Source: Phytoactinopolyspora alkaliphila
Lineage (GTDB): Bacteria > Actinomycetota > Actinomycetes > Jiangellales > Jiangellaceae
DNA length: 64,000 bases
NCBI RefSeq assembly: GCF_010550695.1
Contig: NZ_JAAGOB010000002.1
Coordinates: 372,001-436,000 of the forward strand
Reading direction: 5' to 3'
Shown: one piece after another, positions 1-64,000 of the stretch
How the letters are laid out: every line of letters begins with the position of its first letter
Numbering within the stretch: position 1 is the stretch's first letter
Translations under genes and position numbers: made by a program
Notes under the pieces: generated by a model
Seen by the model: the letters and a program-made list of their open reading frames with translations, nothing else
Told to the model about the DNA's origin: nothing
Database searches by the model: none

Positions 1-148
1 GCCGACCTTCGAGCTGACCCAGAATGCCCTCAAGGACGAGTTCGCCCAGGTGGCGAACGGCCGGAAGACGTTCGCCGAGGCGCTCGAGGACCTGCGCGAG
101 CGATCCGTCGCCGACCTCACGGGCATGGGTCTGAGCGTCCGCGAATGA
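1..148 (+). CDS. Sugar ABC transporter substrate-binding protein, C-terminal end
   Basis: Only the last 48 codons are in the window, read from base 2 to the TGA at 146-148. The peptide (for example NALKDEFAQVANGRKTFAEA, then a short tail) resembles the C-terminal helices of extracellular sugar-binding proteins of the CUT1 type. Its stop overlaps the ATG of the first permease in an ATGA arrangement, so it is translationally coupled to the permeases and is presumably the binding lipoprotein of the same importer. The substrate cannot be read from this fragment; the two glycosidases downstream suggest an oligosaccharide. Confidence 0.75.
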   Translation, partial: PTFELTQNALKDEFAQVANGRKTFAEALEDLRERSVADLTGMGLSVRE

Positions 149-1089
149 GTATCGGCACCTTCGCCGGGCCAGTGCGATCCCACCGCCGTGCATTGCACAG
201 CGGCGGGGTCCGCTGGGCGCCCTACGTCTTCCTCGCGCCGTTTGTGGTGCTGTTCCTGGTCTTCCTGGTCGCCCCCATCGTCACCGCGCTCTACACGAGC
301 CTTTTCTCGGTCGAGCGGAGTGGCCTGGGCTTCGGCAACGCGAACGAGAGCGTCTTCGTCGGGTTCGACAACTATGTCCGGGCGTTCTCCGACTCCGGGT
401 TCATCTCCAGCTTCGGCCGGGTGCTGCTGTTCGGCATCGTCCAGGTTCCGGTCATGCTCACGCTGGCGATCGTGCTCGCGCTGCTCTTCGACTCGGCGAC
501 CGTGCGCTGGAAGCGCTTCTTCCAGCTGAGCGTGTTCATCCCGTACGCCGTCCCCGCGGTGGTCGCCACGCTGCTTTGGGGTTTCCTCTACCAGCCGCGC
601 GTCAGCCCGATCGTCGAGCTGCTGCAGACACTGGGAGTCCAGGCCGACTTCCTCGCGCCGGGCACCGTCCTCTGGGCGATCGCCAACGTCAGCATCTGGT
701 CGGTGACCGGAGTCAACATGATCATCATCTTCGCCGCGCTGCAGACCGTGCCGCGCGATGTCTACGAGGCGGCGCGGATCGACGGAGCCGGCGAATTCCG
801 GATGGCGCTGCGGATCAAGCTGCCCATGGTGCTCCCGGCCGTCTTCCTGACGACACTGTTCTCCATTATCGGGACGCTGCAGCTGTTCAACGAACCGATG
901 ACGCTCAGGTCGATCACGTCCAACGTCACCGGCGACTTCACCCCGAACATGGCGGTGTTCTCGGCCACCACACTCGGCGGCGACATCAACCTCGGCTCGG
1001 CGATGGCCATCATGCTCGGCCTGGTGACGTTCGCCCTGTCGATCGTGGTCTCGGTCGCCTCCAACCGCAGGAAGGGGGGTTCCCGATGA
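145..1089 (+). CDS. Sugar ABC transporter permease, MalF/UgpA type
   Basis: 314-residue inner-membrane permease. A short polar N-terminus is followed by about six hydrophobic segments, the first near residues 28-50. The EAA loop that docks the ATPase is seen near residue 208 (YEAARIDGAGEFRMALRIKL). This is the standard size and layout for the MalF-like half of a CUT1 importer. It overlaps the binding-protein gene upstream by ATGA and the second permease downstream by four bases. No ATPase gene is in the window, so the importer probably uses a shared MsiK-type ATPase, as is common in actinomycetes (inference). Confidence 0.92.
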   Translation: MSIGTFAGPVRSHRRALHSGGVRWAPYVFLAPFVVLFLVFLVAPIVTALYTSLFSVERSGLGFGNANESVFVGFDNYVRAFSDSGFISSFGRVLLFGIVQVPVMLTLAIVLALLFDSATVRWKRFFQLSVFIPYAVPAVVATLLWGFLYQPRVSPIVELLQTLGVQADFLAPGTVLWAIANVSIWSVTGVNMIIIFAALQTVPRDVYEAARIDGAGEFRMALRIKLPMVLPAVFLTTLFSIIGTLQLFNEPMTLRSITSNVTGDFTPNMAVFSATTLGGDINLGSAMAIMLGLVTFALSIVVSVASNRRKGGSR

Positions 1090-2036
1090 GCCGTCTGAAC
1101 ACCTCGAGCGAGGTGGCGGCCGGCACGAGCCGCTCCGCTGACGGCCGCCAGGTGCTTTCCGGGTCCCGGCGCCCCAGGGTCCACGCCGAAGGCGAACGGC
1201 CCAGCGTCCGGGCACGTCTGCTCGGCTGGATCTTCATGATCGCCGTAGCCCTGTACTTCCTGGCCCCGGTGTACTGGCTGATCGTCGCCTCGACGAAGTC
1301 GACCGGAGACCTGTTCTCGACGCCCGGCTTCTGGTTCGCCGACTTCAACCTGTGGCAGAACCTGGTGGACCTGACGCAGCGCGACAACGGCATCTTCTGG
1401 CGCTGGATGCTGAACTCGCTGATCTACTCCGGCCTCGGCAGCGCGCTGATGACCTTCATCAGCGTCATCTCCGGATACGCCTTGGCGATGTACCGGTTCC
1501 GTGGCCGCGGAGTGGTCCTGGCCGCCGTCATCGGCAGCATGCTCGTCCCGCAGACCGTGCTGGCGCAGCCGACCTACACATTGCTGGTCAACATCGGCCT
1601 CAACAACACCATGCTCGGCGTCCTGCTGCCCAGCCTGGTCTACCCGTTCGGCGTGATGCTGGGATTCATCTACGCGCAGACCAGCGTTCCCCCGGAGCTG
1701 CTGGAAGCTGCCCGGATGGACGGCGCGAGCGAGTGGCGGGCGTTCTTCTCCATCGCGCTGAAACTCCTGAGCCCGGGCTCGGTCACCATCCTGCTCTTCG
1801 CCTTCATCGGCAGCTGGAACAACTTCATGCTGCCGCTGCTGGTCCTCAGCGACCAGCGGCTGCAGCCGGTCACGGTAGGCCTGTCGGGCTGGAGTCAGGC
1901 TGCCATCACCGTTCCGGGGCTGCAGACCCTGGTGATCATCGGAGCGTTGGTGTCCATCATCCCGATCATCGTCGTCTTCGTGTCCCTGCAGCGGTACTGG
2001 CGCTCCGGACTGGCCGCCGGCGGGCTGAAGGTCTGA
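1086..2036 (+). CDS. Sugar ABC transporter permease, MalG/UgpE type
   Basis: 316-residue partner permease. An extended polar N-terminus of about 40 residues precedes six membrane segments, and the EAA loop lies near residue 205 (LEAARMDGASEWRAFFSIAL). ATG at 1086 overlaps the stop of the MalF-like gene, which supports this start over the longer reading that runs through the previous gene. It should pair with the upstream permease to form the membrane channel. Five bases separate it from the glycoside hydrolase gene, so import and hydrolysis are probably co-transcribed. Confidence 0.92.
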   Translation: MSRLNTSSEVAAGTSRSADGRQVLSGSRRPRVHAEGERPSVRARLLGWIFMIAVALYFLAPVYWLIVASTKSTGDLFSTPGFWFADFNLWQNLVDLTQRDNGIFWRWMLNSLIYSGLGSALMTFISVISGYALAMYRFRGRGVVLAAVIGSMLVPQTVLAQPTYTLLVNIGLNNTMLGVLLPSLVYPFGVMLGFIYAQTSVPPELLEAARMDGASEWRAFFSIALKLLSPGSVTILLFAFIGSWNNFMLPLLVLSDQRLQPVTVGLSGWSQAAITVPGLQTLVIIGALVSIIPIIVVFVSLQRYWRSGLAAGGLKV

Positions 2037-2041
2037 GCCGG

Positions 2042-4432
2042 ATGCGAACCATCCGATACCGGCGGGCCTCCGAGGACTGGCTCGACGGGCTCCCGCTCGG
2101 CAACGGCCGGACCGGCGCCATGGTCGTCACCGGTGACGACGGCGTCCGCCTGCAGCTCAACGACGGCACCGCGTGGTCCGGCTCACCCGCGAGCGAGCAC
2201 CGGCGCGGCCAGGCCGATGCGGTGGACGCGGCCGCCGCCCGCGCGGAGGCACGACGGCTGTTCGACTCCGGGCAGGCCGTCGCGGCCGAGGTCGCGCTCC
2301 AGACGCTGCAGGCCAGGTACGCGCAGGCCTATCTCCCGCTCGCCGACGTCCAGATCCGGCACGCCCCTTCGGTCGAGGTCGAGCGGATGCTCGACCTCGA
2401 GGACGCCGTCCACACCGCGACCGCCGGCGCGGTCCGGCACGAAACGTTCGTCAGCACACCCGACGGTGTGCTCGTCCACCAGTTCGTCTCGCCGAAGCCG
2501 ACGGACGTCACCGTCGTCGCCACCAGCCCGCTCCGACCCCTCGCACACGGCTGGGACGGTCACCGGCTTCAGCTCCTGCTCGCTCTCCCCGCCGACGTGG
2601 CGCCGGGACACGAGCCGTTCGAGCCGGCGATCCGCTGGCACGTGGACGGCGTCGTTCCCGTTCAGGCGGCTGTGGTCGCGGGAGTCGTCCATGACGGGGT
2701 GGTGGAGGTGGCTGACGCTGCCGAGGGTGGCCCGGTGGAGAACCGCCGGGTCCGCGTCCGGTTCAGCAGCGTTCGGCGGCTGCGTCTCGTCCTGGCCACA
2801 GCGACGACGTTCACCGCCGTCGGACGCGAGCCGCACCTCGACGTGCAGGCTGCGGCGGAACAGGCCGGTAGCGTCGTCACCGCCGCCCTCGCGTGCGACG
2901 CCGGCACGCTCCGGGCACGCCATGTGGCCGCCCACCGGGAGCTGTTCGACCGGGTCGGGCTCCGGCTGGGCCCGCAGGATGATCCGGCCGCGGAGATCGT
3001 CGACCCCGATCAGCGGGTCGCCGCCCTGGCCGCCGGATCGGGCGCTGATGCCACCGCCGATCCTCCGCTGCTGGAGACGCTCTTCGACTACGGCCGATAC
3101 CTGCTGATCAGCTCGTCGCGACCGGGCGGGCTGCCTGCGACGTTGCAGGGGTTGTGGAACGAGCAGATGCAGCCGCCGTGGTCGTCGGCCTACACGCTGA
3201 ACATCAACACCGAGATGAACTACTGGGCGGCAGGGCCGTTGGGCTTGCCGGAGACCGAAGACCCGCTGCTCGAGCTGGTCGAGGCGCTGGCCGAGAACGG
3301 TGAGAGCACCGCGGCCCGCCTGTACGGAGCACGCGGCTGGACGGCACACCACAACACCGACGCCTGGGTGTTCACCTCGCCGACGTCAGGCGACGCGGCC
3401 TGGTCGCAGTGGCCGATGGGGGGAGCCTGGCTCGTCTGCCAGCTGGACCGGCGGCGCCGGTTCGGTGCCGCGGACGCCCAGTGGCTACGCCGCATCTGGC
3501 CATTGGCCCGCGGTGCCGCGGCCTTCGTGCTCGATCTCCTCGAGCCGGACGACGACGGACACCTGGTCAGCTTCCCGTCGACCTCGCCGGAGAACCACTA
3601 CGCGACCCCCGGCGGACCGGCTGCGATCACGGTCGGCAGCGGCATGGATCGTGCGCTCGCGGCGGAGCTCTTCTCCATCGTCGTCGCCCTCTCCGAGGAT
3701 TCAGGCCAGGACGGGGACCCGGTCGCGGCCGAAGCCCGGCAGGCGCGAGCGCGGCTGCGCCCGCCGGTGATCGACCCGGACGGCACGCTCCGGGAGTGGC
3801 ACGCCGGTGCCCAGCAGGCCGAACCGGAGCATCGACACCTCTCTCACCTGGTCTTCGCCTACCCCGGCACGGCGGAACTGGACGACGAGCTCGCGGCTGC
3901 GGTCGGCCGGACACTGGATGCGCGGGGCGACGACTCGACGGGGTGGTCCCTGGCGTGGAAACTGGCGCTGCGCGCGCGGCTGCGCGAGCCCGCCCGGTTC
4001 GCGTCGCTGCTGCGCTATCTGATCCGCCCCGTGACCGGCCAAGCCGCGCATGCCGGAGGGCTGTACCCCAACCTGTTCGCCGCCCACCCTCCGTTCCAGA
4101 TCGACGGCAACCTCGGCTACACAGCGGCCGTGTGCGAGGCGCTCGTGCAGGGACACCGCGGCCACATCGACCTGCTGCCCGGCTGGCCGGAGGACCTGGG
4201 CGACGGCTCGGTCCGCGGCTTGATCGCCGAGCCGGGCATCACCGTGGGATTCGACTGGCGAGACGGCATACCGGTCACCGTGACGTTGCGGGCCTTGTCA
4301 GCTCGGCAGGCCGGGCCGCGCGTGGTACGCCACCGTGGCACCAGCCGAAACATCGAGATACCGGAGAACCGCCATGTCACCGTCGAATGGTCTTCGGCCG
4401 GCGTGCACACTTGCAAGCAAGGCGACCGTTGA
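2042..4432 (+). CDS. GH95-family glycoside hydrolase (alpha-L-fucosidase-like)
   Basis: 796 residues, the usual length for GH95. The N-terminal beta-domain opens with a typical [16 protein letters not shown] stretch and [11 protein letters not shown]. The (alpha/alpha)6 domain carries [11 protein letters not shown], the INTEMNYW segment with the conserved asparagines, HHNTDAW and, near the C-terminus, QIDGNLGY, which holds the aspartate matching the catalytic base of the family. There is no obvious signal peptide, so it probably works in the cytoplasm on imported oligosaccharides. Known GH95 activities are alpha-1,2-L-fucosidase and alpha-L-galactosidase; the exact sugar is not readable here. 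It sits between the permease genes and a GH1 gene, apparently in one operon. Confidence 0.88.
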
Positions 4433-4502
4433 CCACCGAACCATCGCAGCCACCGAGAGCACGGCTCTCCCGATACCTCACCGCAGAACTGGAGATCACC
4501 GC

Positions 4503-5942
4503 ATGAGCACCGGAAACGCCGACTACCGCGACTCCGGACTCGTCTTCCCGGACGAGTTCGTCTTTGGTTCCGCGACCGCGTCCTACCAGGTGGAAGGCGC
4601 CTTCGACGAGGACGGCCGGGGCCCCTCGATCTGGGACACGTTCAGCAAGACTCCAGGCAACGTCTGGAACGGCGACACCGGCGACGTCGCCGTGGATCAC
4701 TACCATCGTCTGGACGAGGATCTGGATCTCATGCAGCGCCTTGGCCTGCAGTCCTACCGTTTCTCCATCGCCTGGCCTCGAATCCAGCCTCCCGGTTCGG
4801 GACCGGTGAACCCCAAGGGCGTCGACTTCTACTCCCGCCTCGTCGACGGGCTGCTGGAACGCGGCATCGCACCGATCGCCACCCTGTACCACTGGGACCT
4901 CCCCCAGCCCCTGGAGGACGCCGGCGGGTGGCCGGCCCGGGATACCGCGTACCGGTTCGCCGAGTACGCCCGGCACGCCGGCGAAGCACTCGGTGACCGG
5001 GTCCACGTCTGGACGACGCTGAACGAGCCGTGGTGCTCGGCCTACCTCGGCTACGGCTCGGGCGCGCACGCCCCGGGCCGGATCGACGGCGCCGACTCCC
5101 TGCGGGCGGTACACCACCTCAACCTGGGACATGGACTCGCTATTCAGCAGCTGCGTGATGTCGTGACCAAAGACGACGCGCAGTTCTCGGTCACCCTCAA
5201 CTTCCACGTCCTTCGTGGCGTCGACGACACGGCGGACGAGGCGAAGCGACGTATCGACGGCCTCGCCAATCGAGCCTTCACCTGGCCGATGCTGCGCGGC
5301 GAGTACCCGGCGGACCTGCTTCAGGACACGTCCTCGGTCACCGACTGGTCGTTCGTGCAGGACGGCGACCTGGCCGCCATCCACCAGCCGATCGACCTGC
5401 TCGGCGTCAATTACTACTCCACCGCCACCGTCCGCGTGTGGGACGGCATCTCACCGCGGCAGAACAACGACGGCCACAAGGACATGGGCGGCTCGGCCTG
5501 GCCCGGCGCGGACGACATCGAGTTCCTGGCGCAGCCGGGTCCCCACACCGCCATGGGCTGGAACATCGCGCCGGAAGGCCTCGAAGAGCTCCTGGTCTCA
5601 CTCTCCGGGCAGTTCCCCGGCCTGCCGCTGATGGTCACCGAGAACGGCGCGGCGTTCGACGACGTCGTCGAGGACGGAGCCGTGCACGACGCCGACCGGA
5701 CCGACTATCTGCGGCGTCACTTCACCGCGGCGCGCCGGGCCCTGCAGCGCGGCGTCGATCTGCGGGGATATCAGGTGTGGTCGCTCTTCGACAACTATGA
5801 GTGGGGCTACGGCTACTCCAAGCGGTTCGGCATCGTCCGCGTGGACTACGACACGTTGGAGCGTCTGATGAAGGACAGCGCCCATTGGTACGCCGAGCTC
5901 ATCAAGACACGCACCATCCCCGACGTGCCGGGCCTCGGCTGA
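4503..5942 (+). CDS. GH1 beta-glucosidase-type glycosidase
   Basis: 479-residue (beta/alpha)8 enzyme of glycoside hydrolase family 1. The N-terminal signature [15 protein letters not shown], the acid/base glutamate in TLNEP (near residue 174) and the nucleophile in VTENGAAF (near residue 380) are all present, so it should be an active retaining beta-glycosidase. No signal peptide is visible. ATG at 4503 follows GGAGATC at a normal distance and agrees with the family start. It is the last gene of the sugar operon and should trim beta-linked glucose, galactose or fucose residues from imported oligosaccharides; the preferred substrate is unknown. A strong hairpin follows it. Confidence 0.92.
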
Positions 5943-5952
5943 CGGAGAATCC

Positions 5953-6002
5953 CTTGCGTCCTGCAGAGCGTGGCCTGCTGCGCTCGCCCTGCAGGACGCA
6001 AG
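5953..6002. terminator. Hairpin after the GH95/GH1 operon
   Basis: Two perfect 14-base arms (CTTGCGTCCTGCAG at 5953-5966 and its complement at 5989-6002) are separated by 22 bases. It lies 10 bases after the GH1 stop and is not followed by a T-run, as is usual for actinobacterial terminators. Most likely it ends the sugar operon. Confidence 0.7.
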
Positions 6003-6082
6003 GCTTCGCAACCGTTCCAGGGGCGAGAGAGCCGGCTGTTTGATCTTCACTCCGGCGGGTAACCACGTCCCGGGAGGCACTT

Positions 6083-6286
6083 ATGCGAATCGCAAGCGTA
6101 ATCGTCCTCGTCTGGTTACTCATCGGCGTTCTCGCCACCTGGCAACGGGGCTACTTCGGGGGTGAGGACAACCCCGACTGTGCGAGAGTCGGCACCATCG
6201 CGGTCACGGTTATCGCCGGGCCACTCAACTATGTCGGGGTGAATCCCAAGGTCGAGGAGTGCGACCTTCCCGAACCGTCGGAATAG
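6083..6286 (+). CDS. Small membrane protein of unknown function
   Basis: 67 residues. A hydrophobic N-terminal helix (residues 3-20, IASVIVLVWLLIGVLATW) is followed by a short soluble part with two cysteines (CARVG and ECDLP). GGAGGC lies shortly before ATG 6083. Small proteins of this shape (one membrane helix then RGYF and a cysteine pair) recur in actinomycetes as uncharacterised proteins. It stands alone after the hairpin that ends the sugar operon. Function unknown. Confidence 0.72.
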   Translation: MRIASVIVLVWLLIGVLATWQRGYFGGEDNPDCARVGTIAVTVIAGPLNYVGVNPKVEECDLPEPSE

Positions 6287-6514
6287 CCCTACGGTCAAGC
6301 CTAACTCGGCTGGGCGGTTGCCCGGGTCTGGTTGCTTCAGCCGGTTTGTCAAGGCATGAACGATGACTTCTGTCCGCCACCAGCGCCACGAGGAAAGCGT
6401 TGCGGCCTCGCGAGCAACCGTCACCGGCCCGTCGGGGGCCACGCCCGCCTCGCCAGCTGAGGAGTGGCGCAGCGCCGCCGCGTACCGCTAGACCCCAGGG
6501 CGAGCTGTCTAGTC

Positions 6515-7162
6515 CTAGCTGCCGCGGTGGTCGTCGAATGCGCCGAGGAAGCGTTTAAGGAGCTCATTGTCGCCTTCGACCTGGGCGTCACCGCCTTTGA
6601 CGGCGTCATCAAGGGCGCCCTTGCCGAACACCAGATCTTGGACCGTGCGGACGGCGCAGGTGAGGACGGCATCGGCGACAGCCTCACCCCGGACGGCGTC
6701 CAGACTCCCGTCTTGGACGGTGAGAAGGAACGCGTCAGCAGGCAGCCGAAGCTGCACAGTGCCATGCAGGCCGGCTGCCGCGTCCGGGTCAAAGGTGGTT
6801 CGCAGCGCTACCACCAGTGCGTCCGGGCTGAGTTCCGTGGCCGATCCGGCACCAGGGGGCAGGGGACTGCCCCAGCGCCCAAGCGCGAGCAGGACGGGCT
6901 CGAGCGCTCGGCCTCGGCCGGTCAGCTCATAAACCAGCCCGGTGGCGGGCGGTAGGGCGCGCCGTCTGGTCAGGACGCCGGTCTCCTCCATCTCGCGCAG
7001 ACGCTGGGTCAGTACGTTCTGGCTCATGTCGGGCAGCCCGCGATGCAGATCGGCAAACCGTTTCGGCCCGAACAGCAGTTCCCGGACGACGAGCAGCGCC
7101 CACCGCTCGCCGACGACGTCCAGAGCACGGGCGATGCCGCACAAGTCGTGGTAGCTACGCAT
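6515..7162 (-). CDS. HxlR-family transcriptional regulator with C-terminal SCP2-like domain
   Basis: 215 residues. The N-terminal winged helix is of HxlR type (CGIARALDVVGERWALLVVR, then FADLHRGLPDMSQNVLTQRL), covering about residues 8-95. The C-terminal 110 residues resemble the sterol-carrier-like domain found in a subgroup of these regulators, which may bind a hydrophobic ligand. It is divergent from the alpha/beta hydrolase gene at 7234 and a near-perfect dyad lies between them, so it probably represses that gene and itself (inference). Confidence 0.88.
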   Translation of the reverse strand: MRSYHDLCGIARALDVVGERWALLVVRELLFGPKRFADLHRGLPDMSQNVLTQRLREMEETGVLTRRRALPPATGLVYELTGRGRALEPVLLALGRWGSPLPPGAGSATELSPDALVVALRTTFDPDAAAGLHGTVQLRLPADAFLLTVQDGSLDAVRGEAVADAVLTCAVRTVQDLVFGKGALDDAVKGGDAQVEGDNELLKRFLGAFDDHRGS

Positions 7163-7191
7163 CCACTCATCATACTTCCCATGAAGGACTA

Positions 7192-7214
7192 GTTGCTCCT
7201 ATATTAGGAGTAAC
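7192..7214. promoter_or_regulatory. Likely HxlR operator between divergent genes
   Basis: GTTGCTCCTA at 7192-7201 and TAGGAGTAAC at 7205-7214 form an inverted repeat with one mismatch around a 3-base centre. The site is AT-rich against a GC-rich background and lies in the 71-base gap between the HxlR gene and the hydrolase gene, where a repressor would cover both promoters. Confidence 0.65.
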
Positions 7215-7233
7215 CTACTAAGAGGGAGCAACC

Positions 7234-8037
7234 ATGCCGCACGTGACTTCCGCCGACGGCACGACCCTCGGCTTCGACTGCCTCAGCGGCGAAGGACCCA
7301 CGCTGGTGCTGGTCAGCGGTGGCCTGGACGACGGCACCGAGAACGTCCCGCTCGGCCGGTGGCTGGCGGACGTCTTCTCCGTGGTGACATACCGACGTCG
7401 AGGCCGTGGCGACAGCGGTGACACGGCGCCGTATGCGGTGCAGCGAGAGATAGAGGACCTCGCCGCCGTCATCGATGAGACTGGAGGCCGGGCACACGTG
7501 TTCGGCGCTTCCTCCGGCGGCGCGCTCGCGCTGCAAGCGGCCGGCGCGGGGCTGCCCATCGACCGGATCGCCGTCCACGAGGTTCCCTACTTGCTGGACG
7601 ACGACCTCGTCGCAGCTTGGAAGGCCTACACCGTCGACCTCACTACAGCGCTCGAAGCCGGCGACCGTCACGAAGCGCTGCGGCTGTTCATGCGGATGGC
7701 TGGATCCTCCGAGGAAGACATCGCGAGCGCCGAGGCCACGCCTTACTGGCCGGCCCTGATCTCCCTGGCGCCGACGTTGCGCTACGACGCGGCCTGTCTC
7801 GGCGACGGCCCACCACCCGCAGTCCGGCTCGCGGTGGTGACCCAGCCCGTGCTGCTGACCACTGGAGCGACAATCGATCCACACTCCGCCGGACTGTCCG
7901 TCGACTTCTTCGGAAAGGCCGCCGACGCTGCCGCCGCCTGTCTGCCCAGCGGGCGGCGGGCCACGATCGAGGTCGCCGGACACGTCCCCGACCCCGCGCT
8001 GCTCGGGCCCATGCTGACCGACTTCTTCAAGGGCTGA
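7234..8037 (+). CDS. Alpha/beta hydrolase
   Basis: 267 residues with an alpha/beta hydrolase fold. The nucleophile elbow is seen as FGASSGGALAL (G-x-S-x-G), preceded by LVLVSGGLDDG, which would form the oxyanion region. The C-terminal histidine is probably the one in EVAGHVPDP. GGGAG precedes ATG 7234 at a normal distance. Substrate unknown. It is divergent from an HxlR regulator with an operator between them, a common layout for stress- or xenobiotic-responsive hydrolases. Confidence 0.85.
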   Translation: MPHVTSADGTTLGFDCLSGEGPTLVLVSGGLDDGTENVPLGRWLADVFSVVTYRRRGRGDSGDTAPYAVQREIEDLAAVIDETGGRAHVFGASSGGALALQAAGAGLPIDRIAVHEVPYLLDDDLVAAWKAYTVDLTTALEAGDRHEALRLFMRMAGSSEEDIASAEATPYWPALISLAPTLRYDAACLGDGPPPAVRLAVVTQPVLLTTGATIDPHSAGLSVDFFGKAADAAAACLPSGRRATIEVAGHVPDPALLGPMLTDFFKG

Positions 8038-8152
8038 ATCGACGACGACGCCCGCCTGCGGCTCCATCGGCGACGCCGCACCGACATGAACTTGTGACAC
8101 GTCAGCACATCAGGTACGGCAAGCGTCCCGGCCTGACGTCTCACTTAAGGGC

Positions 8153-8183
8153 TTGACCTTGTCACTGTGACAGGGTTTTGAAT
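8153..8183 (+). promoter_or_regulatory. MerR-type promoter with operator in the spacer
   Basis: A -35 element TTGACC (8153-8158) and a -10-like TTGAAT (8178-8183) are 19 bases apart, the stretched spacing typical of MerR-activated promoters. The spacer holds the dyad TGTCAC-T-GTGACA (8160-8172), extendable to nine bases per arm with one mismatch. The promoter points into the HEAT gene at 8206 and the MerR-HEAT gene behind it, so autoregulation is likely. Confidence 0.72.
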
Positions 8184-8205
8184 CACGGGTGGAGGTGGTT
8201 CAGAA

Positions 8206-8877
8206 GTGATCCAGAAAGATGACGACCAGGTCGTGTCGCGGTTGAAGACGGCGCTCGGGGCTGCGGAGCCGTCGGTACGGCTGCAGGCGGCGCTGACCGC
8301 CGGCATGCATCCCGCACCCGAGTACATCGAGGTCCTGGTGGAACGGTGCGGGATCGAGCCGGACTTCTATGTGCGCGACATGTTGACCTGGGCGCTCACG
8401 CGGCACGACCCAGATGCCACCGTCGGTCGGCTGCTGGTCGAGCTCGAGTCGGAGTCGCCGCAGGCCCGAAGTCAGGCTCTCCATACGCTGTCGAAGATCG
8501 GTGACCGGCGCACGTGGCCCGCGATCACATCGGACCTCCTGCAGGATAAGAACGACGAGGTCGCACGCGCAGCGTGGCGTACCGCGACGGGACTCGTCCC
8601 GGACGGTGGTGAAGCTAGTCTTGCTGAGGTGCTGTCGACACAGTTCAACCGGGGAGACCGCGAGGTCCAACTAAGTCTCAGCCGCGCCTTCGTCGCACTT
8701 GGCACAGCGGCGTCGTCCGTTGTCGAGCGAGCGATAGCCGATCGTGACGACGGTGTGCGCACACACGCCATCGCCACCGAGCACCTGATGCAGGACCCTG
8801 AGGCTGAGTTCGATGCCGCGATGGCCGACGCACGCCGGATCATCGCGCTCCTTGGCGCACCGGTCATCACGGAGTGA
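8206..8877 (+). CDS. HEAT-repeat protein
   Basis: 223 residues made of helical HEAT-like repeats of the PBS-lyase type. Examples are PDATVGRLLVELESESPQAR and WPAITSDLLQDKNDEVARAA, each about 30 residues with an aspartate or glutamate near the turn. There is no catalytic motif and no signal peptide. The GTG start at 8206 is preceded by GGAGG somewhat far upstream; an alternative start nearby cannot be excluded. It is followed after four bases by a MerR regulator that itself ends in HEAT repeats, so the two proteins probably evolved as a pair and may bind each other (inference). Confidence 0.8.
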   Translation: MIQKDDDQVVSRLKTALGAAEPSVRLQAALTAGMHPAPEYIEVLVERCGIEPDFYVRDMLTWALTRHDPDATVGRLLVELESESPQARSQALHTLSKIGDRRTWPAITSDLLQDKNDEVARAAWRTATGLVPDGGEASLAEVLSTQFNRGDREVQLSLSRAFVALGTAASSVVERAIADRDDGVRTHAIATEHLMQDPEAEFDAAMADARRIIALLGAPVITE

Positions 8878-8881
8878 CACG

Positions 8882-9883
8882 ATGCTGATCGGCGAAGTCT
8901 CTGAACGGTCCGGCATCAGCACTCGCATGCTGCGCCACTACGACCGGCTGGGACTGGTGTCGCCAAGCGTGCGCACACCGAGCCAGTACCGGGAGTACTC
9001 GGAGCAGGACGTCCGTCGCCTGTTCCATGTGGAGGGACTCCGCTCGCTCGGGCTCAGCTTGCAGGAGATCGCGGACGTACTCGCGGACCTCTCGTTCAGC
9101 CCAGCATCCATGGTTGATCAGCTCATCACCCGCACCCGAGATCGGCTCGCCCGCGAGGAGGAGTTACTCGGCCGACTTGACCAGGTGCAAGCAAGCCAGC
9201 CCAGTGCATGGTCCGACGTGCTGCACATCATCGGACTGATGCGCGGACTCGACGCCAACGACCCTTCGGCGCGTCAACGCTTCGCCCTGTCACTCGCAGG
9301 CGAGGGGAATCACGACGCCGTCCCCCTCGCCGAAGCGGCGCTGAACGAGACCGATCCCAATGTGGCCGGCGCGCTTTACTGGGCGCTGGCCCGGATCGGC
9401 AATCGCGCGCTCCCGGTCCTGGCGGAGGCTCTGAACTCGCCCATCGCCGGGCGGAGACATCGCGCACTGGCCGCGCTCGAGAAGATCAGCTCACCAGAGG
9501 CTTCTGCCGCCCTGGCCGAGGCGTTCCGTCATCCCGATCCGCTGGTGCGCAGACGAGCCGTACTCGCGCGCGGCACCCGCGGTCAGGCCGATGTCATCCC
9601 CGCCCTCGTCACCTTGGTCGTCGAGGGTCGCGACGATGTCGAAGCCGCAGACGTACTTGGGTTGCTCGCTTGCCATCACGGCTGCGCAGACCAGATCACC
9701 ACAACGATCGCCGACGAGCTGGCTGGCGCCACGGGCAGAGCTCGCCAACGCCTCACGTCCGCGCTCGCGGAGATCCCTGGTGCGCAGGCGCAGACGACCT
9801 TGACCATGCTGGCAGACGACCCGGATCGCAACGTCGCCTTGACCGCGTCGTTCGTGCTCAAAGCACGGCATCACGACGACTGA
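8882..9883 (+). CDS. MerR-family regulator fused to HEAT repeats
   Basis: 333 residues. Residues 1-70 are a clear MerR winged helix (LIGEVSERSGISTRMLRHYD, then YREYSEQDVRRL), followed by a coiled-coil dimerisation helix to about residue 115. The remaining 200 residues are five or more HEAT-like repeats (for example ALYWALARIGNRALPVLAEA) in place of the usual small effector domain. The preceding HEAT gene ends four bases upstream, and the operon has a promoter with MerR spacing. The fusion suggests a regulator that senses a protein partner rather than a small drug, which is inference. Confidence 0.88.
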   Translation: MLIGEVSERSGISTRMLRHYDRLGLVSPSVRTPSQYREYSEQDVRRLFHVEGLRSLGLSLQEIADVLADLSFSPASMVDQLITRTRDRLAREEELLGRLDQVQASQPSAWSDVLHIIGLMRGLDANDPSARQRFALSLAGEGNHDAVPLAEAALNETDPNVAGALYWALARIGNRALPVLAEALNSPIAGRRHRALAALEKISSPEASAALAEAFRHPDPLVRRRAVLARGTRGQADVIPALVTLVVEGRDDVEAADVLGLLACHHGCADQITTTIADELAGATGRARQRLTSALAEIPGAQAQTTLTMLADDPDRNVALTASFVLKARHHDD

Positions 9884-10045
9884 CCTCGTCCTCACGTTCG
9901 CGGAACGGTCAACGAGTGCGGGCGAGACATCAAGGCAGAAGACGTCGTCGTACCCGCTGCGCTCGTAGTCTGTGTTAGCCGACCAATCGGCGACGAGCTC
10001 GCCTGGCGACGGAACCATCGCTACCGAAAGATCCCGCGAGGTCGG

Positions 10046-10507
10046 TCAGCCGGCGTACTCGACCCGCGTGGTCTCGCTCGTCAGAGGTGTCCCGTCGACG
10101 GCCATGGGCATGAATCCCGGCACGGGAGAGCCGCTGTCATCGACTAGCACTGAGTGCTCTTCACCGGGCTTGAAGGCATGACGCTCACCCCACTGCCGCA
10201 ACGTGACGATGACGGGGAAGAGGTCTTTGCCCGAGTCGGTGAGCTCATACAGCTTGCGCTTGCCGGAGGGCGCTTCAACCTGGGTGAACACGCCGTGAGC
10301 GATGAGCTTGCGGAGCCGGTCGGTGAGGATGTTGCGCGCGATGCCGGTCCGGTGCTGAAACTCTGTGAACGAACGGGCGCCATCCATCGCGTCGCGGACG
10401 ACGAGCAGGCTCCACCGGTCGCCAACCAGGTCGGCCGCGCGAGCGACCGGGCAGTGCGGGTCCGTCCACGCCGTGCTCGCAGTTACGGTGTTCACCGCCA
10501 CCTCCAA
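10046..10507 (-). CDS. HxlR-family transcriptional regulator
   Basis: 153 residues of HxlR winged-helix type: CPVARAADLVGDRWSLLVVR with the conserved N-terminal cysteine (PHCPVA), then FTEFQHRTGIARNILTDRL and the wing. HxlR cysteines can sense quinones or aldehydes. A short tail of about 40 residues follows. It is divergent from an MFS transporter gene, and a perfect small palindrome lies in between, so it most likely represses the transporter and itself. Confidence 0.9.
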   Translation of the reverse strand: MEVAVNTVTASTAWTDPHCPVARAADLVGDRWSLLVVRDAMDGARSFTEFQHRTGIARNILTDRLRKLIAHGVFTQVEAPSGKRKLYELTDSGKDLFPVIVTLRQWGERHAFKPGEEHSVLVDDSGSPVPGFMPMAVDGTPLTSETTRVEYAG

Positions 10508-10548
10508 TGAGTTGCAGTTTGAAACTATTCTGCCCTAAGGTCCAACGA

Positions 10549-10563
10549 GTAGCAAAGTGCTAC
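10549..10563. promoter_or_regulatory. Likely HxlR operator before the MFS gene
   Basis: GTAGCA-AAG-TGCTAC is a perfect six-base dyad 18 bases before the GTG start of the MFS gene. A second small palindrome, GTTTGAAAC, lies at 10517-10525 nearer the regulator gene. Together they fit a repressor covering both divergent promoters. Confidence 0.6.
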
Positions 10564-10580
10564 TAAATGAGGAGGTGGGC

Positions 10581-11806
10581 GTGGACGCAAGAACGAGGCT
10601 GCTACTGGCGATCATCTGCGGGGTCGCGGTGGCGAGCGTATACGCGGGCCAGCCGGTCCTCGGGCACATGGGGCGCGACCTGGGGTCTCGGTCGACGCGG
10701 TCGGATGGTTCGTCGGGGTGGGCCAGCTCGGCTATCTCGCAGGCCTCGTGCTGCTGGTGCCGTCGGGCGACCTGCTCGACCGCAGGCGCCTGATCGTCCT
10801 CCACCTCGTGCTGGTCGCGACGGGCCTGACGATCACCGCAGCTTCACCCACGGCGTGGGTCGCATTTAGCGGGCTCGCGATTGCTGGTGTGTTCGCCGTG
10901 GTTGTGCAGACCACGGTTGCGTACGCGACATCGCTCTCCGCGCCGTCCGAGCGCGGCCGCAACCTCGAGATCGTGACCTCGGATGTGGTGATCGGCATCC
11001 TCGGTGGACGCATCCTCGCGGGGTTCCTCGCGGACGTCTGGGGATGGCGCATTATCTACATCGTCCTGGCCATTCTCGCCGCAATCCTCGCGCTGCTCGC
11101 GCTCCGCCTGCTCCCCCAGGATGTTCCTGCCGAACCCATACGATACGGACAGCTGATCCGCGCATTCATGAGCCTATTCATCCAGCCGGCGTTCCTCAGC
11201 CGTGGGCTGATCGCGTTCTTCCTTTTCGCGTCGTTCGGCGCCCCGTGGAGCGGGATGGCCTTGCCGCTGGCCGGGCCACCGTGGCATCTCAGCGAGACGC
11301 AGATCGGGCTGTTCAGCATCGCCGGACTCGCCGGCGCCCTCGGTGCAGCCCGCGCCGGACGCTGGGCAGACACTGGTCACACGCGCCGCGTCACCGGCAT
11401 CGCTCTCCTGATACTGCTCGCCTCGTGGCTCGCAATCGGGCAGCTCACCTGGTCGCTACTCCTCCTGGTCCTCGGCGTGATCCTGCTCGACTTCGCCGTC
11501 CAGGCCGTCCATGTCAGCAACCAGCACATCCTCACCACAACCTTTTCTGCGCGCGCCAGCACCACCGTCGGCGCGTACATGGTCTTCTACTCCCTCGGCT
11601 CCGCCGTGGGAGCGGCCTCCACGACCGCCCTGTACGACACCACCGGCTGGATGGGCTCGAGCTTCCTGGGCGCCGCTTTCGCGGCCGGCGGACTGGTCAT
11701 CTGGGCTCTCAGCTCGCGGACGGCGAATCCTGCATCGACCTCGATACGCAACCGGACCGCGATCTGCACGGGCGCGATCTCGACGTTGGTCCTCAAGCGT
11801 CGATGA
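10581..11806 (+). pseudogene. MFS transporter with a one-base frameshift
   Basis: A 12-helix major facilitator (about 408 residues if intact) split between two frames. The first frame reads VDARTRLLLAIICGVAVASV to GHMGRDLG and then fails. The second picks up with VGQLGYLAGLVLLVPSGDLL and runs to 11806. Adding one G to the GGGG at 10682-10685 restores the usual sequence GVSVDAVGWFVGVGQLGYLA. The break is in a homopolymer, so it may be a sequencing error; otherwise the transporter is dead. GTG 10581 was chosen because GAGGAGG lies just before it. The gene is divergent from the HxlR gene, which suggests regulated drug or toxicant export. Confidence 0.82.
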
Positions 11807-11887
11807 CGACCGGCCTACGTCCAGATCCGGACGTACAGGGACGTTCCACGGCATGGCTGCCTTGCTGGCTCGGTTCGAACCATCCGG

Positions 11888-12580
11888 CTAACCGTTGTTG
11901 TCGGGGAGGGTGCCGAAGTCGACGAGTTGCTGGGCCACCCGGTGGAGCTTGATGTTGTGCTGGGAGGAGATCCGCCGGAGAACGCCCCATGCCTGGTCGG
12001 TGGTGAGGCCGAAGCGTTCGCGGAGAATGCCGGTCGCCTCGCCGATCATGCGGCGGGTATCGAGTGCTCGGTGCAGTTGGTCCTCCTCGATGGTCCCCAC
12101 CAGCGCGACTGCTGCGTGAGCCGCCAACGCGAGCCCGTCGAGGAGGTCCTCATGACTGAAGGCGTCGATCTTGGTGGCGTAGAGGTTGAGCACACCCAGG
12201 TTCTCGCCGGTCGTGAAGAGCCGGAAGCTCATCGATGAGTGGACGTCGAGCTCGGCAGCTATGCGGGGCCCCCAGTTCGGCCAGCGTGGGTCTTCGGCCA
12301 GGTTGGTGACAGCCAACACGTCGGTCTGATTCAGAGCATCGAGGCAGGGACCTTCGTTCAGCTCATACTGCAACTCGTCGATCTGCCGGAGTGTTTTGTG
12401 GCTGGCGGCGGGGGTGTCGATCCCGCTCCGGTGGACGAGGGAGATTCCGGCTAGGTCACAGTTCTCGATGATGTCGGTGGCCATCAGAACAGCCCGGTCC
12501 AGTGTGAGCTGTGTGCCCGGCTCGTCCGCCATGTCGCGCGCTGCCCCAGCCAAGAGTCGGTTGAACTGATAACGGTCCAT
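11888..12580 (-). CDS. GAF-ANTAR regulatory protein
   Basis: About 230 residues. An N-terminal GAF domain (about 20-160; ELNEGPCLDALNQTDVLAV and SSMSFRLFTTGENLGVLNLY are characteristic) is joined to a C-terminal ANTAR domain (about 170-225; ALDTRRMIGEATGILRERFG, DQAWGVLRRIS). ANTAR domains bind paired RNA hairpins and act as antiterminators, and the GAF domain probably senses a ligand or redox signal. This architecture is abundant in actinomycetes as a stand-alone stress regulator. ATG 12580 and GTG 12583 are both possible starts. No target hairpins were identified next to it. Confidence 0.9.
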   Translation of the reverse strand: MDRYQFNRLLAGAARDMADEPGTQLTLDRAVLMATDIIENCDLAGISLVHRSGIDTPAASHKTLRQIDELQYELNEGPCLDALNQTDVLAVTNLAEDPRWPNWGPRIAAELDVHSSMSFRLFTTGENLGVLNLYATKIDAFSHEDLLDGLALAAHAAVALVGTIEEDQLHRALDTRRMIGEATGILRERFGLTTDQAWGVLRRISSQHNIKLHRVAQQLVDFGTLPDNNG

Positions 12581-12583
12581 CAC

Positions 12584-13288
12584 CTCGGCGAACCTCCCCC
12601 CACAGCCCTCAACGTGTCGGCGACCCTAACCATTCACCCTGGAAACGCGAAGCGACAGTCTTTCGTCACCCTATCTCGGTTGATCACACCTGTTGATCAC
12701 GCCAGCGGGCACATGTCATGTCGTAGAGCGGGTACGTTACAGCAAGCCGCCGTTTCGGCGCGCGACGGAGCTTCGGCTAGGCGGGTCGGCTCAAGCCAAG
12801 GGCCGACACGTCGCCTAGCCCGGCCGTAATCCTCGTTCCCGACACACGAAAACGGCTGGTGTTCGGTGGGTCCACTGCGCACAGCTCCGCCACAGTCAGT
12901 TCCGCGGTGATGCGTTCGACCACCCCAACGGAGCCGACGGCGTCGCACGGCATGTCGCGCAAGCGCGGCATGTCCGCCTCAATCGCCTGCCTGATGCTCA
13001 GCAGCGCCCCTCGGGAGGGGACGCGTCGATGGGCAGGGTCCGAGCGGGGAGGTGCACGCGGTCTCCTCAACGGTGGTGGGCGAGCCGAGAACGGCCCTGT
13101 CGTACACGGGACCGCGCGGGAACTCATTCTGTGACACGGCCGGCCGTGTGAGCCGCACCATGGCCGGCCGAGACGGGGTGAGCCTGGTCTCACCCGCCGG
13201 ATGTCACAGATGCTCGGGCCGGCCTGTCTTGTGTCGTGAGTCCCGAAGTTCTGAGACGAAGCCCAACCCCCAAACCAGAAAGAGATTC
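12584..13288. other. 705-base stretch without a convincing gene
   Basis: No open reading frame here looks like a protein on either strand. A minus-strand frame around 12850-13010 contains LSIRQAIEADMPRLRDM, which resembles the N-terminus of a GNAT acetyltransferase, but the rest does not continue as one; it may be a decayed fragment. The right-hand end holds two TGTCACA elements in opposite orientations (13130-13136 minus, 13202-13208 plus) that look like -35 boxes for the sigma factor encoded downstream. Confidence 0.5.
13202..13228 (+). promoter_or_regulatory. Candidate ECF41 promoter upstream of the dehydrogenase gene
   Basis: TGTCACA at 13202-13208 is followed after 16 bases by TGTC at 13225-13228. 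ECF41 sigma factors are known to recognise TGTCACA with a downstream CGTC-type -10; this copy differs by one base in the -10. It is 60 bases before the dehydrogenase start and would drive the dehydrogenase, epimerase and sigma factor genes. Start-site data are lacking. Confidence 0.5.
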
Positions 13289-14056
13289 ATGAGCGAAGAG
13301 AACGCAAGGCAGAAGATTGCGCTGGTCACCGGCGCGAACAAGGGGATCGGGCGTGGCGTGGCTGAACAGCTGGCGGCACAGGGGATGAAGGTCCTCCTCG
13401 GTGCCCGTGACCCCGAGCGCGGCGAGGAGGCCGCCGCTGCGCTTCGTAGCGCTGGCGGCGACGCCCACGCACTCACCCTCGACGTGACCAGTCGATCCAG
13501 CGTCCAGCAGGCCGCCACGCACGTGGAAGAGTACCTGGGGCATCTTGACGTCCTGATCAACAACGCCGGCATCACCGGCTCCGGTCAGGTCGCACCGCAA
13601 GACGCCCACGACCAAATTCCCAGCTCCGTCGACCTCGACATGGTCCGAGCTGTGTTCGAGACCAACGTTTTCGGGGTCATCGCGGTGACCAACGCCATGC
13701 TGCCGTCGCTGAGGCGATCGATAGCACCGCGCATAGTCAACGTCGCCAGCCATGCTGCATCCCTGACCCTGAACAGCGACCCCGACGGCCCCTTCACTGG
13801 CCTCTTGCCGTCCGCCGCGTACTCACCGTCCAAGACCGCGCTAACGGCGCTGACAGTCCAGTACGCCAAGGAGCTGCGCAAGGACGGGTTCCTCGTCAAC
13901 GCCGTCGCACCGGGCTACGTCGCCACGGACAGCAACAACCACAGCGGGTTCCTCACCGTCGCGCAGGGCGCCGCGGTCGTGGTGGGACTGGCCACCCTCG
14001 GACCGGACGGACCGACTGCCAGATTCTTCGGCGAGGAGGGCCCGGTCCCGTGGTGA
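13289..14056 (+). CDS. Short-chain dehydrogenase/reductase (SDR)
   Basis: 255 residues, classical SDR. The nucleotide-binding motif TGANKGIGRGVA is near residue 15, NNAGITG near 90, and the catalytic serine, tyrosine and lysine appear as VNVASHAASL and YSPSKTALTAL. The closest kind of enzyme is an NAD(P)H-dependent carbonyl reductase. The gene lies upstream of an epimerase and an ECF41-type sigma factor. Oxidoreductases and epimerases are the known companions and targets of ECF41 factors, so this is probably a regulon member. Its natural substrate is not evident. Confidence 0.9.
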   Translation: MSEENARQKIALVTGANKGIGRGVAEQLAAQGMKVLLGARDPERGEEAAAALRSAGGDAHALTLDVTSRSSVQQAATHVEEYLGHLDVLINNAGITGSGQVAPQDAHDQIPSSVDLDMVRAVFETNVFGVIAVTNAMLPSLRRSIAPRIVNVASHAASLTLNSDPDGPFTGLLPSAAYSPSKTALTALTVQYAKELRKDGFLVNAVAPGYVATDSNNHSGFLTVAQGAAVVVGLATLGPDGPTARFFGEEGPVPW

Positions 14057-14173
14057 ACCCGACCTGCAGCACTCCGACTGCCGCACCCGCGGCCACCCAG
14101 CTGCTGTCGCTCGCAGCAATCACGCCGCTCCGACCGCAGCTGACCAGCACTAGAATGTGAGGTGAGAATCGTC

Positions 14174-15106
14174 ATGCACGTTTTCGTGGCAGGTGGAACC
14201 GGAGTCCTGGGCCAACAACTGGTGCTCCAGCTGGTGGCAGGTGGGCACACGGTGAGCGCGACAACGACGACCGAGGCCAAGTTGGGGCTGCTGGAGCAGC
14301 TGGGCGCCAGGGCGGTGGTGATGGATGGGCTGGACGCAACCTCCGTTGGGGAGGCCGTCGCCCGCGCCAAGCCGGACGCGATAGCGCACCAGATGACAGC
14401 CATCGCGATGGCGCACGCGGGCAAACCAAACATGAGGCGACCCGACCGGTGGATGGCGACCACGATTCGGCTGCGCACGGAAGGCACGAACCATCTGCTC
14501 GCAGCCGCCGAGGCAACCGGCGTCGCCCATATCGTCGCGCAGGGCTACGCGAGCTGGAACGGCATTCGCGAGGGTGGCTGGGTCAAGACCGAGGAAGACC
14601 CGCTCGATATGCACCAGGGCACGGCGGCGCACCCCGGGAACCTGGCACTACGCCATGTTGAGGACACGGTGACCGAGGCGGGCGGCGCCGTGCTCAGATA
14701 CGGTGGTCTCTACGGCCCGGCCGCCATCGACGACCAGGTAGAACTCGTCCGGAAGCGACAGTTCCCGCTCGTCGGCGGCGGCACCGGATACTTCTCGTGG
14801 GTGCACACCCACGATGCGGCGAACGCGACCGTACTGGCGCTGGAACAGAAGGCGAGAGGGGTCTTCAACATCGTCGACGACGAACCGGCTCCAGTCAGCG
14901 AGTGGCTGCCCTTCCTGGCCACGTGCGCCGGCGCGAAGAAGCCGATGCGGATCTCCCGAGGGCTGGCCAGGCTGCTAGCCGGGAAACCTGCGGTGATAAT
15001 GATGACCGAGGGGCGAGGATTCTCCAACGCGAAGGCAAAGCGTGAACTCGGCTGGACGCTGCGCTACCCCTCCTGGCGGCAAGGCTTCGCACAGGAGCTA
15101 AGGTGA
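14174..15106 (+). CDS. NAD-dependent epimerase/dehydratase family protein
   Basis: 310 residues of extended SDR type. The Rossmann motif VAGGTGVLGQQL is at the N-terminus. The usual YxxxK is not evident; the region reads AAHPGNLALRHVEDTV, as in atypical NAD(P)-binding epimerase-like proteins. ATG 14174 gives the normal family start; GTG 14162 is an alternative. The stop overlaps the sigma factor start by four bases (GTGA), so the two are translationally coupled. That link to an ECF41 sigma factor matches the known carboxymuconolactone decarboxylase, oxidoreductase or epimerase association of that group. Confidence 0.86.
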   Translation: MHVFVAGGTGVLGQQLVLQLVAGGHTVSATTTTEAKLGLLEQLGARAVVMDGLDATSVGEAVARAKPDAIAHQMTAIAMAHAGKPNMRRPDRWMATTIRLRTEGTNHLLAAAEATGVAHIVAQGYASWNGIREGGWVKTEEDPLDMHQGTAAHPGNLALRHVEDTVTEAGGAVLRYGGLYGPAAIDDQVELVRKRQFPLVGGGTGYFSWVHTHDAANATVLALEQKARGVFNIVDDEPAPVSEWLPFLATCAGAKKPMRISRGLARLLAGKPAVIMMTEGRGFSNAKAKRELGWTLRYPSWRQGFAQELR

Positions 15107-16035
15107 CCAGCGAGGACCGGTTCGACGAGTTCCACCAGCTCCGGCCGCTGTTGTTCTCGATCGCATACCGGATCCTGGGCAGCGTCAACGAGGCCGAGGA
15201 CGCGGTCCAGGAAACCTGGCTGCGGTGGGATGCCGTCGAGACCGCCCCCGATTCAGTCAAGGCCTACCTGTCCGCAGTGGTCACCCGAATCGCTATCAAC
15301 GAGCTCAACTCAGCCAGGGCCCGCCGAGAACGCTACGTCGGACCATGGTTTCCCGAGCCCCTGCTCGATGACCCATATGAAGACCCAGAGCGCTCTGCCG
15401 AACTGGCCGACTCGGTCTCTACCGCCGCGCTGCTGCTGTTGGAACGGCTGAGCCCCCTCGAACGGGCAGTCTTCGTCCTCCGGGAAGTGTTCGGGTTCGA
15501 CTACGGCGAGATCGCGGAGGCCCTGAACCGGTCCGAACCCGCGTGCCGCCAACTCGCGACGCGCGCTCGCCGGCATATGGACGAACGCAGGCCCCGGTTC
15601 GAGACCGACCGCAAGGAACGCGAGGAACTAGCCGGCCGGTTCTTCGACGCCTTCCGCGGCGGCCACGTCGACTCACTGCGAGACCTGCTCGCAGCCGACA
15701 TCCACATGGTCAGCGACAGCGGCGGCAAGGCGCCGATCTGGGGCAGCGGCATCTTCGGCGCCGAGAACGTCGCCCGGCTGCTCGCCTCCCTGGTCACACC
15801 GTTCATGAACATCGGTGGCGAGGTCGAAATCCATCAGATCAACGGCCAGCCCGGGGCGATCTTCCGCGACCGGGAGGGCAGAGTGGTCAACACCCTGGCG
15901 CTCGAAATTGCCGATGGACAGATCCAGACCATCCGCGCCGTCCTCAACCCCGACAAGCTTGGACACGTGGGACCGGTAGCCGATGCGTGGGCAGTGCTGC
16001 GTGAGACGCAGCAGCTCCGCCGGCGCACGCCGTGA
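15103..16035 (+). CDS. ECF41-type RNA polymerase sigma factor (SigJ-like)
   Basis: 310 residues. Region 2 (FSIAYRILGSVNEAEDAVQE) and region 4 (LSPLERAVFVLREVFGFDY) are followed by a 120-residue SnoaL-like C-terminal domain. Diagnostic ECF41 features are YVGPWFPEPL in the linker, SDSGGKAP in the SnoaL part and the terminal NPDKL. In this group the C-terminal extension replaces an anti-sigma factor and modulates activity from within. GTG 15103 overlaps the epimerase stop. The upstream oxidoreductase and epimerase are the expected targets. The signal is unknown. Confidence 0.92.
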   Translation: MTSEDRFDEFHQLRPLLFSIAYRILGSVNEAEDAVQETWLRWDAVETAPDSVKAYLSAVVTRIAINELNSARARRERYVGPWFPEPLLDDPYEDPERSAELADSVSTAALLLLERLSPLERAVFVLREVFGFDYGEIAEALNRSEPACRQLATRARRHMDERRPRFETDRKEREELAGRFFDAFRGGHVDSLRDLLAADIHMVSDSGGKAPIWGSGIFGAENVARLLASLVTPFMNIGGEVEIHQINGQPGAIFRDREGRVVNTLALEIADGQIQTIRAVLNPDKLGHVGPVADAWAVLRETQQLRRRTP

Positions 16036-16426
16036 GCTAGGTGACCGCGAGGTGCTGCGACACCGTCACCGGGTGCCCCCCGACGCGCGGCAGCTCGAAG
16101 GGCATACCAGCACGCGTCGAGGACGTAGGAGGTGTCGGAGTGCCCACCCAGGCTGAAGCCGATGATGCGCCTGGAACACCCGGACAGCGAGGTCCGGCGG
16201 ATCCTCACGTCCTGGCAACCTCACACCCCAACGGAAACCACCACCTCAACTCGGCCAGACGATCGGTGGATCGAGGCTTAGAGGGCTACTTCAGCTGGAA
16301 AGCCTACGCATTCGCGAGCTTGTCGCTTGCCGATGATCCGTTGTTGTTAACAAGGTCATCGCAGATCGCACCACCGATCCCGCGGTACCAGCGGGACACC
16401 GGATCGCGATCTCCTCGATACTCCCA
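16036..16426. other. 391-base stretch without a recognisable gene
   Basis: Nothing convincing is encoded on either strand. The long plus-strand frame crossing this region is antisense to the two small genes that follow and has a composition typical of shadow frames. A minus-strand stretch near 16100-16170 could be a short transposase scrap, but it is too short to identify. Confidence 0.45.
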
Positions 16427-16717
16427 TCAACGAACGACGGCGTCGCGCTCAAGCGTCGATGTGTGCGCCATAACGTTCGTGGGCCGATTGGCGCGTGACG
16501 CCAAGGCGATACCGATGCGTGTCCATGAGCGTCCGTTCACCCGTGCGATCTCGACGGCTTCGCGTACGTGTCGTTCGGCAGCGGCAGCATCGTTGACGGC
16601 CTTGGCGATGGCGCGCAGGTCAGAGATGTCCTCAGCGGGCGTAGTCTCGGGGTCGAGGGAGTCCAGCCACGCCTCAGCGTCGGCGGTTCGCTGGTCGAGG
16701 TTGCGGTCTTTGTCCAT
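16427..16717 (-). CDS. Small HTH protein, antitoxin-like
   Basis: 96 residues, acidic N-terminal helix (DAEAWLDSLDPETTPAEDIS) then AVEIARVNGRSWTRIGIALA, the usual entry to a helix-turn-helix where related proteins continue with GVSRQAA. Here the recognition helix region reads ASRANRPTNVM, which departs from the family. It follows a small BrnT- or DUF-like protein gene after six bases, so the two form one transcription unit that looks like a toxin-antitoxin pair. The order is toxin first, antitoxin second. Function is inferred from size, fold and pairing only. Confidence 0.6.
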   Translation of the reverse strand: MDKDRNLDQRTADAEAWLDSLDPETTPAEDISDLRAIAKAVNDAAAAERHVREAVEIARVNGRSWTRIGIALASRANRPTNVMAHTSTLERDAVVR

Positions 16718-16723
16718 CTTTCA

Positions 16724-16957
16724 TCACCACCCTGGGGGCAAGTATCGGTGGAACTTGGGCCGGAGCTTCATCGCGTGGATGAGCACCGGTTCAGTGTCTG
16801 GGTCGAGCACGACGACTTCGAGCAATGTGCCGTCGTGGGCGGCCCCGATGAGCAACACTCGGTCGTGCTGCCCAACTTCGGCGATCGCGTTCTGTGCGGC
16901 GTGGAGCATGTCCGCGTCGGAGATGCCGTGCTTGCGGGCACTGGCTGCGGCCTTCAC
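16724..16957 (-). CDS. Small toxin-like protein
   Basis: 77 residues from GTG 16957. The body (SARKHGISDADMLHAAQNAI, then LLIGAAHDGTLLEVVVLD and IHAMKLRPKFHRYL) matches a widespread small family, resembling BrnT-like toxins, that starts with a KHG motif and ends in an IHAM-R-KF segment. The start codon lies inside a perfect 18-base-arm hairpin, so translation may be controlled by RNA folding, or the hairpin may have disrupted the original 5' end. A longer reading up to 17110 has no family support before the KHG motif. It is encoded six bases before the HTH partner. Confidence 0.6.
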   Translation of the reverse strand: MKAAASARKHGISDADMLHAAQNAIAEVGQHDRVLLIGAAHDGTLLEVVVLDPDTEPVLIHAMKLRPKFHRYLPPGW

Positions 16958-16986
16958 TGTCAGGAAGGCCTGACAGTGAAGGCCGC
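16947..16986. repeat. Perfect 18-base inverted repeat over the toxin-like start
   Basis: GCGGCCTTCACTGTCAGG at 16947-16964 and its exact complement at 16969-16986 enclose only four bases. The GTG start of the minus-strand toxin-like gene falls in the lower arm. No target-site duplication was noticed beside it. It could be a regulatory RNA hairpin, an operator or an insertion scar. Confidence 0.8.
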
Positions 16987-17218
16987 ACAAGGCCGCCAGA
17001 AGGATCCGAGCCCTGTGTTTCTCTAACGCTGCACCTGGACGGATGCTCGAACACCGCGAGCTTTCGCAACGTAGCGACAGGAGGCGGTCGATCTTTCCTG
17101 CAATGTTCATAGACGACTGGGAAGGTTGGACACAGGGCCCCGGGTCGACTCTCGTGTCGCCTCCGTCGGGGCCCGACCCCTGTTCACCCCGCGCCGAAGT
17201 CGGGTGGCGTTGGGGTGC

Positions 17219-18043
17219 TCAGCCTTTGACGGCTCCGGCGAGGAGAGCGCGGACGAAGTACCGCTGAAGGATGAGGAACACGATCACGGTAGGGGTCATG
17301 ATCAGCAGCGCGCCGGCGCACAAGAGCACGATGTCGGTGCTGCGTTCGCCCTGGAAGGCGCCGAGCGCTCCTGCCATGGTGCGCTTGGTGGGGTCGTCAA
17401 CGAGCACCACGGCCAGGAGAAATTGGTTCCAGGCGTTGATGAACTGCAGTAGGCCGAGGGTGGTCAGTGCCGGCATCGCCAGCGGCAAGTGCACGTGCCA
17501 GAAGAGTCGCCAGCCGCCTGCGCCGTCGACGCGTGCGGCGTCGGTGAGGGCTTGGGGCATGTTCGCGAAGTGGCCGCGCATCCAGAAGACACCGAACGGG
17601 ACGTATAGCCCGATCAGGGGGAGCACGATGGCGAGGCGGGTGTTGAGAAGGTCCAGCGATTGCATCTGGTAGTAGAGCGGAATCACCGTGGACTCGAATG
17701 GGATGGCTAGGCCCAGAAGGATCAGCACGTACAGGGCGCCCCCGCCGGGAAGCTTGAGGTGGCCCAGACCGAAACCGGCCATGGTGCAGATCATCAGCGA
17801 GACAGGCACGACGCCGAGGATGATCAGGGCGCTGGACTTGAGGAGTACTTCGACATTGGCCTGGTCCCAGGCGAGGGGGAAGTTGCCCCAGTGCAGGTCC
17901 TCGGGCCAGGCCAGACCGGAGGGTCGAGAGCCGGGCGCGTGCAGCGCGGTGACGAACATCGAGACGAGCGGAACGATAGTGAGGGCCATCATCATCAGCA
18001 ACATCAGGGTGCTGTTGGCGCGCCGGGCTCGACTGGTGATCAT
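17219..18043 (-). CDS. Sugar ABC transporter permease, MalG type
   Basis: 274 residues with about six membrane segments and an EAA-like loop seen as TDAARVDGAGGWRLFWHVHL. ATG 18043 overlaps the stop of the upstream permease gene in an ATGA arrangement. It is the last gene of a three-gene binding-protein, permease, permease operon on the minus strand, again with no ATPase gene nearby. The operon faces away from a TetR gene with two operators in the gap and shares that operator with a trehalose synthase gene, so the imported sugar is plausibly trehalose or maltose-like (inference). Confidence 0.92.
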   Translation of the reverse strand: MITSRARRANSTLMLLMMMALTIVPLVSMFVTALHAPGSRPSGLAWPEDLHWGNFPLAWDQANVEVLLKSSALIILGVVPVSLMICTMAGFGLGHLKLPGGGALYVLILLGLAIPFESTVIPLYYQMQSLDLLNTRLAIVLPLIGLYVPFGVFWMRGHFANMPQALTDAARVDGAGGWRLFWHVHLPLAMPALTTLGLLQFINAWNQFLLAVVLVDDPTKRTMAGALGAFQGERSTDIVLLCAGALLIMTPTVIVFLILQRYFVRALLAGAVKG

Positions 18044-18993
18044 CGCGGCCTCCGGTTGAGCAGTTGAATGGGCAGCGCGACGACGTACACCAGCAAGAGG
18101 AGCACCACGGCCAGGGCGGAGGCGAGGCCGACATTGTTCTCGGTAAACGCGAGCCGAACGACCTGAACCCCGGGCACCATGGTGGAGTAGCCGGGTCCGC
18201 CCTGGGTGGCGACGTAGACGATGTCGAAGCTGGCCAGGGCGGCGATAGTGGTCACTGTAAGCGCCACAGTGATCTCGTGGCGCAGGTTGGGCAAGGTGAC
18301 GGCGAAGAACTCCGCGACCGGCCCGGCCCCGTCGAGCTGGGCGGCTTCGTACAGGGTCGGGTCGATCCGCGCTATCCCGGACAGCATCAACACCGTGCAG
18401 AAGCCGGTGGCGACCCAGCAGCCGATGAGACCGACGGCGGGCAGTGCGGTGCCGAAGTCGCCCAGCCACCCCCGGGTCAGAAGGTCGAGGCCGACCCAGC
18501 TAAGGGTTCCGTTGACTAGGCCGTCTTGGGCGTAGAGCCAGCGCCAGGCGATCGCGGCGCCGACCAGGGGAATGATCTGGGGCAGGAACAGCACCGTGCG
18601 GGACACGGTTGTGAACCGGCCCTCCTTCAGGCCTCTCAGCAGCGCTCCGATCAACAGGCCGAGGGCGACCGGGATGAAGCTGAAGAAGATCACCAGCTGG
18701 AAGGCATGCAGGACCGACCCGTACAACTGGGCGTCGTTGAACACGGTGTCGTAGTTGCGGATCCCGACCCACGCGGCGGTGCCGATGCCGTTCCAGTCGT
18801 AGAAGGAGTAGCGCACCGTCTGGGTGAGCGGATAGAGCACGAACCCGCCGTACATGACCAGCGCCGGAAGCACCCACAGCAACCCGACCCACCGTGCGCC
18901 GCGGCGTCTGCGGGAGGCCCGTCGCGCGAGAGCACGGAGGTGTTCCGGCGCGGCTGGGGCCGAGGCCCGCCTAGTTGCCGAGGTCGGACTCAT
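18040..18993 (-). CDS. Sugar ABC transporter permease, MalF type
   Basis: 317 residues. A basic N-terminus (ARRASRRRRGARW) precedes the first membrane segment (LLWVLPALVMYGGFVLYPL). The EAA loop is YEAAQLDGAGPVAEFFAVTL. ATG 18993 lies within the end of the binding-protein gene, which stops at 18971, so the two overlap by 23 bases; a longer reading upstream is low-complexity and was not used. It partners the MalG-type permease immediately downstream. Confidence 0.9.
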   Translation of the reverse strand: MSPTSATRRASAPAAPEHLRALARRASRRRRGARWVGLLWVLPALVMYGGFVLYPLTQTVRYSFYDWNGIGTAAWVGIRNYDTVFNDAQLYGSVLHAFQLVIFFSFIPVALGLLIGALLRGLKEGRFTTVSRTVLFLPQIIPLVGAAIAWRWLYAQDGLVNGTLSWVGLDLLTRGWLGDFGTALPAVGLIGCWVATGFCTVLMLSGIARIDPTLYEAAQLDGAGPVAEFFAVTLPNLRHEITVALTVTTIAALASFDIVYVATQGGPGYSTMVPGVQVVRLAFTENNVGLASALAVVLLLLVYVVALPIQLLNRRPR

Positions 18994-20317
18994 AGTCGGC
19001 CTGGAGGTTGGCGATGTACTCCTCGGGCGTGACCTGGCCGCTGACGAGGAGTTGCGTCTGGGGATTAAGGGTGGCACTGAGCATTCCCGGGGTTGCGTTG
19101 GCTAGGAAGTCGATCAAGGTGTCTTGCTCGCTGGCGACGGCGAAGGCCAACAGTGTCTGCGACAACGCGCTGCCGGCGGCGGCTTCGGGGACCGGCAGGT
19201 CCGTGCTGCCACCGGGTGCGAGCCCGGCCTGGTCGACCTGGATCTGGCGTCCCTCTTTGGAGGTGTTGGCCCAGTTCAAGAACGCGGCCGCCTCGTTGGG
19301 GTGCTCGGCTGCCTCGGGGATCACCAGACCGTTGGGCGCCGACATCGCATACCACGGGTCACCGGCAGTCTCGGGTGGGAACAGCACGAACCCGACCCTC
19401 CCGGCCATCCTCTCGTCCATCGCGCCGGCGAGCCATCCCCCTTGGTACAGGAACAGGGTGTTGCCTTCGAACCAGTTCCCCAGGGCCTGCTCGTCGTCGA
19501 TGGAGAGCAGGTCCTCGGGGTAGTGGCCCGCCTCGACCCAGTCCTGAACGGTGCTGGCGGCAGCGACGGCCTCCGGGGTGTCGATGCTCGCCTCGGGGGC
19601 GTTGCCAACCCAGGCCGAGACGTCCCCGGCGGCGCCGTAGGCGTGCATCAGCGCCTGCAGCACGAAGGTGTTGTTGCCCGAGGCCATCATCGGGGTCTTC
19701 CCGGCCGCAGCCGCGTCCTCCATCGCCGTGACCAATTCCTCGATCGTCTCCGGCGGCTCTTCCATGCCGATCTGTCGGGCGATGTCCACGTTGTAGAAAA
19801 GGCCGGTCAGCTGGAATCCGATCCCGACGCCGTACAGCGACCCTTCGCCGCGCTGGCGGCCGTCGTCGGAGACTCGCAGCTGCTCGAGTTGACTCTCAGG
19901 CCACTGGTCCCACCCGTAGACATCGGCATACTCATCGAGGTTCAACAACAGCTGGTCCTTGACCGCGTCACCCGGCGCGGGCAACCGCAGGAGGTCTGGG
20001 GGGTTCTCTGCGGCCAGGTACCGAGGGGCGTTCTGCTGCAGCGTGGCGAAGTCCTCGGTGGTCACCTTGACCGTAACCGCGGGCTCGGCCTCTTCGAACC
20101 CGGCAGCCAGGGCGCTCCACAGCGCCTCCTGGTCGGCGTTGACCCGCATGGTGATCGTCACCAGATCCGAGCCGAGCGTGGTGCTGACGTTGCTGGGGGT
20201 GGTATCTCGGTCGGTCTCAGAGCCCGGATTTCCGCAGCTCACCATCGCCAACAGGCCAGCGGCTAGCAGCCCGGTCCCCCACCAAGACCGAGACGATCGA
20301 GAGAATCGAACGCGCAT
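18971..20317 (-). CDS. Sugar ABC transporter substrate-binding lipoprotein
   Basis: 448 residues. The N-terminal signal has arginines, then LLAAGLLAMVSCG with the lipobox cysteine near residue 28, so the mature protein is membrane-anchored. The rest is a family 1 extracellular solute-binding protein (FLYQGGWLAGAMDERMAGRV, AMSAPNGLVIPEAAEHPNEA are typical). ATG 20317 follows AAGGGAG at the right distance; a TTG five codons upstream is the alternative. It is the first gene of the operon and starts 27 bases from a perfect 20-bp TetR operator. Confidence 0.92.
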   Translation of the reverse strand: MRVRFSRSSRSWWGTGLLAAGLLAMVSCGNPGSETDRDTTPSNVSTTLGSDLVTITMRVNADQEALWSALAAGFEEAEPAVTVKVTTEDFATLQQNAPRYLAAENPPDLLRLPAPGDAVKDQLLLNLDEYADVYGWDQWPESQLEQLRVSDDGRQRGEGSLYGVGIGFQLTGLFYNVDIARQIGMEEPPETIEELVTAMEDAAAAGKTPMMASGNNTFVLQALMHAYGAAGDVSAWVGNAPEASIDTPEAVAAASTVQDWVEAGHYPEDLLSIDDEQALGNWFEGNTLFLYQGGWLAGAMDERMAGRVGFVLFPPETAGDPWYAMSAPNGLVIPEAAEHPNEAAAFLNWANTSKEGRQIQVDQAGLAPGGSTDLPVPEAAAGSALSQTLLAFAVASEQDTLIDFLANATPGMLSATLNPQTQLLVSGQVTPEEYIANLQADYESDLGN

Positions 20318-20343
20318 CGCTGCTCCCTTCAACGGAAAGGTTA

Positions 20344-20363
20344 CCTACTGAACACTCAGTAGG
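20344..20363. promoter_or_regulatory. TetR operator copy 1
   Basis: CCTACTGA-ACAC-TCAGTAGG, a perfect 8-base dyad with a 4-base centre, close to the start of the binding-protein gene on the minus strand. Two more copies with at most two mismatches occur at 20375 and 21942, all beside genes of the same sugar cluster. Confidence 0.8.
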
Positions 20364-20374
20364 AACGTTGGGAG

Positions 20375-20394
20375 CCTACTGACTAATCAGTTGG
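20375..20394. promoter_or_regulatory. TetR operator copy 2
   Basis: CCTACTGA-CTAA-TCAGTTGG, one mismatch from copy 1 and 31 bases away from it (three helical turns, centre to centre), on the side of the TetR gene. The pair lies between the divergent transporter operon and regulator gene and would let one regulator control both. Confidence 0.78.
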
Positions 20395-20445
20395 CTGTCT
20401 AGAATGTCCCTGGACGGATCAGTCTCGGCAGCCCAGGAGGCCCCA

Positions 20446-21066
20446 ATGCCCACCCAACTCGAGCCAGAGCTCAAGAGCCCAACCGCCAAAGGTGCCGCCC
20501 GACGCGCGATGCTCGTCGAAGCTGCCGCCACCTTCGTCGCCCGCAACGGATCCCGAGGCACCAGCCTGGCCCAGATCGCTAAGGCTGCGGGGGTCTCCCA
20601 GGCGGGGCTGATCTACCACTTCCACACCAAGGAAGAGCTACTGCACGCGGCTCTGGACCTCCGCGACGAGGCCGAGGAGTACCTGGCCTGGTCAGAAGAG
20701 GAGAATCCCGGCCTAGCAGCGTTGGACATCATCGCCACCGCGATCGGGAACTGGTCCAAGCAACCAAGCCACGTCGGAATGCACACCGTGCTCGTCGCCG
20801 AGAATGCCGCTCAGCGCGGGACCGCGATGCACGCCCGCTTGACCACCAAGTATCAGGCAGGCGTCTCCCAGCTCGCCGCCGCACTCGTGCAGGCCCAACA
20901 GGCCGGCGACGTCCGCCAGGACCTGGATCCACGCCACAAGGCGATGGAGATACTGGCGTTCATTCACGGCCTGGAGACCGCCTGGCTGATGGATCCCAAG
21001 ATGCCGGTCAAGGTGATCGCGAAGCAGTGGCTCGTAGACCAGAAGGCGGCCCTGCGACCTCAATGA
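20446..21066 (+). CDS. TetR-family regulator of the sugar cluster
   Basis: 206 residues. The N-terminal helix-turn-helix (LAQIAKAAGVSQAGLIYHFH) is followed by a helical ligand domain with WLMDPKMPVK near the end, as in sugar-responsive TetR proteins. ATG 20446 follows GGAGG at five bases and is preferred over ATG 20404. It lies between the divergent transporter operon and the convergent esterase gene. Three matching operators surround it, so it probably represses the transporter, esterase and trehalose synthase genes. The inducer is unknown. Confidence 0.9.
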   Translation: MPTQLEPELKSPTAKGAARRAMLVEAAATFVARNGSRGTSLAQIAKAAGVSQAGLIYHFHTKEELLHAALDLRDEAEEYLAWSEEENPGLAALDIIATAIGNWSKQPSHVGMHTVLVAENAAQRGTAMHARLTTKYQAGVSQLAAALVQAQQAGDVRQDLDPRHKAMEILAFIHGLETAWLMDPKMPVKVIAKQWLVDQKAALRPQ

Positions 21067-21143
21067 TCGGTCAGCGGACACCCGTGCCGCAGCCGCCTTC
21101 CAACTACCTCAGTCCCGCGTCTGAGGAGGCGGTAGCCTGCGAG

Positions 21144-21917
21144 TCACACATGGGGTTCGGGGAGCCAATCCAGGAGGGTCTGCAGGTGGTGGTCCCAGTA
21201 GGACCATTCGTGGGCGCCCTCATCGAAAATTGAGGTGACATCGACCCCCGCCTCCTGAGCGGTCTTGCAGAACAGCACATTCTCTTCATACAGCGGGTCC
21301 TGGGCGCCACAGCAAACGAACAGGTCCGGCGGCGCAACCGCCTGGGAGGGTGCCTGCCGGATTAGCCACATCAGGTCGTCCTCGGTCTCGACCACCGACC
21401 GGTGGTCGAAGATCTTATCCCACAGCCGGCTCTCCAGCGGGCCGGTGGATTCAGGTGCGGTGCGCTGGGCAACACCCATCGCCCCGGACATGCTGGCCGC
21501 CGCCGCGAACAGCTCGGGATGGCGCAAAGCCCACTTGAACGCTCCGTAACCGCCCATCGACAACCCCGCGACGAAGGTGTCTGCGCGATGATCCGAGAGT
21601 CGGAATAGCCGGCGGGCAGTGCCCAGCACCTCTTCGGTCAGGTAGGTCCAGTAGTCGCCGCCGTGGGCCTCATCGGTGTAGTAGCTGCGGTGCACCTGGG
21701 GCATCACGACCGCCAGGTCACGCTCTCGGACATAGCGCTCCAACGAGGTCATTCGTGTCCACATCGAGTCGTCGTCGCTGAGCCCGTGCAGCAAGAACAG
21801 CGTCGGATAGCCGTCCACCGGGACCGGGACGTCCGGCAACAGCACCGTCATCGACGTGCCCAGCTCCAGCACTTCGGAACGAAAATTGCAGAGCAGCTTG
21901 GTCATAGTGATCGCCAT
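21144..21917 (-). CDS. Esterase of the EstA/S-formylglutathione hydrolase type
   Basis: 257 residues, alpha/beta hydrolase of the carbohydrate-esterase-1-like group. TLFLLHGLSDDDSMW starts the fold, the nucleophile is in AGLSMGGYGAFKWAL, the acid is probably in CCGAQDPLYEEN and the histidine in EGAHEWSYWD. ATG 21917 follows GGAGG. It is divergent from the trehalose synthase gene, with a copy of the TetR operator in the gap. Members remove acyl groups from small esters or acylated sugars. In this setting deacylation of an imported sugar is plausible but not shown. Confidence 0.87.
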   Translation of the reverse strand: MAITMTKLLCNFRSEVLELGTSMTVLLPDVPVPVDGYPTLFLLHGLSDDDSMWTRMTSLERYVRERDLAVVMPQVHRSYYTDEAHGGDYWTYLTEEVLGTARRLFRLSDHRADTFVAGLSMGGYGAFKWALRHPELFAAAASMSGAMGVAQRTAPESTGPLESRLWDKIFDHRSVVETEDDLMWLIRQAPSQAVAPPDLFVCCGAQDPLYEENVLFCKTAQEAGVDVTSIFDEGAHEWSYWDHHLQTLLDWLPEPHV

Positions 21918-21941
21918 TGCGGGTCCTCCACCGTATCGAAA

Positions 21942-21961
21942 CCAACTGACTACACAGTAGG
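21942..21961. promoter_or_regulatory. TetR operator copy 3
   Basis: CCAACTGA-CTAC-ACAGTAGG, two mismatches from the perfect copy at 20344. It lies between the divergent esterase and trehalose synthase genes, so one site could serve both promoters. Confidence 0.72.
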
Positions 21962-22034
21962 TTATGTGTCAAGATGTCGAGAACCCGACCTAGCGCGGGC
22001 GACTGTTTCCGATGCAGAATGAAGGGACCTACAC

Positions 22035-23813
22035 ATGTCGGCACTCGACGCCACTGCGACTACGGCCGAGCAGACCATCTCGCCATTCGAGGCCACCGAT
22101 GCGGGCGACCGCAGCACCTGGTTCAAGGGAGCGGTGATTTACGAGCTGATGGTCCGCTCCTTCAACGACACCAACGGCGACGGCATCGGTGACCTACGCG
22201 GCGTTATCGAGAAGCTCGACTACCTGCAATGGCTGGGCGTGACCTGCCTCTGGCTCCCGCCCATCTTTCCCTCGCCGCTGCGGGACGGCGGATACGACGT
22301 CGCCGACCTCACCGATATCGCCGCCGACATTGGCGACTTGGATGATTTTGGGTGCCTGCTCGAAGAAGCTCACGCCCGCGGCATCAAGGTCGTCATCGAC
22401 TTCGTGATGAACCACACCTCCGACCAACATCCTTGGTTCCAGGCATCCCAAGCCGACCCGGAGGGATCATTCGGCGACTTCTACGTATGGCGCGACCATG
22501 ACACCGGCTACGCCGAGGCGCCCGTCATCTTCCCCGACTCCGAGACCTCGAACTGGGCCTGGTCACCTGTCCGGCGCCAGTTCTATTGGCACCGCTTCTA
22601 CGCCCACCAACCCGACCTCAACTTCGACAACCCCACCGTCCGCGACCAGATTGTCGCCGCGCTGTTCTTCTGGCTCGACCTCGGTGTCGACGGGTTCCGG
22701 CTCGACGCGGTTCCTTACCTGTTCGAAGAGGAAGGAACGAGCTGCGCTCACCTGGACCGCACACACGAGTTCCTGCGCGACCTGCGGGCGCTGATCGATT
22801 CCCGCTACCCGCACACCATGCTGCTGGCCGAGGCCAACGGCTGGCCTACCGAGGTTGCCGCATACTTTGGCGACGACGACGAGTGCCACATGGCCTTCCA
22901 CTTCCCAGTCATGCCGCGGATTTTCCTGGCCGCCAGGCGCGAGTCCCGGACCCCCATCACCGACGTGCTCGCCGCCACCCCGCCCATCCCCGAACACGCC
23001 CAGTGGGCGATCTTCTTGCGCAACCACGACGAGCTCACCCTTGAGGCCGTGACCGACCAGGACCGCGACTACATGTGGTCGGTCTACGCCGAGGACCCGC
23101 GGATGAAGTCCAATCTCGGCATCCGTCGACGGCTGGCACCGCTGGTGGACAACAACCTCAACCAGATCGAGCTCTTCACCGCCCTGCTGCTCTCTCTGCC
23201 CGGAACGCCGGTCCTCTACTACGGCGACGAGATCGGGATGGGAGACAACATCTGGCTCGGCGACCGGGACGGTGTCCGCACCCCTATGCAATGGACCGGG
23301 GACCGCAATGGCGGCTTCTCAGTCGCGAACCCCGGCAGACTGGTGCTGCCCCCGGTCCAGGACTCGGTATTCGGCTACCAGAGGGTGAACGTAGAGGCCG
23401 AGATGGCCAACAAATCCTCCCTGCTGCGCTGGACCCAGCGGCTGCTCGCCGAGCGCAACAACTACCGCGCATTCGGCTGGGGCTCCTACCGTGAATTGGG
23501 CGGTTCGAACCCCGCCGTACTCGCCTTCGCTCGACAGCTCCACGACCAGACCATCATGTGCGTCAACAACCTCTCGTCACGAGCCCAAGCCACGAAACTC
23601 CAACTACCCGAGTTCGACGGCTGCGAGCCCATCGAACTCCTCGGACACGAAACGTTCCCGCGGATCGGCGCAATGCCCTATCTGCTCACCCTGCCCGGCC
23701 ACGGCTTCTACTGGTTCAGGCTCACCAAATCCAGCCCCACCGACATGCTCAACTCAACCACGGATCGTCCGGCACGTATCGCCGGTGAAGGGAATGAGTC
23801 ATGGCAACGGTGA
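22035..23813 (+). CDS. treS: Trehalose synthase (maltose alpha-D-glucosyltransferase)
   Basis: 592 residues, GH13 subfamily 16. It interconverts maltose and trehalose by an intramolecular glucosyl transfer. The catalytic aspartate is in GFRLDAVPYL (near 224), the acid glutamate in LLAEANGWPTE (near 266) and the third acid in RNHDELTLE (near 332). YYGDEIGMGDNIWLGDRDGV and RTPMQW are TreS hallmarks, and ECHMAFHFPVMPR distinguishes it from plain alpha-glucosidases. The usual actinobacterial fusion to a maltokinase is absent. GAAGGGA precedes ATG 22035. A shared TetR operator upstream links it to the sugar importer. Confidence 0.93.
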   Translation: MSALDATATTAEQTISPFEATDAGDRSTWFKGAVIYELMVRSFNDTNGDGIGDLRGVIEKLDYLQWLGVTCLWLPPIFPSPLRDGGYDVADLTDIAADIGDLDDFGCLLEEAHARGIKVVIDFVMNHTSDQHPWFQASQADPEGSFGDFYVWRDHDTGYAEAPVIFPDSETSNWAWSPVRRQFYWHRFYAHQPDLNFDNPTVRDQIVAALFFWLDLGVDGFRLDAVPYLFEEEGTSCAHLDRTHEFLRDLRALIDSRYPHTMLLAEANGWPTEVAAYFGDDDECHMAFHFPVMPRIFLAARRESRTPITDVLAATPPIPEHAQWAIFLRNHDELTLEAVTDQDRDYMWSVYAEDPRMKSNLGIRRRLAPLVDNNLNQIELFTALLLSLPGTPVLYYGDEIGMGDNIWLGDRDGVRTPMQWTGDRNGGFSVANPGRLVLPPVQDSVFGYQRVNVEAEMANKSSLLRWTQRLLAERNNYRAFGWGSYRELGGSNPAVLAFARQLHDQTIMCVNNLSSRAQATKLQLPEFDGCEPIELLGHETFPRIGAMPYLLTLPGHGFYWFRLTKSSPTDMLNSTTDRPARIAGEGNESWQR

Positions 23814-23854
23814 CCTGCAACCAGGCTCAACGAACCGTCCCAGGCTCGAAGACC

Positions 23855-24309
23855 TCCGCAGGCGACAATCTCGCCTGGAGATCGCCCAAGGTGGTCGCGT
23901 GGGGTGCCGGTGGTTGATCGGGTGTTGCCAATCGTGGAGCGCATGGCGTCGGGCAAAGGGCCGGATGACCTTCTGCTGACGACCTCGCGGGGTTCACGGT
24001 TGCATCGTTCGGCAAGTGCTCCGGGCGGTGAAAGTGGAAGCCGAGGAACCTCCCCCGCTCGACCAAGCCCGATCCGGACAGCGGGACAGTGCAGGCCGAC
24101 GCCTCCACGACCTACGCCACACGACCGCGTGCCTGTGGCTCACACGTCGGGTCGACGGTGGAACAGGGCAGCCGTGGATGGTGCACGAGTCGATCGCGAC
24201 GAATCGGTACCTGCACTACCTCGGGACCGACGCCGACAACGCGGGCCTGGCCCGGCCGAATGAGGAGCGCGGGGGGCACCAGGGGGGCATAGGAGCGGCG
24301 CGCGCATGA
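23855..24309 (+). pseudogene. Decayed tyrosine recombinase (integrase), C-terminal half
   Basis: Pieces of one integrase appear in different frames: AWRSPKVV, then VVDRVLPIVERMASGKGPDD, then RLHDLRHTTACLWL and VHESIATNRYLHYLG. The catalytic arginine box (HDLRH), the second histidine (HES) and the nucleophile tyrosine (NRYLHYLG) are all recognisable, but frameshifts break it and the N-terminal half is missing. It points at a duplicated tRNA-Ala 3' end 60 bases downstream, which is the expected attachment site for such an enzyme. It is the remains of the machinery that built the island at 24.4-29.2 kb or a neighbour of it. Confidence 0.82.
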
Positions 24310-24369
24310 ATGACAACGAGAGAACACAGCCCTATTTCAGCTTTATCGCTAGTGAAGGGCTTACAAGTG

Positions 24370-24405
24370 GTGTGGAGCTGAGGGGATTCGAACCCCCTGA
24401 CCTTC
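24370..24405. repeat. Attachment-site copy: duplicated tRNA-Ala 3' end
   Basis: 36 bases match the 3' part of the intact tRNA-Ala at 29181-29215, with one extra C in the C-run. After it the tRNA sequence is lost. A tRNA 3' end repeated beside an integrase remnant marks one border of an integrated element whose other border is the intact tRNA. Confidence 0.85.
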
Positions 24406-24487
24406 GATCAGGTGTACGAAGTACACGTTGGCAACCGTCGCCTTGACTGGCTGACCTAGCACGATGCAGTTGACCATTGCCGGCGAC

Positions 24488-24539
24488 CGTTGAACATGTC
24501 GAGTAGTTTTGTGGTCGTAAAGTGGTCAAACTTGATCTT
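24488..24539. repeat. Island repeat, copy 1
   Basis: About 52 bases resembling 25473-25526, with a core of TGTGGTCGTAAAGTGGTC followed by AAACTTGATCTT. Identity is roughly three-quarters by eye. The two copies flank the lipoprotein gene. It may be a recombination or remnant border sequence. No protein is encoded. Confidence 0.6.
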
Positions 24540-24696
24540 GATGACCTGCCAGCCCTGGCCCGGGTCATGGCGTCGCGGTTGGTTCAAGCTTCGAGCGCGC
24601 GGAAAGAGGAGGCGAGCCGTGTCGATTGCCGGGCACGTCGGCGGGCCGATAAGTTTGACGATCAGCATTCGGGCGTGAGAATCAGGGTGGGTACGG

Positions 24697-25368
24697 ATGA
24701 ACTACAACGGGCCGCGCCCGCACTGCACAATTCTCACGATCACAGCCGCCGCGCTGGTGCTTACGGCATGTGGCGACGACACGCAACTGGGAACAGAACC
24801 CCTTTCCGCGGCAAGCCCGACCGAAGTCGCGGCGCCCCATCGGTCTAGCGAGGCGACTAGGGCGGCACCCACAGTCGGAGCGACGGCAACGACCGAACCC
24901 GCCGATGAAGAGGCCGCCGAGCAAGAGATCGACGCAGCGTTCGAAGACCTCATCACCAAGATGGACCAGTACTACGCCAACGCCATCGACTTGTCCGATG
25001 CTGAGCATGAGCTTTGGGGGCACGACGTGATGGACGACTGGCCGCTGACACAGCTCGGCGTCGGCGAGCTTGAACTCGACGTTTACGGGTGGGCGCTCCA
25101 TGAGGCAGATCAAGTCGGCGAAACGATCATTCTCAGCCACGAAGTGGTTGCATTCGAAACCATCGGCTCGCTCGACACGGCCAGGTCAACGGGTTGCGTT
25201 GATCTAGGTGAGTTGGAGTATGTCAACAGTGACGGTGACCCCGTCGAGATACCGCAGTTTGCGATTAGTACTAATAGGTGGTGGATGATCTGGCACTACA
25301 TCGAGGACGACAGCAATGGCCCCTGGCTCCTCGAAGCGGTGCGGGCAGCACCCGACGAGAGCTGCTAG
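24697..25368 (+). CDS. Putative lipoprotein of unknown function
   Basis: 223 residues. The signal peptide ends in ALVLTAC with the lipobox cysteine near residue 25, followed by a Ser/Thr/Ala-rich linker to about residue 75. The C-terminal 150 residues are acidic and tryptophan-rich (LWGHDVMDDWPLTQLGVGEL, WWMIWHYIEDD) and match no family known to me. It probably sits on the outer face of the cell membrane. It lies inside the tRNA-Ala island between two copies of a degenerate repeat and has a less GC-rich composition than the neighbouring chromosomal genes. Confidence 0.68.
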   Translation: MNYNGPRPHCTILTITAAALVLTACGDDTQLGTEPLSAASPTEVAAPHRSSEATRAAPTVGATATTEPADEEAAEQEIDAAFEDLITKMDQYYANAIDLSDAEHELWGHDVMDDWPLTQLGVGELELDVYGWALHEADQVGETIILSHEVVAFETIGSLDTARSTGCVDLGELEYVNSDGDPVEIPQFAISTNRWWMIWHYIEDDSNGPWLLEAVRAAPDESC

Positions 25369-25472
25369 TGCATCGCCTGGAAAGGTTGACCTTCGACCCG
25401 GCGTGCTCAATCAGCGTTGAATAGAGCTTGGCGAGCTGAGCTGCATCGATCGGGATACCTACCGCTGAGCAC

Positions 25473-25526
25473 CCGTTAACCATTTCGAGTCACTCTGTGG
25501 TTGTTAAAATGGTCGAACTTGATCTT
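25473..25526. repeat. Island repeat, copy 2
   Basis: Second copy of the 52-base sequence at 24488, with core TGTGGTTGTTAAAATGGTCG and then AACTTGATCTT, about 985 bases from the first. A shorter third match lies at 29115-29133, next to the tRNA-Ala border. Confidence 0.6.
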
Positions 25527-25565
25527 CGATCACCTGTCGAGCCAGCCGAGTCGGCGCGGGCTCAC

Positions 25566-25739
25566 CTAGGCTGCGCCCTCGGCCCGAGCCGACGCGACGA
25601 ACGCTGCGACGTCCTCTCTGGCGTACAAGACGCGGCGACCACCCACCCGGAAGCTCTTGGGCCCCTTGCAGTACCGAACCGTCTCGGCAGGAACACGTAA
25701 TAGCTCCGCCACCTCGGCTGTAGTCATGTACTCGTTCAC
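25566..25739 (-). CDS. Excisionase-like helix-turn-helix protein
   Basis: 57 residues from GTG 25739, preceded by AAGGGAGGGAG. It is a MerR-like minimal winged helix as used by excisionases (TTAEVAELLRVPAETVRY, then FRVGGRRVLYAREDVAAF). Compared with family members, four or five residues are missing between VRY and KGPKSF, where an aromatic W-x-x-x-G stretch normally sits, so DNA binding may be impaired. In an integrated element such a protein would bind the attachment site and favour excision. Confidence 0.72.
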   Translation of the reverse strand: MNEYMTTAEVAELLRVPAETVRYCKGPKSFRVGGRRVLYAREDVAAFVASARAEGAA

Positions 25740-25904
25740 GAGCGATCTCCCTCCCTTAGGTGTCCTCACCCCATAGGGAACCACCGCACCGCGCACAACG
25801 AGCGACCCAGCTCACCGCCAGGCGCTATCACCTCGACATGACGATGAGCCACTGTCAACGGCGAGGACTAAGTATCCGCTTCTGCAACCTGCCGCTGTAG
25901 CTCG

Positions 25905-25945
25905 ACAGTACTGTAATCTCGTATATTCTAGATACTGTTCCAGTA
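25905..25945. promoter_or_regulatory. AbiE promoter with paired dyads
   Basis: An AT-rich stretch holds the palindromes ACAGTACTGT (25905-25914) and TACTG-TTC-CAGTA (25933-25945), which share the half-site CAGTA/TACTG. A TATATT -10-like sequence lies between them. The AbiEi start is 16 bases downstream. AbiEi antitoxins are known to repress their own promoters through inverted repeats, so these are good operator candidates. Confidence 0.6.
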
Positions 25946-25960
25946 ACCTATGAGGTTAGG

Positions 25961-26764
25961 ATGACAGTTCCTTCTCGGGCTCTCTCCAAGGGTATGGCCC
26001 GGATCGTCGCTGAACTGGAGCTGCGGCAGCCGACGCTGGTAACCATCGAGGAACTGGCCGAACTGGCCCACGAAGTCGAGTTGAGAACACCAGCGAAGGT
26101 GCTCGCCGCACGGCTACGGGCCACAGGCTGGCTTCTACCAACCGCGCAGCGCGGCGTGTACGAGTTTGCCCCTGGCTCACATGCCGGACCGTACGGCCAC
26201 GGTGACCCGTTCATCGACCTTCGCGCGAGCCTGCGCGCGGGGCACCAGCCGATCACAGTGGCGTTGCAGAGCGCGTTATGGCTGCACGGGCTCGCCGAGA
26301 GGGTGCCCGACCGTCATGAAGTCGCCGTCCCCGCCGGTGCCACCATCTCGGACGCAATCAGAGACCGGATGCGGGTCGTGCGGTTCTCCCCCCGGCTACC
26401 TCCCGCCGAAGTAGAGCGGCTAACCGTCCATCAACCACCCACCATCCTGGTCCACCTCGCGTCCAAACCCGGCGACGTCCGCGGCTGGCACACATTCGCC
26501 GAGGCACTGCCAGACCTAGTCAGCAACAGCTCACCCGACGATCTGAACCGTGAGCTACACCAACGCCCCAGCACGGCCCGGGCACGACTCGCCTACCTGC
26601 TCAGCGGCGTCGCACCCCAGACCGCCGACCGACTCCAGCCCACCCGGCCACCCACCGTCACGTGGTTCGGCGCTTCGCGCACCACCCGCCGCTTCGACAA
26701 ACGCTTCAACATCGCAGACGGCCTCCTCCCCTTCGACCCCCGCACCATCAGCGAGGCAGCATGA
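25961..26764 (+). CDS. abiEi: AbiEi-family antitoxin
   Basis: 267 residues. An N-terminal winged-helix part (about 1-75, TIEELAELAHEVELRTPAKV) precedes the AbiEi C-terminal domain (ITVALQSALWLHGLAERVPD and PAGATISDAIRDRMRVVRFS). In the type IV AbiE system it represses the operon and counters the toxin without direct binding. ATG 25961 follows GAGGTTAGG. The stop overlaps the toxin ATG (ATGA at 26761-26764), the normal AbiE layout. The gene looks intact. It lies in the tRNA-Ala island, a typical home for phage-defence cargo. Confidence 0.88.
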   Translation: MTVPSRALSKGMARIVAELELRQPTLVTIEELAELAHEVELRTPAKVLAARLRATGWLLPTAQRGVYEFAPGSHAGPYGHGDPFIDLRASLRAGHQPITVALQSALWLHGLAERVPDRHEVAVPAGATISDAIRDRMRVVRFSPRLPPAEVERLTVHQPPTILVHLASKPGDVRGWHTFAEALPDLVSNSSPDDLNRELHQRPSTARARLAYLLSGVAPQTADRLQPTRPPTVTWFGASRTTRRFDKRFNIADGLLPFDPRTISEAA

Positions 26765-27709
26765 ATGCTCTGACCGCGGGCTGGCTCGCCCGGCACACCC
26801 CACCCGGAGCCGGCGGACGCTACGCCGCCCTCATCGACATCGCCCAAGACCTACTCCTCACGCACCTGGCCGAACAAGGCATGTTCGACCACCTCGTATT
26901 CAAAGGCGGCACGGCCCTTCGAAAGCTCTACGCCGGCAACGCCGGACGCTTCTCCACCGACCTCGACTTCTCCGTCCACAACCCAGCCGACGACCCAAAC
27001 GCCGTCGCCGAACTCCTGCGAGCCGAGATCGACGGACAGCAGATCAACGGCTTCACCTACCACGTCACCGACCGCCGCGGGCCGAGCACACGTCCACTAC
27101 GACACCCCATTCGGCAGCGTCGGCAACCTCACCACCAAACTCGACATCGGACCAGCCCCCTGGCTGCCTCCCCACGAACGCGGCTGGATACCACTGCCCA
27201 TCCACCGCGCATACGCCCTGCCCGACAGCCTCCCAGTCATGGCCCTCGAAGAGAACATGGCCGAAAAGATCGCCCGGCTCGCCCGCCGGACCCCGGCCCG
27301 CGACGTCTACGACCTAGTCTGGATCGCCACCACCAGCCCGCACTCCAGCTTCGACCGCGACACCGTCCGCCGCCTGGCCATCCTCAAGACCTGGGTCGAC
27401 CAGTACGGCCTGTCATCACCACCAACGACCTGGCCACCAGTCACCGGCGCCGTGGGCTACCACCCCGCACTCTGGAAGACCATCCGACCCGCGGCCGACT
27501 ACGACGAAGACAGCATCGGCCTGCTCGCCATCCCCGCGCCCAGCCTGGACGAACTCAGCACCCAACTCCGCAACCACTACGACTTTCTCGCCGAACCCGA
27601 CGACACCGAACAACGCATCATCACCAGCAACGCCAACGGCCGCAGACTCGTCCTCGCCTCGCTCACCGAACTCCCCGACCCCCGCTTCGCCAACCGCCCG
27701 ATCTACTAA
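26761..27709 (+). pseudogene. abiEii: AbiEii-family nucleotidyltransferase toxin, frameshifted
   Basis: The first frame encodes the nucleotidyltransferase core (FDHLVFKGGTALRKLYAG and RFSTDLDFSVHN, the GG-T-x-x-R-K and D-x-D motifs) and fails after HVTDRRG. The second continues with RAHVHYDTPFGSVGNLTTKL and reaches LTELPDPRFANRPIY at 27709. Removing one G from the GGG at 27079-27081 restores a toxin of about 315 residues. As read, the toxin is truncated and probably inactive, leaving an unpartnered antitoxin. Sequencing error cannot be excluded. Confidence 0.82.
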
Positions 27710-27926
27710 TCACGTGGCGTCCAAGGTCGTGCGTCCTCTGATCAGGCACATCTGGCGGGCGAATTCTGCCCCAGCGAAATCGACAGACGGTTGATGCGCC
27801 GGAAGCGAGCCACGTCCGCGGCGAGAAGACGCGTGCGTTGACGTAGTTTGAACTCCCTGTCGTGCCGAGTTGCGGGGTGCTCGGAAACCACGTGCCCTGC
27901 CCCAGCTAGTTTGAGAGCCTGGTCCG

Positions 27927-28457
27927 ATGACCCGTCACCTCAGGCCGAACGTGCGCATTGTGCACCTGAATGGTCCTACTTTCCGCGCTCTCGCCGATGG
28001 CGATCTGGTAGCGGCGAACGCGGTCAGCCCTGTCCCCGTTTCCGCCTACTTCGCGGGCCCGGACTGGCGCGGGGTGTGGCAGATGCGCAGGCGACAGGTC
28101 GAGGAAGACCCTGCCAGCGCGGCATGGGTTACCGGCGTCATCTGGGACGCACAGGAGAAGTTGGCCGTGGGCCGAGCCGGCTACCACGGGCCTCCCGACT
28201 CATCGGGGTTGGTGGAGATCGGCTACGCCGTCGACCCAGCGTACCGGCGTCGCGGCTACGCCCGCGCAGCTTTAGAAGCTCTGATGCGTCGCGCCACTGA
28301 CGAGCCACGGGTATGCACGGTGCGGGTCACCATAAGCCCCGGCAACCTGGCCTCCTACCAACTGGCATCGCAGTACGGCTTCGTTGAGGTAGGGGAACAG
28401 TGGGACGAAGAGGATGGCTTGGAAATCGTCTACGAGGTCGCCGGGGGTCAGTCCTAG
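27927..28457 (+). CDS. GNAT-family N-acetyltransferase
   Basis: 176 residues. The acetyl-CoA binding motif A is clear: VEIGYAVDPAYRRRGYARAA (R-x-x-G-x-A near residue 110), followed by motif B (SPGNLASYQLASQYGFVEVG). It resembles RimJ/RimL-type and antibiotic-modifying GNAT enzymes. The acceptor is unknown. It lies inside the island as a single cargo gene. Confidence 0.85.
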   Translation: MTRHLRPNVRIVHLNGPTFRALADGDLVAANAVSPVPVSAYFAGPDWRGVWQMRRRQVEEDPASAAWVTGVIWDAQEKLAVGRAGYHGPPDSSGLVEIGYAVDPAYRRRGYARAALEALMRRATDEPRVCTVRVTISPGNLASYQLASQYGFVEVGEQWDEEDGLEIVYEVAGGQS

Positions 28458-28582
28458 ACTCCGTACATGCCGCGTTGAAGCGTGGCCGACTGGCGGCGCA
28501 ATGACGCGGGTGTCGTCGCGGCTCGACGTTCTGTCGTGTCGATGACCGGTCGAGAATGAGTGGAGTGTCCACAAGGGATGAA

Positions 28583-29112
28583 CAAGACTCGCTCTCATGG
28601 ACTTTGGTACAGGCGGCAGAGGTTTGGGCTGAGAAGGGATTCGTGGTCCTTCCCCAGTACGTGCCGGCAACCGCCCTGCATGAGGCCGTGCGTACTGCCG
28701 TCGCTGTTCCCGACCGGCGATGAGTTCCACGACCGTGTTGATCCTGAGCGCAACGCCAGGTTCCTCGGCGACGAATTCAACGGCATCGACACTTTCCCGT
28801 TCGCAAGCCGCCGCGCTCAACCGGCTTCCGGTGTGCGATGCCTCATCGGCCTTGCAACGACGCTCCTTGGCGACGAGGACGTGCGGCTGTATTCCGCTGA
28901 GACCTGGGCGAAGTTCGAAGGCGCGGCCGACTACAAGCAGAACCCTCCACCGCGACTACCTCAACCGCACGATACTGGTGCCCTCGACGGCACCAGGCTT
29001 CCAACAGCTCGAGTGCTTCGTCTTCTTGACTGATGTGACGGCTGAAAACGTCTACATGGGACGCGGCGTCGCCTCCACCAACGCCGACACCGCACTCGGC
29101 ATCACGAAATGA
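28583..29112 (+). pseudogene. Broken phytanoyl-CoA dioxygenase (PhyH)-family gene
   Basis: One protein is spread over three frames. It begins LVQAAEVWAEKGFVVLPQYV, continues with FPTGDEFHDRVDPERNARFL and FNGIDTFPF, and later gives LHRDYLNRTILVPSTAPGFQ and LECFVFLTDVTAEN. The HRD segment and the Phe-rich strand fit the 2-oxoglutarate oxygenase family, and the reading ends near the tRNA-Ala. At least two frameshifts make it non-functional. It is the cargo gene nearest the right border of the island. Confidence 0.6.
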
Positions 29113-29114
29113 AT

Positions 29115-29133
29115 ATGGTCATAAAGTGGTCGC
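29115..29133. repeat. Island repeat, short third copy
   Basis: ATGGTCATAAAGTGGTCGC matches the core of the repeats at 24511 and 25497 (GTGGTCGTAAAGTGGTC). It sits 48 bases inside the right border of the island. Confidence 0.45.
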
Positions 29134-29180
29134 ACAACAAGAAGCGGCCGATCAGAAGCCTCTGACCAGCCGCTTTATGT

Positions 29181-29256
<76 letters not shown>

Positions 29257-29366
29257 TGAACGGAAAACCTGGAGCAGACTACCACCGCCGGGGCTGTGTT
29301 GCCGAATCCGGAGGTCGTTCGCGTATCACCCGGATCACGAGCACACGGCCCGCACGGAGCGACGAA

Positions 29367-30326
29367 TCATTCACCGACGGCGCGGCGCGTCTCCGGCATC
29401 TCCTCGGCTTCGGCATCGTCGCCAGATTGCGCCTCAGCCGCCGACGCCCCCGTGCCGGTCGCCGACGCCGCGGGCGCGGACGGCCGGTGGGTGGGGAGAT
29501 CGAAGGACTTGTCCGGCTCCAGCCGCCCGGACGTCCACGAGCCCTCCTGGTTCAGCTCGATCTTGCGCACGATGCGCCGGGGCGCTTTCGGTGCGGTGAC
29601 GTAGGTGGGCAGCGGGACGTCCACCGGCTCCCAGGTGTCCTCGGCGGGCGGCGCGGCCACGTCCGGAACGTCAAGCACCGCGACCCGTTTGCCGTCCTCG
29701 GTGACCGCAGGCGATGCCGCCTCGACCGGGGTCTCAGCGGACTCGGCCGCGCGCTCGCGGACCAGGCGGCGGCGCAGGTCCGCTCGCCGGCTCGCCTGCT
29801 GCACAGCGGCACGACGAGCGACGACGAGGAACCCCGCGAGCGCGAGCCCCGAGGCAACGGCGGCCGACGACGGCACCGGCCCGAGCAGAGTGCCGGCGGT
29901 GACGGAGATCGTGGTGAGTAGGAGGATCGACAGAATCAGCCGCCGGCGACGTGCAGCGGCGGCGAAGGCACGGTTCATCCGCCTGAGCTCCGATTCGAGA
30001 CGGTCTGAGCGGTCGGTGGTGTGGTTCGCAACATCGCTGACATCGGTGCGAGCACCCTCGGCGGCGGCGCTCCGGGCCGGGCGCGCCTTCCCCGTCGACA
30101 CGGGGACCATCCCAGACGCGTCAGCGGAGATGATCGTCTGGCTGTCCACTCCCAGGCGGTGGGGCGCGTGTATGGGGCCGGACCGGGGGCGCAGGACACG
30201 TACACCGTTCACCGCGTCCGTCTCCCTGGCCCGCTCGACCTCCTCGTTGCGACGCACCCACCGCGGAACGAGCACGGCCAGCCACGCGGCGACGATCGCC
30301 GCATAAATCAGGCCGCTATACCCCAT
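29367..30326 (-). CDS. sepX: SepX/GlpR-like cell-division membrane protein
   Basis: 319 residues. The N-terminus is a membrane helix (GLIYAAIVAAWLAVLVPRWV) ending in arginines. A soluble region to about residue 125 follows, then two further hydrophobic segments (LILSILLLTTISVTAGTLLG and VASGLALAGFLVVA), and a disordered Pro/Ala/Glu-rich tail. This layout and the neighbours (rimJ-like, moeA/glp paralogue, galU) match the protein called SepX in Streptomyces and GlpR in Corynebacterium, where it links a gephyrin-like MoeA paralogue to the FtsZ divisome. The assignment rests on layout and gene order, not an alignment. Confidence 0.75.
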   Translation of the reverse strand: MGYSGLIYAAIVAAWLAVLVPRWVRRNEEVERARETDAVNGVRVLRPRSGPIHAPHRLGVDSQTIISADASGMVPVSTGKARPARSAAAEGARTDVSDVANHTTDRSDRLESELRRMNRAFAAAARRRRLILSILLLTTISVTAGTLLGPVPSSAAVASGLALAGFLVVARRAAVQQASRRADLRRRLVRERAAESAETPVEAASPAVTEDGKRVAVLDVPDVAAPPAEDTWEPVDVPLPTYVTAPKAPRRIVRKIELNQEGSWTSGRLEPDKSFDLPTHRPSAPAASATGTGASAAEAQSGDDAEAEEMPETRRAVGE

Positions 30327-30421
30327 GTCATCAGACGGTACGGGGCGTTACGTCCCTGGCGGTGGACCTGCTACGGTGTGTCGCCGGTAACGGGTGTGAC
30401 TCGTGTGGCGTCCGCACGGAT

Positions 30422-31036
30422 TCAGGACAGATTCCGTGAGGCGTGCCAGCGACGCAGGAGGCCTTCCGGGACCTCTTCGAGGGTGAGCGCGAAGGACCGA
30501 TGGTCCCGCCATGCCCCGTCGATGTGCAGCAGGCCCTTGCGGAGCCCTTCCTCCCGGAAGCCGAGCTTCTCGACCACACGCAGCGACGCCTGGTTCTCCG
30601 GCCGGATGTTCACTTCCAGCCGGTGCAGGCCGGCAACCTGGAAGCAATAGTCCGTGGCCAGTGCCAGTGCGGTGGGGATAATGCCGCGCCCGGCCAGCGC
30701 TCCGTCGATCCAGTATCCGACGGTCCCGGTTCGAGCCGAACCCCAGATGATGTTGGACACTCCGAGCTGGCCGGCCAGCCGCCCGTCGTAGGTCACTCCC
30801 CAGGACAGCGCCTCGTCGGCGCGACCCTGCGCGGAATGCAGCCTTACCATCTGCCGGAACGTCATGGGTGGGACCGACGACGACGGTGGTGGCGTCGCCT
30901 CCCAGCGCCGCAGCCACTCGATGTTGCGGGCTCTGACCTCGGCCCAGGCGCGGGAATCGCGATAACGCAAGGGTCGCAGGCCCACCGGTCCGTCCGTCAG
31001 CTCGACCGGCCAGGCAAGCCTGGACCCGGACTTCAC
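30422..31036 (-). CDS. RimJ/RimL-type N-acetyltransferase
   Basis: 204 residues of GNAT fold. The acetyl-CoA motif is GYWIDGALAGRGIIPTALAL and motif B is NIRPENQASLRVVEKLGFRE. The N-terminus (VGLRPLRYRDSRAWAEVRAR) is typical of RimJ-like enzymes. It probably acetylates protein N-termini or a small amine. It overlaps the upstream mog/moaB gene by four bases (ATGA) and lies in the conserved galU to sepX block. Confidence 0.9.
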   Translation of the reverse strand: MKSGSRLAWPVELTDGPVGLRPLRYRDSRAWAEVRARNIEWLRRWEATPPPSSSVPPMTFRQMVRLHSAQGRADEALSWGVTYDGRLAGQLGVSNIIWGSARTGTVGYWIDGALAGRGIIPTALALATDYCFQVAGLHRLEVNIRPENQASLRVVEKLGFREEGLRKGLLHIDGAWRDHRSFALTLEEVPEGLLRRWHASRNLS

Positions 31037-31521
31037 TGCGGGTCCTTGCGCGGGTGGTCTCCCCCAGCGAGCTGATCGACGGCGTGGCCGAGTAGCGGCG
31101 CCAATACGGCGAGCCCGTCGCGAACGCCTCCGGTGGATCCTGGAAGGTTGACGACCAGCGTGCGTCCCGCTCGTCCGGCGAGGCCTCGTGACAACGCGGC
31201 GGCCGGCACACCCTGCGCGGTGCCGTAGGCGCGGATGGCCTCCGCCACGCCCGGCACCTCGGCGTCGAGCACCCGCCGGGTCATCTCCGGTGTGAGGTCG
31301 TTCGGGTTCAGTCCCGTTCCGCCTGTCGTCACGATGACGTCGTACCCTGCGTCGACACCGTTGCGCAAGGCGGACTCCACGTCCGGCCCGTCCGGCACCA
31401 CCGTCGGCCCGTCCACGTCGGCTCCGAGATCGCGGAGACCGGCCACCAGTACCGGGCCGCTGCGGTCTTCGTAGACGCCCGCGGCGGCTCTGGTCGATAC
31501 GGTCACCACCAGCGCTCTCAT
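31033..31521 (-). CDS. MogA/MoaB-family molybdopterin adenylyltransferase
   Basis: 162 residues from ATG 31521; GTG 31536 is the alternative. The MPT-binding motif TTGGTGLNPNDLTPEMTRRV and VVNLPGSTGGVRDGLAVLAP are characteristic. The enzyme adenylates molybdopterin before MoeA inserts molybdate. It lies between moaC and the rimJ-like gene, in one tight minus-strand run. Other molybdopterin steps (MoaA, MoaD, MoaE) are not in the window. Confidence 0.92.
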   Translation of the reverse strand: MRALVVTVSTRAAAGVYEDRSGPVLVAGLRDLGADVDGPTVVPDGPDVESALRNGVDAGYDVIVTTGGTGLNPNDLTPEMTRRVLDAEVPGVAEAIRAYGTAQGVPAAALSRGLAGRAGRTLVVNLPGSTGGVRDGLAVLAPLLGHAVDQLAGGDHPRKDPQ

Positions 31522-31525
31522 CGAC

Positions 31526-32002
31526 TCAGCCCGCACGCCGCCAGGTGCCGGAGCGCCCGCCCGTCTTCTCCTCGACTCGGATATCCGAGATCACGGCGCC
31601 TCGGTCGATCGCCTTGACCATGTCGACGACGGTCAGCGCCGCCGTGGCCACGGCGGTGAGCGCCTCCATCTCCACGCCGGTCCGGTCCGCGGTACGCACG
31701 GTCGCCGAGATCTCCACCGCGTCGTCGGCGACGGAGAGGTCGACGTCCACGCCGTGTATGGCCAGCGGATGGCACAGCGGCACCAGGTCCGGCGTGCGTT
31801 TGGCGCCCTGGATCCCGGCGATCCGGGCCACCGCCAGCGCGTCGCCCTTTGGCACGTCACCGGCGCGTAGTGCGCTGATCACCTCTGGCGACACGAGCAC
31901 TCGCCCCGATGCACGCGCGGTGCGAACCGTGACGTCCTTGGCCGTGACGTCGACCATCCGTGCCGATCCGTCGTCGTTGATGTGCGTCAGTCGTCCGGCC
32001 AC
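31526..32002 (-). CDS. moaC: Cyclic pyranopterin monophosphate synthase
   Basis: 158 residues, normal MoaC length. The active-site signature is seen in GAKRTPDLVPLCHPLAIHGV and VEMEALTAVATAALTVVDMV, with the catalytic lysine in DMVKAIDRGA. It completes conversion of GTP to cyclic pyranopterin for the molybdenum cofactor. The gene starts two bases after the moeA-like stop. Confidence 0.95.
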   Translation of the reverse strand: MAGRLTHINDDGSARMVDVTAKDVTVRTARASGRVLVSPEVISALRAGDVPKGDALAVARIAGIQGAKRTPDLVPLCHPLAIHGVDVDLSVADDAVEISATVRTADRTGVEMEALTAVATAALTVVDMVKAIDRGAVISDIRVEEKTGGRSGTWRRAG

Positions 32003-32004
32003 GG

Positions 32005-33231
32005 TCAGTCCTTCCTGCTCTCCAGGCGCATCGCGTCGACCACCTGGCCCGCCGCGACCTCGGTGATGTGCTCCGGGACGACGATCAGGGAGTTCGCGTA
32101 CGCCAGATCGCCCAGCCGGTGCGACTCCTGGGCTCCCAAGGGTGTCACGAGGTAGGAACCGTCCGACGACGGCTGCAGGCGCGCCCGAGCGAACTGCCGC
32201 CGACCGTCCGGCGAGCGCAGGCTCTCCTGGAGAACCGCCTTCACGCTGGACCGATGCAGGCGAGCGGCGCCGAACATCTTGCGGATGGCCGGGCGGACGA
32301 AGACCTCGAACGAGACGAACGCGCTCACCGGATTGCCGGGAAGCGTGAAGATGGGCGTGGACTCCTCGCCGATGGTGCCGAATCCCTGCGGCTTGCCGGG
32401 CTGCATGGCGACCTTCTCGAAGTTGACCGTGCCCAGCTGCGAGAGCACCGACTTCACGACGTCGTACGCTCCGGCGCTCACGCCTCCGGTGGTGATCACC
32501 AAGTCGGCGCGGACCAGCTGATCCTCGATCAGGCCGAGCAGCGTCTCCGGATCGTCCCGGACAGGAGGAATCCGGTAGGCGATAGCGCCCGCCTCCCGTG
32601 CGGCGGCGGTTAGAGTGAACGAGTTCGAGTCCGTGATCTGACCCATGAGCAGCGGATTACCCGGCTCGACCAGCTCGCTGCCAGTGGAGATCACGACGAC
32701 GCGCGGCTTCGGCCGGACCATCACCCGGTCACGGCCGACCGCAGCCAGCAGTCCGATCTGAGGAGCGCCCAGATAGGCGCCGGCCCCGAGGACCACGTCG
32801 CCTTCCCCGACATCCTCACCGGCCCGGCGGAAGTGCGCGCCCGGCTTCGGGGGCGCTGCGATGCGCACGCGAGCGGTTCCGCCGTCGGTCAGCTCCACCG
32901 GCACGATCGCGTCGGCTCCGGCGGGGATCGGCGCTCCGGTCATGATGCGGGCGGACAGACCAGGGCCGATCGCGGTGACGCGCGTGTCCCCGGCCGCGAT
33001 GTCCGCGACTACGGGCAACTCGACCGGCTCGTCGTCGCTCGCCTCGGTGACATCCTCGGCGCGCACGGCGTAGCCGTCCATCGCCGAGTTGTCGAACTGC
33101 GGCAACGGCCACGGCGCGACCACGTCCTCGGTGAGGACGCAGCCGTGGGCATCGAGGACATGGACGTCCAGGGGAGGCAGCGGTCGGATCGCCTCAAGGA
33201 CGTCGGACAGGTGGTCGGCCACTCGTTTCAC
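32005..33231 (-). CDS. MoeA/gephyrin-like protein (Glp candidate)
   Basis: 408 residues with all MoeA domains. It begins VADHLSDVLEAIRPLPPLDV, then PLPQFDNSAMDGYAVRAEDV, TGAPIPAGADAIVPVE, the MPT-binding ITTGGVSAGAYDVVKSVL and the NPVSAFVSFEVFVRPAI segment. The canonical activity is molybdate insertion. In actinobacteria the paralogue next to galU and the sepX/glpR gene is the divisome protein Glp, so this copy may act in cell division, in molybdenum cofactor synthesis, or both; the adjacent moaC and mog genes keep the enzymatic role open. Confidence 0.88.
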   Translation of the reverse strand: MKRVADHLSDVLEAIRPLPPLDVHVLDAHGCVLTEDVVAPWPLPQFDNSAMDGYAVRAEDVTEASDDEPVELPVVADIAAGDTRVTAIGPGLSARIMTGAPIPAGADAIVPVELTDGGTARVRIAAPPKPGAHFRRAGEDVGEGDVVLGAGAYLGAPQIGLLAAVGRDRVMVRPKPRVVVISTGSELVEPGNPLLMGQITDSNSFTLTAAAREAGAIAYRIPPVRDDPETLLGLIEDQLVRADLVITTGGVSAGAYDVVKSVLSQLGTVNFEKVAMQPGKPQGFGTIGEESTPIFTLPGNPVSAFVSFEVFVRPAIRKMFGAARLHRSSVKAVLQESLRSPDGRRQFARARLQPSSDGSYLVTPLGAQESHRLGDLAYANSLIVVPEHITEVAAGQVVDAMRLESRKD

Positions 33232-33304
33232 GTCAACAGCCTCTCAAAGACCGGCCCAGAAACCACTACCGACATTCTCGACGGCAGCCGTGGAGTTCGT
33301 CAGC

Positions 33305-34228
33305 TCACTCGCCGTCCTCGGGCGGCAACGCCGCCACGAACTCACGCAGCCACGGCCGGAACTCGGGCCCGAGGTCACTGCGTTCACTAGCCAGCTGAAC
33401 GATGGTACGCAGGTAGTCGAGACGGTCTCCGGTGTCGTAACGGCGGCCGCGGAAGACGACGGCCCGGACGCCGCCGCCGGATTCGGCCGGCACTCCGGCC
33501 AGCGTCTTGAGGGCGTCGGTGAGCTGGATCTCGCCGCCTCGGCCGGGCTCGGTGTTGCGCAGGACCTCGAAGACGGCCGGGTGGAGCACATACCGCCCGA
33601 TGATGGCCAGGTTGCTGGGCGCGTCGGCGGGGTCCGGCTTCTCCACCAGGTCGGTGACCGCCACCACGTCGTCGTCGTCGTCCGTCGGCTCCACGGCCGC
33701 GCACCCGTACAGATTGACCTGGGCGGGGTCGACCTCGATCAGCGCGATGACGCTGCCGCCGTACCGCTGCTGCACGTCGAGCATCTGGGACAGCAGGCGG
33801 TCTCGCGGATCGATCAGGTCGTCGCCCAGCATCACCGCGAACGGCTCGTCGCCGACATGCAGCGCACCACACAGCACGGCGTGTCCGAGACCGCGCGGGT
33901 CACCTTGCCGGACATAGTGGATGTCGCCGAGGACCTGGGACTTGCGCACCCGCCCGAGACGCAGCTCGTCGCCCTTCTGCTCCAGGGCAGCCTCGAGCTC
34001 CCAGGCGCGGTCGAAATGGTTCTCCAGCGAGTTCTTGTTCCGGCCGGTGACGAGGAGGATGTCCTCCAGCCCCGAGGCGACGGCCTCTTCCACCACGTAC
34101 TGGATGGCCGGCTTGTCGACCACCGGCAGCATTTCCTTCGGCGTCGCTTTGGTTGCCGGAAGGAACCTGGTGCCCAGACCAGCCACGGGGATGACGGCCT
34201 TGGTGACTGCTTTCGACGACGCGTTCAT
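33305..34228 (-). CDS. galU: UTP--glucose-1-phosphate uridylyltransferase
   Basis: 307 residues. The nucleotidyltransferase signature is at the N-terminus (VIPVAGLGTRFLPATKATPK, EMLPVVDKPAIQYVVEEA), with the FAVMLGDDLI and VEKPDP segments behind it. It makes UDP-glucose for glycan and trehalose pathways. It is the first gene of the minus-strand galU, moeA/glp, moaC, mog, rimJ-like block and is divergent from the formyl-THF cyclo-ligase gene. Confidence 0.96.
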   Translation of the reverse strand: MNASSKAVTKAVIPVAGLGTRFLPATKATPKEMLPVVDKPAIQYVVEEAVASGLEDILLVTGRNKNSLENHFDRAWELEAALEQKGDELRLGRVRKSQVLGDIHYVRQGDPRGLGHAVLCGALHVGDEPFAVMLGDDLIDPRDRLLSQMLDVQQRYGGSVIALIEVDPAQVNLYGCAAVEPTDDDDDVVAVTDLVEKPDPADAPSNLAIIGRYVLHPAVFEVLRNTEPGRGGEIQLTDALKTLAGVPAESGGGVRAVVFRGRRYDTGDRLDYLRTIVQLASERSDLGPEFRPWLREFVAALPPEDGE

Positions 34229-34331
34229 GTCGGTACCTTACTCAGTGCGTTCATTCGCGGACGTTGTCCCTGTCTCGTGATGAAGCCCGGGGAGCCTGCG
34301 CTCACCGCGCCGGACCGAGTACCGTGACAGG

Positions 34332-34916
34332 GTGCCGACGTCGATCCGCGAATCGAAGCGCGCGCTGCGCGAGCGCATCCTCGCCAATCGTGCCACCTTG
34401 GATGCTCGCGCCTTGGCCACCGACGCCCTGTCATTGCGGGACTCGCTGCTGGAGATACCCGAGTTCGCCCGCGCCACGCGTGTCGCCGCGTACGTGTCGG
34501 TCGGCACCGAACCGGGAACCGGGCCGCTCATCGAGCAGCTGTCGGAGAATGGCGTCGAGATCCTGCTGCCTGTGGTGCTGCCCGATTTCGACTTGGACTG
34601 GGCGGTCTACCGCGGCCCCGACTCGCTCACCCGGGCGCCACGGGGACTGCTTGAGCCCTCAGGCCCGACGGCCGGCCCCGGTGCGGTGGCCGACGTCGAC
34701 GCCGTGATCGTTCCCGCCCTGGCAGTGGACCGGCATGGCACCCGCCTCGGCAAAGGCGCGGGCTGCTACGACCGGGTGCTCGCCCGGCTGGCCGGCAGGA
34801 TACCGGCGTTCGTGTTGCTGCACGACGGCGAGATCCTGGACATACCGATCCCCCGGGAACCGCACGACATCGCCGTCGACACCGTGATCACTCCGTCCGG
34901 CCGGCACCACTTATAG
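34332..34916 (+). CDS. 5-formyltetrahydrofolate cyclo-ligase
   Basis: 194 residues, the usual size. It opens with SIRESKRALRERILANRATL, and the ATP/substrate site is in VPALAVDRHGTRLGKGAGCY with YDRVLA following. It returns 5-formyl-THF to the folate pool as 5,10-methenyl-THF. GTG start. Its 3' end overlaps the convergent penicillin acylase gene by 29 bases. The divergent placement beside galU is common in actinomycetes. Confidence 0.93.
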   Translation: MPTSIRESKRALRERILANRATLDARALATDALSLRDSLLEIPEFARATRVAAYVSVGTEPGTGPLIEQLSENGVEILLPVVLPDFDLDWAVYRGPDSLTRAPRGLLEPSGPTAGPGAVADVDAVIVPALAVDRHGTRLGKGAGCYDRVLARLAGRIPAFVLLHDGEILDIPIPREPHDIAVDTVITPSGRHHL

Positions 34917-37461
34917 GCTGGCTTGGCCGCAGCACCAGGTGATAGTCACCGGCCGCACGCACGCTCTCCTCGCTCCAGCGCATCGGCAGCATCTCGCCGG
35001 ACCGCCAGAGGTCGTTCTGATCGCCGTAGTTCCGGTGGAACGGGTGCCCACTGACGCCTGTGAGGTCCACCCACATGGAACCATCGAGGTCCGCCAGGTC
35101 CACGACCATCCGCATCGACGGCACCCAGGTCACCTCGTACCCCTCGGCCGCGTTCCAGGCATTCGCCTGCACGGTGGACGAGCCGCCGCCCACCGGCTCC
35201 GGGTCCATATTGAACAGGCTCTCGACCAGCCCGATCCCGGAATCGCCGAAGGTCTGGTCGGTCAGGCTCAGCGTGTGGGCCCGGCCCCACTCCCACATCT
35301 CCGGATCCTTGCCCTGCAGCCGGGTCATTTCGTCGCGCGCCTCCAGAACAGCCCGGGCCAGGATGTCCTCGCGGCGCTCCACCTCGTCGGTCGCGACGTC
35401 GTCCCAGAATGGGTCGTCGGGAGACTCGAGCAGATCACGCATCGTCTCGAACCACCGGCCGCCGCCCGACGGCCACTGATCTTCCGGCAGCTCGTCATGG
35501 AATGTCAGCGCCAGGACGCGGCTCCATACGGTGTTGAAGTACGCGGCCGCGCCGGACTCCGGCTCCTGGAGGTAGTCCCAGTCCCGCAGCAGACGCAACC
35601 CGTCCCCGTAGTAGCCGGCCGGCGCGTCGAGCTTCAGCAGATGCGGCACGAGCACCTCCGCCGCGGCGCTGTACGTGTCCATCTGAATCCGGGTCATGGT
35701 CTCGACGTCAAGCGGGCCGTCGGCGACCGCCTCCTCCAGCAGCTCGCCGATACGGCCCGCCCGGTGCCCGAGATCGAAGTCGGCCGTGAGAAGGAACGGA
35801 TACGCGTCACTGGTGACCGGCTGGTTGGCCGTCACGATCATGCCGTCGTCGGGATTCAGCATGCTCGGCAGGTCGTCGAACGGAATGTATCCGGCCCAGT
35901 CGTACTCGTCCGTCCAGCCCGGCACCGGGTAGCGCCCGTCGCCGCCCGCCCGAACCGGAATCTTCCCCGGTGCCTGATAGCCGATGTTGCCCTCGACGTC
36001 GGCGTACACCAGGTTCTGCGAGGGGACCTCGAAGAGCGCCGCGGCCGCGCGGAACGAGGACCAGTCGCTCGCCGCGTTCAGGGCGAAGACGGCGTCCGCG
36101 GTGAGGCCGGGGTCGAGCGCGGTCCACCGCAGCGCCACCCCGTACCCGTCGCCCCGGTCCGGAGCGTCGCCAGCCACGGGTGCCTCGAAGCCGACCTCAC
36201 GCATCTGCTCGGAGTGATCGGAGATCAACGGGCCGTGCCGGGTGGAGCGCACGGTGATCGTGACCTCGTCGCCCCCCGCCACGTGGATGGTCTCTTCCCG
36301 CGTCTCCATCGGCACCAGCTCGTCGTGCACCCGGTATGTGTCACCTTCGACATCCTCGAGGTACAGATCGATGACATCGGCGCCAAGGTTGGTGAACCCC
36401 CAGGCCACATCCTGATTGTGCCCGATCACCACCCCGGGGAGACCGGAGAAGGAGAAACCCGCGACATCGAACGGGCACTCTGGGCCCACCTGGCGGCAGT
36501 GCAGTCCGACCTGGTACCAGATGGATGGCAGTGTCGGGCTCAGGTGGGGGTCGTTGGCGAGCAGCGGCGCACCGGACTCGGTCAGCGTGCCGTCCACCAC
36601 CCAGGCGTTCGAGCCGACGCCGCTCCCGGAGCCCAGCATCACCGGTGCTGCCCGCAGTGCAGCCGCCGCCGAGCGCAACGCGGCGCCGGTCTCCTCGACG
36701 GGCACCGGCTCGCCATCGCGGCCGATGATCGTGTCCGGGACGTCGTCGGGCAGATACTCGTCGTCGACGATCGGTGGCCCCACCTCGGGGTCATAGTCCG
36801 GATAGAGCTGCTCCACCCGCTCCACAGGGAGCGCACTGCTCAAAAGAGCCCGGTCGACCTCGTCCACCACGTTTCCGCGCAGGTCCCAGGCCATCGCCTT
36901 GAGCCAGCTCAGTGAGTCGATGGGGGACCAGCGCGCCGGCGTCGTGTCACCACCGATCAGCCCCAGCAGCGTGTAGGCGAAACCGCGGTCCGCCCCCGAA
37001 TTCTCCCGCAGCCACGCGTTCACACCGTCCGCATAGGACTGCAGATAGCGCCTGGTCTCCGGGGCGAGAAGCGGGAACTCCTGTCGTGCCACCTGCCGCC
37101 AGCCCATGGTGCGGACGAACGCGTCGGTCTCGACGTGGTCCTCACCGAAGAGCTCAGCGATCCGCCCGGAGGTCACGTGGCGGCGGAAATCCATCTCCCA
37201 GAAGCGGTCCTGCGCGTGAACGTAGCCCTGGGCTCGGAACAGGTCTTCGGCCGTGTCCGCATAAATGTGCGCGATACCGTGCTCGTCCCGGATGATGTCG
37301 ACGTCGGCGCTCAGCCTGGGGATCTCCACGGCGCCGTCGTACGCCGGGAACGGCCGGCGGATCGACCAGGCGGTGAAGATGGTGACGGCGACGAGCACGA
37401 GGACGAGAATCCCGGCTGTCACCGACAGGGTGAGAGTGATCCGACGACGAGTCACCGGCAC
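34888..37461 (-). CDS. Penicillin acylase-family Ntn hydrolase
   Basis: About 857 residues. A basic stretch (TRRRITL) and one membrane helix (LSVTAGILVLVLVAVTIFTA) anchor the N-terminus. The alpha part has IPRLSADVDIIRDEHGIAHI and AQGYVHAQDRFWEMDFRRH. The self-cleavage site is at GVGSNAWVVDG, where the serine near residue 284 becomes the N-terminal nucleophile of the beta chain. LLANDPHLSPTLPSIWYQ follows. It hydrolyses an amide, possibly acyl-homoserine lactones, lipopeptides or beta-lactams. The start is uncertain: ATG 37518 gives 19 more residues and GTG 37455 two fewer. Confidence 0.9.
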   Translation of the reverse strand: MPVTRRRITLTLSVTAGILVLVLVAVTIFTAWSIRRPFPAYDGAVEIPRLSADVDIIRDEHGIAHIYADTAEDLFRAQGYVHAQDRFWEMDFRRHVTSGRIAELFGEDHVETDAFVRTMGWRQVARQEFPLLAPETRRYLQSYADGVNAWLRENSGADRGFAYTLLGLIGGDTTPARWSPIDSLSWLKAMAWDLRGNVVDEVDRALLSSALPVERVEQLYPDYDPEVGPPIVDDEYLPDDVPDTIIGRDGEPVPVEETGAALRSAAAALRAAPVMLGSGSGVGSNAWVVDGTLTESGAPLLANDPHLSPTLPSIWYQVGLHCRQVGPECPFDVAGFSFSGLPGVVIGHNQDVAWGFTNLGADVIDLYLEDVEGDTYRVHDELVPMETREETIHVAGGDEVTITVRSTRHGPLISDHSEQMREVGFEAPVAGDAPDRGDGYGVALRWTALDPGLTADAVFALNAASDWSSFRAAAALFEVPSQNLVYADVEGNIGYQAPGKIPVRAGGDGRYPVPGWTDEYDWAGYIPFDDLPSMLNPDDGMIVTANQPVTSDAYPFLLTADFDLGHRAGRIGELLEEAVADGPLDVETMTRIQMDTYSAAAEVLVPHLLKLDAPAGYYGDGLRLLRDWDYLQEPESGAAAYFNTVWSRVLALTFHDELPEDQWPSGGGRWFETMRDLLESPDDPFWDDVATDEVERREDILARAVLEARDEMTRLQGKDPEMWEWGRAHTLSLTDQTFGDSGIGLVESLFNMDPEPVGGGSSTVQANAWNAAEGYEVTWVPSMRMVVDLADLDGSMWVDLTGVSGHPFHRNYGDQNDLWRSGEMLPMRWSEESVRAAGDYHLVLRPSQPISGAGRTE

Positions 37462-37554
37462 AGCGTAGGGGACAAACCGGCCCCCTCCCTCAACCCGGGG
37501 GTGCGCCGAGGTGATCATCGCGGTCAGGAGGTATCACGCGGCACGTGGAGCAGT

Positions 37555-37596
37555 AAGGCTGTAGCCTTTGGCAGAGTTACGAAAGGCTGTCACCTT
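37555..37596. promoter_or_regulatory. Paired palindromes before the SatD-like gene
   Basis: AAGGCTGTAGCCTT (37555-37568) and AAGGCTGTCACCTT (37583-37596) are near-identical dyads 28 bases apart, between the divergent acylase and SatD-like genes. They are good operator candidates for the SatD-like DNA-binding protein. Confidence 0.6.
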
Positions 37597-37629
37597 GCGT
37601 ACTCCGCATGGAAGTCTTAGCCTTGCAAG

Positions 37630-38217
37630 ATGCGGGTCTACGTCCTGACCGTCGACCAGCGGCGCAGCCGCCGCGGCCGCGACCTGGTCGAGGACGCGCT
37701 GACGCTCATGCGGCGCCAGGTCGGTGATCCGCTCCTGCCGTTCGAGCGGACCGCGGGCGACGAGTTCCAGGGTGTTGTCACTGACGCCGAGGACGTGCGC
37801 CGTGCTTCACTAGCCCTCATGCGAGAGGGATCATGGAGCGTAGGTATCGGCATCGGTGAAGCCGAAGAGCCGCTGCCCGACAGTACTCGCTCGGCCCGTG
37901 GACCCGCGTTCGTCTACGCGCGCGAGGCGCTCGATGCCGCCAAGAAGCGCCCGCACACCATCGCAGTCTCCGGGCCCGGTGACCGGGCCCAGGACGCCGA
38001 CGCCCTGATGACGCTGCTCGCCGCGCTCATCACCCGCCGTACCGATGCTGGCTGGGAGGCCATCGACCTAGTCGAGGAGGGCCTCGCGCTGGCGGAGGTG
38101 GCCGACCGGCTCGGCGTCACCCGGCAGGCCGTGGGGCAGCGGCTCTCGGTCGCCCTGTGGCAGCAGGAGAAGGACGTTCGCCCGCTCGTCGTCCGCCTAC
38201 TCGAGGAGGCCCGATGA
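37630..38217 (+). CDS. SatD-like DNA-binding protein
   Basis: 195 residues. The N-terminal part is SatD-like (VYVLTVDQRRSRRGRDLVED, with FERTAGDEFQGVV), and the C-terminus holds a helix-turn-helix (LAEVADRLGVTRQAVGQRLS) of the sigma-region-4 kind. Proteins of this family form a pair with a membrane protein and probably act as sensors or regulators. The stop overlaps the start of the membrane gene by four bases. Paired palindromes lie just upstream, so autoregulation is likely. The physiological role is not established. Confidence 0.78.
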   Translation: MRVYVLTVDQRRSRRGRDLVEDALTLMRRQVGDPLLPFERTAGDEFQGVVTDAEDVRRASLALMREGSWSVGIGIGEAEEPLPDSTRSARGPAFVYAREALDAAKKRPHTIAVSGPGDRAQDADALMTLLAALITRRTDAGWEAIDLVEEGLALAEVADRLGVTRQAVGQRLSVALWQQEKDVRPLVVRLLEEAR

Positions 38218-38957
38218 CTGTCGCCGCGGTTGCCTTTCTCGGCGCCACCGCCGTGGTCGCCGCCGTCCTCTGGTATCTCGTCGACCGTCGCAAGGACCGC
38301 ATCTCCACCACGGCGGCCGTCCTGGCCGCGGCTGTGCCGGCCGTCCTTCTCGGGGTCGCGGCGCTGCTGGCGGTCCTCGGACCTGCCGCTGACGACGGCA
38401 CGCTTCGCACCGCGCACGTGGTCGCCGTCGTCGCGGCCGTGCCCGGTGGTGCCCTCGTGGCGCGTGCCGTGCTGCGGCTCGCCGACCGTCGCCCCGGAGG
38501 CGGCCTTGCCGGCGACGAGAAACCCTCCAGCGGCGGCGGCCTGGCAACCACTGACTCGTCACCGGCGGTACCGCTGCCCCCACCTCCGCCTCCGCCTCCA
38601 CCAGCCGCCGCCTCGTCCAGTCCGCCGGCCTGGACTCCTCGCGTTCCATGGGATGCGCCACGCGGACCGTCGGCCTCCGCCGGCGCCACGGCCGGGTGGC
38701 GAAACGCGCGGGCGGTCTCCGACCCAGAGACCTTGCGCGGCGGGGCGACTATCGGCTCGCTGGAGCGCGTGGCCATCGTGGTGTCACTGCTTGCCGGCTG
38801 GCCCGAGGGGCTGGCGCTCACCCTGGCGGTCAAGGGCTTCGGCCGGTATCCGGAGCTCCGCAAACCGTCGGCACCCGAACGGTTCATCATCGGCACGTTC
38901 GCCAGCATCCTCTGGGCTGCCGCCGTGGCTGGCACCGTCGTCGCCCTCCGCCCCTGA
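38214..38957 (+). CDS. Membrane protein partnered with the SatD-like regulator
   Basis: 247 residues. Three N-terminal hydrophobic segments (VAAVAFLGATAVVAAVLWYL; TAAVLAAAVPAVLLGVAALL; VVAVVAAVPGGALVARAVL) are followed by a disordered stretch with a run of nine or more prolines, then two more helices (SLERVAIVVSLLAGWPEGLA and FASILWAAAVAGTVVAL). It overlaps the regulator gene by ATGA and is surely co-expressed with it. The 3' end runs into an 86-base hairpin 10 bases after the stop. Function unknown. Confidence 0.75.
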   Translation: MTVAAVAFLGATAVVAAVLWYLVDRRKDRISTTAAVLAAAVPAVLLGVAALLAVLGPAADDGTLRTAHVVAVVAAVPGGALVARAVLRLADRRPGGGLAGDEKPSSGGGLATTDSSPAVPLPPPPPPPPPAAASSSPPAWTPRVPWDAPRGPSASAGATAGWRNARAVSDPETLRGGATIGSLERVAIVVSLLAGWPEGLALTLAVKGFGRYPELRKPSAPERFIIGTFASILWAAAVAGTVVALRP

Positions 38958-38967
38958 CGCACCTCCA

Positions 38968-39053
38968 AATGATCATGTAAACCATGTTTCCTCGTGCTTC
39001 ACCAGGCCTGCAGGCATGGTGAAGCACGAGAACGCATGGTTTACATGATCATT
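38968..39053. repeat. 86-base long hairpin repeat, copy 1
   Basis: Two 36-base arms around a 14-base loop. The outer 19 bases (AATGATCATGTAAACCATG) and the inner 13 (CTCGTGCTTCACC) pair perfectly, with a 4-base imperfect bulge between. A second copy at 44576-44661 shares the arms and loop length. It lies 10 bases after the SatD-partner gene and before FmdB, where a terminator is expected. Confidence 0.88.
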
Positions 39054-39151
39054 TGGGCTCACGTGGACAAAAGGGCGGTCGAAGGCGCATTATTAGCAGT
39101 CGAGGTCTGTGAGTGCTAAGGCCGGACCACGTGACATCGGGAGGACGACGA

Positions 39152-39529
39152 GTGCCCACGTATCAGTACACCTGCACCGACTGTGGCGAGCCGCTTGAGG
39201 TGGTGCAGAGTTTTAGCGACGACGCGCTGACCGAATGCCCCTCGTGCCAGGGACGCCTGCGTAAGGTGTTCTCCGCTGTCGGCGTGGTCTTCAAGGGCTC
39301 GGGCTTCTACCGCACGGACAGCCGTTCCAGCGAATCGAAGAACGGCTCGTCGACGAGCACCAAGCCCGCCGAGAGCACCAGCTCGTCGGAGTCCAGCTCT
39401 TCCTCCAGCTCCGGCAGCTCGGACTCGTCGTCCAGCTCGTCCGGCGGCTCGTCGGAATCCTCGTCGAGCAGCTCGTCGAACGGCTCGTCGTCGTCCTCGA
39501 GCAAGACTCCCGCTCCCTCCGCAGCCTGA
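39152..39529 (+). CDS. FmdB-family zinc-ribbon protein with serine-rich tail
   Basis: 125 residues. The first 50 are an FmdB-type zinc ribbon (PTYQYTCTDCGEPLEVVQSF, then CPSCQGRLRKVFSAVG) with two CxxC pairs, ending in GVVFKGSGFYRTD. The remaining 70 residues are almost only serine, with a few Gly, Asp and Glu, and look disordered. GTG 39152 follows GGGAGGACG. Zinc ribbons of this kind are small regulators or scaffold proteins of unknown role. Confidence 0.9.
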   Translation: MPTYQYTCTDCGEPLEVVQSFSDDALTECPSCQGRLRKVFSAVGVVFKGSGFYRTDSRSSESKNGSSTSTKPAESTSSSESSSSSSSGSSDSSSSSSGGSSESSSSSSSNGSSSSSSKTPAPSAA

Positions 39530-39610
39530 CCCAGCACCACACCCGTCCGCTCCGATTCGGTCTGTGGATAACGCTCGCGGACACCCCTCCTCGACCTAGG
39601 GTCACGGAGT

Positions 39611-40237
39611 ATGGAGCGCGGACGCGAACAACTCATCCGCTGGGCACGAAGCATCGGCTGGCGACGGAGGCTGCTGGCGGCGGGACTCGCCGCGGCCGCC
39701 GTCGCCCTGGCGATCGAGGCGGCCACCGCGTCGTCGCCCACCGGTGTCGAGATCGCCGTCGCGGCACATGACCTGGACGGCGGCGCGGAACTGGGCGTAG
39801 ACGACCTCGCAACGGCGACCGTACCGCCCGATGCCGTGCCGGACGGGACGCTCAACGCCGACGAGCTGGCCGGCCGCGTGGTCGCCGGGCCAGTCCGAGC
39901 CGGTGAACCGATCACCGACCACCGCGTCGTCGGGCCTGCCCTGCTGGACGGCTGGGGTGAGGACCTGGTAGCAGCGCCGGTGCGGGTCGCCGACGAGGGC
40001 GCCACGTCGCTGATCAGACCCGGGGATCGGATCAACCTGCTCGCCGCCGCTACCGACGGCGTCGGCGATACCCGGGTGGTCGCGTCCGACGTGCCGGTGC
40101 TGACCGTCACCGCAGCCCAGGACAGCGTCCTCGCCGAAGGTGCCCTACTGGTGGTAGCAGCCACGCCGGAAAGCGCCGCGGAACTCGCTCAGGCCGCCGT
40201 CACCTCCCGGCTGTCCTTCACCATCGGCGCACCCTAG
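39611..40237 (+). CDS. SAF-domain (CpaB-like) membrane-anchored protein
   Basis: 208 residues. A basic start (IGWRRRLLAAGLAAAAVALA) gives a membrane anchor near residues 20-38, followed by an SAF domain (VEIAVAAHDLDGGAELGVDD, GRVVAGPVRAGEPITDHRVV). In Flp pilus systems CpaB has this layout, but no pilus genes are in the window. In actinomycetes single SAF proteins commonly sit next to mscL, as here. It probably acts at the outer face of the membrane. Function unclear. Confidence 0.85.
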   Translation: MERGREQLIRWARSIGWRRRLLAAGLAAAAVALAIEAATASSPTGVEIAVAAHDLDGGAELGVDDLATATVPPDAVPDGTLNADELAGRVVAGPVRAGEPITDHRVVGPALLDGWGEDLVAAPVRVADEGATSLIRPGDRINLLAAATDGVGDTRVVASDVPVLTVTAAQDSVLAEGALLVVAATPESAAELAQAAVTSRLSFTIGAP

Positions 40238-40364
40238 CGTCCACCCGTCCACCGGGCGACGCACACGCACACCCGCTAACCTGGCTCCGACCATCAGCAT
40301 CCGCCGGCCGCGAACACCGCCGGCGGGACGCACATCATCAGCAGACAGAGTCGGAGAGACATCC

Positions 40365-40772
40365 ATGCTCAAGGGATTCCGGGACTTCATCAGCCGCGGA
40401 AACGTGATCGACCTTGCCGTCGCCGTCGTCATCGGTGCTGCGTTCAGCACGGTGATCGCAGCGGTGGTCGAAGGGCTCATCAGCCCCCTGGTGGCCGCGA
40501 TCTTCGGCGAGCCGAACCTCACCGCGGTGGGTGTATTCGAGATCAACGACGCCGTGTTCTCGCTAGGCCTGATCCTGGACGCGGCCTTCAAATTCTTGAT
40601 CGTCGCAGCCGCGATCTACTTCGTGATCATCGTCCCGTTCAACAAGCTCCGTTCCCTGCGCGCCAAGGAGGCCGCGGCGGCGGAGGAGGTCATCGCCGAA
40701 GAGGTGGTTCTGCTCCGGGAGATCAGGGACGAGCTCCGGGCCCGCCAGGATGGCGGCCGCACGCTCAGCTGA
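40365..40772 (+). CDS. mscL: Large-conductance mechanosensitive channel
   Basis: 135 residues with the MscL N-terminus (LKGFRDFISRGNVIDLAVAV), first helix with the pore glycines (VVIGAAFSTVIAAVVEGLIS), second helix (ALKFLIVAAAIYFVIIVPFN type) and the charged C-terminal bundle. It opens under membrane tension to release osmolytes. It stands between the SAF-domain gene and a small convergent gene. Two tandem 12-base GC-rich repeats (GACCGGCCGCGG) lie just after it. Confidence 0.96.
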   Translation: MLKGFRDFISRGNVIDLAVAVVIGAAFSTVIAAVVEGLISPLVAAIFGEPNLTAVGVFEINDAVFSLGLILDAAFKFLIVAAAIYFVIIVPFNKLRSLRAKEAAAAEEVIAEEVVLLREIRDELRARQDGGRTLS

Positions 40773-40811
40773 CGTCCGGGCTTCGTGACCGGCCGCGGGA
40801 CCGGCCGCGGC

Positions 40812-40955
40812 TCAGCTCCAGTGCGGCGGTCGCTCGTCGAGCAGGCGCTGGTCGTTGGCGTCGCTGGTCTCGTCGCCCCATCCGCGGGGTGACTCGTCCT
40901 CAGTGGTGTCCGGGAGGACATCGAAGTCGTCGTCCCACGCACTGGGTGTACTCAC
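40812..40955 (-). CDS. Small acidic protein, 47 residues
   Basis: Reads VSTPSAWDDDFDVLPDTTED, then SPRGWGDETSDAND and ends RLLDERPPHWS. The pattern (acidic, a WDDDF box, WG in the middle and an RPPHW end) recurs in small actinobacterial proteins, and AAGGAG precedes GTG 40955 by nine bases. It is convergent with mscL. No function is known; the charge suggests a disordered binding peptide. Confidence 0.68.
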   Translation of the reverse strand: MSTPSAWDDDFDVLPDTTEDESPRGWGDETSDANDQRLLDERPPHWS

Positions 40956-41073
40956 GGCTGCGCACTCCTTGGCCGCTCGGCGTTACGTCATGCCAAGCGT
41001 ACGACGGCGCTCCGCAGGCTTGCCGCCTGTTCACCATGATGCTTCTGCTCGGGGGCGCTCACTGGGACTAGCT

Positions 41074-42204
41074 TCAGGGCGCCGGCCACACGTTGACGGT
41101 CGGCGTTTCGGCCCCGGGCTCCGCGAACGCGAGCAGCCTGCCGGCTTCGGCCTCCACGGCAGGCGCGTCGGCCTTGGCTATCAGCCGGAACGGCATGACG
41201 TCCAGGGTCGCCGCGCCTTTCGAGACCGTGATCCGCCAGGTGCCCGCCACCCTGCCGTCCACCAGGAAGAAGTGCGGAGTGACTCCGTTCCTGGTGTTGA
41301 TCGCCTTGGAATCCGCGACGCTGATGATGCGGGTGCGGTCCGCGTGTGAACGGATCAGATTGTCGAAGTCGGGCAGGAATCGCGGCGGCGCCGGTGTCTC
41401 CGGATCGGGTCGCGGGCCATTGGGCAGGTCGAACAGTTCCCGCCCCGACTCGTCACGGAACGTCCGCAAGCCCGCCCGGAGCCGCTCCATGACCTCACCC
41501 AGCCGGGTCAGGCCGCACCAGGTCTGCACGTCGGCGACCGATGCCGGACCGAACGCGGCGAGGTACCGGACGACCATCGTGTCGATCGACGGTGCCGGAT
41601 CGAGCTCACGCCCCAGCCAAGACTCCGCAGTGGTGAGCCGCGCCTGTCCGCTTCTGCCCCAGACCGCGCGTGGTGGAACCTGAACGAGAGGCAGGAGGTT
41701 GCGAGCTGCGTGCGCCAGCGAGGCCGGCTCACAACCGGGGAAACGCTCCGCGAGCTCCGGGCCCAGCTCGGCGTTGGTCATCGGCGTGGCCTCGAGGAGC
41801 GAGCGCGCGGCACGGGCGACGGCGTCCAGGTCCACCCCGCGCAACCCCGCCGAGTACTGCGTGTTGCTGCGCAGGTCCCGATCCATGATCGTTTGGGTGA
41901 GCGGCCGGAAGGCCACACAGTCGTCGGCGGTGAGCATGTGCACCGTCCCGCGCATCGCGACGATTCGTACGACGTCCCGGTCCACCAGATGCTTGGCCAG
42001 CACCTCCGGATCGAAGTCCTGAAGCCGCGACCAGAGCTGGAAGTACGGCGAGAACGGCGCCTGGGCCTGCAGTCCGGCCAGGTGCTCCACCGCCGCGAGC
42101 GGGGACTGGGCCGAGCGTCGCAGGAGGAGCTGGCGCTCGAGCGTCGCCCGGTTGAGAGCACGCTGACCGAGTACGTCGCCGCCGATGGCAGTGCGATTCG
42201 GCAT
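41074..42204 (-). CDS. AlkZ-like winged-helix DNA glycosylase (HTH_42 family)
   Basis: 376 residues from ATG 42204. The family (winged-helix DNA-binding, HTH_42) includes AlkZ, a glycosylase that unhooks bulky and interstrand crosslinks. The catalytic QxQ motif is present: HLAGLQAQAP, with glutamines at about residues 46 and 48, which places it in the AlkZ-like rather than the YcaQ-like branch. FLVDGRVAGTWRI is the conserved C-terminal segment. It may protect against an alkylating or crosslinking agent, self-made or foreign. The upstream gene on the same strand is an epoxide hydrolase, which fits defence against reactive epoxides. Confidence 0.82.
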   Translation of the reverse strand: MPNRTAIGGDVLGQRALNRATLERQLLLRRSAQSPLAAVEHLAGLQAQAPFSPYFQLWSRLQDFDPEVLAKHLVDRDVVRIVAMRGTVHMLTADDCVAFRPLTQTIMDRDLRSNTQYSAGLRGVDLDAVARAARSLLEATPMTNAELGPELAERFPGCEPASLAHAARNLLPLVQVPPRAVWGRSGQARLTTAESWLGRELDPAPSIDTMVVRYLAAFGPASVADVQTWCGLTRLGEVMERLRAGLRTFRDESGRELFDLPNGPRPDPETPAPPRFLPDFDNLIRSHADRTRIISVADSKAINTRNGVTPHFFLVDGRVAGTWRITVSKGAATLDVMPFRLIAKADAPAVEAEAGRLLAFAEPGAETPTVNVWPAP

Positions 42205-42236
42205 GTCGGGTACCTCTTCCATGATGTGGATCACAG

Positions 42237-42272
42237 CGGAGTTCCCTTCCAGCAGCCTGGAAGGGAACTCCG
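42237..42272. terminator. Hairpin after the epoxide hydrolase gene
   Basis: CGGAGTTCCCTTCCAG (42237-42252) and its exact complement (42257-42272) are separated by CAGC. It sits between the epoxide hydrolase stop and the AlkZ-like start on the minus strand and probably terminates the former, so the two genes may be transcribed separately. Confidence 0.7.
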
Positions 42273-42365
42273 GCCCGTGATCGATGCGGCCTCGGGGAGC
42301 GTCGAGCCTCGGGCGGGTCGTCGAGGACGGCCCTCGGGCCCGGGGTTCTTGCGCCTGCGTGGAAA

Positions 42366-43523
42366 CTAACGGAGGCCGCCGAAGAACCCGCGGATGTCGG
42401 ACACCAGCACGTCCGGGACCTGGTGAGCCGAGTAGTGTCCGCCCGTGTCATAAGTGTTCCACTGCACGATGTTGGCGTGGTCGCGTTCGGCGAAGCGTCT
42501 CATCGAGATGAAGTCGTTCGCGAAGCCGGCCAGTCCCAGCGGCACGGTGGTGGGTCCCACCGGCGCCTCCTCGCGGCTGCCCTCGTAGTAGAACCGGGCC
42601 GACGACGCCGCCGTGTTGGTGAGCCAGTAGATCATCACGTTGGTGATGATGAAGTCGTCGCTCACGGCATCCTCGCCGAACAGCTGCGCGTTCCAGGCCA
42701 GCTGGCCGACGGGCGAGTCTGCGAGTGCGTGCGCCAACGTCTGCGGCTGGGTTGACTGAAGCTGGTTGAACGCACCCATCTTCTCCCAGAACTGCTGCAG
42801 GACCTGCAGGCCGGCCATCTCCTCCTCGGACAGCCCCTCCATCTCCGCGGGATCACCCGACGGGAAGGAGAAGATCTGCGTCACGTGCACGCCGGCCACA
42901 TGTTGGCCGTCCAGCCGACCCACCTCCGGCGAGATGAGCGACCCGCCGTCGTTGCCGTGCAGACCGTAGCGCTCGTAGCCGAGCCGGCTCATCAGCTCGG
43001 CCCAGGCCTTCGCGATCCGGATCCGGCTCCATCCCCGGTCTGTGGTGTGGCCGGAGAAGGCGAACCCGGGAATCGACGGAATGACAAGGTGGAACGCCTG
43101 CGAGGGATCTCCGCCGTGCGCTCGCGGATCGGTCAGCGGCCCGATGACGTCGAGGAACTCGACGATGGAACCTGGCCATCCGTGCGTCAGGAGCAGCGGG
43201 AACGCGTCCGGCTCCGGCGAGCGCACGTGCATGAAGTGGACATTCTGCCCGTCGATCTCGGTGGTGAACTGCGGGTAGGCGTTGAGCTTGGCCTCCCAGG
43301 CTCGCCAGTCGTAGCCGTTCTTCCAGTGTTCGACCAGGCGGGTCACGTAGGAGAGGGGAACGCCGTAGTCCCATCCGGCGTCCGGCAACTCCTGGGTGAA
43401 GCGGGTGCGGTCCAGCCGGAATTGCAGGTCCTGGAGTTCAGCCTCGGGAATGTCGATGGTGAAGGGACGGATCTCCGCGGTGGCCTGCTGCTGCGCCGTG
43501 GTGGCGTGCTGTGTGTTCGTCAT
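42366..43523 (-). CDS. Epoxide hydrolase (EHN-domain alpha/beta hydrolase)
   Basis: 385 residues. The N-terminal epoxide hydrolase domain ([20 protein letters not shown]) precedes the alpha/beta fold: [20 protein letters not shown] forms the HGWPG oxyanion loop, the nucleophile aspartate is in [19 protein letters not shown] and the histidine is in [19 protein letters not shown] 43523 was chosen at MTNTQ; a longer reading overlaps the divergent regulator gene. It opens epoxides to diols. It is divergent from a WYL-type regulator, which may control it. Confidence 0.92.
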
Positions 43524-43585
43524 GATGAGTACGCTAAGAGCAATTGCGGAAGGCTTCGTTCCTAGATAAGCGCGATGGTGGAAGA

Positions 43586-44554
43586 ATGTTAGAGACATCG
43601 GCTCGACTTCTACGCCTGCTGTCCTTGCTTCAGGCCCGCCGTGAGTGGACGGGCGCGGAGCTGGCCGGCCGCCTGGACGTCAGCACCCGGACCATCCGCA
43701 ACGACATCGACAAGCTCCGCTCGCTGGGCTATCCGGTCAACGCGAGCCCTGGAGTGTCGGGTGGGTACCAGCTGGGTGCCGGTGCCGACCTGCCGCCGCT
43801 CCTGCTCGACGACGACGAGGCGGTGGCCGTCGCCGTGGGGCTGCGCACTGCCGCGACCGGGACCGTCGCCGGTATCGAGGAGACCTCGGTGCGTGCCCTC
43901 GCCAAGCTGGAGCAGGTTCTGCCCAGCCGGCTGCGACGCCGGGTCAACGCCATGCACACCCAGACAGTGTCGATCCCTTACGACACGCCCGCGCCCACCG
44001 TCGACTCCGACGTCCTGGCCACGCTCTCGCTGGCCTGCCGGGATCACGAACGCACCCGGTTCGGCTACCGGAGCCACAATGGGACAGAGACCAGCCGCGC
44101 GGCCGAGCCCTATCGGCTCGTCAGGTGGGGACGCCGCTGGTACCTGGTGGCGTGGGATCTCGACCGGCAGGACTGGCGTACCTTCCGCGTCGACCGGATC
44201 GCCACGTGCACGCCGGTAGGCGCCCGGTTCTCCCCGCGTGAGCTGCCCGACGAGGACATCGCCGCGTACGTGGCGCGCCAGGTGTCGGTGGCGCCACGCC
44301 GATTCCACGCCACCTTCCTGTTGCATACCCCACTGGAGGCCATGCAGGAGCGACTCAACGCCGCCGTCGGCACGCTCGAGCACGTCGACGAGCACACCTG
44401 CAGGCTCCGGACGGCGAACGACTCCCTGGAGCAGCTCGCGCTTACCATCGGCCTCGCCGGGGTCGACTTCGAAGTGGTGGAGCCGCCGGAGCTCGTCGCC
44501 CACATCCAGGCGCTCGCCGACCGGTACCGCCGCGCCGTCCCAGCCTCAACCTGA
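43586..44554 (+). CDS. WYL-domain transcriptional regulator
   Basis: 322 residues. An N-terminal HTH_11 winged helix ([20 protein letters not shown], then [20 protein letters not shown]) is followed by a WYL domain ([20 protein letters not shown]) and the WCX C-terminal part. WYL proteins respond to ligands or nucleic acids and often control DNA-damage or metabolic genes. It is divergent from the epoxide hydrolase gene by about 60 bases, its likely target. A long hairpin follows its stop. Confidence 0.92.
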
Positions 44555-44575
44555 CAGCCGGGCACGCCGTCCCCG

Positions 44576-44661
44576 AATGATCATGTAAACCATGTTTTCT
44601 CGTGCTTCACCATGCCTACAGTCCTGGTGAAGCACGAGAAAACATGGTTTACATGATCATT
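44576..44661. repeat. 86-base long hairpin repeat, copy 2
   Basis: Two 36-base arms pair perfectly (from AATGATCATGTAAACCATGT on the left) around a 14-base loop. It differs from copy 1 at 38968 mainly in the loop and the four-base segment TTTT/TTTC. It lies between convergent genes, the WYL regulator ending at 44554 and the helicase-nuclease ending at 44649. The helicase stop codon and last four residues are encoded by the repeat itself. Confidence 0.9.
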
Positions 44662-47600
44662 TGGGACGAGGGGGCGCCGGCGCGCGCTACCCGTACCGCG
44701 TGGTGGAGGACGTCCCGGTTGCGGGCGTCGTCCAGAGATAGCCGCAGGTCCGCGGCGAGCAAGTCGACCACGTCGGACACCCGCCGGCTCACACCGTCGG
44801 ACTCGATCCAGCGGGCCAACGCGGCCAGCTCGCGTCCGGTGTAATCAGAGACACGACGACCTCGCGCCAGCGCTGGCCTGTCGCCTGTGCGAGCAAGAGG
44901 TTCCGCGGGAGCACCATCCGCGCTCCCCGCCTCTGGCGTGTTTGCGGCTGCCGCTCCGTCGCCGGCGGCGGCATCACCCTCGCCGGCACTGTCGCCGGCG
45001 CGTGCATCCCCACCGGTACCCGTGGCAGGCACACCCGTGGCTGTGTCCTCGTCGCTCGCGTTCTGGTCACCAGTTGCCTCAACGCCGTCCTGGACGGCAT
45101 CACCCGTGCCACCATTCTCGGGTTCTTCCACCTCTTCCGGCATTCCGGCGACGACGTCGGCCTCGGCGGCGGCCACGGCCCAGTCGTAAGCATCGGCGGC
45201 GGCGACGGACTCTTCATAGGCCTGGATCAGGCGCTCCGCTTCACCATCGGGGTCGCTGACCCACGCCTCGACCCACACCCGGTGGACGGCCCAGCCGAGA
45301 CGCGCCAGCAGAGCCGGGCGAAGCCGCTCCCGCTCCCGCGCCGAAGCCCGGGCGGAGAGGTCACGGCCATCGGTCTCGACCGCGAGCACGAATCGATCAC
45401 GACGATTCGGATGCCGCACCGCAACGATGATGCCACCACTGCCGCCGTAGCCGATCTCGACCCCGGCGCCGGCCTTGCGCAGCCGCGCCGCGATGACCTG
45501 GGCCAGCACGTCGTCATGCATGGGTTGCCGGTCAGGCGTGCGCCCGCCCCGCTCGACATACGCCAGGAACTCACCCAATGCCTGCGACCCCGGCGTGGTC
45601 AACCGGCGTGGGCTCAGGTCGTCGGCGCCGAAGGTGGAGACCACCATGAGCCGCTCCCGGGCTCGCGTAGTCGCCGACACCAGGCGCCGCTCACCGCCCG
45701 GCCTGCCCAGCGCGCCGAACCGGTAAAGTATCCGGCCGTCCACGGATCTGCCGTATCCGAGACTGAGGACGATCGCGTCCCGGACGTCGCCGGCGACCCG
45801 CTCGACGTCCTTGACGAAGAAGGCCTCGGCACGGTCCTCATGCAGCAGGCCGGCGACGTCCGGCGCCCGGACAAGGGCCCGGCGCAACGCGGCGTCGAGC
45901 CGCTCGGCATGCCGTGGACCGAGCGTGACGACACCGAGGCTCTCGTGCGGGCGGGCCCGCAGGTGCTCCAGGACGAGTTCCACCACCCGGCTCACCTCGG
46001 CCGACGAGCTATCGACCGGGTCGTCGCCCCCGACCGGTGCGTCCACCAGCTCCAGGGTGACGCGTGGGTTGCCACCGGCCCCAGGCACCGTTGCCAGGCG
46101 GCCGGCATAGGTGGTGGTGGCGGCGAATCCGGCCAACCGGTCGTCGCGGTACCGGTACGGCCAGCGCAGGGCCCGAGCGGGCAGCACGCCACGGAGCAGC
46201 TCGGCCACCGACGGCGGCGGATCCCCGGACCACGGGCCTTCCTGCTCGTCGGGGTCAGGTGCGGGCTCCACGGCCGTGGTGAAGGACGTCAGGGCCACCT
46301 CGTCGTCAGCGATCGCGACGACGCGCTCCGCGCGCGCGATCACCGGCACCGCCTGGGAGACCGCGATCCGGCCGGCGTCCTCAAGGATCACCACATCGAA
46401 CAGCCGGCGTGGCGGCAGCGCGTTCGCCACCGCCAATGGGGACATCACCCAGCACGGCACCGCGGCGAGCGCGATATCCGGCGCGATGTCCACCAACTGC
46501 CGCGGGGTGCGTGGTCCGTCCGCGCTCGGCCCGCGGGTGAGGCCGAGCAGGACATCGGCCTGACCTTCGTGCTCCTCCGCGATCTGCGCGACATGGGCGG
46601 CGTGCGCGTGCCGGACCTGTTCAGCCGCCACCTCCAGCCGGTCACGGTCGGCGGCCCGGAAGTCGTCCACGATGCGCTGCTGCTCGGTGACATCGAAGTG
46701 GTGCAGTGCCGGATCCGTCTGCCGCCAGTGATCCAGCAGCGAGGACAACCGAGCGTACTCCAGCACGTCCTCGACCCGCTCGGCCCGAATCCGCCGCCGC
46801 CTGAGGTCGTCGAGCAAGGGATCAAGTCCAGCGGAGCGCAGGTCCGCCGCGAGCTTGGTCAGTCTGGGCAGCGCGCGCAAGTGCGCCTCGTCCTTGGCGA
46901 GCGCGTCAAGCCGGCGCGTCGCTTCGGCGAAGGTCAGGTCGGTCAGATCGCTCGCGCGCGGGTTCGCCTCGGCCAGGACGCTCAGCCGGCGGCGCGCCGC
47001 GGTCACCGCCTCGACCGCTCTGGGGAGGTACTCACCCGTTCGCGGCGGTTTTCCGTCGCGCGAGCGCTTTTTCCATGCGGCCAGCTGCGCCTTCGCCGCC
47101 GCCAGCTTGGCATGGGCCGACTCGCGCTGGCGCCGGCTCGATGACCCGGCCAGCTCATGCGCACGACGACGCAGACGCCGCCGAGCGAGTAGTCCCGGCA
47201 TGTTCGCGTACTCGGAACGCTCCGCACGAGCACTGGTGACGGCGACGAGGTCGTCCAGCGGCTCATCCCAGACGCTGGAGCCGAGCCTCTTGTTGGTGGA
47301 TGCCACCGCGGAGAGGAGCTCCACCACCTCGAAACACTCGGTGATGGTGGCCGGACCGGCCAGGCCGACCTCCACGGCTGCCCGAGTGGCGGCGTCTCGC
47401 AACTGTGGTACGTAGATGTCACGCAGGCCGACGACCGTGGTGCTCAACGAGTCGGCCACAGCCGCTGTGGGGATGTCGGCACCGAACCAGAGCGAGCCGT
47501 CCTGCGTGAGCGTGAGGCCCTCGAGGTCGGCATATTCCCTGAGCTTGGCGCGGAGCTCGGCGGGCGCGGGTGCCTGCCGGAGTGCCTCGGGTGAGATCCG

Positions 47601-48866
47601 CACGGTCGTCCGCGCGTTCTGCTGTGTCGTGGCCAGCGTCACCATGGCGTCGTAGGCACTGACGTCACCCGGTTCGCGGACCCGGTGCAGGGCTTCGTGG
47701 TAGGCCTCGAGTTCGCCGCCGAGACGCTCGGCTTCCTCGACGGCGCGCGGCTTGGACTCTTCCGCGGCCGGCCCGGACTGGGCGGACCCCGACCGTGCCG
47801 AGTTCGCGGCAGCGTGGAGCCGGCGGGCGGTGTCGGTGATCTGGTGCACCGCGTCCTGGGGTGTGGTACCGCCGATGTCGAGAACCAGCTCAGACAGCCC
47901 CACCGACTCGAGCCGGGATATCAACGCCTCAGCGGTGGCTCGCTTCTGGCTGGCCACCAGGACGCGCTGTCCCCGCCCGACGAGCTCAGCCACCAATGCG
48001 GCGACCGTCTGCGTCCTACCGGTCCCCGGTGGCGCGTCGACCAGCACGTTGCCGCCACCCGCCACAGTGGCGATGACGTCGAGCTGGTCGGCGTCGGTGT
48101 CGAGCACCACGTACTCGGGGCTCGCCGGCACCGGGTCCACGCTCACGGCGGCGTGCGCCCGCTCGTCGCCGGCGAGTGCCGCGACCACATCGTGGTGGCC
48201 CAGCTCGGCGCCGAGATCATCGAGGTCGCGCGACAGGAGGAGTGGTTCGGTGGAGAACGTCGCGAGTACTGCGCGGTGCGCGATGGAGAATCCGTCGACG
48301 ACGTGCGCCGGGGCGAACTCCCGTAGCCGCTCCACCACGGTGGTGTACTTCAGCTGTCCCGAATGGTCGCGTAGGTCGTCGGCCTGGAACCGCAGGCCGA
48401 GCTGCGTGTCCAGGGCATGGAGAAGCACCGGGTTGATGATCGGATCGTCGGCGACCGTGATCACGAAGTCGGTCTCCGCCGGGTCACGCGCCACGACCGC
48501 GGCGGTCCGCAGGAGCACTGGTGCCGTGGGGCGATGGGCGACGAACGGGTTGGCCCAGGTAGCGATCCCGACGGCCAGCAGCCCGACGCTGAGACCTCGT
48601 TCTTCGAACAGCTCACGCGACTTGTCCCGGATGGCACGGGTGGAGCGCAGCGCCGAACTGCGCAGCGGCTCGTGCGGAAACAGGCGAGACAACAAGACGG
48701 ACTCGCCCTCGAGGAGCTTGCGGCGAGCTTCAGGCTCAGCCGCGGCCAGGTCGAGGGTGCCGACCTTCAGATCCCGGAAGGACAGCAGCGGATCACGCCC
48801 ACCCAGCGCAGCGAGTTCATCCCTCCACGCCTGCACCGCCTCGGCCACGTGTTCACTGTGTCTCAC
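44649..48866 (-). CDS. SF1 helicase-like protein with Vsr-type nuclease domain
   Basis: 1405 residues. The Walker A region (LVDAPPGTGRTQT, near 275-290) has arginine instead of the usual lysine. The Walker B region (VVILEDAGRIAVSQAV, near 830) has lost the normal DE-A-Q pattern. The later helicase motifs survive (ERVAGDVRDAIVLSLGYGRS, ERRLVSATTRARERL). Near residue 1160 a restriction-endonuclease-like domain reads FVLAVETDGRDLSARASARE, then LARLGWAVHRVWVEAW, as in Vsr/MTES_1575 nucleases. A low-complexity Ala/Glu linker and a short helical tail follow. It may be a DNA-defence or repair enzyme with altered ATPase chemistry. GTG start. Confidence 0.82.
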   Translation of the reverse strand: MRHSEHVAEAVQAWRDELAALGGRDPLLSFRDLKVGTLDLAAAEPEARRKLLEGESVLLSRLFPHEPLRSSALRSTRAIRDKSRELFEERGLSVGLLAVGIATWANPFVAHRPTAPVLLRTAAVVARDPAETDFVITVADDPIINPVLLHALDTQLGLRFQADDLRDHSGQLKYTTVVERLREFAPAHVVDGFSIAHRAVLATFSTEPLLLSRDLDDLGAELGHHDVVAALAGDERAHAAVSVDPVPASPEYVVLDTDADQLDVIATVAGGGNVLVDAPPGTGRTQTVAALVAELVGRGQRVLVASQKRATAEALISRLESVGLSELVLDIGGTTPQDAVHQITDTARRLHAAANSARSGSAQSGPAAEESKPRAVEEAERLGGELEAYHEALHRVREPGDVSAYDAMVTLATTQQNARTTVRISPEALRQAPAPAELRAKLREYADLEGLTLTQDGSLWFGADIPTAAVADSLSTTVVGLRDIYVPQLRDAATRAAVEVGLAGPATITECFEVVELLSAVASTNKRLGSSVWDEPLDDLVAVTSARAERSEYANMPGLLARRRLRRRAHELAGSSSRRQRESAHAKLAAAKAQLAAWKKRSRDGKPPRTGEYLPRAVEAVTAARRRLSVLAEANPRASDLTDLTFAEATRRLDALAKDEAHLRALPRLTKLAADLRSAGLDPLLDDLRRRRIRAERVEDVLEYARLSSLLDHWRQTDPALHHFDVTEQQRIVDDFRAADRDRLEVAAEQVRHAHAAHVAQIAEEHEGQADVLLGLTRGPSADGPRTPRQLVDIAPDIALAAVPCWVMSPLAVANALPPRRLFDVVILEDAGRIAVSQAVPVIARAERVVAIADDEVALTSFTTAVEPAPDPDEQEGPWSGDPPPSVAELLRGVLPARALRWPYRYRDDRLAGFAATTTYAGRLATVPGAGGNPRVTLELVDAPVGGDDPVDSSSAEVSRVVELVLEHLRARPHESLGVVTLGPRHAERLDAALRRALVRAPDVAGLLHEDRAEAFFVKDVERVAGDVRDAIVLSLGYGRSVDGRILYRFGALGRPGGERRLVSATTRARERLMVVSTFGADDLSPRRLTTPGSQALGEFLAYVERGGRTPDRQPMHDDVLAQVIAARLRKAGAGVEIGYGGSGGIIVAVRHPNRRDRFVLAVETDGRDLSARASARERERLRPALLARLGWAVHRVWVEAWVSDPDGEAERLIQAYEESVAAADAYDWAVAAAEADVVAGMPEEVEEPENGGTGDAVQDGVEATGDQNASDEDTATGVPATGTGGDARAGDSAGEGDAAAGDGAAAANTPEAGSADGAPAEPLARTGDRPALARGRRVSDYTGRELAALARWIESDGVSRRVSDVVDLLAADLRLSLDDARNRDVLHHAVRVARAGAPSSQMIM

Positions 48867-49104
48867 CCAGCCGAGGGTAGTTCAGGCATCCGCCAAGAGC
48901 GACGCGGACAGGCCGTGAATCGAGAGTCGGGGTTGCCGACAACCCCGGCATCGGCCGCGCTGGAGGCGTACGGTTCAGTGGTGGCGACACGACGGCGCCC
49001 GGCGCCGGTCTGGACTTCCGGTCCAGACAAGCTAGAGTGGCGCGGCGTGACAGGGGCCGGCACCAGCGACTATGACGACCTTGACCGTGATGTGAGGAGT
49101 CTCG

Positions 49105-49629
49105 GTGAAACTGCTTGAGGAACTACCCTCAACGTCAACTCCCAGGCCATCCGGCAAGCGGGTGCTGGCGACGATGACGATCACGTTTCTCGTGGTCGTC
49201 GCTGCGAGCGTCGCCGGTTACATCCTCGTAACTGGCGGTGGAGACGACGAGCAGGCCGAGACCGCTCCCGTGCAGCTCTCTGCCTGGGCCGAACAGGCCA
49301 GCTCGACGTGCCACGCTGTCGCGGAAGAGCACCCCCTGCTGAGCCAGGGCGCGTCCGCGCGGGAGGACCCTGACAACGTGGCCACCGTCGACGCCGGCGT
49401 CCAGTCATTGCTGGCGGGTATCGATGGCCTGCCGCCGCTTCTCGACGAAGACGAGGGTGATCAAGTCGACGAGGTCCTCTCCAGTGGGGCAAGCCTGGGC
49501 GACACGTGGCGGGAGCTGGCGGCCGCGGACGAGGTCAGTGGCGAGCAGCTCGCCTCGGCGTCGGAGCTCACCACGGCCTACGTCTCCGGACTCGTCGAGC
49601 TCGGCGCGGACTGCGCGGTTCTCGACTGA
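49105..49629 (+). CDS. Membrane-anchored protein of unknown function
   Basis: 174 residues. One membrane helix near residues 22-42 (ATMTITFLVVVAASVAGYIL) is preceded by a short cytoplasmic part with basic residues. The exported 130 residues are acidic and contain two cysteines (STCHAVAEE and ADCAVLD), which could form a disulfide. GTG 49105 follows TGAGGAG. It is followed after 51 bases by tRNA-Arg. No family recognised. Confidence 0.68.
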   Translation: MKLLEELPSTSTPRPSGKRVLATMTITFLVVVAASVAGYILVTGGGDDEQAETAPVQLSAWAEQASSTCHAVAEEHPLLSQGASAREDPDNVATVDAGVQSLLAGIDGLPPLLDEDEGDQVDEVLSSGASLGDTWRELAAADEVSGEQLASASELTTAYVSGLVELGADCAVLD

Positions 49630-49680
49630 CCGGGTACCCTTGGTTGGCGTCCGCTGGTCGGCACGGTCCCCCGGACGCAC

Positions 49681-49753
49681 GCCCTCGTAGCTCAGGGGAT
49701 AGAGCATCCGCCTCCTAAGCGGGTTGTCGTAGGTTCGAATCCTACCGAGGGCA
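49681..49753 (+). tRNA. tRNA-Arg (anticodon CCT)
   Basis: 73 bases. The acceptor stem GCCCTCG pairs perfectly with CGAGGGC, the D arm is GCTC/GAGC, and the anticodon loop CTCCTAA gives CCT, reading AGG codons. The T loop is GGTTCGAATCC. CCA is not encoded. Confidence 0.96.
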
Positions 49754-49874
49754 CGCACTGACCAGCATCGATGCGGAAAGCGTGACCTCACCGTTCCGAT
49801 ACCCAGCCGGTAGTCCGCCAATAGACGCCCCTCGCGGCCCGGTTGGTGGAAGCTTCACGGGTTCATGGCTCGCG

Positions 49875-51263
49875 TTACTGCGGCGCTCGGGCGGGGAGGC
49901 GTACCCGCAGTACCGTCCCACCCGGCTGGGAGTCGATGCTGATCGTGCCGCCGTGGCGCTCCATGATGATGCGACGTGCGACGTCGAGGCCAAGACCGGT
50001 GCCAGCGCCCAGGTCCTTGGTTGTGTAGAACGCGTTGAACGCGCGCTCCGCAACGCCCGGCGACATACCCGGGCCCGTATCGCCGACCTCGACGACCACG
50101 AAGTCCCCATCAGCCCGCGTCGTCAACCGGAGTGTGCCCGCGCCGTCCATCGCGTCGGCGGCGTTGTCGATGAGGTTGGTCCACACCTGGTTGAGCTCGC
50201 CGGGGTAAGCCTCGATGCGGGGGATGTCGGCGTCGTAGTCACGCACCACCATGACGCCCTTGCGGAGCTTGTGTCCGAGCATAACCAGCGTGCTCTCCAG
50301 GCCGTCCGTGATGTCGATGTGCTGCCTCGACGCACGATCCATCTGGGAGTAGGACCCGACCGCGTCGACCAGCTCGGAGATGCGCCGGGTGGCTTCCTTC
50401 AGTTCCGACATCAACGCTGCCGCGGTGACCGTGCTCGCCACCCATTCCAGGCCTGCTTCCAGCGCGGCTCCCTCAAGCACGACCGCGACGCGTTCGCACC
50501 AGGCGACGTCGACGCCAGCAGCCGCAAGCGGCGGGGCGATGACCCAGTCGCGCTCGATGCCGTGGCGACTGAGCCACGTTGAGAGGGCTTCCTCGTGATC
50601 AGCCATCCCCAACGCGTCCTCGAGCGCCGTTCGAGGCTCGATCTCGGTTCGCAGCCCGTCGAGCGTCGAGAGCTGCCGAGCCGAGATCCCACCCTGAGCG
50701 AGCCGGCCCAGTGACGAGAGCAGCGTCTGGCACGCGCCTTCGAGCGCATCGACGGAGCGCGTGGCGGCCGCAGCCGGATTGTTGATCTCGTGCGCAAGGC
50801 CCGCGGCAAGCGTGCCGAGGGTGACCAGAGCCTCGCGCTGGCGCACCGTGGACTCGATGGTGCGTGCCGTGCCGTACAGCCCTTCGATGAGGTGACCGCC
50901 GAACGGGAACCAGGTGTCACACAGCTCACGCAGTACGCCCGAGGGCAGCCGGAGCAGCCGTCCGTCGATGACTCCCCGGCCGGTCGCCAGATAGACACCA
51001 TGTTCATCCCAGGCGCGAAACCCGCCGGCCCAGCGACCGGCGACGGACATCCTTCCGACGACGGTCTCCTCGCGTCCGATGTGGCGGACGAGGTCGACGG
51101 CGCCCTCGACGAGCACCCACCAGAAGTCCGCGTACTCACCCTCATGGAACAAGTCGATACCGGGCTCGATCCGGACCTCGGTGCCGGCGGCGAGGAGTTC
51201 CGCAAGCTGGTCGCCGGTCAAGCCGTCGAAGACGGGCAGTCTGCGGAGGTCATCGAGGCGCAT
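49875..51263 (-). CDS. Sensor histidine kinase with N-terminal cyclic-nucleotide-binding-like domain
   Basis: 462 residues. Residues 1-130 form a CNB/CRP-like beta-roll (FDGLTGDQLAELLAAGTEVR, DLFHEGEYADFWWVLVEG). The dimerisation helix carries the phospho-accepting histidine in LAAGLAHEINNPAAA (near 158). The ATPase part has NLIDNAADAMD (N box), VGDTGPGMSP (G1) and GTGLGLDVARRI (G2). There are no membrane helices, so it is cytoplasmic. Its ATG shares an A with the stop of the response-regulator gene (TGATG), so the two are coupled. A nucleotide- or redox-type signal is plausible. Confidence 0.93.
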   Translation of the reverse strand: MRLDDLRRLPVFDGLTGDQLAELLAAGTEVRIEPGIDLFHEGEYADFWWVLVEGAVDLVRHIGREETVVGRMSVAGRWAGGFRAWDEHGVYLATGRGVIDGRLLRLPSGVLRELCDTWFPFGGHLIEGLYGTARTIESTVRQREALVTLGTLAAGLAHEINNPAAAATRSVDALEGACQTLLSSLGRLAQGGISARQLSTLDGLRTEIEPRTALEDALGMADHEEALSTWLSRHGIERDWVIAPPLAAAGVDVAWCERVAVVLEGAALEAGLEWVASTVTAAALMSELKEATRRISELVDAVGSYSQMDRASRQHIDITDGLESTLVMLGHKLRKGVMVVRDYDADIPRIEAYPGELNQVWTNLIDNAADAMDGAGTLRLTTRADGDFVVVEVGDTGPGMSPGVAERAFNAFYTTKDLGAGTGLGLDVARRIIMERHGGTISIDSQPGGTVLRVRLPARAPQ

Positions 51264-52921
51264 CAGATCGAGGCCAGGTAGCGGTGCACGAGGTAGACCG
51301 ACATCGCGCCCTCACCGACGGCCGACGCGACGCGCTTCATGGAGTCCAGCCGGACGTCGCCGGCGGCGAACACCCCGGGCACACTCGTTTCGAGCGCGAA
51401 GGGCACCCGGTGCAGCGGCCAGCGCTGAGCGAAGGCCGGATTGTGGAGATCTTGACCGGTCACGACGAACCCCTTGTCGTCACGGACGACGTCAGGCCCG
51501 AGCCAGTCGGTGCGTGGCGAGGCACCGATGAAGACGAAAAGCCAGCTCGCCGATACTTCATCGCGGACGCCGGTAATCCGATCCGCCAGAGTCAGGGCCT
51601 CGAGGTGGCCGTCGCCCCGGCACTCCACCACCTCGCTGCGGTAACGCACGTCGATATTAGGTGCGGACTTGATGCGATCGACAAGGTACTGGGACATCGT
51701 GTCCTCGAGAGTCGCCGCCCGGACCACCAACACCACGCACTTGGCGAATTTTGCCATGTTCAGAGCGGCTTGACCTGCCGAGTTGGCGGCGCCCACGATG
51801 TAGACGTCGTCGCCCTGGCACTGGCTCGCCTCGCTGGCGCTCGCACCGTAGTAGACCCCTCGGCCAATCAGCTCGTCGAGACCCGCTGCTGCCAAGCGGC
51901 GGTAGGACACGCCGGTCGCCACGATGAGCGCGCGAGCCTCGATCTCCGCCGAGCCTTCGAGCAGCACGGCATGCACCGGCCCGCGGGTCTGGAAGCCGAT
52001 CACATCGCGCGCGAGCACCATTTCGGCACCGAAGCGAGAAACTTGAGCGACTGCTCGATGGGTGAGGTCAGAGCCCGCCAGCCCTCTGGGAAATCCCAGA
52101 TAGTTCTCGATCGCCGCACTTTGACTGGCCTGGCCTCCAGGCGCCTCACGCTCGACGACGACGGTGCTCAGACCCTCCGACGCCGCGTACACCGCAGCGG
52201 CCAGGCCCGCCGGGCCGCCACCCACGATGCACACGTCGTACAGCGGCTGCTCGGCTCTGGTGCGCAGGCCGAGCGCGTCGGCCACATCGAGACTGGACGG
52301 CGAGCGGAGCGCCTCACCGTCGGGCACGAGCACCAGCGGTAGATCGGCCGCTGTCGCCTGAGCGAGTTGGCTCAAGCGCTGCGCCTCGGCATCGCGCTCT
52401 ATGTCATACCAGCGGTAGGGCACGTGATTGCGGGCGAGGAAGGTCTTGATCTCGTGGCTGCGATCGGACCATTTGTGCCCCACCACGCGCAGGCCGGACG
52501 TGTAGTCCGGGTGGGCATCGCGCCAATCGCCGAGCAGGTCATCAACGACGGGGTAGAGCCGTTCCTCCGGAGGATCCCATGGCTTGAGCAGGTAGTAGTC
52601 GAGACCGATATCGTTGATCGCCTTAATAGCGGCGTCTGTGTCAGCGTATGCCGTGAGCAGGAGGTACTTCGCGTCCGGCGTCTGGGTACGTGCCTGCTCC
52701 AACATCTCGATGCCGGTCATCTCCGGCATCCGCTGGTCGGCGGCGATCAACGCGACCGGCTGATTTCGCAGTGCAAGTGCGGTCAGCAGGGCCAGGGCAT
52801 CGGCACCCGACCTCGCCTGCAGGATGCGATAGGCCGCGCCGTACCGGCTACGCAGGTCCCGGGTGATCGCCGCGGAGACCTCGCGATCGTCGTCGACGGT
52901 CAGGATGGCGGGTTTGCTCAT
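51263..52921 (-). CDS. Response regulator fused to thioredoxin-reductase-like flavoprotein
   Basis: 552 residues in three parts. Residues 1-130 are a receiver (VDDDREVS, phospho-accepting aspartate near 62 in AADQRMPEMTG, LTAYADTD, LLKPW). Residues 140-215 are thioredoxin-like, with WSDRSHE where a CxxC would sit. Residues 230-552 are a TrxR-type FAD/NADPH fold (VGGGPAGLAAAVYAASEG, APGGQASQSAAIENYLGFP, FAAGDVRLDSMKRVASAVGE), but the CATC redox box is missing (GVYYGASASEASQC). So it is probably a flavin-dependent oxidoreductase controlled by phosphorylation, not a disulfide reductase. ATG 52921 follows GAGGG. Confidence 0.92.
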   Translation of the reverse strand: MSKPAILTVDDDREVSAAITRDLRSRYGAAYRILQARSGADALALLTALALRNQPVALIAADQRMPEMTGIEMLEQARTQTPDAKYLLLTAYADTDAAIKAINDIGLDYYLLKPWDPPEERLYPVVDDLLGDWRDAHPDYTSGLRVVGHKWSDRSHEIKTFLARNHVPYRWYDIERDAEAQRLSQLAQATAADLPLVLVPDGEALRSPSSLDVADALGLRTRAEQPLYDVCIVGGGPAGLAAAVYAASEGLSTVVVEREAPGGQASQSAAIENYLGFPRGLAGSDLTHRAVAQVSRFGAEMVLARDVIGFQTRGPVHAVLLEGSAEIEARALIVATGVSYRRLAAAGLDELIGRGVYYGASASEASQCQGDDVYIVGAANSAGQAALNMAKFAKCVVLVVRAATLEDTMSQYLVDRIKSAPNIDVRYRSEVVECRGDGHLEALTLADRITGVRDEVSASWLFVFIGASPRTDWLGPDVVRDDKGFVVTGQDLHNPAFAQRWPLHRVPFALETSVPGVFAAGDVRLDSMKRVASAVGEGAMSVYLVHRYLASI

Positions 52922-53176
52922 GGACAATCCCTCAGCCGGCCTCGGGCGCCCACCCCGAAGGGGAGCCTGGAGGGACGAAAGACAATTGGGGACAAGCGTA
53001 ACGCCGGAGTTATCACCGGGCTAGCCCATACATGCAGCGGTATCGAGCTCCCGCCAGACCCCGACTCCATGTCGATGCGCTGGCTCTACCCGTGAGGCAC
53101 CCGATGACTCTGGCGGTCGTTCAATGCCGCGTGGGGCTCACGTCATGGCGACCCCACGCGGCCACTCGCCCAGACC

Positions 53177-54268
53177 TCAAGCGGTGATGTCGTACAGGAT
53201 GTTGAACGGATTCGCGATGTCCACTCGGCGGACCGTACCGAAACCTGCCTCCAAGCACATCTGACGAGCCGTGTGCTCGTTGAATCCACATGTGCCCAGA
53301 CCCACCCCGTTCTGGGCCAGCGACGTTGTCAGGCAGAACAAGACGCTGACACCGTAGAAATAGGCCCCGAGCGGTCCGGTGTTGTCTTGCAGCCGGTGGC
53401 TGGCGTTGACGTCCAGGCACACGTAGCGCCCCTCCGGACGCAGTGCGGCCCGGACTTCCCTCAGGATGCCCTGCGGGTCGGTTGCGTCATGGATGACGTC
53501 GAAGGTCGTGATCACGTCGTAGTCGCCGGGAATACCGGCGGACACGTCACGGCACTCGAAACGGACCCGGTCGGCCACCCCAGCGGCTTCCGCACTGGCA
53601 CGGGCGGCAGTGATCGACTCCTCGTGCACATCGAACCCGATGTAGCGACCAGCCGGATACTCCTCCGCCAGCCGGATCAACGCCTTGCCGCGTCCGCAGC
53701 CGATGTCAGCCACATCCGCCCCACGACTCAATGCCGCGTTTACCTCGGGCATCGCCGGTAGCCACACCTGTGGCAGCAGGTAGTGGAACCAACCGCTGCT
53801 GAACCGCTCGAAGCCGCGCCACCAGTCATCCGGGTAGCTGGACAGATGCACGCCGCCGCCGTGCTGGAACGCTTCCACGACCGGTTTCAGCATGCTGCTC
53901 AACCCGTAGAGCGCATGGTGAAAGCCGCCGAAGAAGGTGGGGCTCTCAATGCCGAGCACTGGCACATGCGCCGGCGGGAGAGTAAAACGCTCGGTTGCCG
54001 GATCGAACGTGAGGTATCCATGAGCTGCCATCGACGAGAGCCACTCCCGGACATAACGCTCCGCGGTATCCGTCTGCTCGGCCAGCTCAGCGCTGGTCGT
54101 CGGCCGGGAATCTGCAAGCGCGCGCCACAATCCGAGCTGGTCGCCGATCATGGCCATGGTCGTGACGATCCACGCACTCGTGTCGCCCATGACCTGGCCC
54201 ACGAATGCCTCGACCTCAGCTTGGCTCGCCTCAACGGTGACGGCTGCCTCTACAGAACTCGTTGTCAT
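53177..54268 (-). CDS. Class I SAM-dependent methyltransferase with N-terminal winged helix
   Basis: 363 residues. The N-terminal 95 residues form a winged-helix dimer domain (LGLWRALADSRPTTSAELAE, ERYVREWLSSMAAHGYLTFD). The C-terminal Rossmann fold has VADIGCGRGKALIRLAEEYP (motif I) and VITTFDVIHDATDPQGILRE. It resembles O- or C-methyltransferases and the rRNA/small-molecule group that bacteria pair with transcription factors. GAGGAGG precedes ATG 54268. It is divergent from a SARP-type regulator. Substrate unknown. Confidence 0.88.
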   Translation of the reverse strand: MTTSSVEAAVTVEASQAEVEAFVGQVMGDTSAWIVTTMAMIGDQLGLWRALADSRPTTSAELAEQTDTAERYVREWLSSMAAHGYLTFDPATERFTLPPAHVPVLGIESPTFFGGFHHALYGLSSMLKPVVEAFQHGGGVHLSSYPDDWWRGFERFSSGWFHYLLPQVWLPAMPEVNAALSRGADVADIGCGRGKALIRLAEEYPAGRYIGFDVHEESITAARASAEAAGVADRVRFECRDVSAGIPGDYDVITTFDVIHDATDPQGILREVRAALRPEGRYVCLDVNASHRLQDNTGPLGAYFYGVSVLFCLTTSLAQNGVGLGTCGFNEHTARQMCLEAGFGTVRRVDIANPFNILYDITA

Positions 54269-54336
54269 CTTGCCTCCTCTTGGTTGTGGTGTCAGGATGA
54301 ACGGGCCGCCTAGCGGCGCGGTTGCAGCTCGATTGC

Positions 54337-54355
54337 ACGCGGGGACATCCCGCGT
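54337..54355. promoter_or_regulatory. Dyad between methyltransferase and SARP genes
   Basis: ACGCGGG-GACAT-CCCGCGT is a perfect 7-base dyad 30 bases before the SARP start and within the 116-base divergent gap. It is a candidate operator for one or both genes. Confidence 0.5.
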
Positions 54356-54384
54356 CAACGAGTCAGTAACGTGAGCGGGCTGAC

Positions 54385-57347
54385 ATGGACTTCGGCGTAC
54401 TGGGATCGCTGGTGATCCGACGCGAAGGCCACGAGGTGACCCTTGGCAGCCCGGCCCAGAGGAGAATCCTCGCCGCTCTACTCGTACACTCCGGCGCGGT
54501 CGTGTCGAATGACCGCCTGATCGCCGCGGTTTGGGATGAGAACCCACCGGACACGGCGGTGCGCTCGCTCTTCGTGTACATCTCCCGCCTACGCGGACTC
54601 CTTCATTCGCAGGGCGACGAGGTGCTGATCACCCGGCCTCCCGGCTACGTCCTGGAGATCGGCGCAGAACACACGGATGCCGGCCGGTTCGAGCGACTCC
54701 TGGGTGAAGCTCGCAGCCTCACGACTGACGTGCCGGAGACGGCCCTGATCCTTCTCGACGAGGCGCTCGCGCTATGGCGAGGCGGCGCCTATGCGGAGTT
54801 CGCGGATGCCGAGTTCGCCAAGCACGAGGCGATGCGACTCGAAGAGCTGCGGCTGGCCGCGATCGAGGCCAAACAAGACGCCGGCCTGGTTCTCGGCCAC
54901 CACGCCGACCTGGTGGGCGTGATCGAGGCACACGCCTCGCGGCACCCGCTGCGCGAACGCCCACGCTCGCAGCTCATGCTGGCGTTGTATCGATGCCAAC
55001 GGCACGCCGAGGCGCTGGCGGTATTCAGGGAGTTTCGCCGAGAACTCGACGATGAACTGGGCATCGAGCCCTCGTCGCGGCTGCGACTCCTGGAAAGTGC
55101 CATACTCCGCCAGGACCCGGAGCTCGATTGGACGGCCCCGCCCAGCCGAATAGGATCCAATGTCGACGCGGACGCGGCGCCGCCGCGCAGCCACGGCGTG
55201 CTACCCAGCCACGCACTGCACCTCATCGGACGAGATCAGGACGTCGGAGCCACTGCCGAGGCGTTGTACGAGTACCGGGCCGTTACGCTGACCGGCGTCG
55301 GCGGCGTGGGCAAGACTCAGCTGGCCCTGCGAGTGGCCAACAGCGTCGCCCGCCAGTACGCGGACGGCGTGCGGTGGTGCGACCTGGCGCCGATCACCGA
55401 CGGCGCGGCGGTAGCGGACGCACTCGCCGCCGCGGTAGGTGCCAGAAGGCAGCCAGGCTGGACCGTTGAACAGTCTGTCGTCGCCGTTCTCGCGCCGAGA
55501 CATCTGCTCCTGGCGGTCGACAACTGCGAGCACGTTCTGGAAGCGGTGGCTCCGTTGTTGGAGGCCGTAATCCGGGAGTGCCCGCGCGTGACGCTGCTCT
55601 GCACCAGCCGGGTGGGCCTCGGGGTGACTGGTGAACGCCTCCGTCCCATCGCACCGCTCCCTGTGCCCCGGCCCGACGCGGGCGCGGCGGCAGCCGGATC
55701 ACCGGCCGTCCGGCTGTTCATCGACCGCGCCCAGGCTGTTCGGCCGGATTTCACGCTGACCGGCGAAAATCTCACCCACATCGCCGAGCTGTGCCGCCAG
55801 CTCGACGGACTGCCGCTTGGCATTGAACTTGCGGCGGCACGGACCCGCTCGCTCAATCCTGTCGACCTGGCCGCGCGCTCTGCGGACCGGTTCGGTCTTC
55901 TCACCACAGCCCGGACAAGCGTAGCGCCACGGCACCGGACTCTCCGCGCCGTCGTGGACTGGTCCTACGCTCTGTTAGCCCTGCCGAGCAGCGCCTATTC
56001 GCTCGGCTGTCCGTCTTCGCCGGAGGCTTCACACTGGACGCAGCTGAACACGTCTGCCAAGAGCCTTCGCTGCTCGACGTGCTGGCAGCGCTGGTGGAGA
56101 ACTCACTGGTGTCGACTGGGCAGTCAGGGGGCCCAGTCCGATACACGCTGTTGGAAACGTTGCGCGCGTACGGCCGTGAACTCCTAGAGGCGCGTGGTGA
56201 ACTCCACATGATTCGCCGGGCCCACGCCGCGTATTACGTCCGGTTCGCCGAGGACGTGGGAGGCGGGCTTCGAGGACCCCACGAACGTCACTGGACCAGC
56301 TCAATCGACGCAGAACTCGACAACTTGCGCACCGGGCATCGGTGGGCCGTGGAGCAGCAGGACGCCGATCTCGCCCTCCGGCTATCCGCCGGGCTCTACC
56401 ACTACGCGCTCTATCAGTTCCACGACGAGGTGGTCACCTGGGGTGAAACGGCGCTCACCCTGCCCGGTGCCGACCTCCACGCCCGCTACACCGCGGTCTG
56501 TGGAGCTGTGGGAGAAGGCCTGACCCTGCGAGGCGAGCTACGAAGCGCGCTCACACTAGCGGAACGTGCTCTCGCACGAATCGCCGATCCTGACGACGGG
56601 CAGCGGATCCCTCTGCTCAAGGTGATGGCCGTCGTAGCCTTGTATGAAGGACGCCTGGACAACTGCCTCGACATGGCAACGGAGCAACTCCAGCTCGCCA
56701 GAGCTCACGACGACGCGTGGTATGAATCTCAGGCGCTCATACTGCGTGGACTGGCGTTGACCTATGCCGATGATCCCGAAGGGGGCGCCGTCGCAGCGGA
56801 CGACAGCCTGCGTGTCTCGCTGGCCACCGGCAACCCGAGCCTGACGGCGTGGTCGTTGTACACCCAGGCGGAGTCGTCGTCAACGCGCGATCCAGATCAG
56901 AGTAGACGACACTACGAGGAGGCAATCGCTCTCGCCGAGTTTGTCAACAGCACGTTTACGGCTAACATCGCGCAGGTAGGGCTCGCTGCCCTCCTCATGC
57001 GTACAGGCGAGCCGATGGAGGCTCTGCGGGCATTTCGCCGGAGCGTGACCCGGTGGCACCAGATGCAGGTCTGGCATCACCAATGGACCACGTTACGCAA
57101 TCTCCTGCAGCTCTTCGTCAACGTGGGCGCCTACGAGGAGGCCGCCACGATCCTTGGTGCTTTACGTGCCACCAGCGCGGCCACCTTCGGTAGCGACGCC
57201 ACGGATGTGGTACGGGCCGCCGATCTCCTGGCGAACGTCCTGGGTGCACGTGGGTTCGCCGCGGCCACTCACCGCGGTACCGCCATGTCGTCCGATGCCG
57301 TCGTCGCATTCGCGGTCGCTTCGATCGATGCTGTCTTACCGAGCTGA
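54385..57347 (+). pseudogene. SARP/AfsR-type regulator with one-base frameshift
   Basis: About 987 residues if intact. An OmpR-like DNA-binding part (about 1-95, QRRILAALLVHSGAVVSNDR) and a bacterial transcriptional activation domain (to about 245, ERPRSQLMLALYRCQRHAEA) precede an NB-ARC ATPase (GVGGVGKTQLALR near 302) and a C-terminal TPR region. The first frame fails after DWSYALLALPSS. The second frame supplies AEQRLFARLSVFAGGFTLDA, and one extra base near 55976-55981 joins them. Either it is a sequencing error or the N-terminal half is made alone. It is divergent from a methyltransferase gene, the likely target. Confidence 0.82.
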
Positions 57348-57650
57348 GCGGTTACTCAAGATCCATTTGCTGTGGCCAGCCAGTGCGCGCAGCAAGAGGG
57401 GATGCGGTCGTGCCAGCTCGCGCCGGGACTGGCGTCGATCGTGCGGGCAGTCGTGTGAGAATCGGCCGCGGGAACCTTGGATCTCAATGTCGTGGCGCCT
57501 GTCGTGCACGGAATCGCCGATCCATGCACCCAGAGCTCACACGACTCCTCTCACACCCGGCGTGACGATTGCCGTGTGACAAACGGCGGACGCAAAACCC
57601 CAGGCCACGCGAGCGTGAAGATCTTCGTGTGAAAAACAGCGGGAAGGTGG
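57348..57650. other. 303-base gap with three degenerate direct repeats
   Basis: No gene is seen. Three related sequences with a core CGTGTGA-n-AA-n-C-r-GC occur at 57451-57472, 57571-57590 and 57623-57643, all in the same direction. They could be remnants of a repeat or binding sites. Confidence 0.45.
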
Positions 57651-58388
57651 TCAGCCGTTCTGGTGGGTCAGGCGGAGCGGCGCGGCGGACTTCACGGCGA
57701 GCCGGTCGAGGTAGTCGTCCAGGGCCGTGAGGACGTCGTAGTAGTGCCCGAAGAGTTCGAAGCTGACCGCTCCGAACAGCATGGTCCACGCGTCGATGAC
57801 GTGCAGGACGACTGACGCCGGAGTCTCGTTCAAGGCTTCGGCGATCTCACCCGGCCCGGCTACGGCCGGGTGGCTTTTCAGGGTCTCGACATCCGCGGTG
57901 AGCGCATCGGCAACACCGTCCGCAGGGAGCCCACCGTTGCCAGCGGCTGCCGCCTCGATAGCGATCCGCGCCAGCAGCACGACCACCTCGCTCGCCGGAA
58001 CCGCCGTGTGCTCCGGTGCGGCGTATCCCGGCACCGGAGAACCGTAGATCAGGGCGTATTCATGCGGATGCTCGCGCGCCCAGTCACGGACCGACCGGAA
58101 CACCGCCGTCCAGCGGCCGAGGTAATCCTCGCGGGCCACCTCCGACTCCGCTTGGCGAGCAGCCTCACCGATCCCCACATAGGCATCGGTGATCAGCGCC
58201 GTCAGCAGCGCGTCCCGGCTGGGGAAGTACCGGTAGACCGCCGACGACGCCATGCCCAGCTCGCGCGTGACGGCACGCACCGACAATCCCCCCGCACCGA
58301 CCTGCGCCAGCTGCTGGCGAGCGACGTCTTTGATCTCCCGGGTCAGCTCCTCCCGAACTCGTTCCCGGAGACCACGCGTGGAAGCCAT
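57651..58388 (-). CDS. TetR-family regulator with WHG-type C-terminal domain
   Basis: 245 residues. The helix-turn-helix (LSVRAVTRELGMASSAVYRY) is followed by FPSRDALLTALITDAYVGIG and a helical ligand domain ending LTALDDYLDRL. ATG 58388 gives a normal start (ASTRGLRERVREELTREIKD); a longer reading is low-complexity. It is divergent from an epimerase gene with two short dyads between, so it probably represses that gene. Confidence 0.9.
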   Translation of the reverse strand: MASTRGLRERVREELTREIKDVARQQLAQVGAGGLSVRAVTRELGMASSAVYRYFPSRDALLTALITDAYVGIGEAARQAESEVAREDYLGRWTAVFRSVRDWAREHPHEYALIYGSPVPGYAAPEHTAVPASEVVVLLARIAIEAAAAGNGGLPADGVADALTADVETLKSHPAVAGPGEIAEALNETPASVVLHVIDAWTMLFGAVSFELFGHYYDVLTALDDYLDRLAVKSAAPLRLTHQNG

Positions 58389-58430
58389 GCCCACAGTGTG
58401 CCATACGGGGCGAGCGCCAGACCTAACCGA

Positions 58431-58493
58431 GAGCACTGCTCTTGACAAGAAGCCCGCCTGGCGCAACACTGTTCACCAACAAGAGCACCGCTC
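58431..58493. promoter_or_regulatory. Promoter and paired dyads before the epimerase gene
   Basis: GAGCA-C-TGCTC (58431-58441) and the related GAGCACCGCTC (58483-58493) are 52 bases apart centre to centre, five helical turns. A TTGACA -35 (58442-58447) follows the first directly. The layout fits TetR repression of the epimerase gene. Confidence 0.5.
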
Positions 58494-58507
58494 ACAAAGG
58501 AGATCCC

Positions 58508-59476
58508 GTGTCATTTCACCTCGTTCTCGGCGCCGGCACCGTCGGCACCGCCCTAGCCACACAGCTGGTGAACGACGGCCACGACGTCCGCGTCGTCACG
58601 CGTTCCGGCACCGGCCCGTCGCACCCGGGAATCACCCTCATCAGCGCTGATGTAACCGACGCCGAGGCGCTGCGCACCCACGCCACGGGCGCCGCCGCCA
58701 TCTACAACTGCGTCAGTCCTCCCAGCTATCAGAACTGGGCCTTTATGTGGCCGCCGCTGGCCGCGGCCGTACTCAACGTCGCGCAGGCGACTGGAGCGGT
58801 CCTCGTCACCATGAGCAATCTCTACGGCTACGGCCCGGTCACCGGACCGATCAGCCGCGACCATCCGCTCGCGGCCACCGAACACAAGGGGAAGCTGCGT
58901 GCCAGCCTCTGGGAAGAGGCACTCGCCGCAAACCAGGCGGGGCGGGTTCGTGTCACCGAGGCCCGGGCGTCGGATTTCATCGGCCCCGGTGTCGGGCCGC
59001 ACGCGGGGTTGATCACCCGCTACGGACAGGCCGCCATGGCGGGCAAGCCGGTGTACATGTTCGGAGACCCGGACGCGCCACGCAGCTTCGCGTACATCAG
59101 TGACGTCGCGAGGACCCTCGCCGTCCTCGGCACCGACGAGCGCGCGTGGGGACATGCATGGCACGTTCCCGCTGCCCCGCCCGTGACGGTGCGGGCGCTC
59201 CTCGAGTCGGCCACTCGGCAAGGGGGTGTCCCGGCTCCCAGGGTTCGCCGGATACCCACGGCCGCGCTCAGGCTCCTCTCCACGTTCTCACCACTGTTGC
59301 GCGAGGTGCGCGGTGTGCTGTACCAGTGGGAAGCGCCTTTCGAGATCGACGCGACCGCCACCACGGCCACGTTCGGACTGGAGCACACACCGTGGGACGA
59401 CGTGATGCGGGTGACCGCCGCCTACTGGCAGAGTCAAGCGTCGCAGGACCATGGCCGGGCGGAACCGGCGACGTAG
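58508..59476 (+). CDS. NAD-dependent epimerase/dehydratase family protein
   Basis: 322 residues with a Rossmann start (HLVLGAGTVGTALATQLVND) and the central segments VTMSNLYGYGPVTGPISRDH and FAYISDVARTLAVLGTDERA. The usual YxxxK is not obvious, so this is an atypical extended SDR. GTG 58508 follows AAGGAGAT. It is controlled in all likelihood by the divergent TetR protein. Substrate unknown. Confidence 0.86.
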   Translation: MSFHLVLGAGTVGTALATQLVNDGHDVRVVTRSGTGPSHPGITLISADVTDAEALRTHATGAAAIYNCVSPPSYQNWAFMWPPLAAAVLNVAQATGAVLVTMSNLYGYGPVTGPISRDHPLAATEHKGKLRASLWEEALAANQAGRVRVTEARASDFIGPGVGPHAGLITRYGQAAMAGKPVYMFGDPDAPRSFAYISDVARTLAVLGTDERAWGHAWHVPAAPPVTVRALLESATRQGGVPAPRVRRIPTAALRLLSTFSPLLREVRGVLYQWEAPFEIDATATTATFGLEHTPWDDVMRVTAAYWQSQASQDHGRAEPAT

Positions 59477-59513
59477 CCGCCGACGTGGCCACGGCCGGCG
59501 CGCTGCCAGACCC

Positions 59514-60818
59514 CTATCCGGCGATCGGGCTGGTGTCCGCCCCGTCGGGATCGAAGCTGTGCGTGGCGCCCACTGCCATGGAGATGTCCTGACTACGCAC
59601 GCGCTCAGCTTCGTCCCGCACAGCGGCGACAGCCTCGGGCACCGCGTCATCAGGCTGCCGCGGATACGGCACCATCCCTCCGACATCGTCGGCTCCGTCC
59701 GCACCGGCCAGGACGGCGACCTTCTCCGCCACAGCCGAGATATGGGTGGCGCTGTCGAGATCAGCGAGCTCACGCGCCAGGGTCCTTAGGCGGTCCCGGT
59801 AGGCCGCCAGGGCGATCACCCGGTCCTCCAACCGGCGCGCCAGGGTGTCGAGCGATGCCACCGCGGCGTCGTACACCGCGGACGCCCGGCTCCCGGTCTC
59901 GGAGCGCGTCTGGGGTTTCGGGCCCATGTCCGCGCGTAACTCCGCCACCCGGTGGCATTGCAGAGCGATCTGGCGGATCTCGGCATCGACGTCGACGCGA
60001 GCGTCCTTCTCGTCGAGGTGTCCGGACGTCCACGCCGGGTTGGACCGGATCGCCGCCACAACGGCCATCAGCTCGTGCAAGACATCGGCCTCCGCTCCGG
60101 CCGCTTTCCGGACCCGGGCCGCGTCGACGGTTACCAGGGCATGCACGACCGCAACGACGTGCTCTCTGGCCACGGCGCCGCCCGAAGGCGTGGGCGCCGC
60201 CCAGGTCATCGACTCCGCCCCCGCGAAATGGCAGCCCCCGGCGGGCAAGCACGCGGCCAGGTGCCGCCGCACCTCGCTGCCGGGCCAGAAGTCGAACTGG
60301 CTCAGCTGGCGTTCCACAATGTCGAGGTCGATCACCTCGGCCGTGGTGCTGGGCACACATTCCCGGTCAAGGACGTACACCGAACGGCCGTAGGCGCTGG
60401 TCACCCAGTGTGCCTCCGCCCGAAGTGCCCGAAGCACCTTCAGCACGCCGGCGTGTTCCCGGTTGCCGACGAGCTGGGTGACGTGCTCGTCCACCAGGTC
60501 GTCGTCGTACACGCTCAGGCCGGAGGCGAGCACATCCGTCCTGCCGTACCCGCTGGTGACCACCAGGCGGCTTCGGAACTTCCTGGTCAGCTGCCAGATC
60601 CGCACCTCGTCCGCGAGAACCTGCCGGCGCGCCCAGGTCAGGGGGTCCGCCGACGTGTCCAGCGCCAGCATTCGCCCGTTGGTGATGACCAGGCAGTCCG
60701 CGGGAGGTTTCCCGCCGTTGGTACGCACGACGAGTTCGATGCGCTCCCCCGGGACGAGCCTCAGCCCGCTGCGAATCCGGCTGCTCAGTTTGTCCTGGAC
60801 ATCACGGCCCACGCGCAT
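59514..60818 (-). CDS. Protein of unknown function, PH-like N-terminus and coiled coil
   Basis: 434 residues, soluble. Residues 20-100 (GERIELVVRTNGGKPPADCL, VITNGRMLALDT, LADEVRIWQLTRKFRSRLVV) look like a bacterial pleckstrin-homology fold. Residues 120-190 are mixed with VTSAYGRSVYVLD. Residues 280-400 are helical and heptad-like (IALQCHRVAELRADM, LDTLARRLEDRVIALAAYRD), so a coiled coil is likely. No family is recognised. It stands between the epimerase and a GNAT gene. Confidence 0.68.
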   Translation of the reverse strand: MRVGRDVQDKLSSRIRSGLRLVPGERIELVVRTNGGKPPADCLVITNGRMLALDTSADPLTWARRQVLADEVRIWQLTRKFRSRLVVTSGYGRTDVLASGLSVYDDDLVDEHVTQLVGNREHAGVLKVLRALRAEAHWVTSAYGRSVYVLDRECVPSTTAEVIDLDIVERQLSQFDFWPGSEVRRHLAACLPAGGCHFAGAESMTWAAPTPSGGAVAREHVVAVVHALVTVDAARVRKAAGAEADVLHELMAVVAAIRSNPAWTSGHLDEKDARVDVDAEIRQIALQCHRVAELRADMGPKPQTRSETGSRASAVYDAAVASLDTLARRLEDRVIALAAYRDRLRTLARELADLDSATHISAVAEKVAVLAGADGADDVGGMVPYPRQPDDAVPEAVAAVRDEAERVRSQDISMAVGATHSFDPDGADTSPIAG

Positions 60819-60980
60819 GCCGTATTCCCTCCGCCTCTCAAGCGCCCACCTGCCCTGCTACTTTCACAGGCCCGCTGGCCGCGCACAACCGAAACGGGGA
60901 GATCGCCTCCAGGGTGCCCGCATCCCGGCGCCCGCGCCGATGCGATCATGGCCGGAGCGATACGGGATGGGGTGCCTACG

Positions 60981-61505
60981 ATGCCGACGGAATGGACCCG
61001 GCTCAGGCTCGATGTGCAGAACTTCGACGAGGATCCGTTCCTGCAGTACCTGGACCGGGCCCGGCACCACGGGATCGAGCTCACCACCATGGCCAGGATC
61101 GGCGACACCCCCGCTCACCGGCACGCCCTGTATCAGCTGAACAAGACCTGTTCGGCCGACATCCCCGAGCGCGGCGAGTTCTACACCTACGACGAGTACG
61201 CGACCCGCCGCTTCGATCAACGCGTCTACAACCCGAGCGGCGTGGTTCTCGCGCTCGACGGCGCCGAGTGGGTGGGCATGGCTATGACGACCATTCACGC
61301 CGCGAAGGGCTACGCGTTCAGCGAGATGACCGGCGTTCTGGCCGCGTATCGCGGTCGCAGCCTCGCACTGGCCATGAAGGTGCTGGCCATCAGGTTCGCC
61401 AAGGATGCCGGCGTCTCGGTGCTGCGGACGTTCCATCACCCGCGCAACGCCAGTGCCATCGCGATGAACAGGAAACTCGGCTTCGTGGACGACCACCAGG
61501 ACTAG
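60981..61505 (+). CDS. GNAT-family N-acetyltransferase
   Basis: 174 residues. The acetyl-CoA motif reads EMTGVLAAYRGRSLALAMKV, close to the R/Q-x-x-G-x-A/S motif, followed by FHHPRNASAIAMNRKLGFVD (motif B, N-x-x-A-x-x-x-N). It resembles mycothiol-synthase-like GNAT halves. ATG 60981 fits the family start; the longer reading that begins in the upstream gene was rejected. Acceptor unknown. Confidence 0.88.
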   Translation: MPTEWTRLRLDVQNFDEDPFLQYLDRARHHGIELTTMARIGDTPAHRHALYQLNKTCSADIPERGEFYTYDEYATRRFDQRVYNPSGVVLALDGAEWVGMAMTTIHAAKGYAFSEMTGVLAAYRGRSLALAMKVLAIRFAKDAGVSVLRTFHHPRNASAIAMNRKLGFVDDHQD

Positions 61506-61516
61506 GGGAGAACCCC

Positions 61517-62080
61517 CTACCCCGGAACCGCGAGCAGGCGCTCCACACGCATCAACATCTCGCGGACGTTCTCCTCGTGCGTGGCCTCGCGCGCCTCGGC
61601 AGCGCCAAGCCAGCGCAGCGGCGCATCGGGCGACTCCGGCGTGGCCGCATCCGGTTCGGCCGTCGCCAAGACGAACCGCACGTCGACGTGCTCGTGGGCG
61701 GGCTCGACCGCGTTGGCCGGCACCGGAACTATCACCACCTGCACGACGTTCGCGTCCGGCCAGGGAACCAGGTCGGACAGGCCGGTCTCCTCCTTCCCCT
61801 CGCGCAGCGCGACGGTCACGGGGTCGGTCTCTCCAGGATCCCCGTGGCCACCGATCTGCATCCACGATCCCTGGCGGGGATGCCACCGCAACAGCACGCG
61901 GCGCGTCGGTGGGTGGACAATGATCGCCGATCCGGTCAGATGCAGGAGCGTGTGACGCGACCACGGGTCTTCGGCCGTGGCCACGAACTCGCGCGCACGC
62001 CCCACATCGGCTATCTCGGTGGATCCGTTCGGGTGGTATTGAGCGAACAGGTCCTCAACGGTGGCGCGCGCGATCGACAT
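61517..62080 (-). CDS. NUDIX hydrolase
   Basis: 187 residues. The Nudix box is complete: GHGDPGETDPVTVALREGKE then ETGL, matching G-x5-E-x7-R-E-x-x-E-E-x-G. It cleaves a nucleoside diphosphate linked to another group, with a house-cleaning role likely. HLTGSAIIVHPPTRRVLLRW is the start of the fold. Convergent with the GNAT gene by 11 bases. Confidence 0.92.
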   Translation of the reverse strand: MSIARATVEDLFAQYHPNGSTEIADVGRAREFVATAEDPWSRHTLLHLTGSAIIVHPPTRRVLLRWHPRQGSWMQIGGHGDPGETDPVTVALREGKEETGLSDLVPWPDANVVQVVIVPVPANAVEPAHEHVDVRFVLATAEPDAATPESPDAPLRWLGAAEAREATHEENVREMLMRVERLLAVPG

Positions 62081-62148
62081 GGACCCGAGCTTAGATGCGT
62101 GCTCCGCGAGACCGCATGCGGATTCTCGCCAGGACCGCTCGCACCCAG

Positions 62149-63342
62149 CTATCGGTCCGTACGGTTCCAGCTCCAGGCGTAGACGCCGTCGTCGCTGGCC
62201 TGGCCGGCTTCCCCGAGCTCGAGCGGGCGGAACGTGTCGACCATGACGGCGAGCTCGTCGAAGTACTCCACGCCGATGCTGCGCTCGTAGGCTCCTGGCT
62301 GAGGGCCGTGCGCCCATCCACCGGGATGCAACGAAATGGACCCGGGCCCGATCCCGGAGCCCTTACGGGCCTCGTAGTCGCCGCCGCAGTAGAACATGAC
62401 CTCGTCCGAGTCGACGTTGGAGTGGTAGTACGGCACCGGTATCGACAGCGGGTGATAGTCGACCTTGCGGGGGACAAAATTGCAGATGACGAAGTTGTAG
62501 CCTTCGAAGACCTGATGGACCGGCGGGGGCTGGTGAACCCGGCCCGTGATCGGCTCGAAGTCGGCGATGTTGAACGTGTACGGATACAGGCAGCCGTCCC
62601 AGCCGACGACGTCGAACGGGTGCTGCGGATAGACGAACCGAGTGCCCGCGAGCCCACGAGGGCCGCGATGTTTGACGAGCACCTCCGCATCGGTGCCGTC
62701 AGCAAGCATCGGCTCGGTGGGCCCGTGCAGGTCTCGCTCACTGTACGGTGCGTGCTCAAGTAGCTGGCCGAACCGGGAGAGATAGCGCTTGGGCGGGGTG
62801 ATGTGCGAGTTGGCCTCGATCACGTAGGCCCGGACCGGCTGGTCCGGCTCCGGGACCCATCGGTGCGTCGTCGCTCGCGGAAGCATGACGTGGTCGCCCT
62901 GCCGGAACGGCAGAACGCCGAACACGGTCTCCACGGAGCCGGAACCCGATTCGATATAGACGCACTCGTCACCGATGGCGTTCCGGTACAGCGGCGACGG
63001 CTCCCCGGCGACCACGTACGAGATCCGCACATCGGCGTTGCCGAGTACCAGCCGGCGCCCGGTCACCACGTCGGCCGCCTTCCATTCCTGGCCGGGAAAG
63101 AGTTCATGTAGCTTGAGGTGGCGCGGTGTGAGCGGATGATTAGCCGTCAGAGACTGGTCCGGCAGCTCCCACACCTGGGCGTCCGCGATGGCGGACGGGA
63201 TGTTGCGGTGGTAGAGGAGCGACGAGTCACTGGAGAAGCCCTCCTCACCCATCAGCTCCTCGTAATACAGGCCGCCGTCGGGCTTGCGGTGCTGAGTGTG
63301 CCGCTTCGGCGGGACGTTTCCGACGCTCCGGTAGTACGCCAT
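62149..63342 (-). CDS. hmgA: Homogentisate 1,2-dioxygenase
   Basis: 397 residues, the actinobacterial size. The cupin fold carries the iron ligands in YYHSNVDSDEVMFYCGG (His and Glu) and LHPGGWAHGPQPGAY (His). WDGCLYPYTFNIADF and KHRGPRGLAGTRFVYPQHPF are family hallmarks. It opens the ring of homogentisate to maleylacetoacetate in tyrosine and phenylalanine breakdown. An IclR regulator gene is divergent from it, with two dyads between. Other pathway genes are not in the window. Confidence 0.94.
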   Translation of the reverse strand: MAYYRSVGNVPPKRHTQHRKPDGGLYYEELMGEEGFSSDSSLLYHRNIPSAIADAQVWELPDQSLTANHPLTPRHLKLHELFPGQEWKAADVVTGRRLVLGNADVRISYVVAGEPSPLYRNAIGDECVYIESGSGSVETVFGVLPFRQGDHVMLPRATTHRWVPEPDQPVRAYVIEANSHITPPKRYLSRFGQLLEHAPYSERDLHGPTEPMLADGTDAEVLVKHRGPRGLAGTRFVYPQHPFDVVGWDGCLYPYTFNIADFEPITGRVHQPPPVHQVFEGYNFVICNFVPRKVDYHPLSIPVPYYHSNVDSDEVMFYCGGDYEARKGSGIGPGSISLHPGGWAHGPQPGAYERSIGVEYFDELAVMVDTFRPLELGEAGQASDDGVYAWSWNRTDR

Positions 63343-63425
63343 CTCGGCCTCCTTGCAGTGACGGCATCGGGGGACGGCTCAAGCGGGATCGGTCTTGTGC
63401 CGCTTCCGATTCTGACTAAACTGGA

Positions 63426-63458
63426 GCGATAATCGCACCTGAAGTGCGGAGACCGCAC
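63426..63458. promoter_or_regulatory. Paired dyads between hmgA and the IclR gene
   Basis: GCGAT-A-ATCGC (63426-63436) and GTGCGG-AGA-CCGCAC (63444-63458) are perfect dyads in the 160-base divergent gap. They are the likely binding sites for the IclR regulator. Confidence 0.6.
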
Positions 63459-63502
63459 AGTTTCACGGTAGACAGTGTCCCGCACCACGTCAAGGAGGAT
63501 CG

Positions 63503-64000
63503 ATGCCGTCCACGGCGCCCGCGCACATCTCCGCCTCCCCCTCGGTAGAGGGCGCGGCCGGATCCAAGACCCTGGACAACGGGATCCGGATCCTCAGCGC
63601 TCTCGCGCGGCATCCGCACGGGCTGACCACCACCCAGCTGGCCCACGAGACAGCGCTGCATCGCACCGGCGTCTATCGGCTGCTTGGCACACTGACCCGG
63701 CGCGGCCTCGTGACCCAGCGCGCGGATACCCGGTACCAGCTGGGGCTGACCATGATCGAGCTGGCCGGAGCCGTCCGCCCCGACCTGCGCGCCACTGCGC
63801 AGGTCCCGTTGCGGGACCTGGCCGAAGCCGCCGCCGCCACGGCGTTCCTGTCCGTGCTGGACGGCGACGAGGTCGTCAGTGCGCTGGTCGTGGAGCCCCT
63901 GCACGCCGACGCGCACGTGGCCTACCGGATCGGCACCCGGCACCCGGCTACGGTCGGGTCCGCCGGGCTCGCCATCCTCAGCGCCCGCGCGGCCGTCACC
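63503..64000 (+). CDS. IclR-family transcriptional regulator, partial at the window edge
   Basis: 166 codons without a stop, so the gene continues past the window. The N-terminal winged helix (KTLDNGIRILSALARHPHGL, HETALHRTGVYRLLGTLTRR) is joined to the start of an IclR effector domain (TAFLSVLDGDEVVSALVVEP). AAGGAGG precedes ATG 63503. It is divergent from hmgA and most likely controls it in response to homogentisate or a related aromatic acid (inference). Confidence 0.9.
   Translation, partial: MPSTAPAHISASPSVEGAAGSKTLDNGIRILSALARHPHGLTTTQLAHETALHRTGVYRLLGTLTRRGLVTQRADTRYQLGLTMIELAGAVRPDLRATAQVPLRDLAEAAAATAFLSVLDGDEVVSALVVEPLHADAHVAYRIGTRHPATVGSAGLAILSARAAVT

Follow-up and report, generated by a model that had tools for sequence, protein, structure and literature searches.

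A two-component pair with a predicted phosphorylation-controlled, thioredoxin reductase-like flavoprotein that lacks the redox cysteines

A histidine kinase and a response regulator encoded side by side in Phytoactinopolyspora alkaliphila appear to form a two-component pair whose output is a phosphorylation-controlled flavoprotein with a thioredoxin reductase (TrxR)-like fold, not a dithiol disulfide reductase. We give this reading a probability of roughly 60%. In the mechanism that we infer, the kinase would phosphorylate Asp64 of the receiver, and this would regulate the attached thioredoxin (Trx)/TrxR-like flavoprotein, whose most likely ligands are FAD and a pyridine nucleotide. Because both cysteine pairs are gone, the TrxR dithiol relay cannot run. 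Reduced flavin would pass electrons directly to a partner, or the flavoprotein would report the NAD(P)H or oxidant state, and Cys370 possibly serves as a lone thiol.

Both genes lie on the minus strand of the window, the 64,000-nucleotide stretch of DNA that was analysed, at the coordinates given by a first-pass annotation made from the letters alone. The response regulator gene (51263..52921; 552 aa from ATG) encodes a receiver, a Trx-like and a TrxR-like part, and the adjoining gene (49875..51263; 462 aa) encodes a soluble histidine kinase. The stop codon of the former and the start of the latter share one base (TGATG), giving a 1-base overlap. The ATG at 52921 is preceded by a GAGGG-like ribosome site, judged by eye, which favours it over the TTG at 52927. 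The response regulator is nevertheless numbered here from the TTG (554 aa); ATG numbering is obtained by subtracting 2. Promoter and terminator scans returned none. A reading as a defence system was rejected, PADLOC models at E 0.001 giving 0 families for either protein. Conservation was read from three alignments, A1 (18 sequences), A2 (the window protein with 63 of 79 relatives) and A3 (the window kinase with 54 of 67 kinases), the remainder being left out of A2 and A3 by eye under no stated rule. A wider set of 120 relatives, a subset of all matches, combines 80 named loci with 40 from a genome search.

The receiver (residues 8-120; 52568..52906, minus strand) matches Response_reg of Pfam at 58.5 bits (cut-off 30.2) and carries the acidic pair, acceptor Asp, Thr/Ser and Lys of two-component response regulators: D12, D13, the phospho-acceptor Asp64 (52736-52738, minus strand), T92 and K115 are present in 64/64 rows of A2. 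The Pfam families listed for the protein are Response_reg and Pyr_redox_2, none of them DNA-binding, in agreement with the output without DNA binding first proposed. Asp64 is retained in 91/91 kinase-linked relatives versus 14/27 of those whose locus has no kinase match at E 1e-15 (Fisher p 3e-10, kinship ignored; 120 relatives, of which 2 were dropped for gaps, with the window's own locus excluded). Phosphotransfer from kinase to receiver within the pair is therefore likely. The 13 losses do not amount to 13 independent events, since the lost-Asp rows all fall into one 18-row clade of kinase-less relatives in a tree built by a quick method from the window protein, 40 random kinase-linked rows, 26 kinase-less relatives (L154 omitted), a single TrxB and the 8 partial matches, a tree whose root is unsure (outgroup branch 5.38). 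It requires a minimum of 6 changes at Asp64, 2 of them forced by starred branches. Within the clade the residue at this site varies from row to row, as expected of relaxed constraint. In 5 of the 28 kinase-less loci the locus stops no more than 1 kb from the gene on one flank, where a kinase may have escaped notice. Kinase-less relatives retain the flavoprotein, so it does not depend on phosphorylation in every case.

The kinase was annotated as soluble and coupled to the response regulator, and this holds: its gene adjoins that of the regulator and its best 19-residue hydropathy is 1.35, with no evident membrane segment (19-residue means are at most 1.53 in both proteins). It has the phospho-His, N and G boxes and HATPase_c domain (residues 356-459; 49887..50198, minus strand; 85.2 bits) of two-component histidine kinases, and H158 and eight other tested residues are invariant in A3 (55/55). 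At E 1e-8, 72/80 named loci contain a kinase match, which for some covers just the kinase core; at E 1e-30 a near-full-length match is present in 62/80. HisKA matches weakly (14.5 bits, cut-off 26.9) and over its first 18 residues only, which we attribute to an insert in the dimerization (DHp) hairpin. The H-box and N-box are usually about 100 residues apart; all 55 kinases of A3 have a spacing of 200-213. The kinase model (mean pLDDT 84.8, pTM 0.52) has one helix at 121-190, four short helices within 195-262 and the second hairpin helix at 266-310. Because the short helices part the two long ones, a helical insert is placed within the hairpin after H158, at about residues 195-262 (50478..50681, minus strand).

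Residues 30-116 of the kinase (50916..51176, minus strand) resemble a degenerate cNMP-binding domain, with cNMP_binding of Pfam at 26.5 bits (cut-off 27.5) in one run and 29.8 bits, above the cut-off, in another. The cNMP-like sensor proposed earlier has this domain match, but the canonical phosphate-binding cassette is absent from the kinase. Where the genome's own CRP-like protein has GELSLFDPGPRSATA, the kinase has GGFRAWDEHGVYLAT, which departs from the Glu/Arg cassette. By a pattern of our own, the canonical cassette occurs in 2/55 kinases of A3, the window kinase not among them; the L139 kinase, outside A3, has it by eye. With 53/55 kinases lacking the cassette by this pattern, neither cAMP nor cGMP is likely to be the ligand here.

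The middle part of the response regulator is a Trx/Grx-like domain (about residues 146-222; 52262..52492, minus strand; placed by model secondary structure) with SxxS for CxxC. Its WSDRSHE motif (residues 153-159; 52451..52471, minus strand), recognised at the outset as a replacement of CxxC, lies where the Trx CxxC would sit, at the point where the first strand of a beta-alpha-beta-alpha unit meets its first helix (146-149 and 154-165 in the model, whose numbers are one lower). Ser occupies the first motif position in 60/64 and the second in 52/64 rows of A2, and Pro197, further along the domain, is invariant in A1 (n=18). The assignment to a Trx-like fold rests on the modelled order of elements and on Pro197. 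An N-terminal redox part before a TrxR fold is also described for AhpF in passages of PMC8945050, and AhpF was matched by fold in our computations. The same passages give AhpF Cys pairs in both parts (PMC8945050), whereas the response regulator has none, carries SxxS in its N-terminal part, adds a receiver, and scores 159.6 bits against TIGR03140 (cut-off 502.9).

The TrxR-like FAD/NAD(P)H module (residues 230-554; 51266..52240, minus strand) matches Pyr_redox_2 over residues 230-540 at 118.9 bits and TrxR entries of the PDB. As the first-pass annotation had it, GASASEA (residues 361-367; 51827..51847, minus strand) stands at the place of CATC: GASA aligns with CATC of the genome's own TrxB (L002), and in a BLAST comparison of the two proteins the gap falls exactly at GASA/CATC. 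Thioredoxin-disulfide reductases have a CxxC in the NAD(P)H domain, where the response regulator has GASA, and its TIGR01292 score of 212.7 bits is below the cut-off of 343.45. The annotation had called for a survey of orthologues, which extends the cysteine loss to the relatives: none of the 120 has Cys at 361 or 364, the TrxR positions, or at 154, and 2 have it at 157. Judged from these alignments, the loss of both redox cysteine pairs is a rule across a family that is large and little studied, beyond chance. A CxxC occurs in 1/64 sequences of A2, at an unrelated place.

The response regulator has four cysteines (233, 370, 397 and 436), of which Cys370 (51818..51820, minus strand; 58/64 rows of A2) is the sole widely conserved one. 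It sits six residues beyond the second lost position; the next best Cys column is filled in 16/64 rows. Cysteines elsewhere in the fold of orthologues would, according to the annotation, have told against its reading, and this point is only touched: Cys370 is kept, and there is no conserved second Cys. A within-chain dithiol relay is not rescued, as Cys370 alone is conserved. Among the 120 relatives, Cys370 is present in 90 and replaced by another residue in 30, and it is commoner beside a kinase (80/92) than without one (10/28).

A sister form lacks the receiver. Six of the 8 partial matches fetched have a cNMP-like domain in its place (by eye, with Pfam run on one), followed by the same Trx-like and TrxR-like module, 43-46% identical and without the Cys pairs by eye. 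Proteins of this form carry, in a plasmid annotation, the name 'Cyclic nucleotide-binding domain-containing thioredoxin-disulfide ...'. Because receiver and cNMP-like domain swap before the same Trx-TrxR module, the front part is probably regulatory, which suggests an exchangeable regulatory module acting on a common back part. A shared-ligand kinship between the cNMP domain of the kinase and that of these relatives was considered and found unsupported by profile scores. A profile of the cNMP-fused proteins (6 of the 8, L116 and L120 being omitted for want of a clear cNMP start) gave a median of 33.2 bits for the kinases, 42.3 for the window kinase and 35.7 for the CRP-like protein of this genome; the kinase cNMP profile gave the cNMP-fused proteins 66.7-81.7 bits and the CRP-like protein 75.1.

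Conservation of Cys370 in A2 and, by eye, in all six cNMP-fused relatives read raises the alternative of a disulfide or mixed-disulfide reductase with Cys370 as its single catalytic thiol, perhaps working with a low-molecular-weight thiol. EgtB- and EgtD-like genes do lie near four Bacteroidota copies (L052, L056, L071 and L081), where NCBIfam, run on L052 and L081 only, places EgtB above its cut-off and EgtD at 281-282 bits against 290.9. We consider this alternative distinctly unlikely, as a quarter of the relatives (30/120) carry another residue at 370, no resolving Cys is conserved, EgtD has no match in this genome and its association with the module across the phylum is weak: EgtD occurs in 19/39 genomes with the module versus 37/159 without it (p 0.003, kinship ignored). 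The ergothioneine system was accordingly set aside for this genome and for the 198 genomes as a whole, and kept as a lineage-specific association. Genomes were counted as having the module at a match of E 1e-80, with cNMP-fused forms and this genome included.

The FAD/NAD(P)H fold assigned from the start is upheld by the Pyr_redox_2 match, the FAD motifs and matches in sequence and fold to low-Mr TrxR. In the GxGPAG motif, G, G and P are invariant in A2, as is a later GD, and A and the last G are nearly so; from these motifs the response regulator most likely binds FAD. The genome's own TrxB, 33% identical over the TrxR part, is alike in fold and FAD motifs and differs in having CATC, an unaltered HRRDQLR stretch and neither receiver nor Trx-like domain. 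In place of this stretch the response regulator has VVRAATLEDTMSQYL (residues 401-415; 51683..51727, minus strand; by alignment), in which VVRAATL replaces HRRDQLR. HRRxxxR is the defining NADPH motif of thioredoxin-disulfide reductases, and its arginines in TrxB are those we take to bind the NADPH 2'-phosphate; as one Arg of three is kept, use of NADPH is doubtful. R403, M411, S412, Y414 and L415 are present in 64/64 rows of A2, which suggests, beside the altered HRRDQLR, a nucleotide site that is kept but changed. The altered 2'-phosphate region could mean that the site is changed or unused.

Ferredoxin/flavodoxin-NAD(P)+ reductases (FNRs) of the TrxR type, in which the FAD-stacking residue comes from the partner subunit, suggest a further candidate, an FNR under receiver control. 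The fold and FAD motifs would fit, and such FNRs are described in passages of PMC10294844 as having no CxxC, like the response regulator, with no receiver named there. Sequence similarity is far lower, however, with a best TrxR match of 6e-63 against 4.9e-27 for the best FNR among the matches listed in a profile search, and 2.3e-43 against 1.5e-13 in a single-sequence search. No FNR entry appeared among the matches listed in structure searches with the whole-protein model. We consider an FNR very unlikely.

That model (mean pLDDT 90.0), whose matches (VIA rows) cover model residues 225-553, agrees best with 5mh4, a flavin-reducing TrxR (Z 31.9, rmsd 2.2 Å over 301 residues), and less closely with 5mjk, the oxidising form of the same enzyme (Z 28.1, 7.9 Å over 295). 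It superposes on 1f6m, which we take to be a flavin-reducing form of TrxR, with Z 29.6 and an rmsd of 2.6 over 310. The predicted flavin-reducing conformation fits a protein with no disulfide to swing to the flavin, and it could also be a preference of AF2 itself.

The pair is often linked to a third component, a protein with a UBP-type zinc finger (zf-UBP), found in 28/80 named loci when flanks of as much as 8 kb are included, in Actinomycetota, Bacteroidota, Cyanobacteriota and others. Among 198 genomes of the phylum, zf-UBP occurs in 31/39 with the module versus 14/159 without it (odds ratio 40, p 3e-18, kinship and genome size ignored). Module and zf-UBP share a contig in 19 of the 31 genomes, this one included, and in these 19 the distance is at most 7.6 kb in 12 and at most 1.6 kb in 11. 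In L139 the kinase carries the domain at its C-terminus (40.4 bits, cut-off 22.7), and fusions to Na+/H+ exchanger-type proteins are seen in L136 (Pfam) and in L132, L133 and L135 (by eye). This genome has a single zf-UBP match, which forms the end of a Na_H_Exchanger protein and lies outside the window at ~61 kb from the response regulator. Beyond the pair and zf-UBP, clustering of neighbours in the 80 named loci gave at most 7 loci per cluster, except for ABC ATPases with 17; absences in this analysis are weak, because ORFs were picked crudely and even the response regulator was recovered in just 55/80 loci. A 2011 survey of prokaryotic treble-clef domains may, reportedly, have described zf-UBP neighbourhoods, and we therefore do not claim the link as new to print.

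The TrxR-like part might be a non-enzymatic, ligand-binding redox sensor whose FAD/NAD(P)H state gates acceptance of phosphate by the receiver, information running from the flavoprotein to the kinase as well as to further partners, zf-UBP proteins among them. The want of a dithiol and of a conserved second Cys, the altered nucleotide motif and the joining of zf-UBP to kinase and antiporters all suit such a sensor. So does the presence of three kinases beside a single response regulator in L121, L122 and L074, although tandem kinases suit conventional many-to-one input equally well. The residues of the nucleotide fold and FAD site are nevertheless well kept, which is compatible with catalysis, and we regard the sensor as an unlikely explanation.

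A wider reading, which we offer only tentatively and consider rather unlikely, joins the kinase with its degenerate cNMP domain and sensor-like DHp insert, the dithiol-free, receiver-controlled TrxR fold and a zf-UBP adaptor into a widespread three-part redox-signalling module that would set ion transport or other targets. The adaptor could stand alone or be joined to either the kinase or a Na+/H+ antiporter, and flavin/NAD(P)H state and phosphorylation would jointly set the targets.

Returning to the phosphorylation-controlled flavoprotein, fusions of a receiver to a TrxR-type domain are known from a census (PMC5847659), whose passages on them name no Cys loss, Trx-like middle part, DHp-insert kinase or zf-UBP, all of which are seen here. 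The open-licence literature yielded no functional study of the receiver plus TrxR-like architecture, and in that searched we did not meet the Cys loss, the kinase insert, the zf-UBP link or the joint loss of kinase and Asp64. The interpretation of the first-pass annotation is supported in part; it had missed the zf-UBP partner, the DHp insert, the cNMP-fused sister form and the published REC-TrxR fusions.

The receiver form is annotated 'FAD-dependent oxidoreductase' where it is named. The cNMP-fused relatives are annotated as thioredoxin-disulfide reductases, yet none of the aligned relatives holds the residues of the dithiol reaction. The zf-UBP link places in a bacterial context a domain that serves in eukaryotes as a ubiquitin-binding module (PMC4506424). 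If the proposed reading is true, this two-component system would act directly on redox chemistry, through a dithiol-free, phosphorylation-controlled flavoprotein.

In three loci with relatives of the pair (L121, L122 and L074), three kinases of a single type lie next to one response regulator. The flavoprotein is retained in relatives with a decayed receiver, in which Asp64 is lost, and no kinase in the locus (L149, L151, L156, L158 and others); the position of Cys370 is mostly Met or Leu in these proteins. EgtB- and EgtD-like ergothioneine genes lie close to the pair in loci L052, L056, L071 and L081, three of which, from Dyadobacter, also carry nearby genes for a ProV-like ABC transporter.

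The P. alkaliphila genome has a single match to the UBP-type zinc finger (zf-UBP), at 486306-486500; it makes up the C-terminal tail of a protein of the Na+/H+ exchanger type that is encoded outside the window (region L112:247-1737; G000:C12). Similar tails occur at loci L132, L133, L135 and L136.

The nearest response regulator relatives found by genome search (loci L003, L004 and L005) are 77-80% identical and adjoin kinases 66-72% identical to the window kinase. Their host genomes belong outside the class of the window organism, within which the top match is 56% identical. Transfer of the pair or a binning error may account for this pattern.
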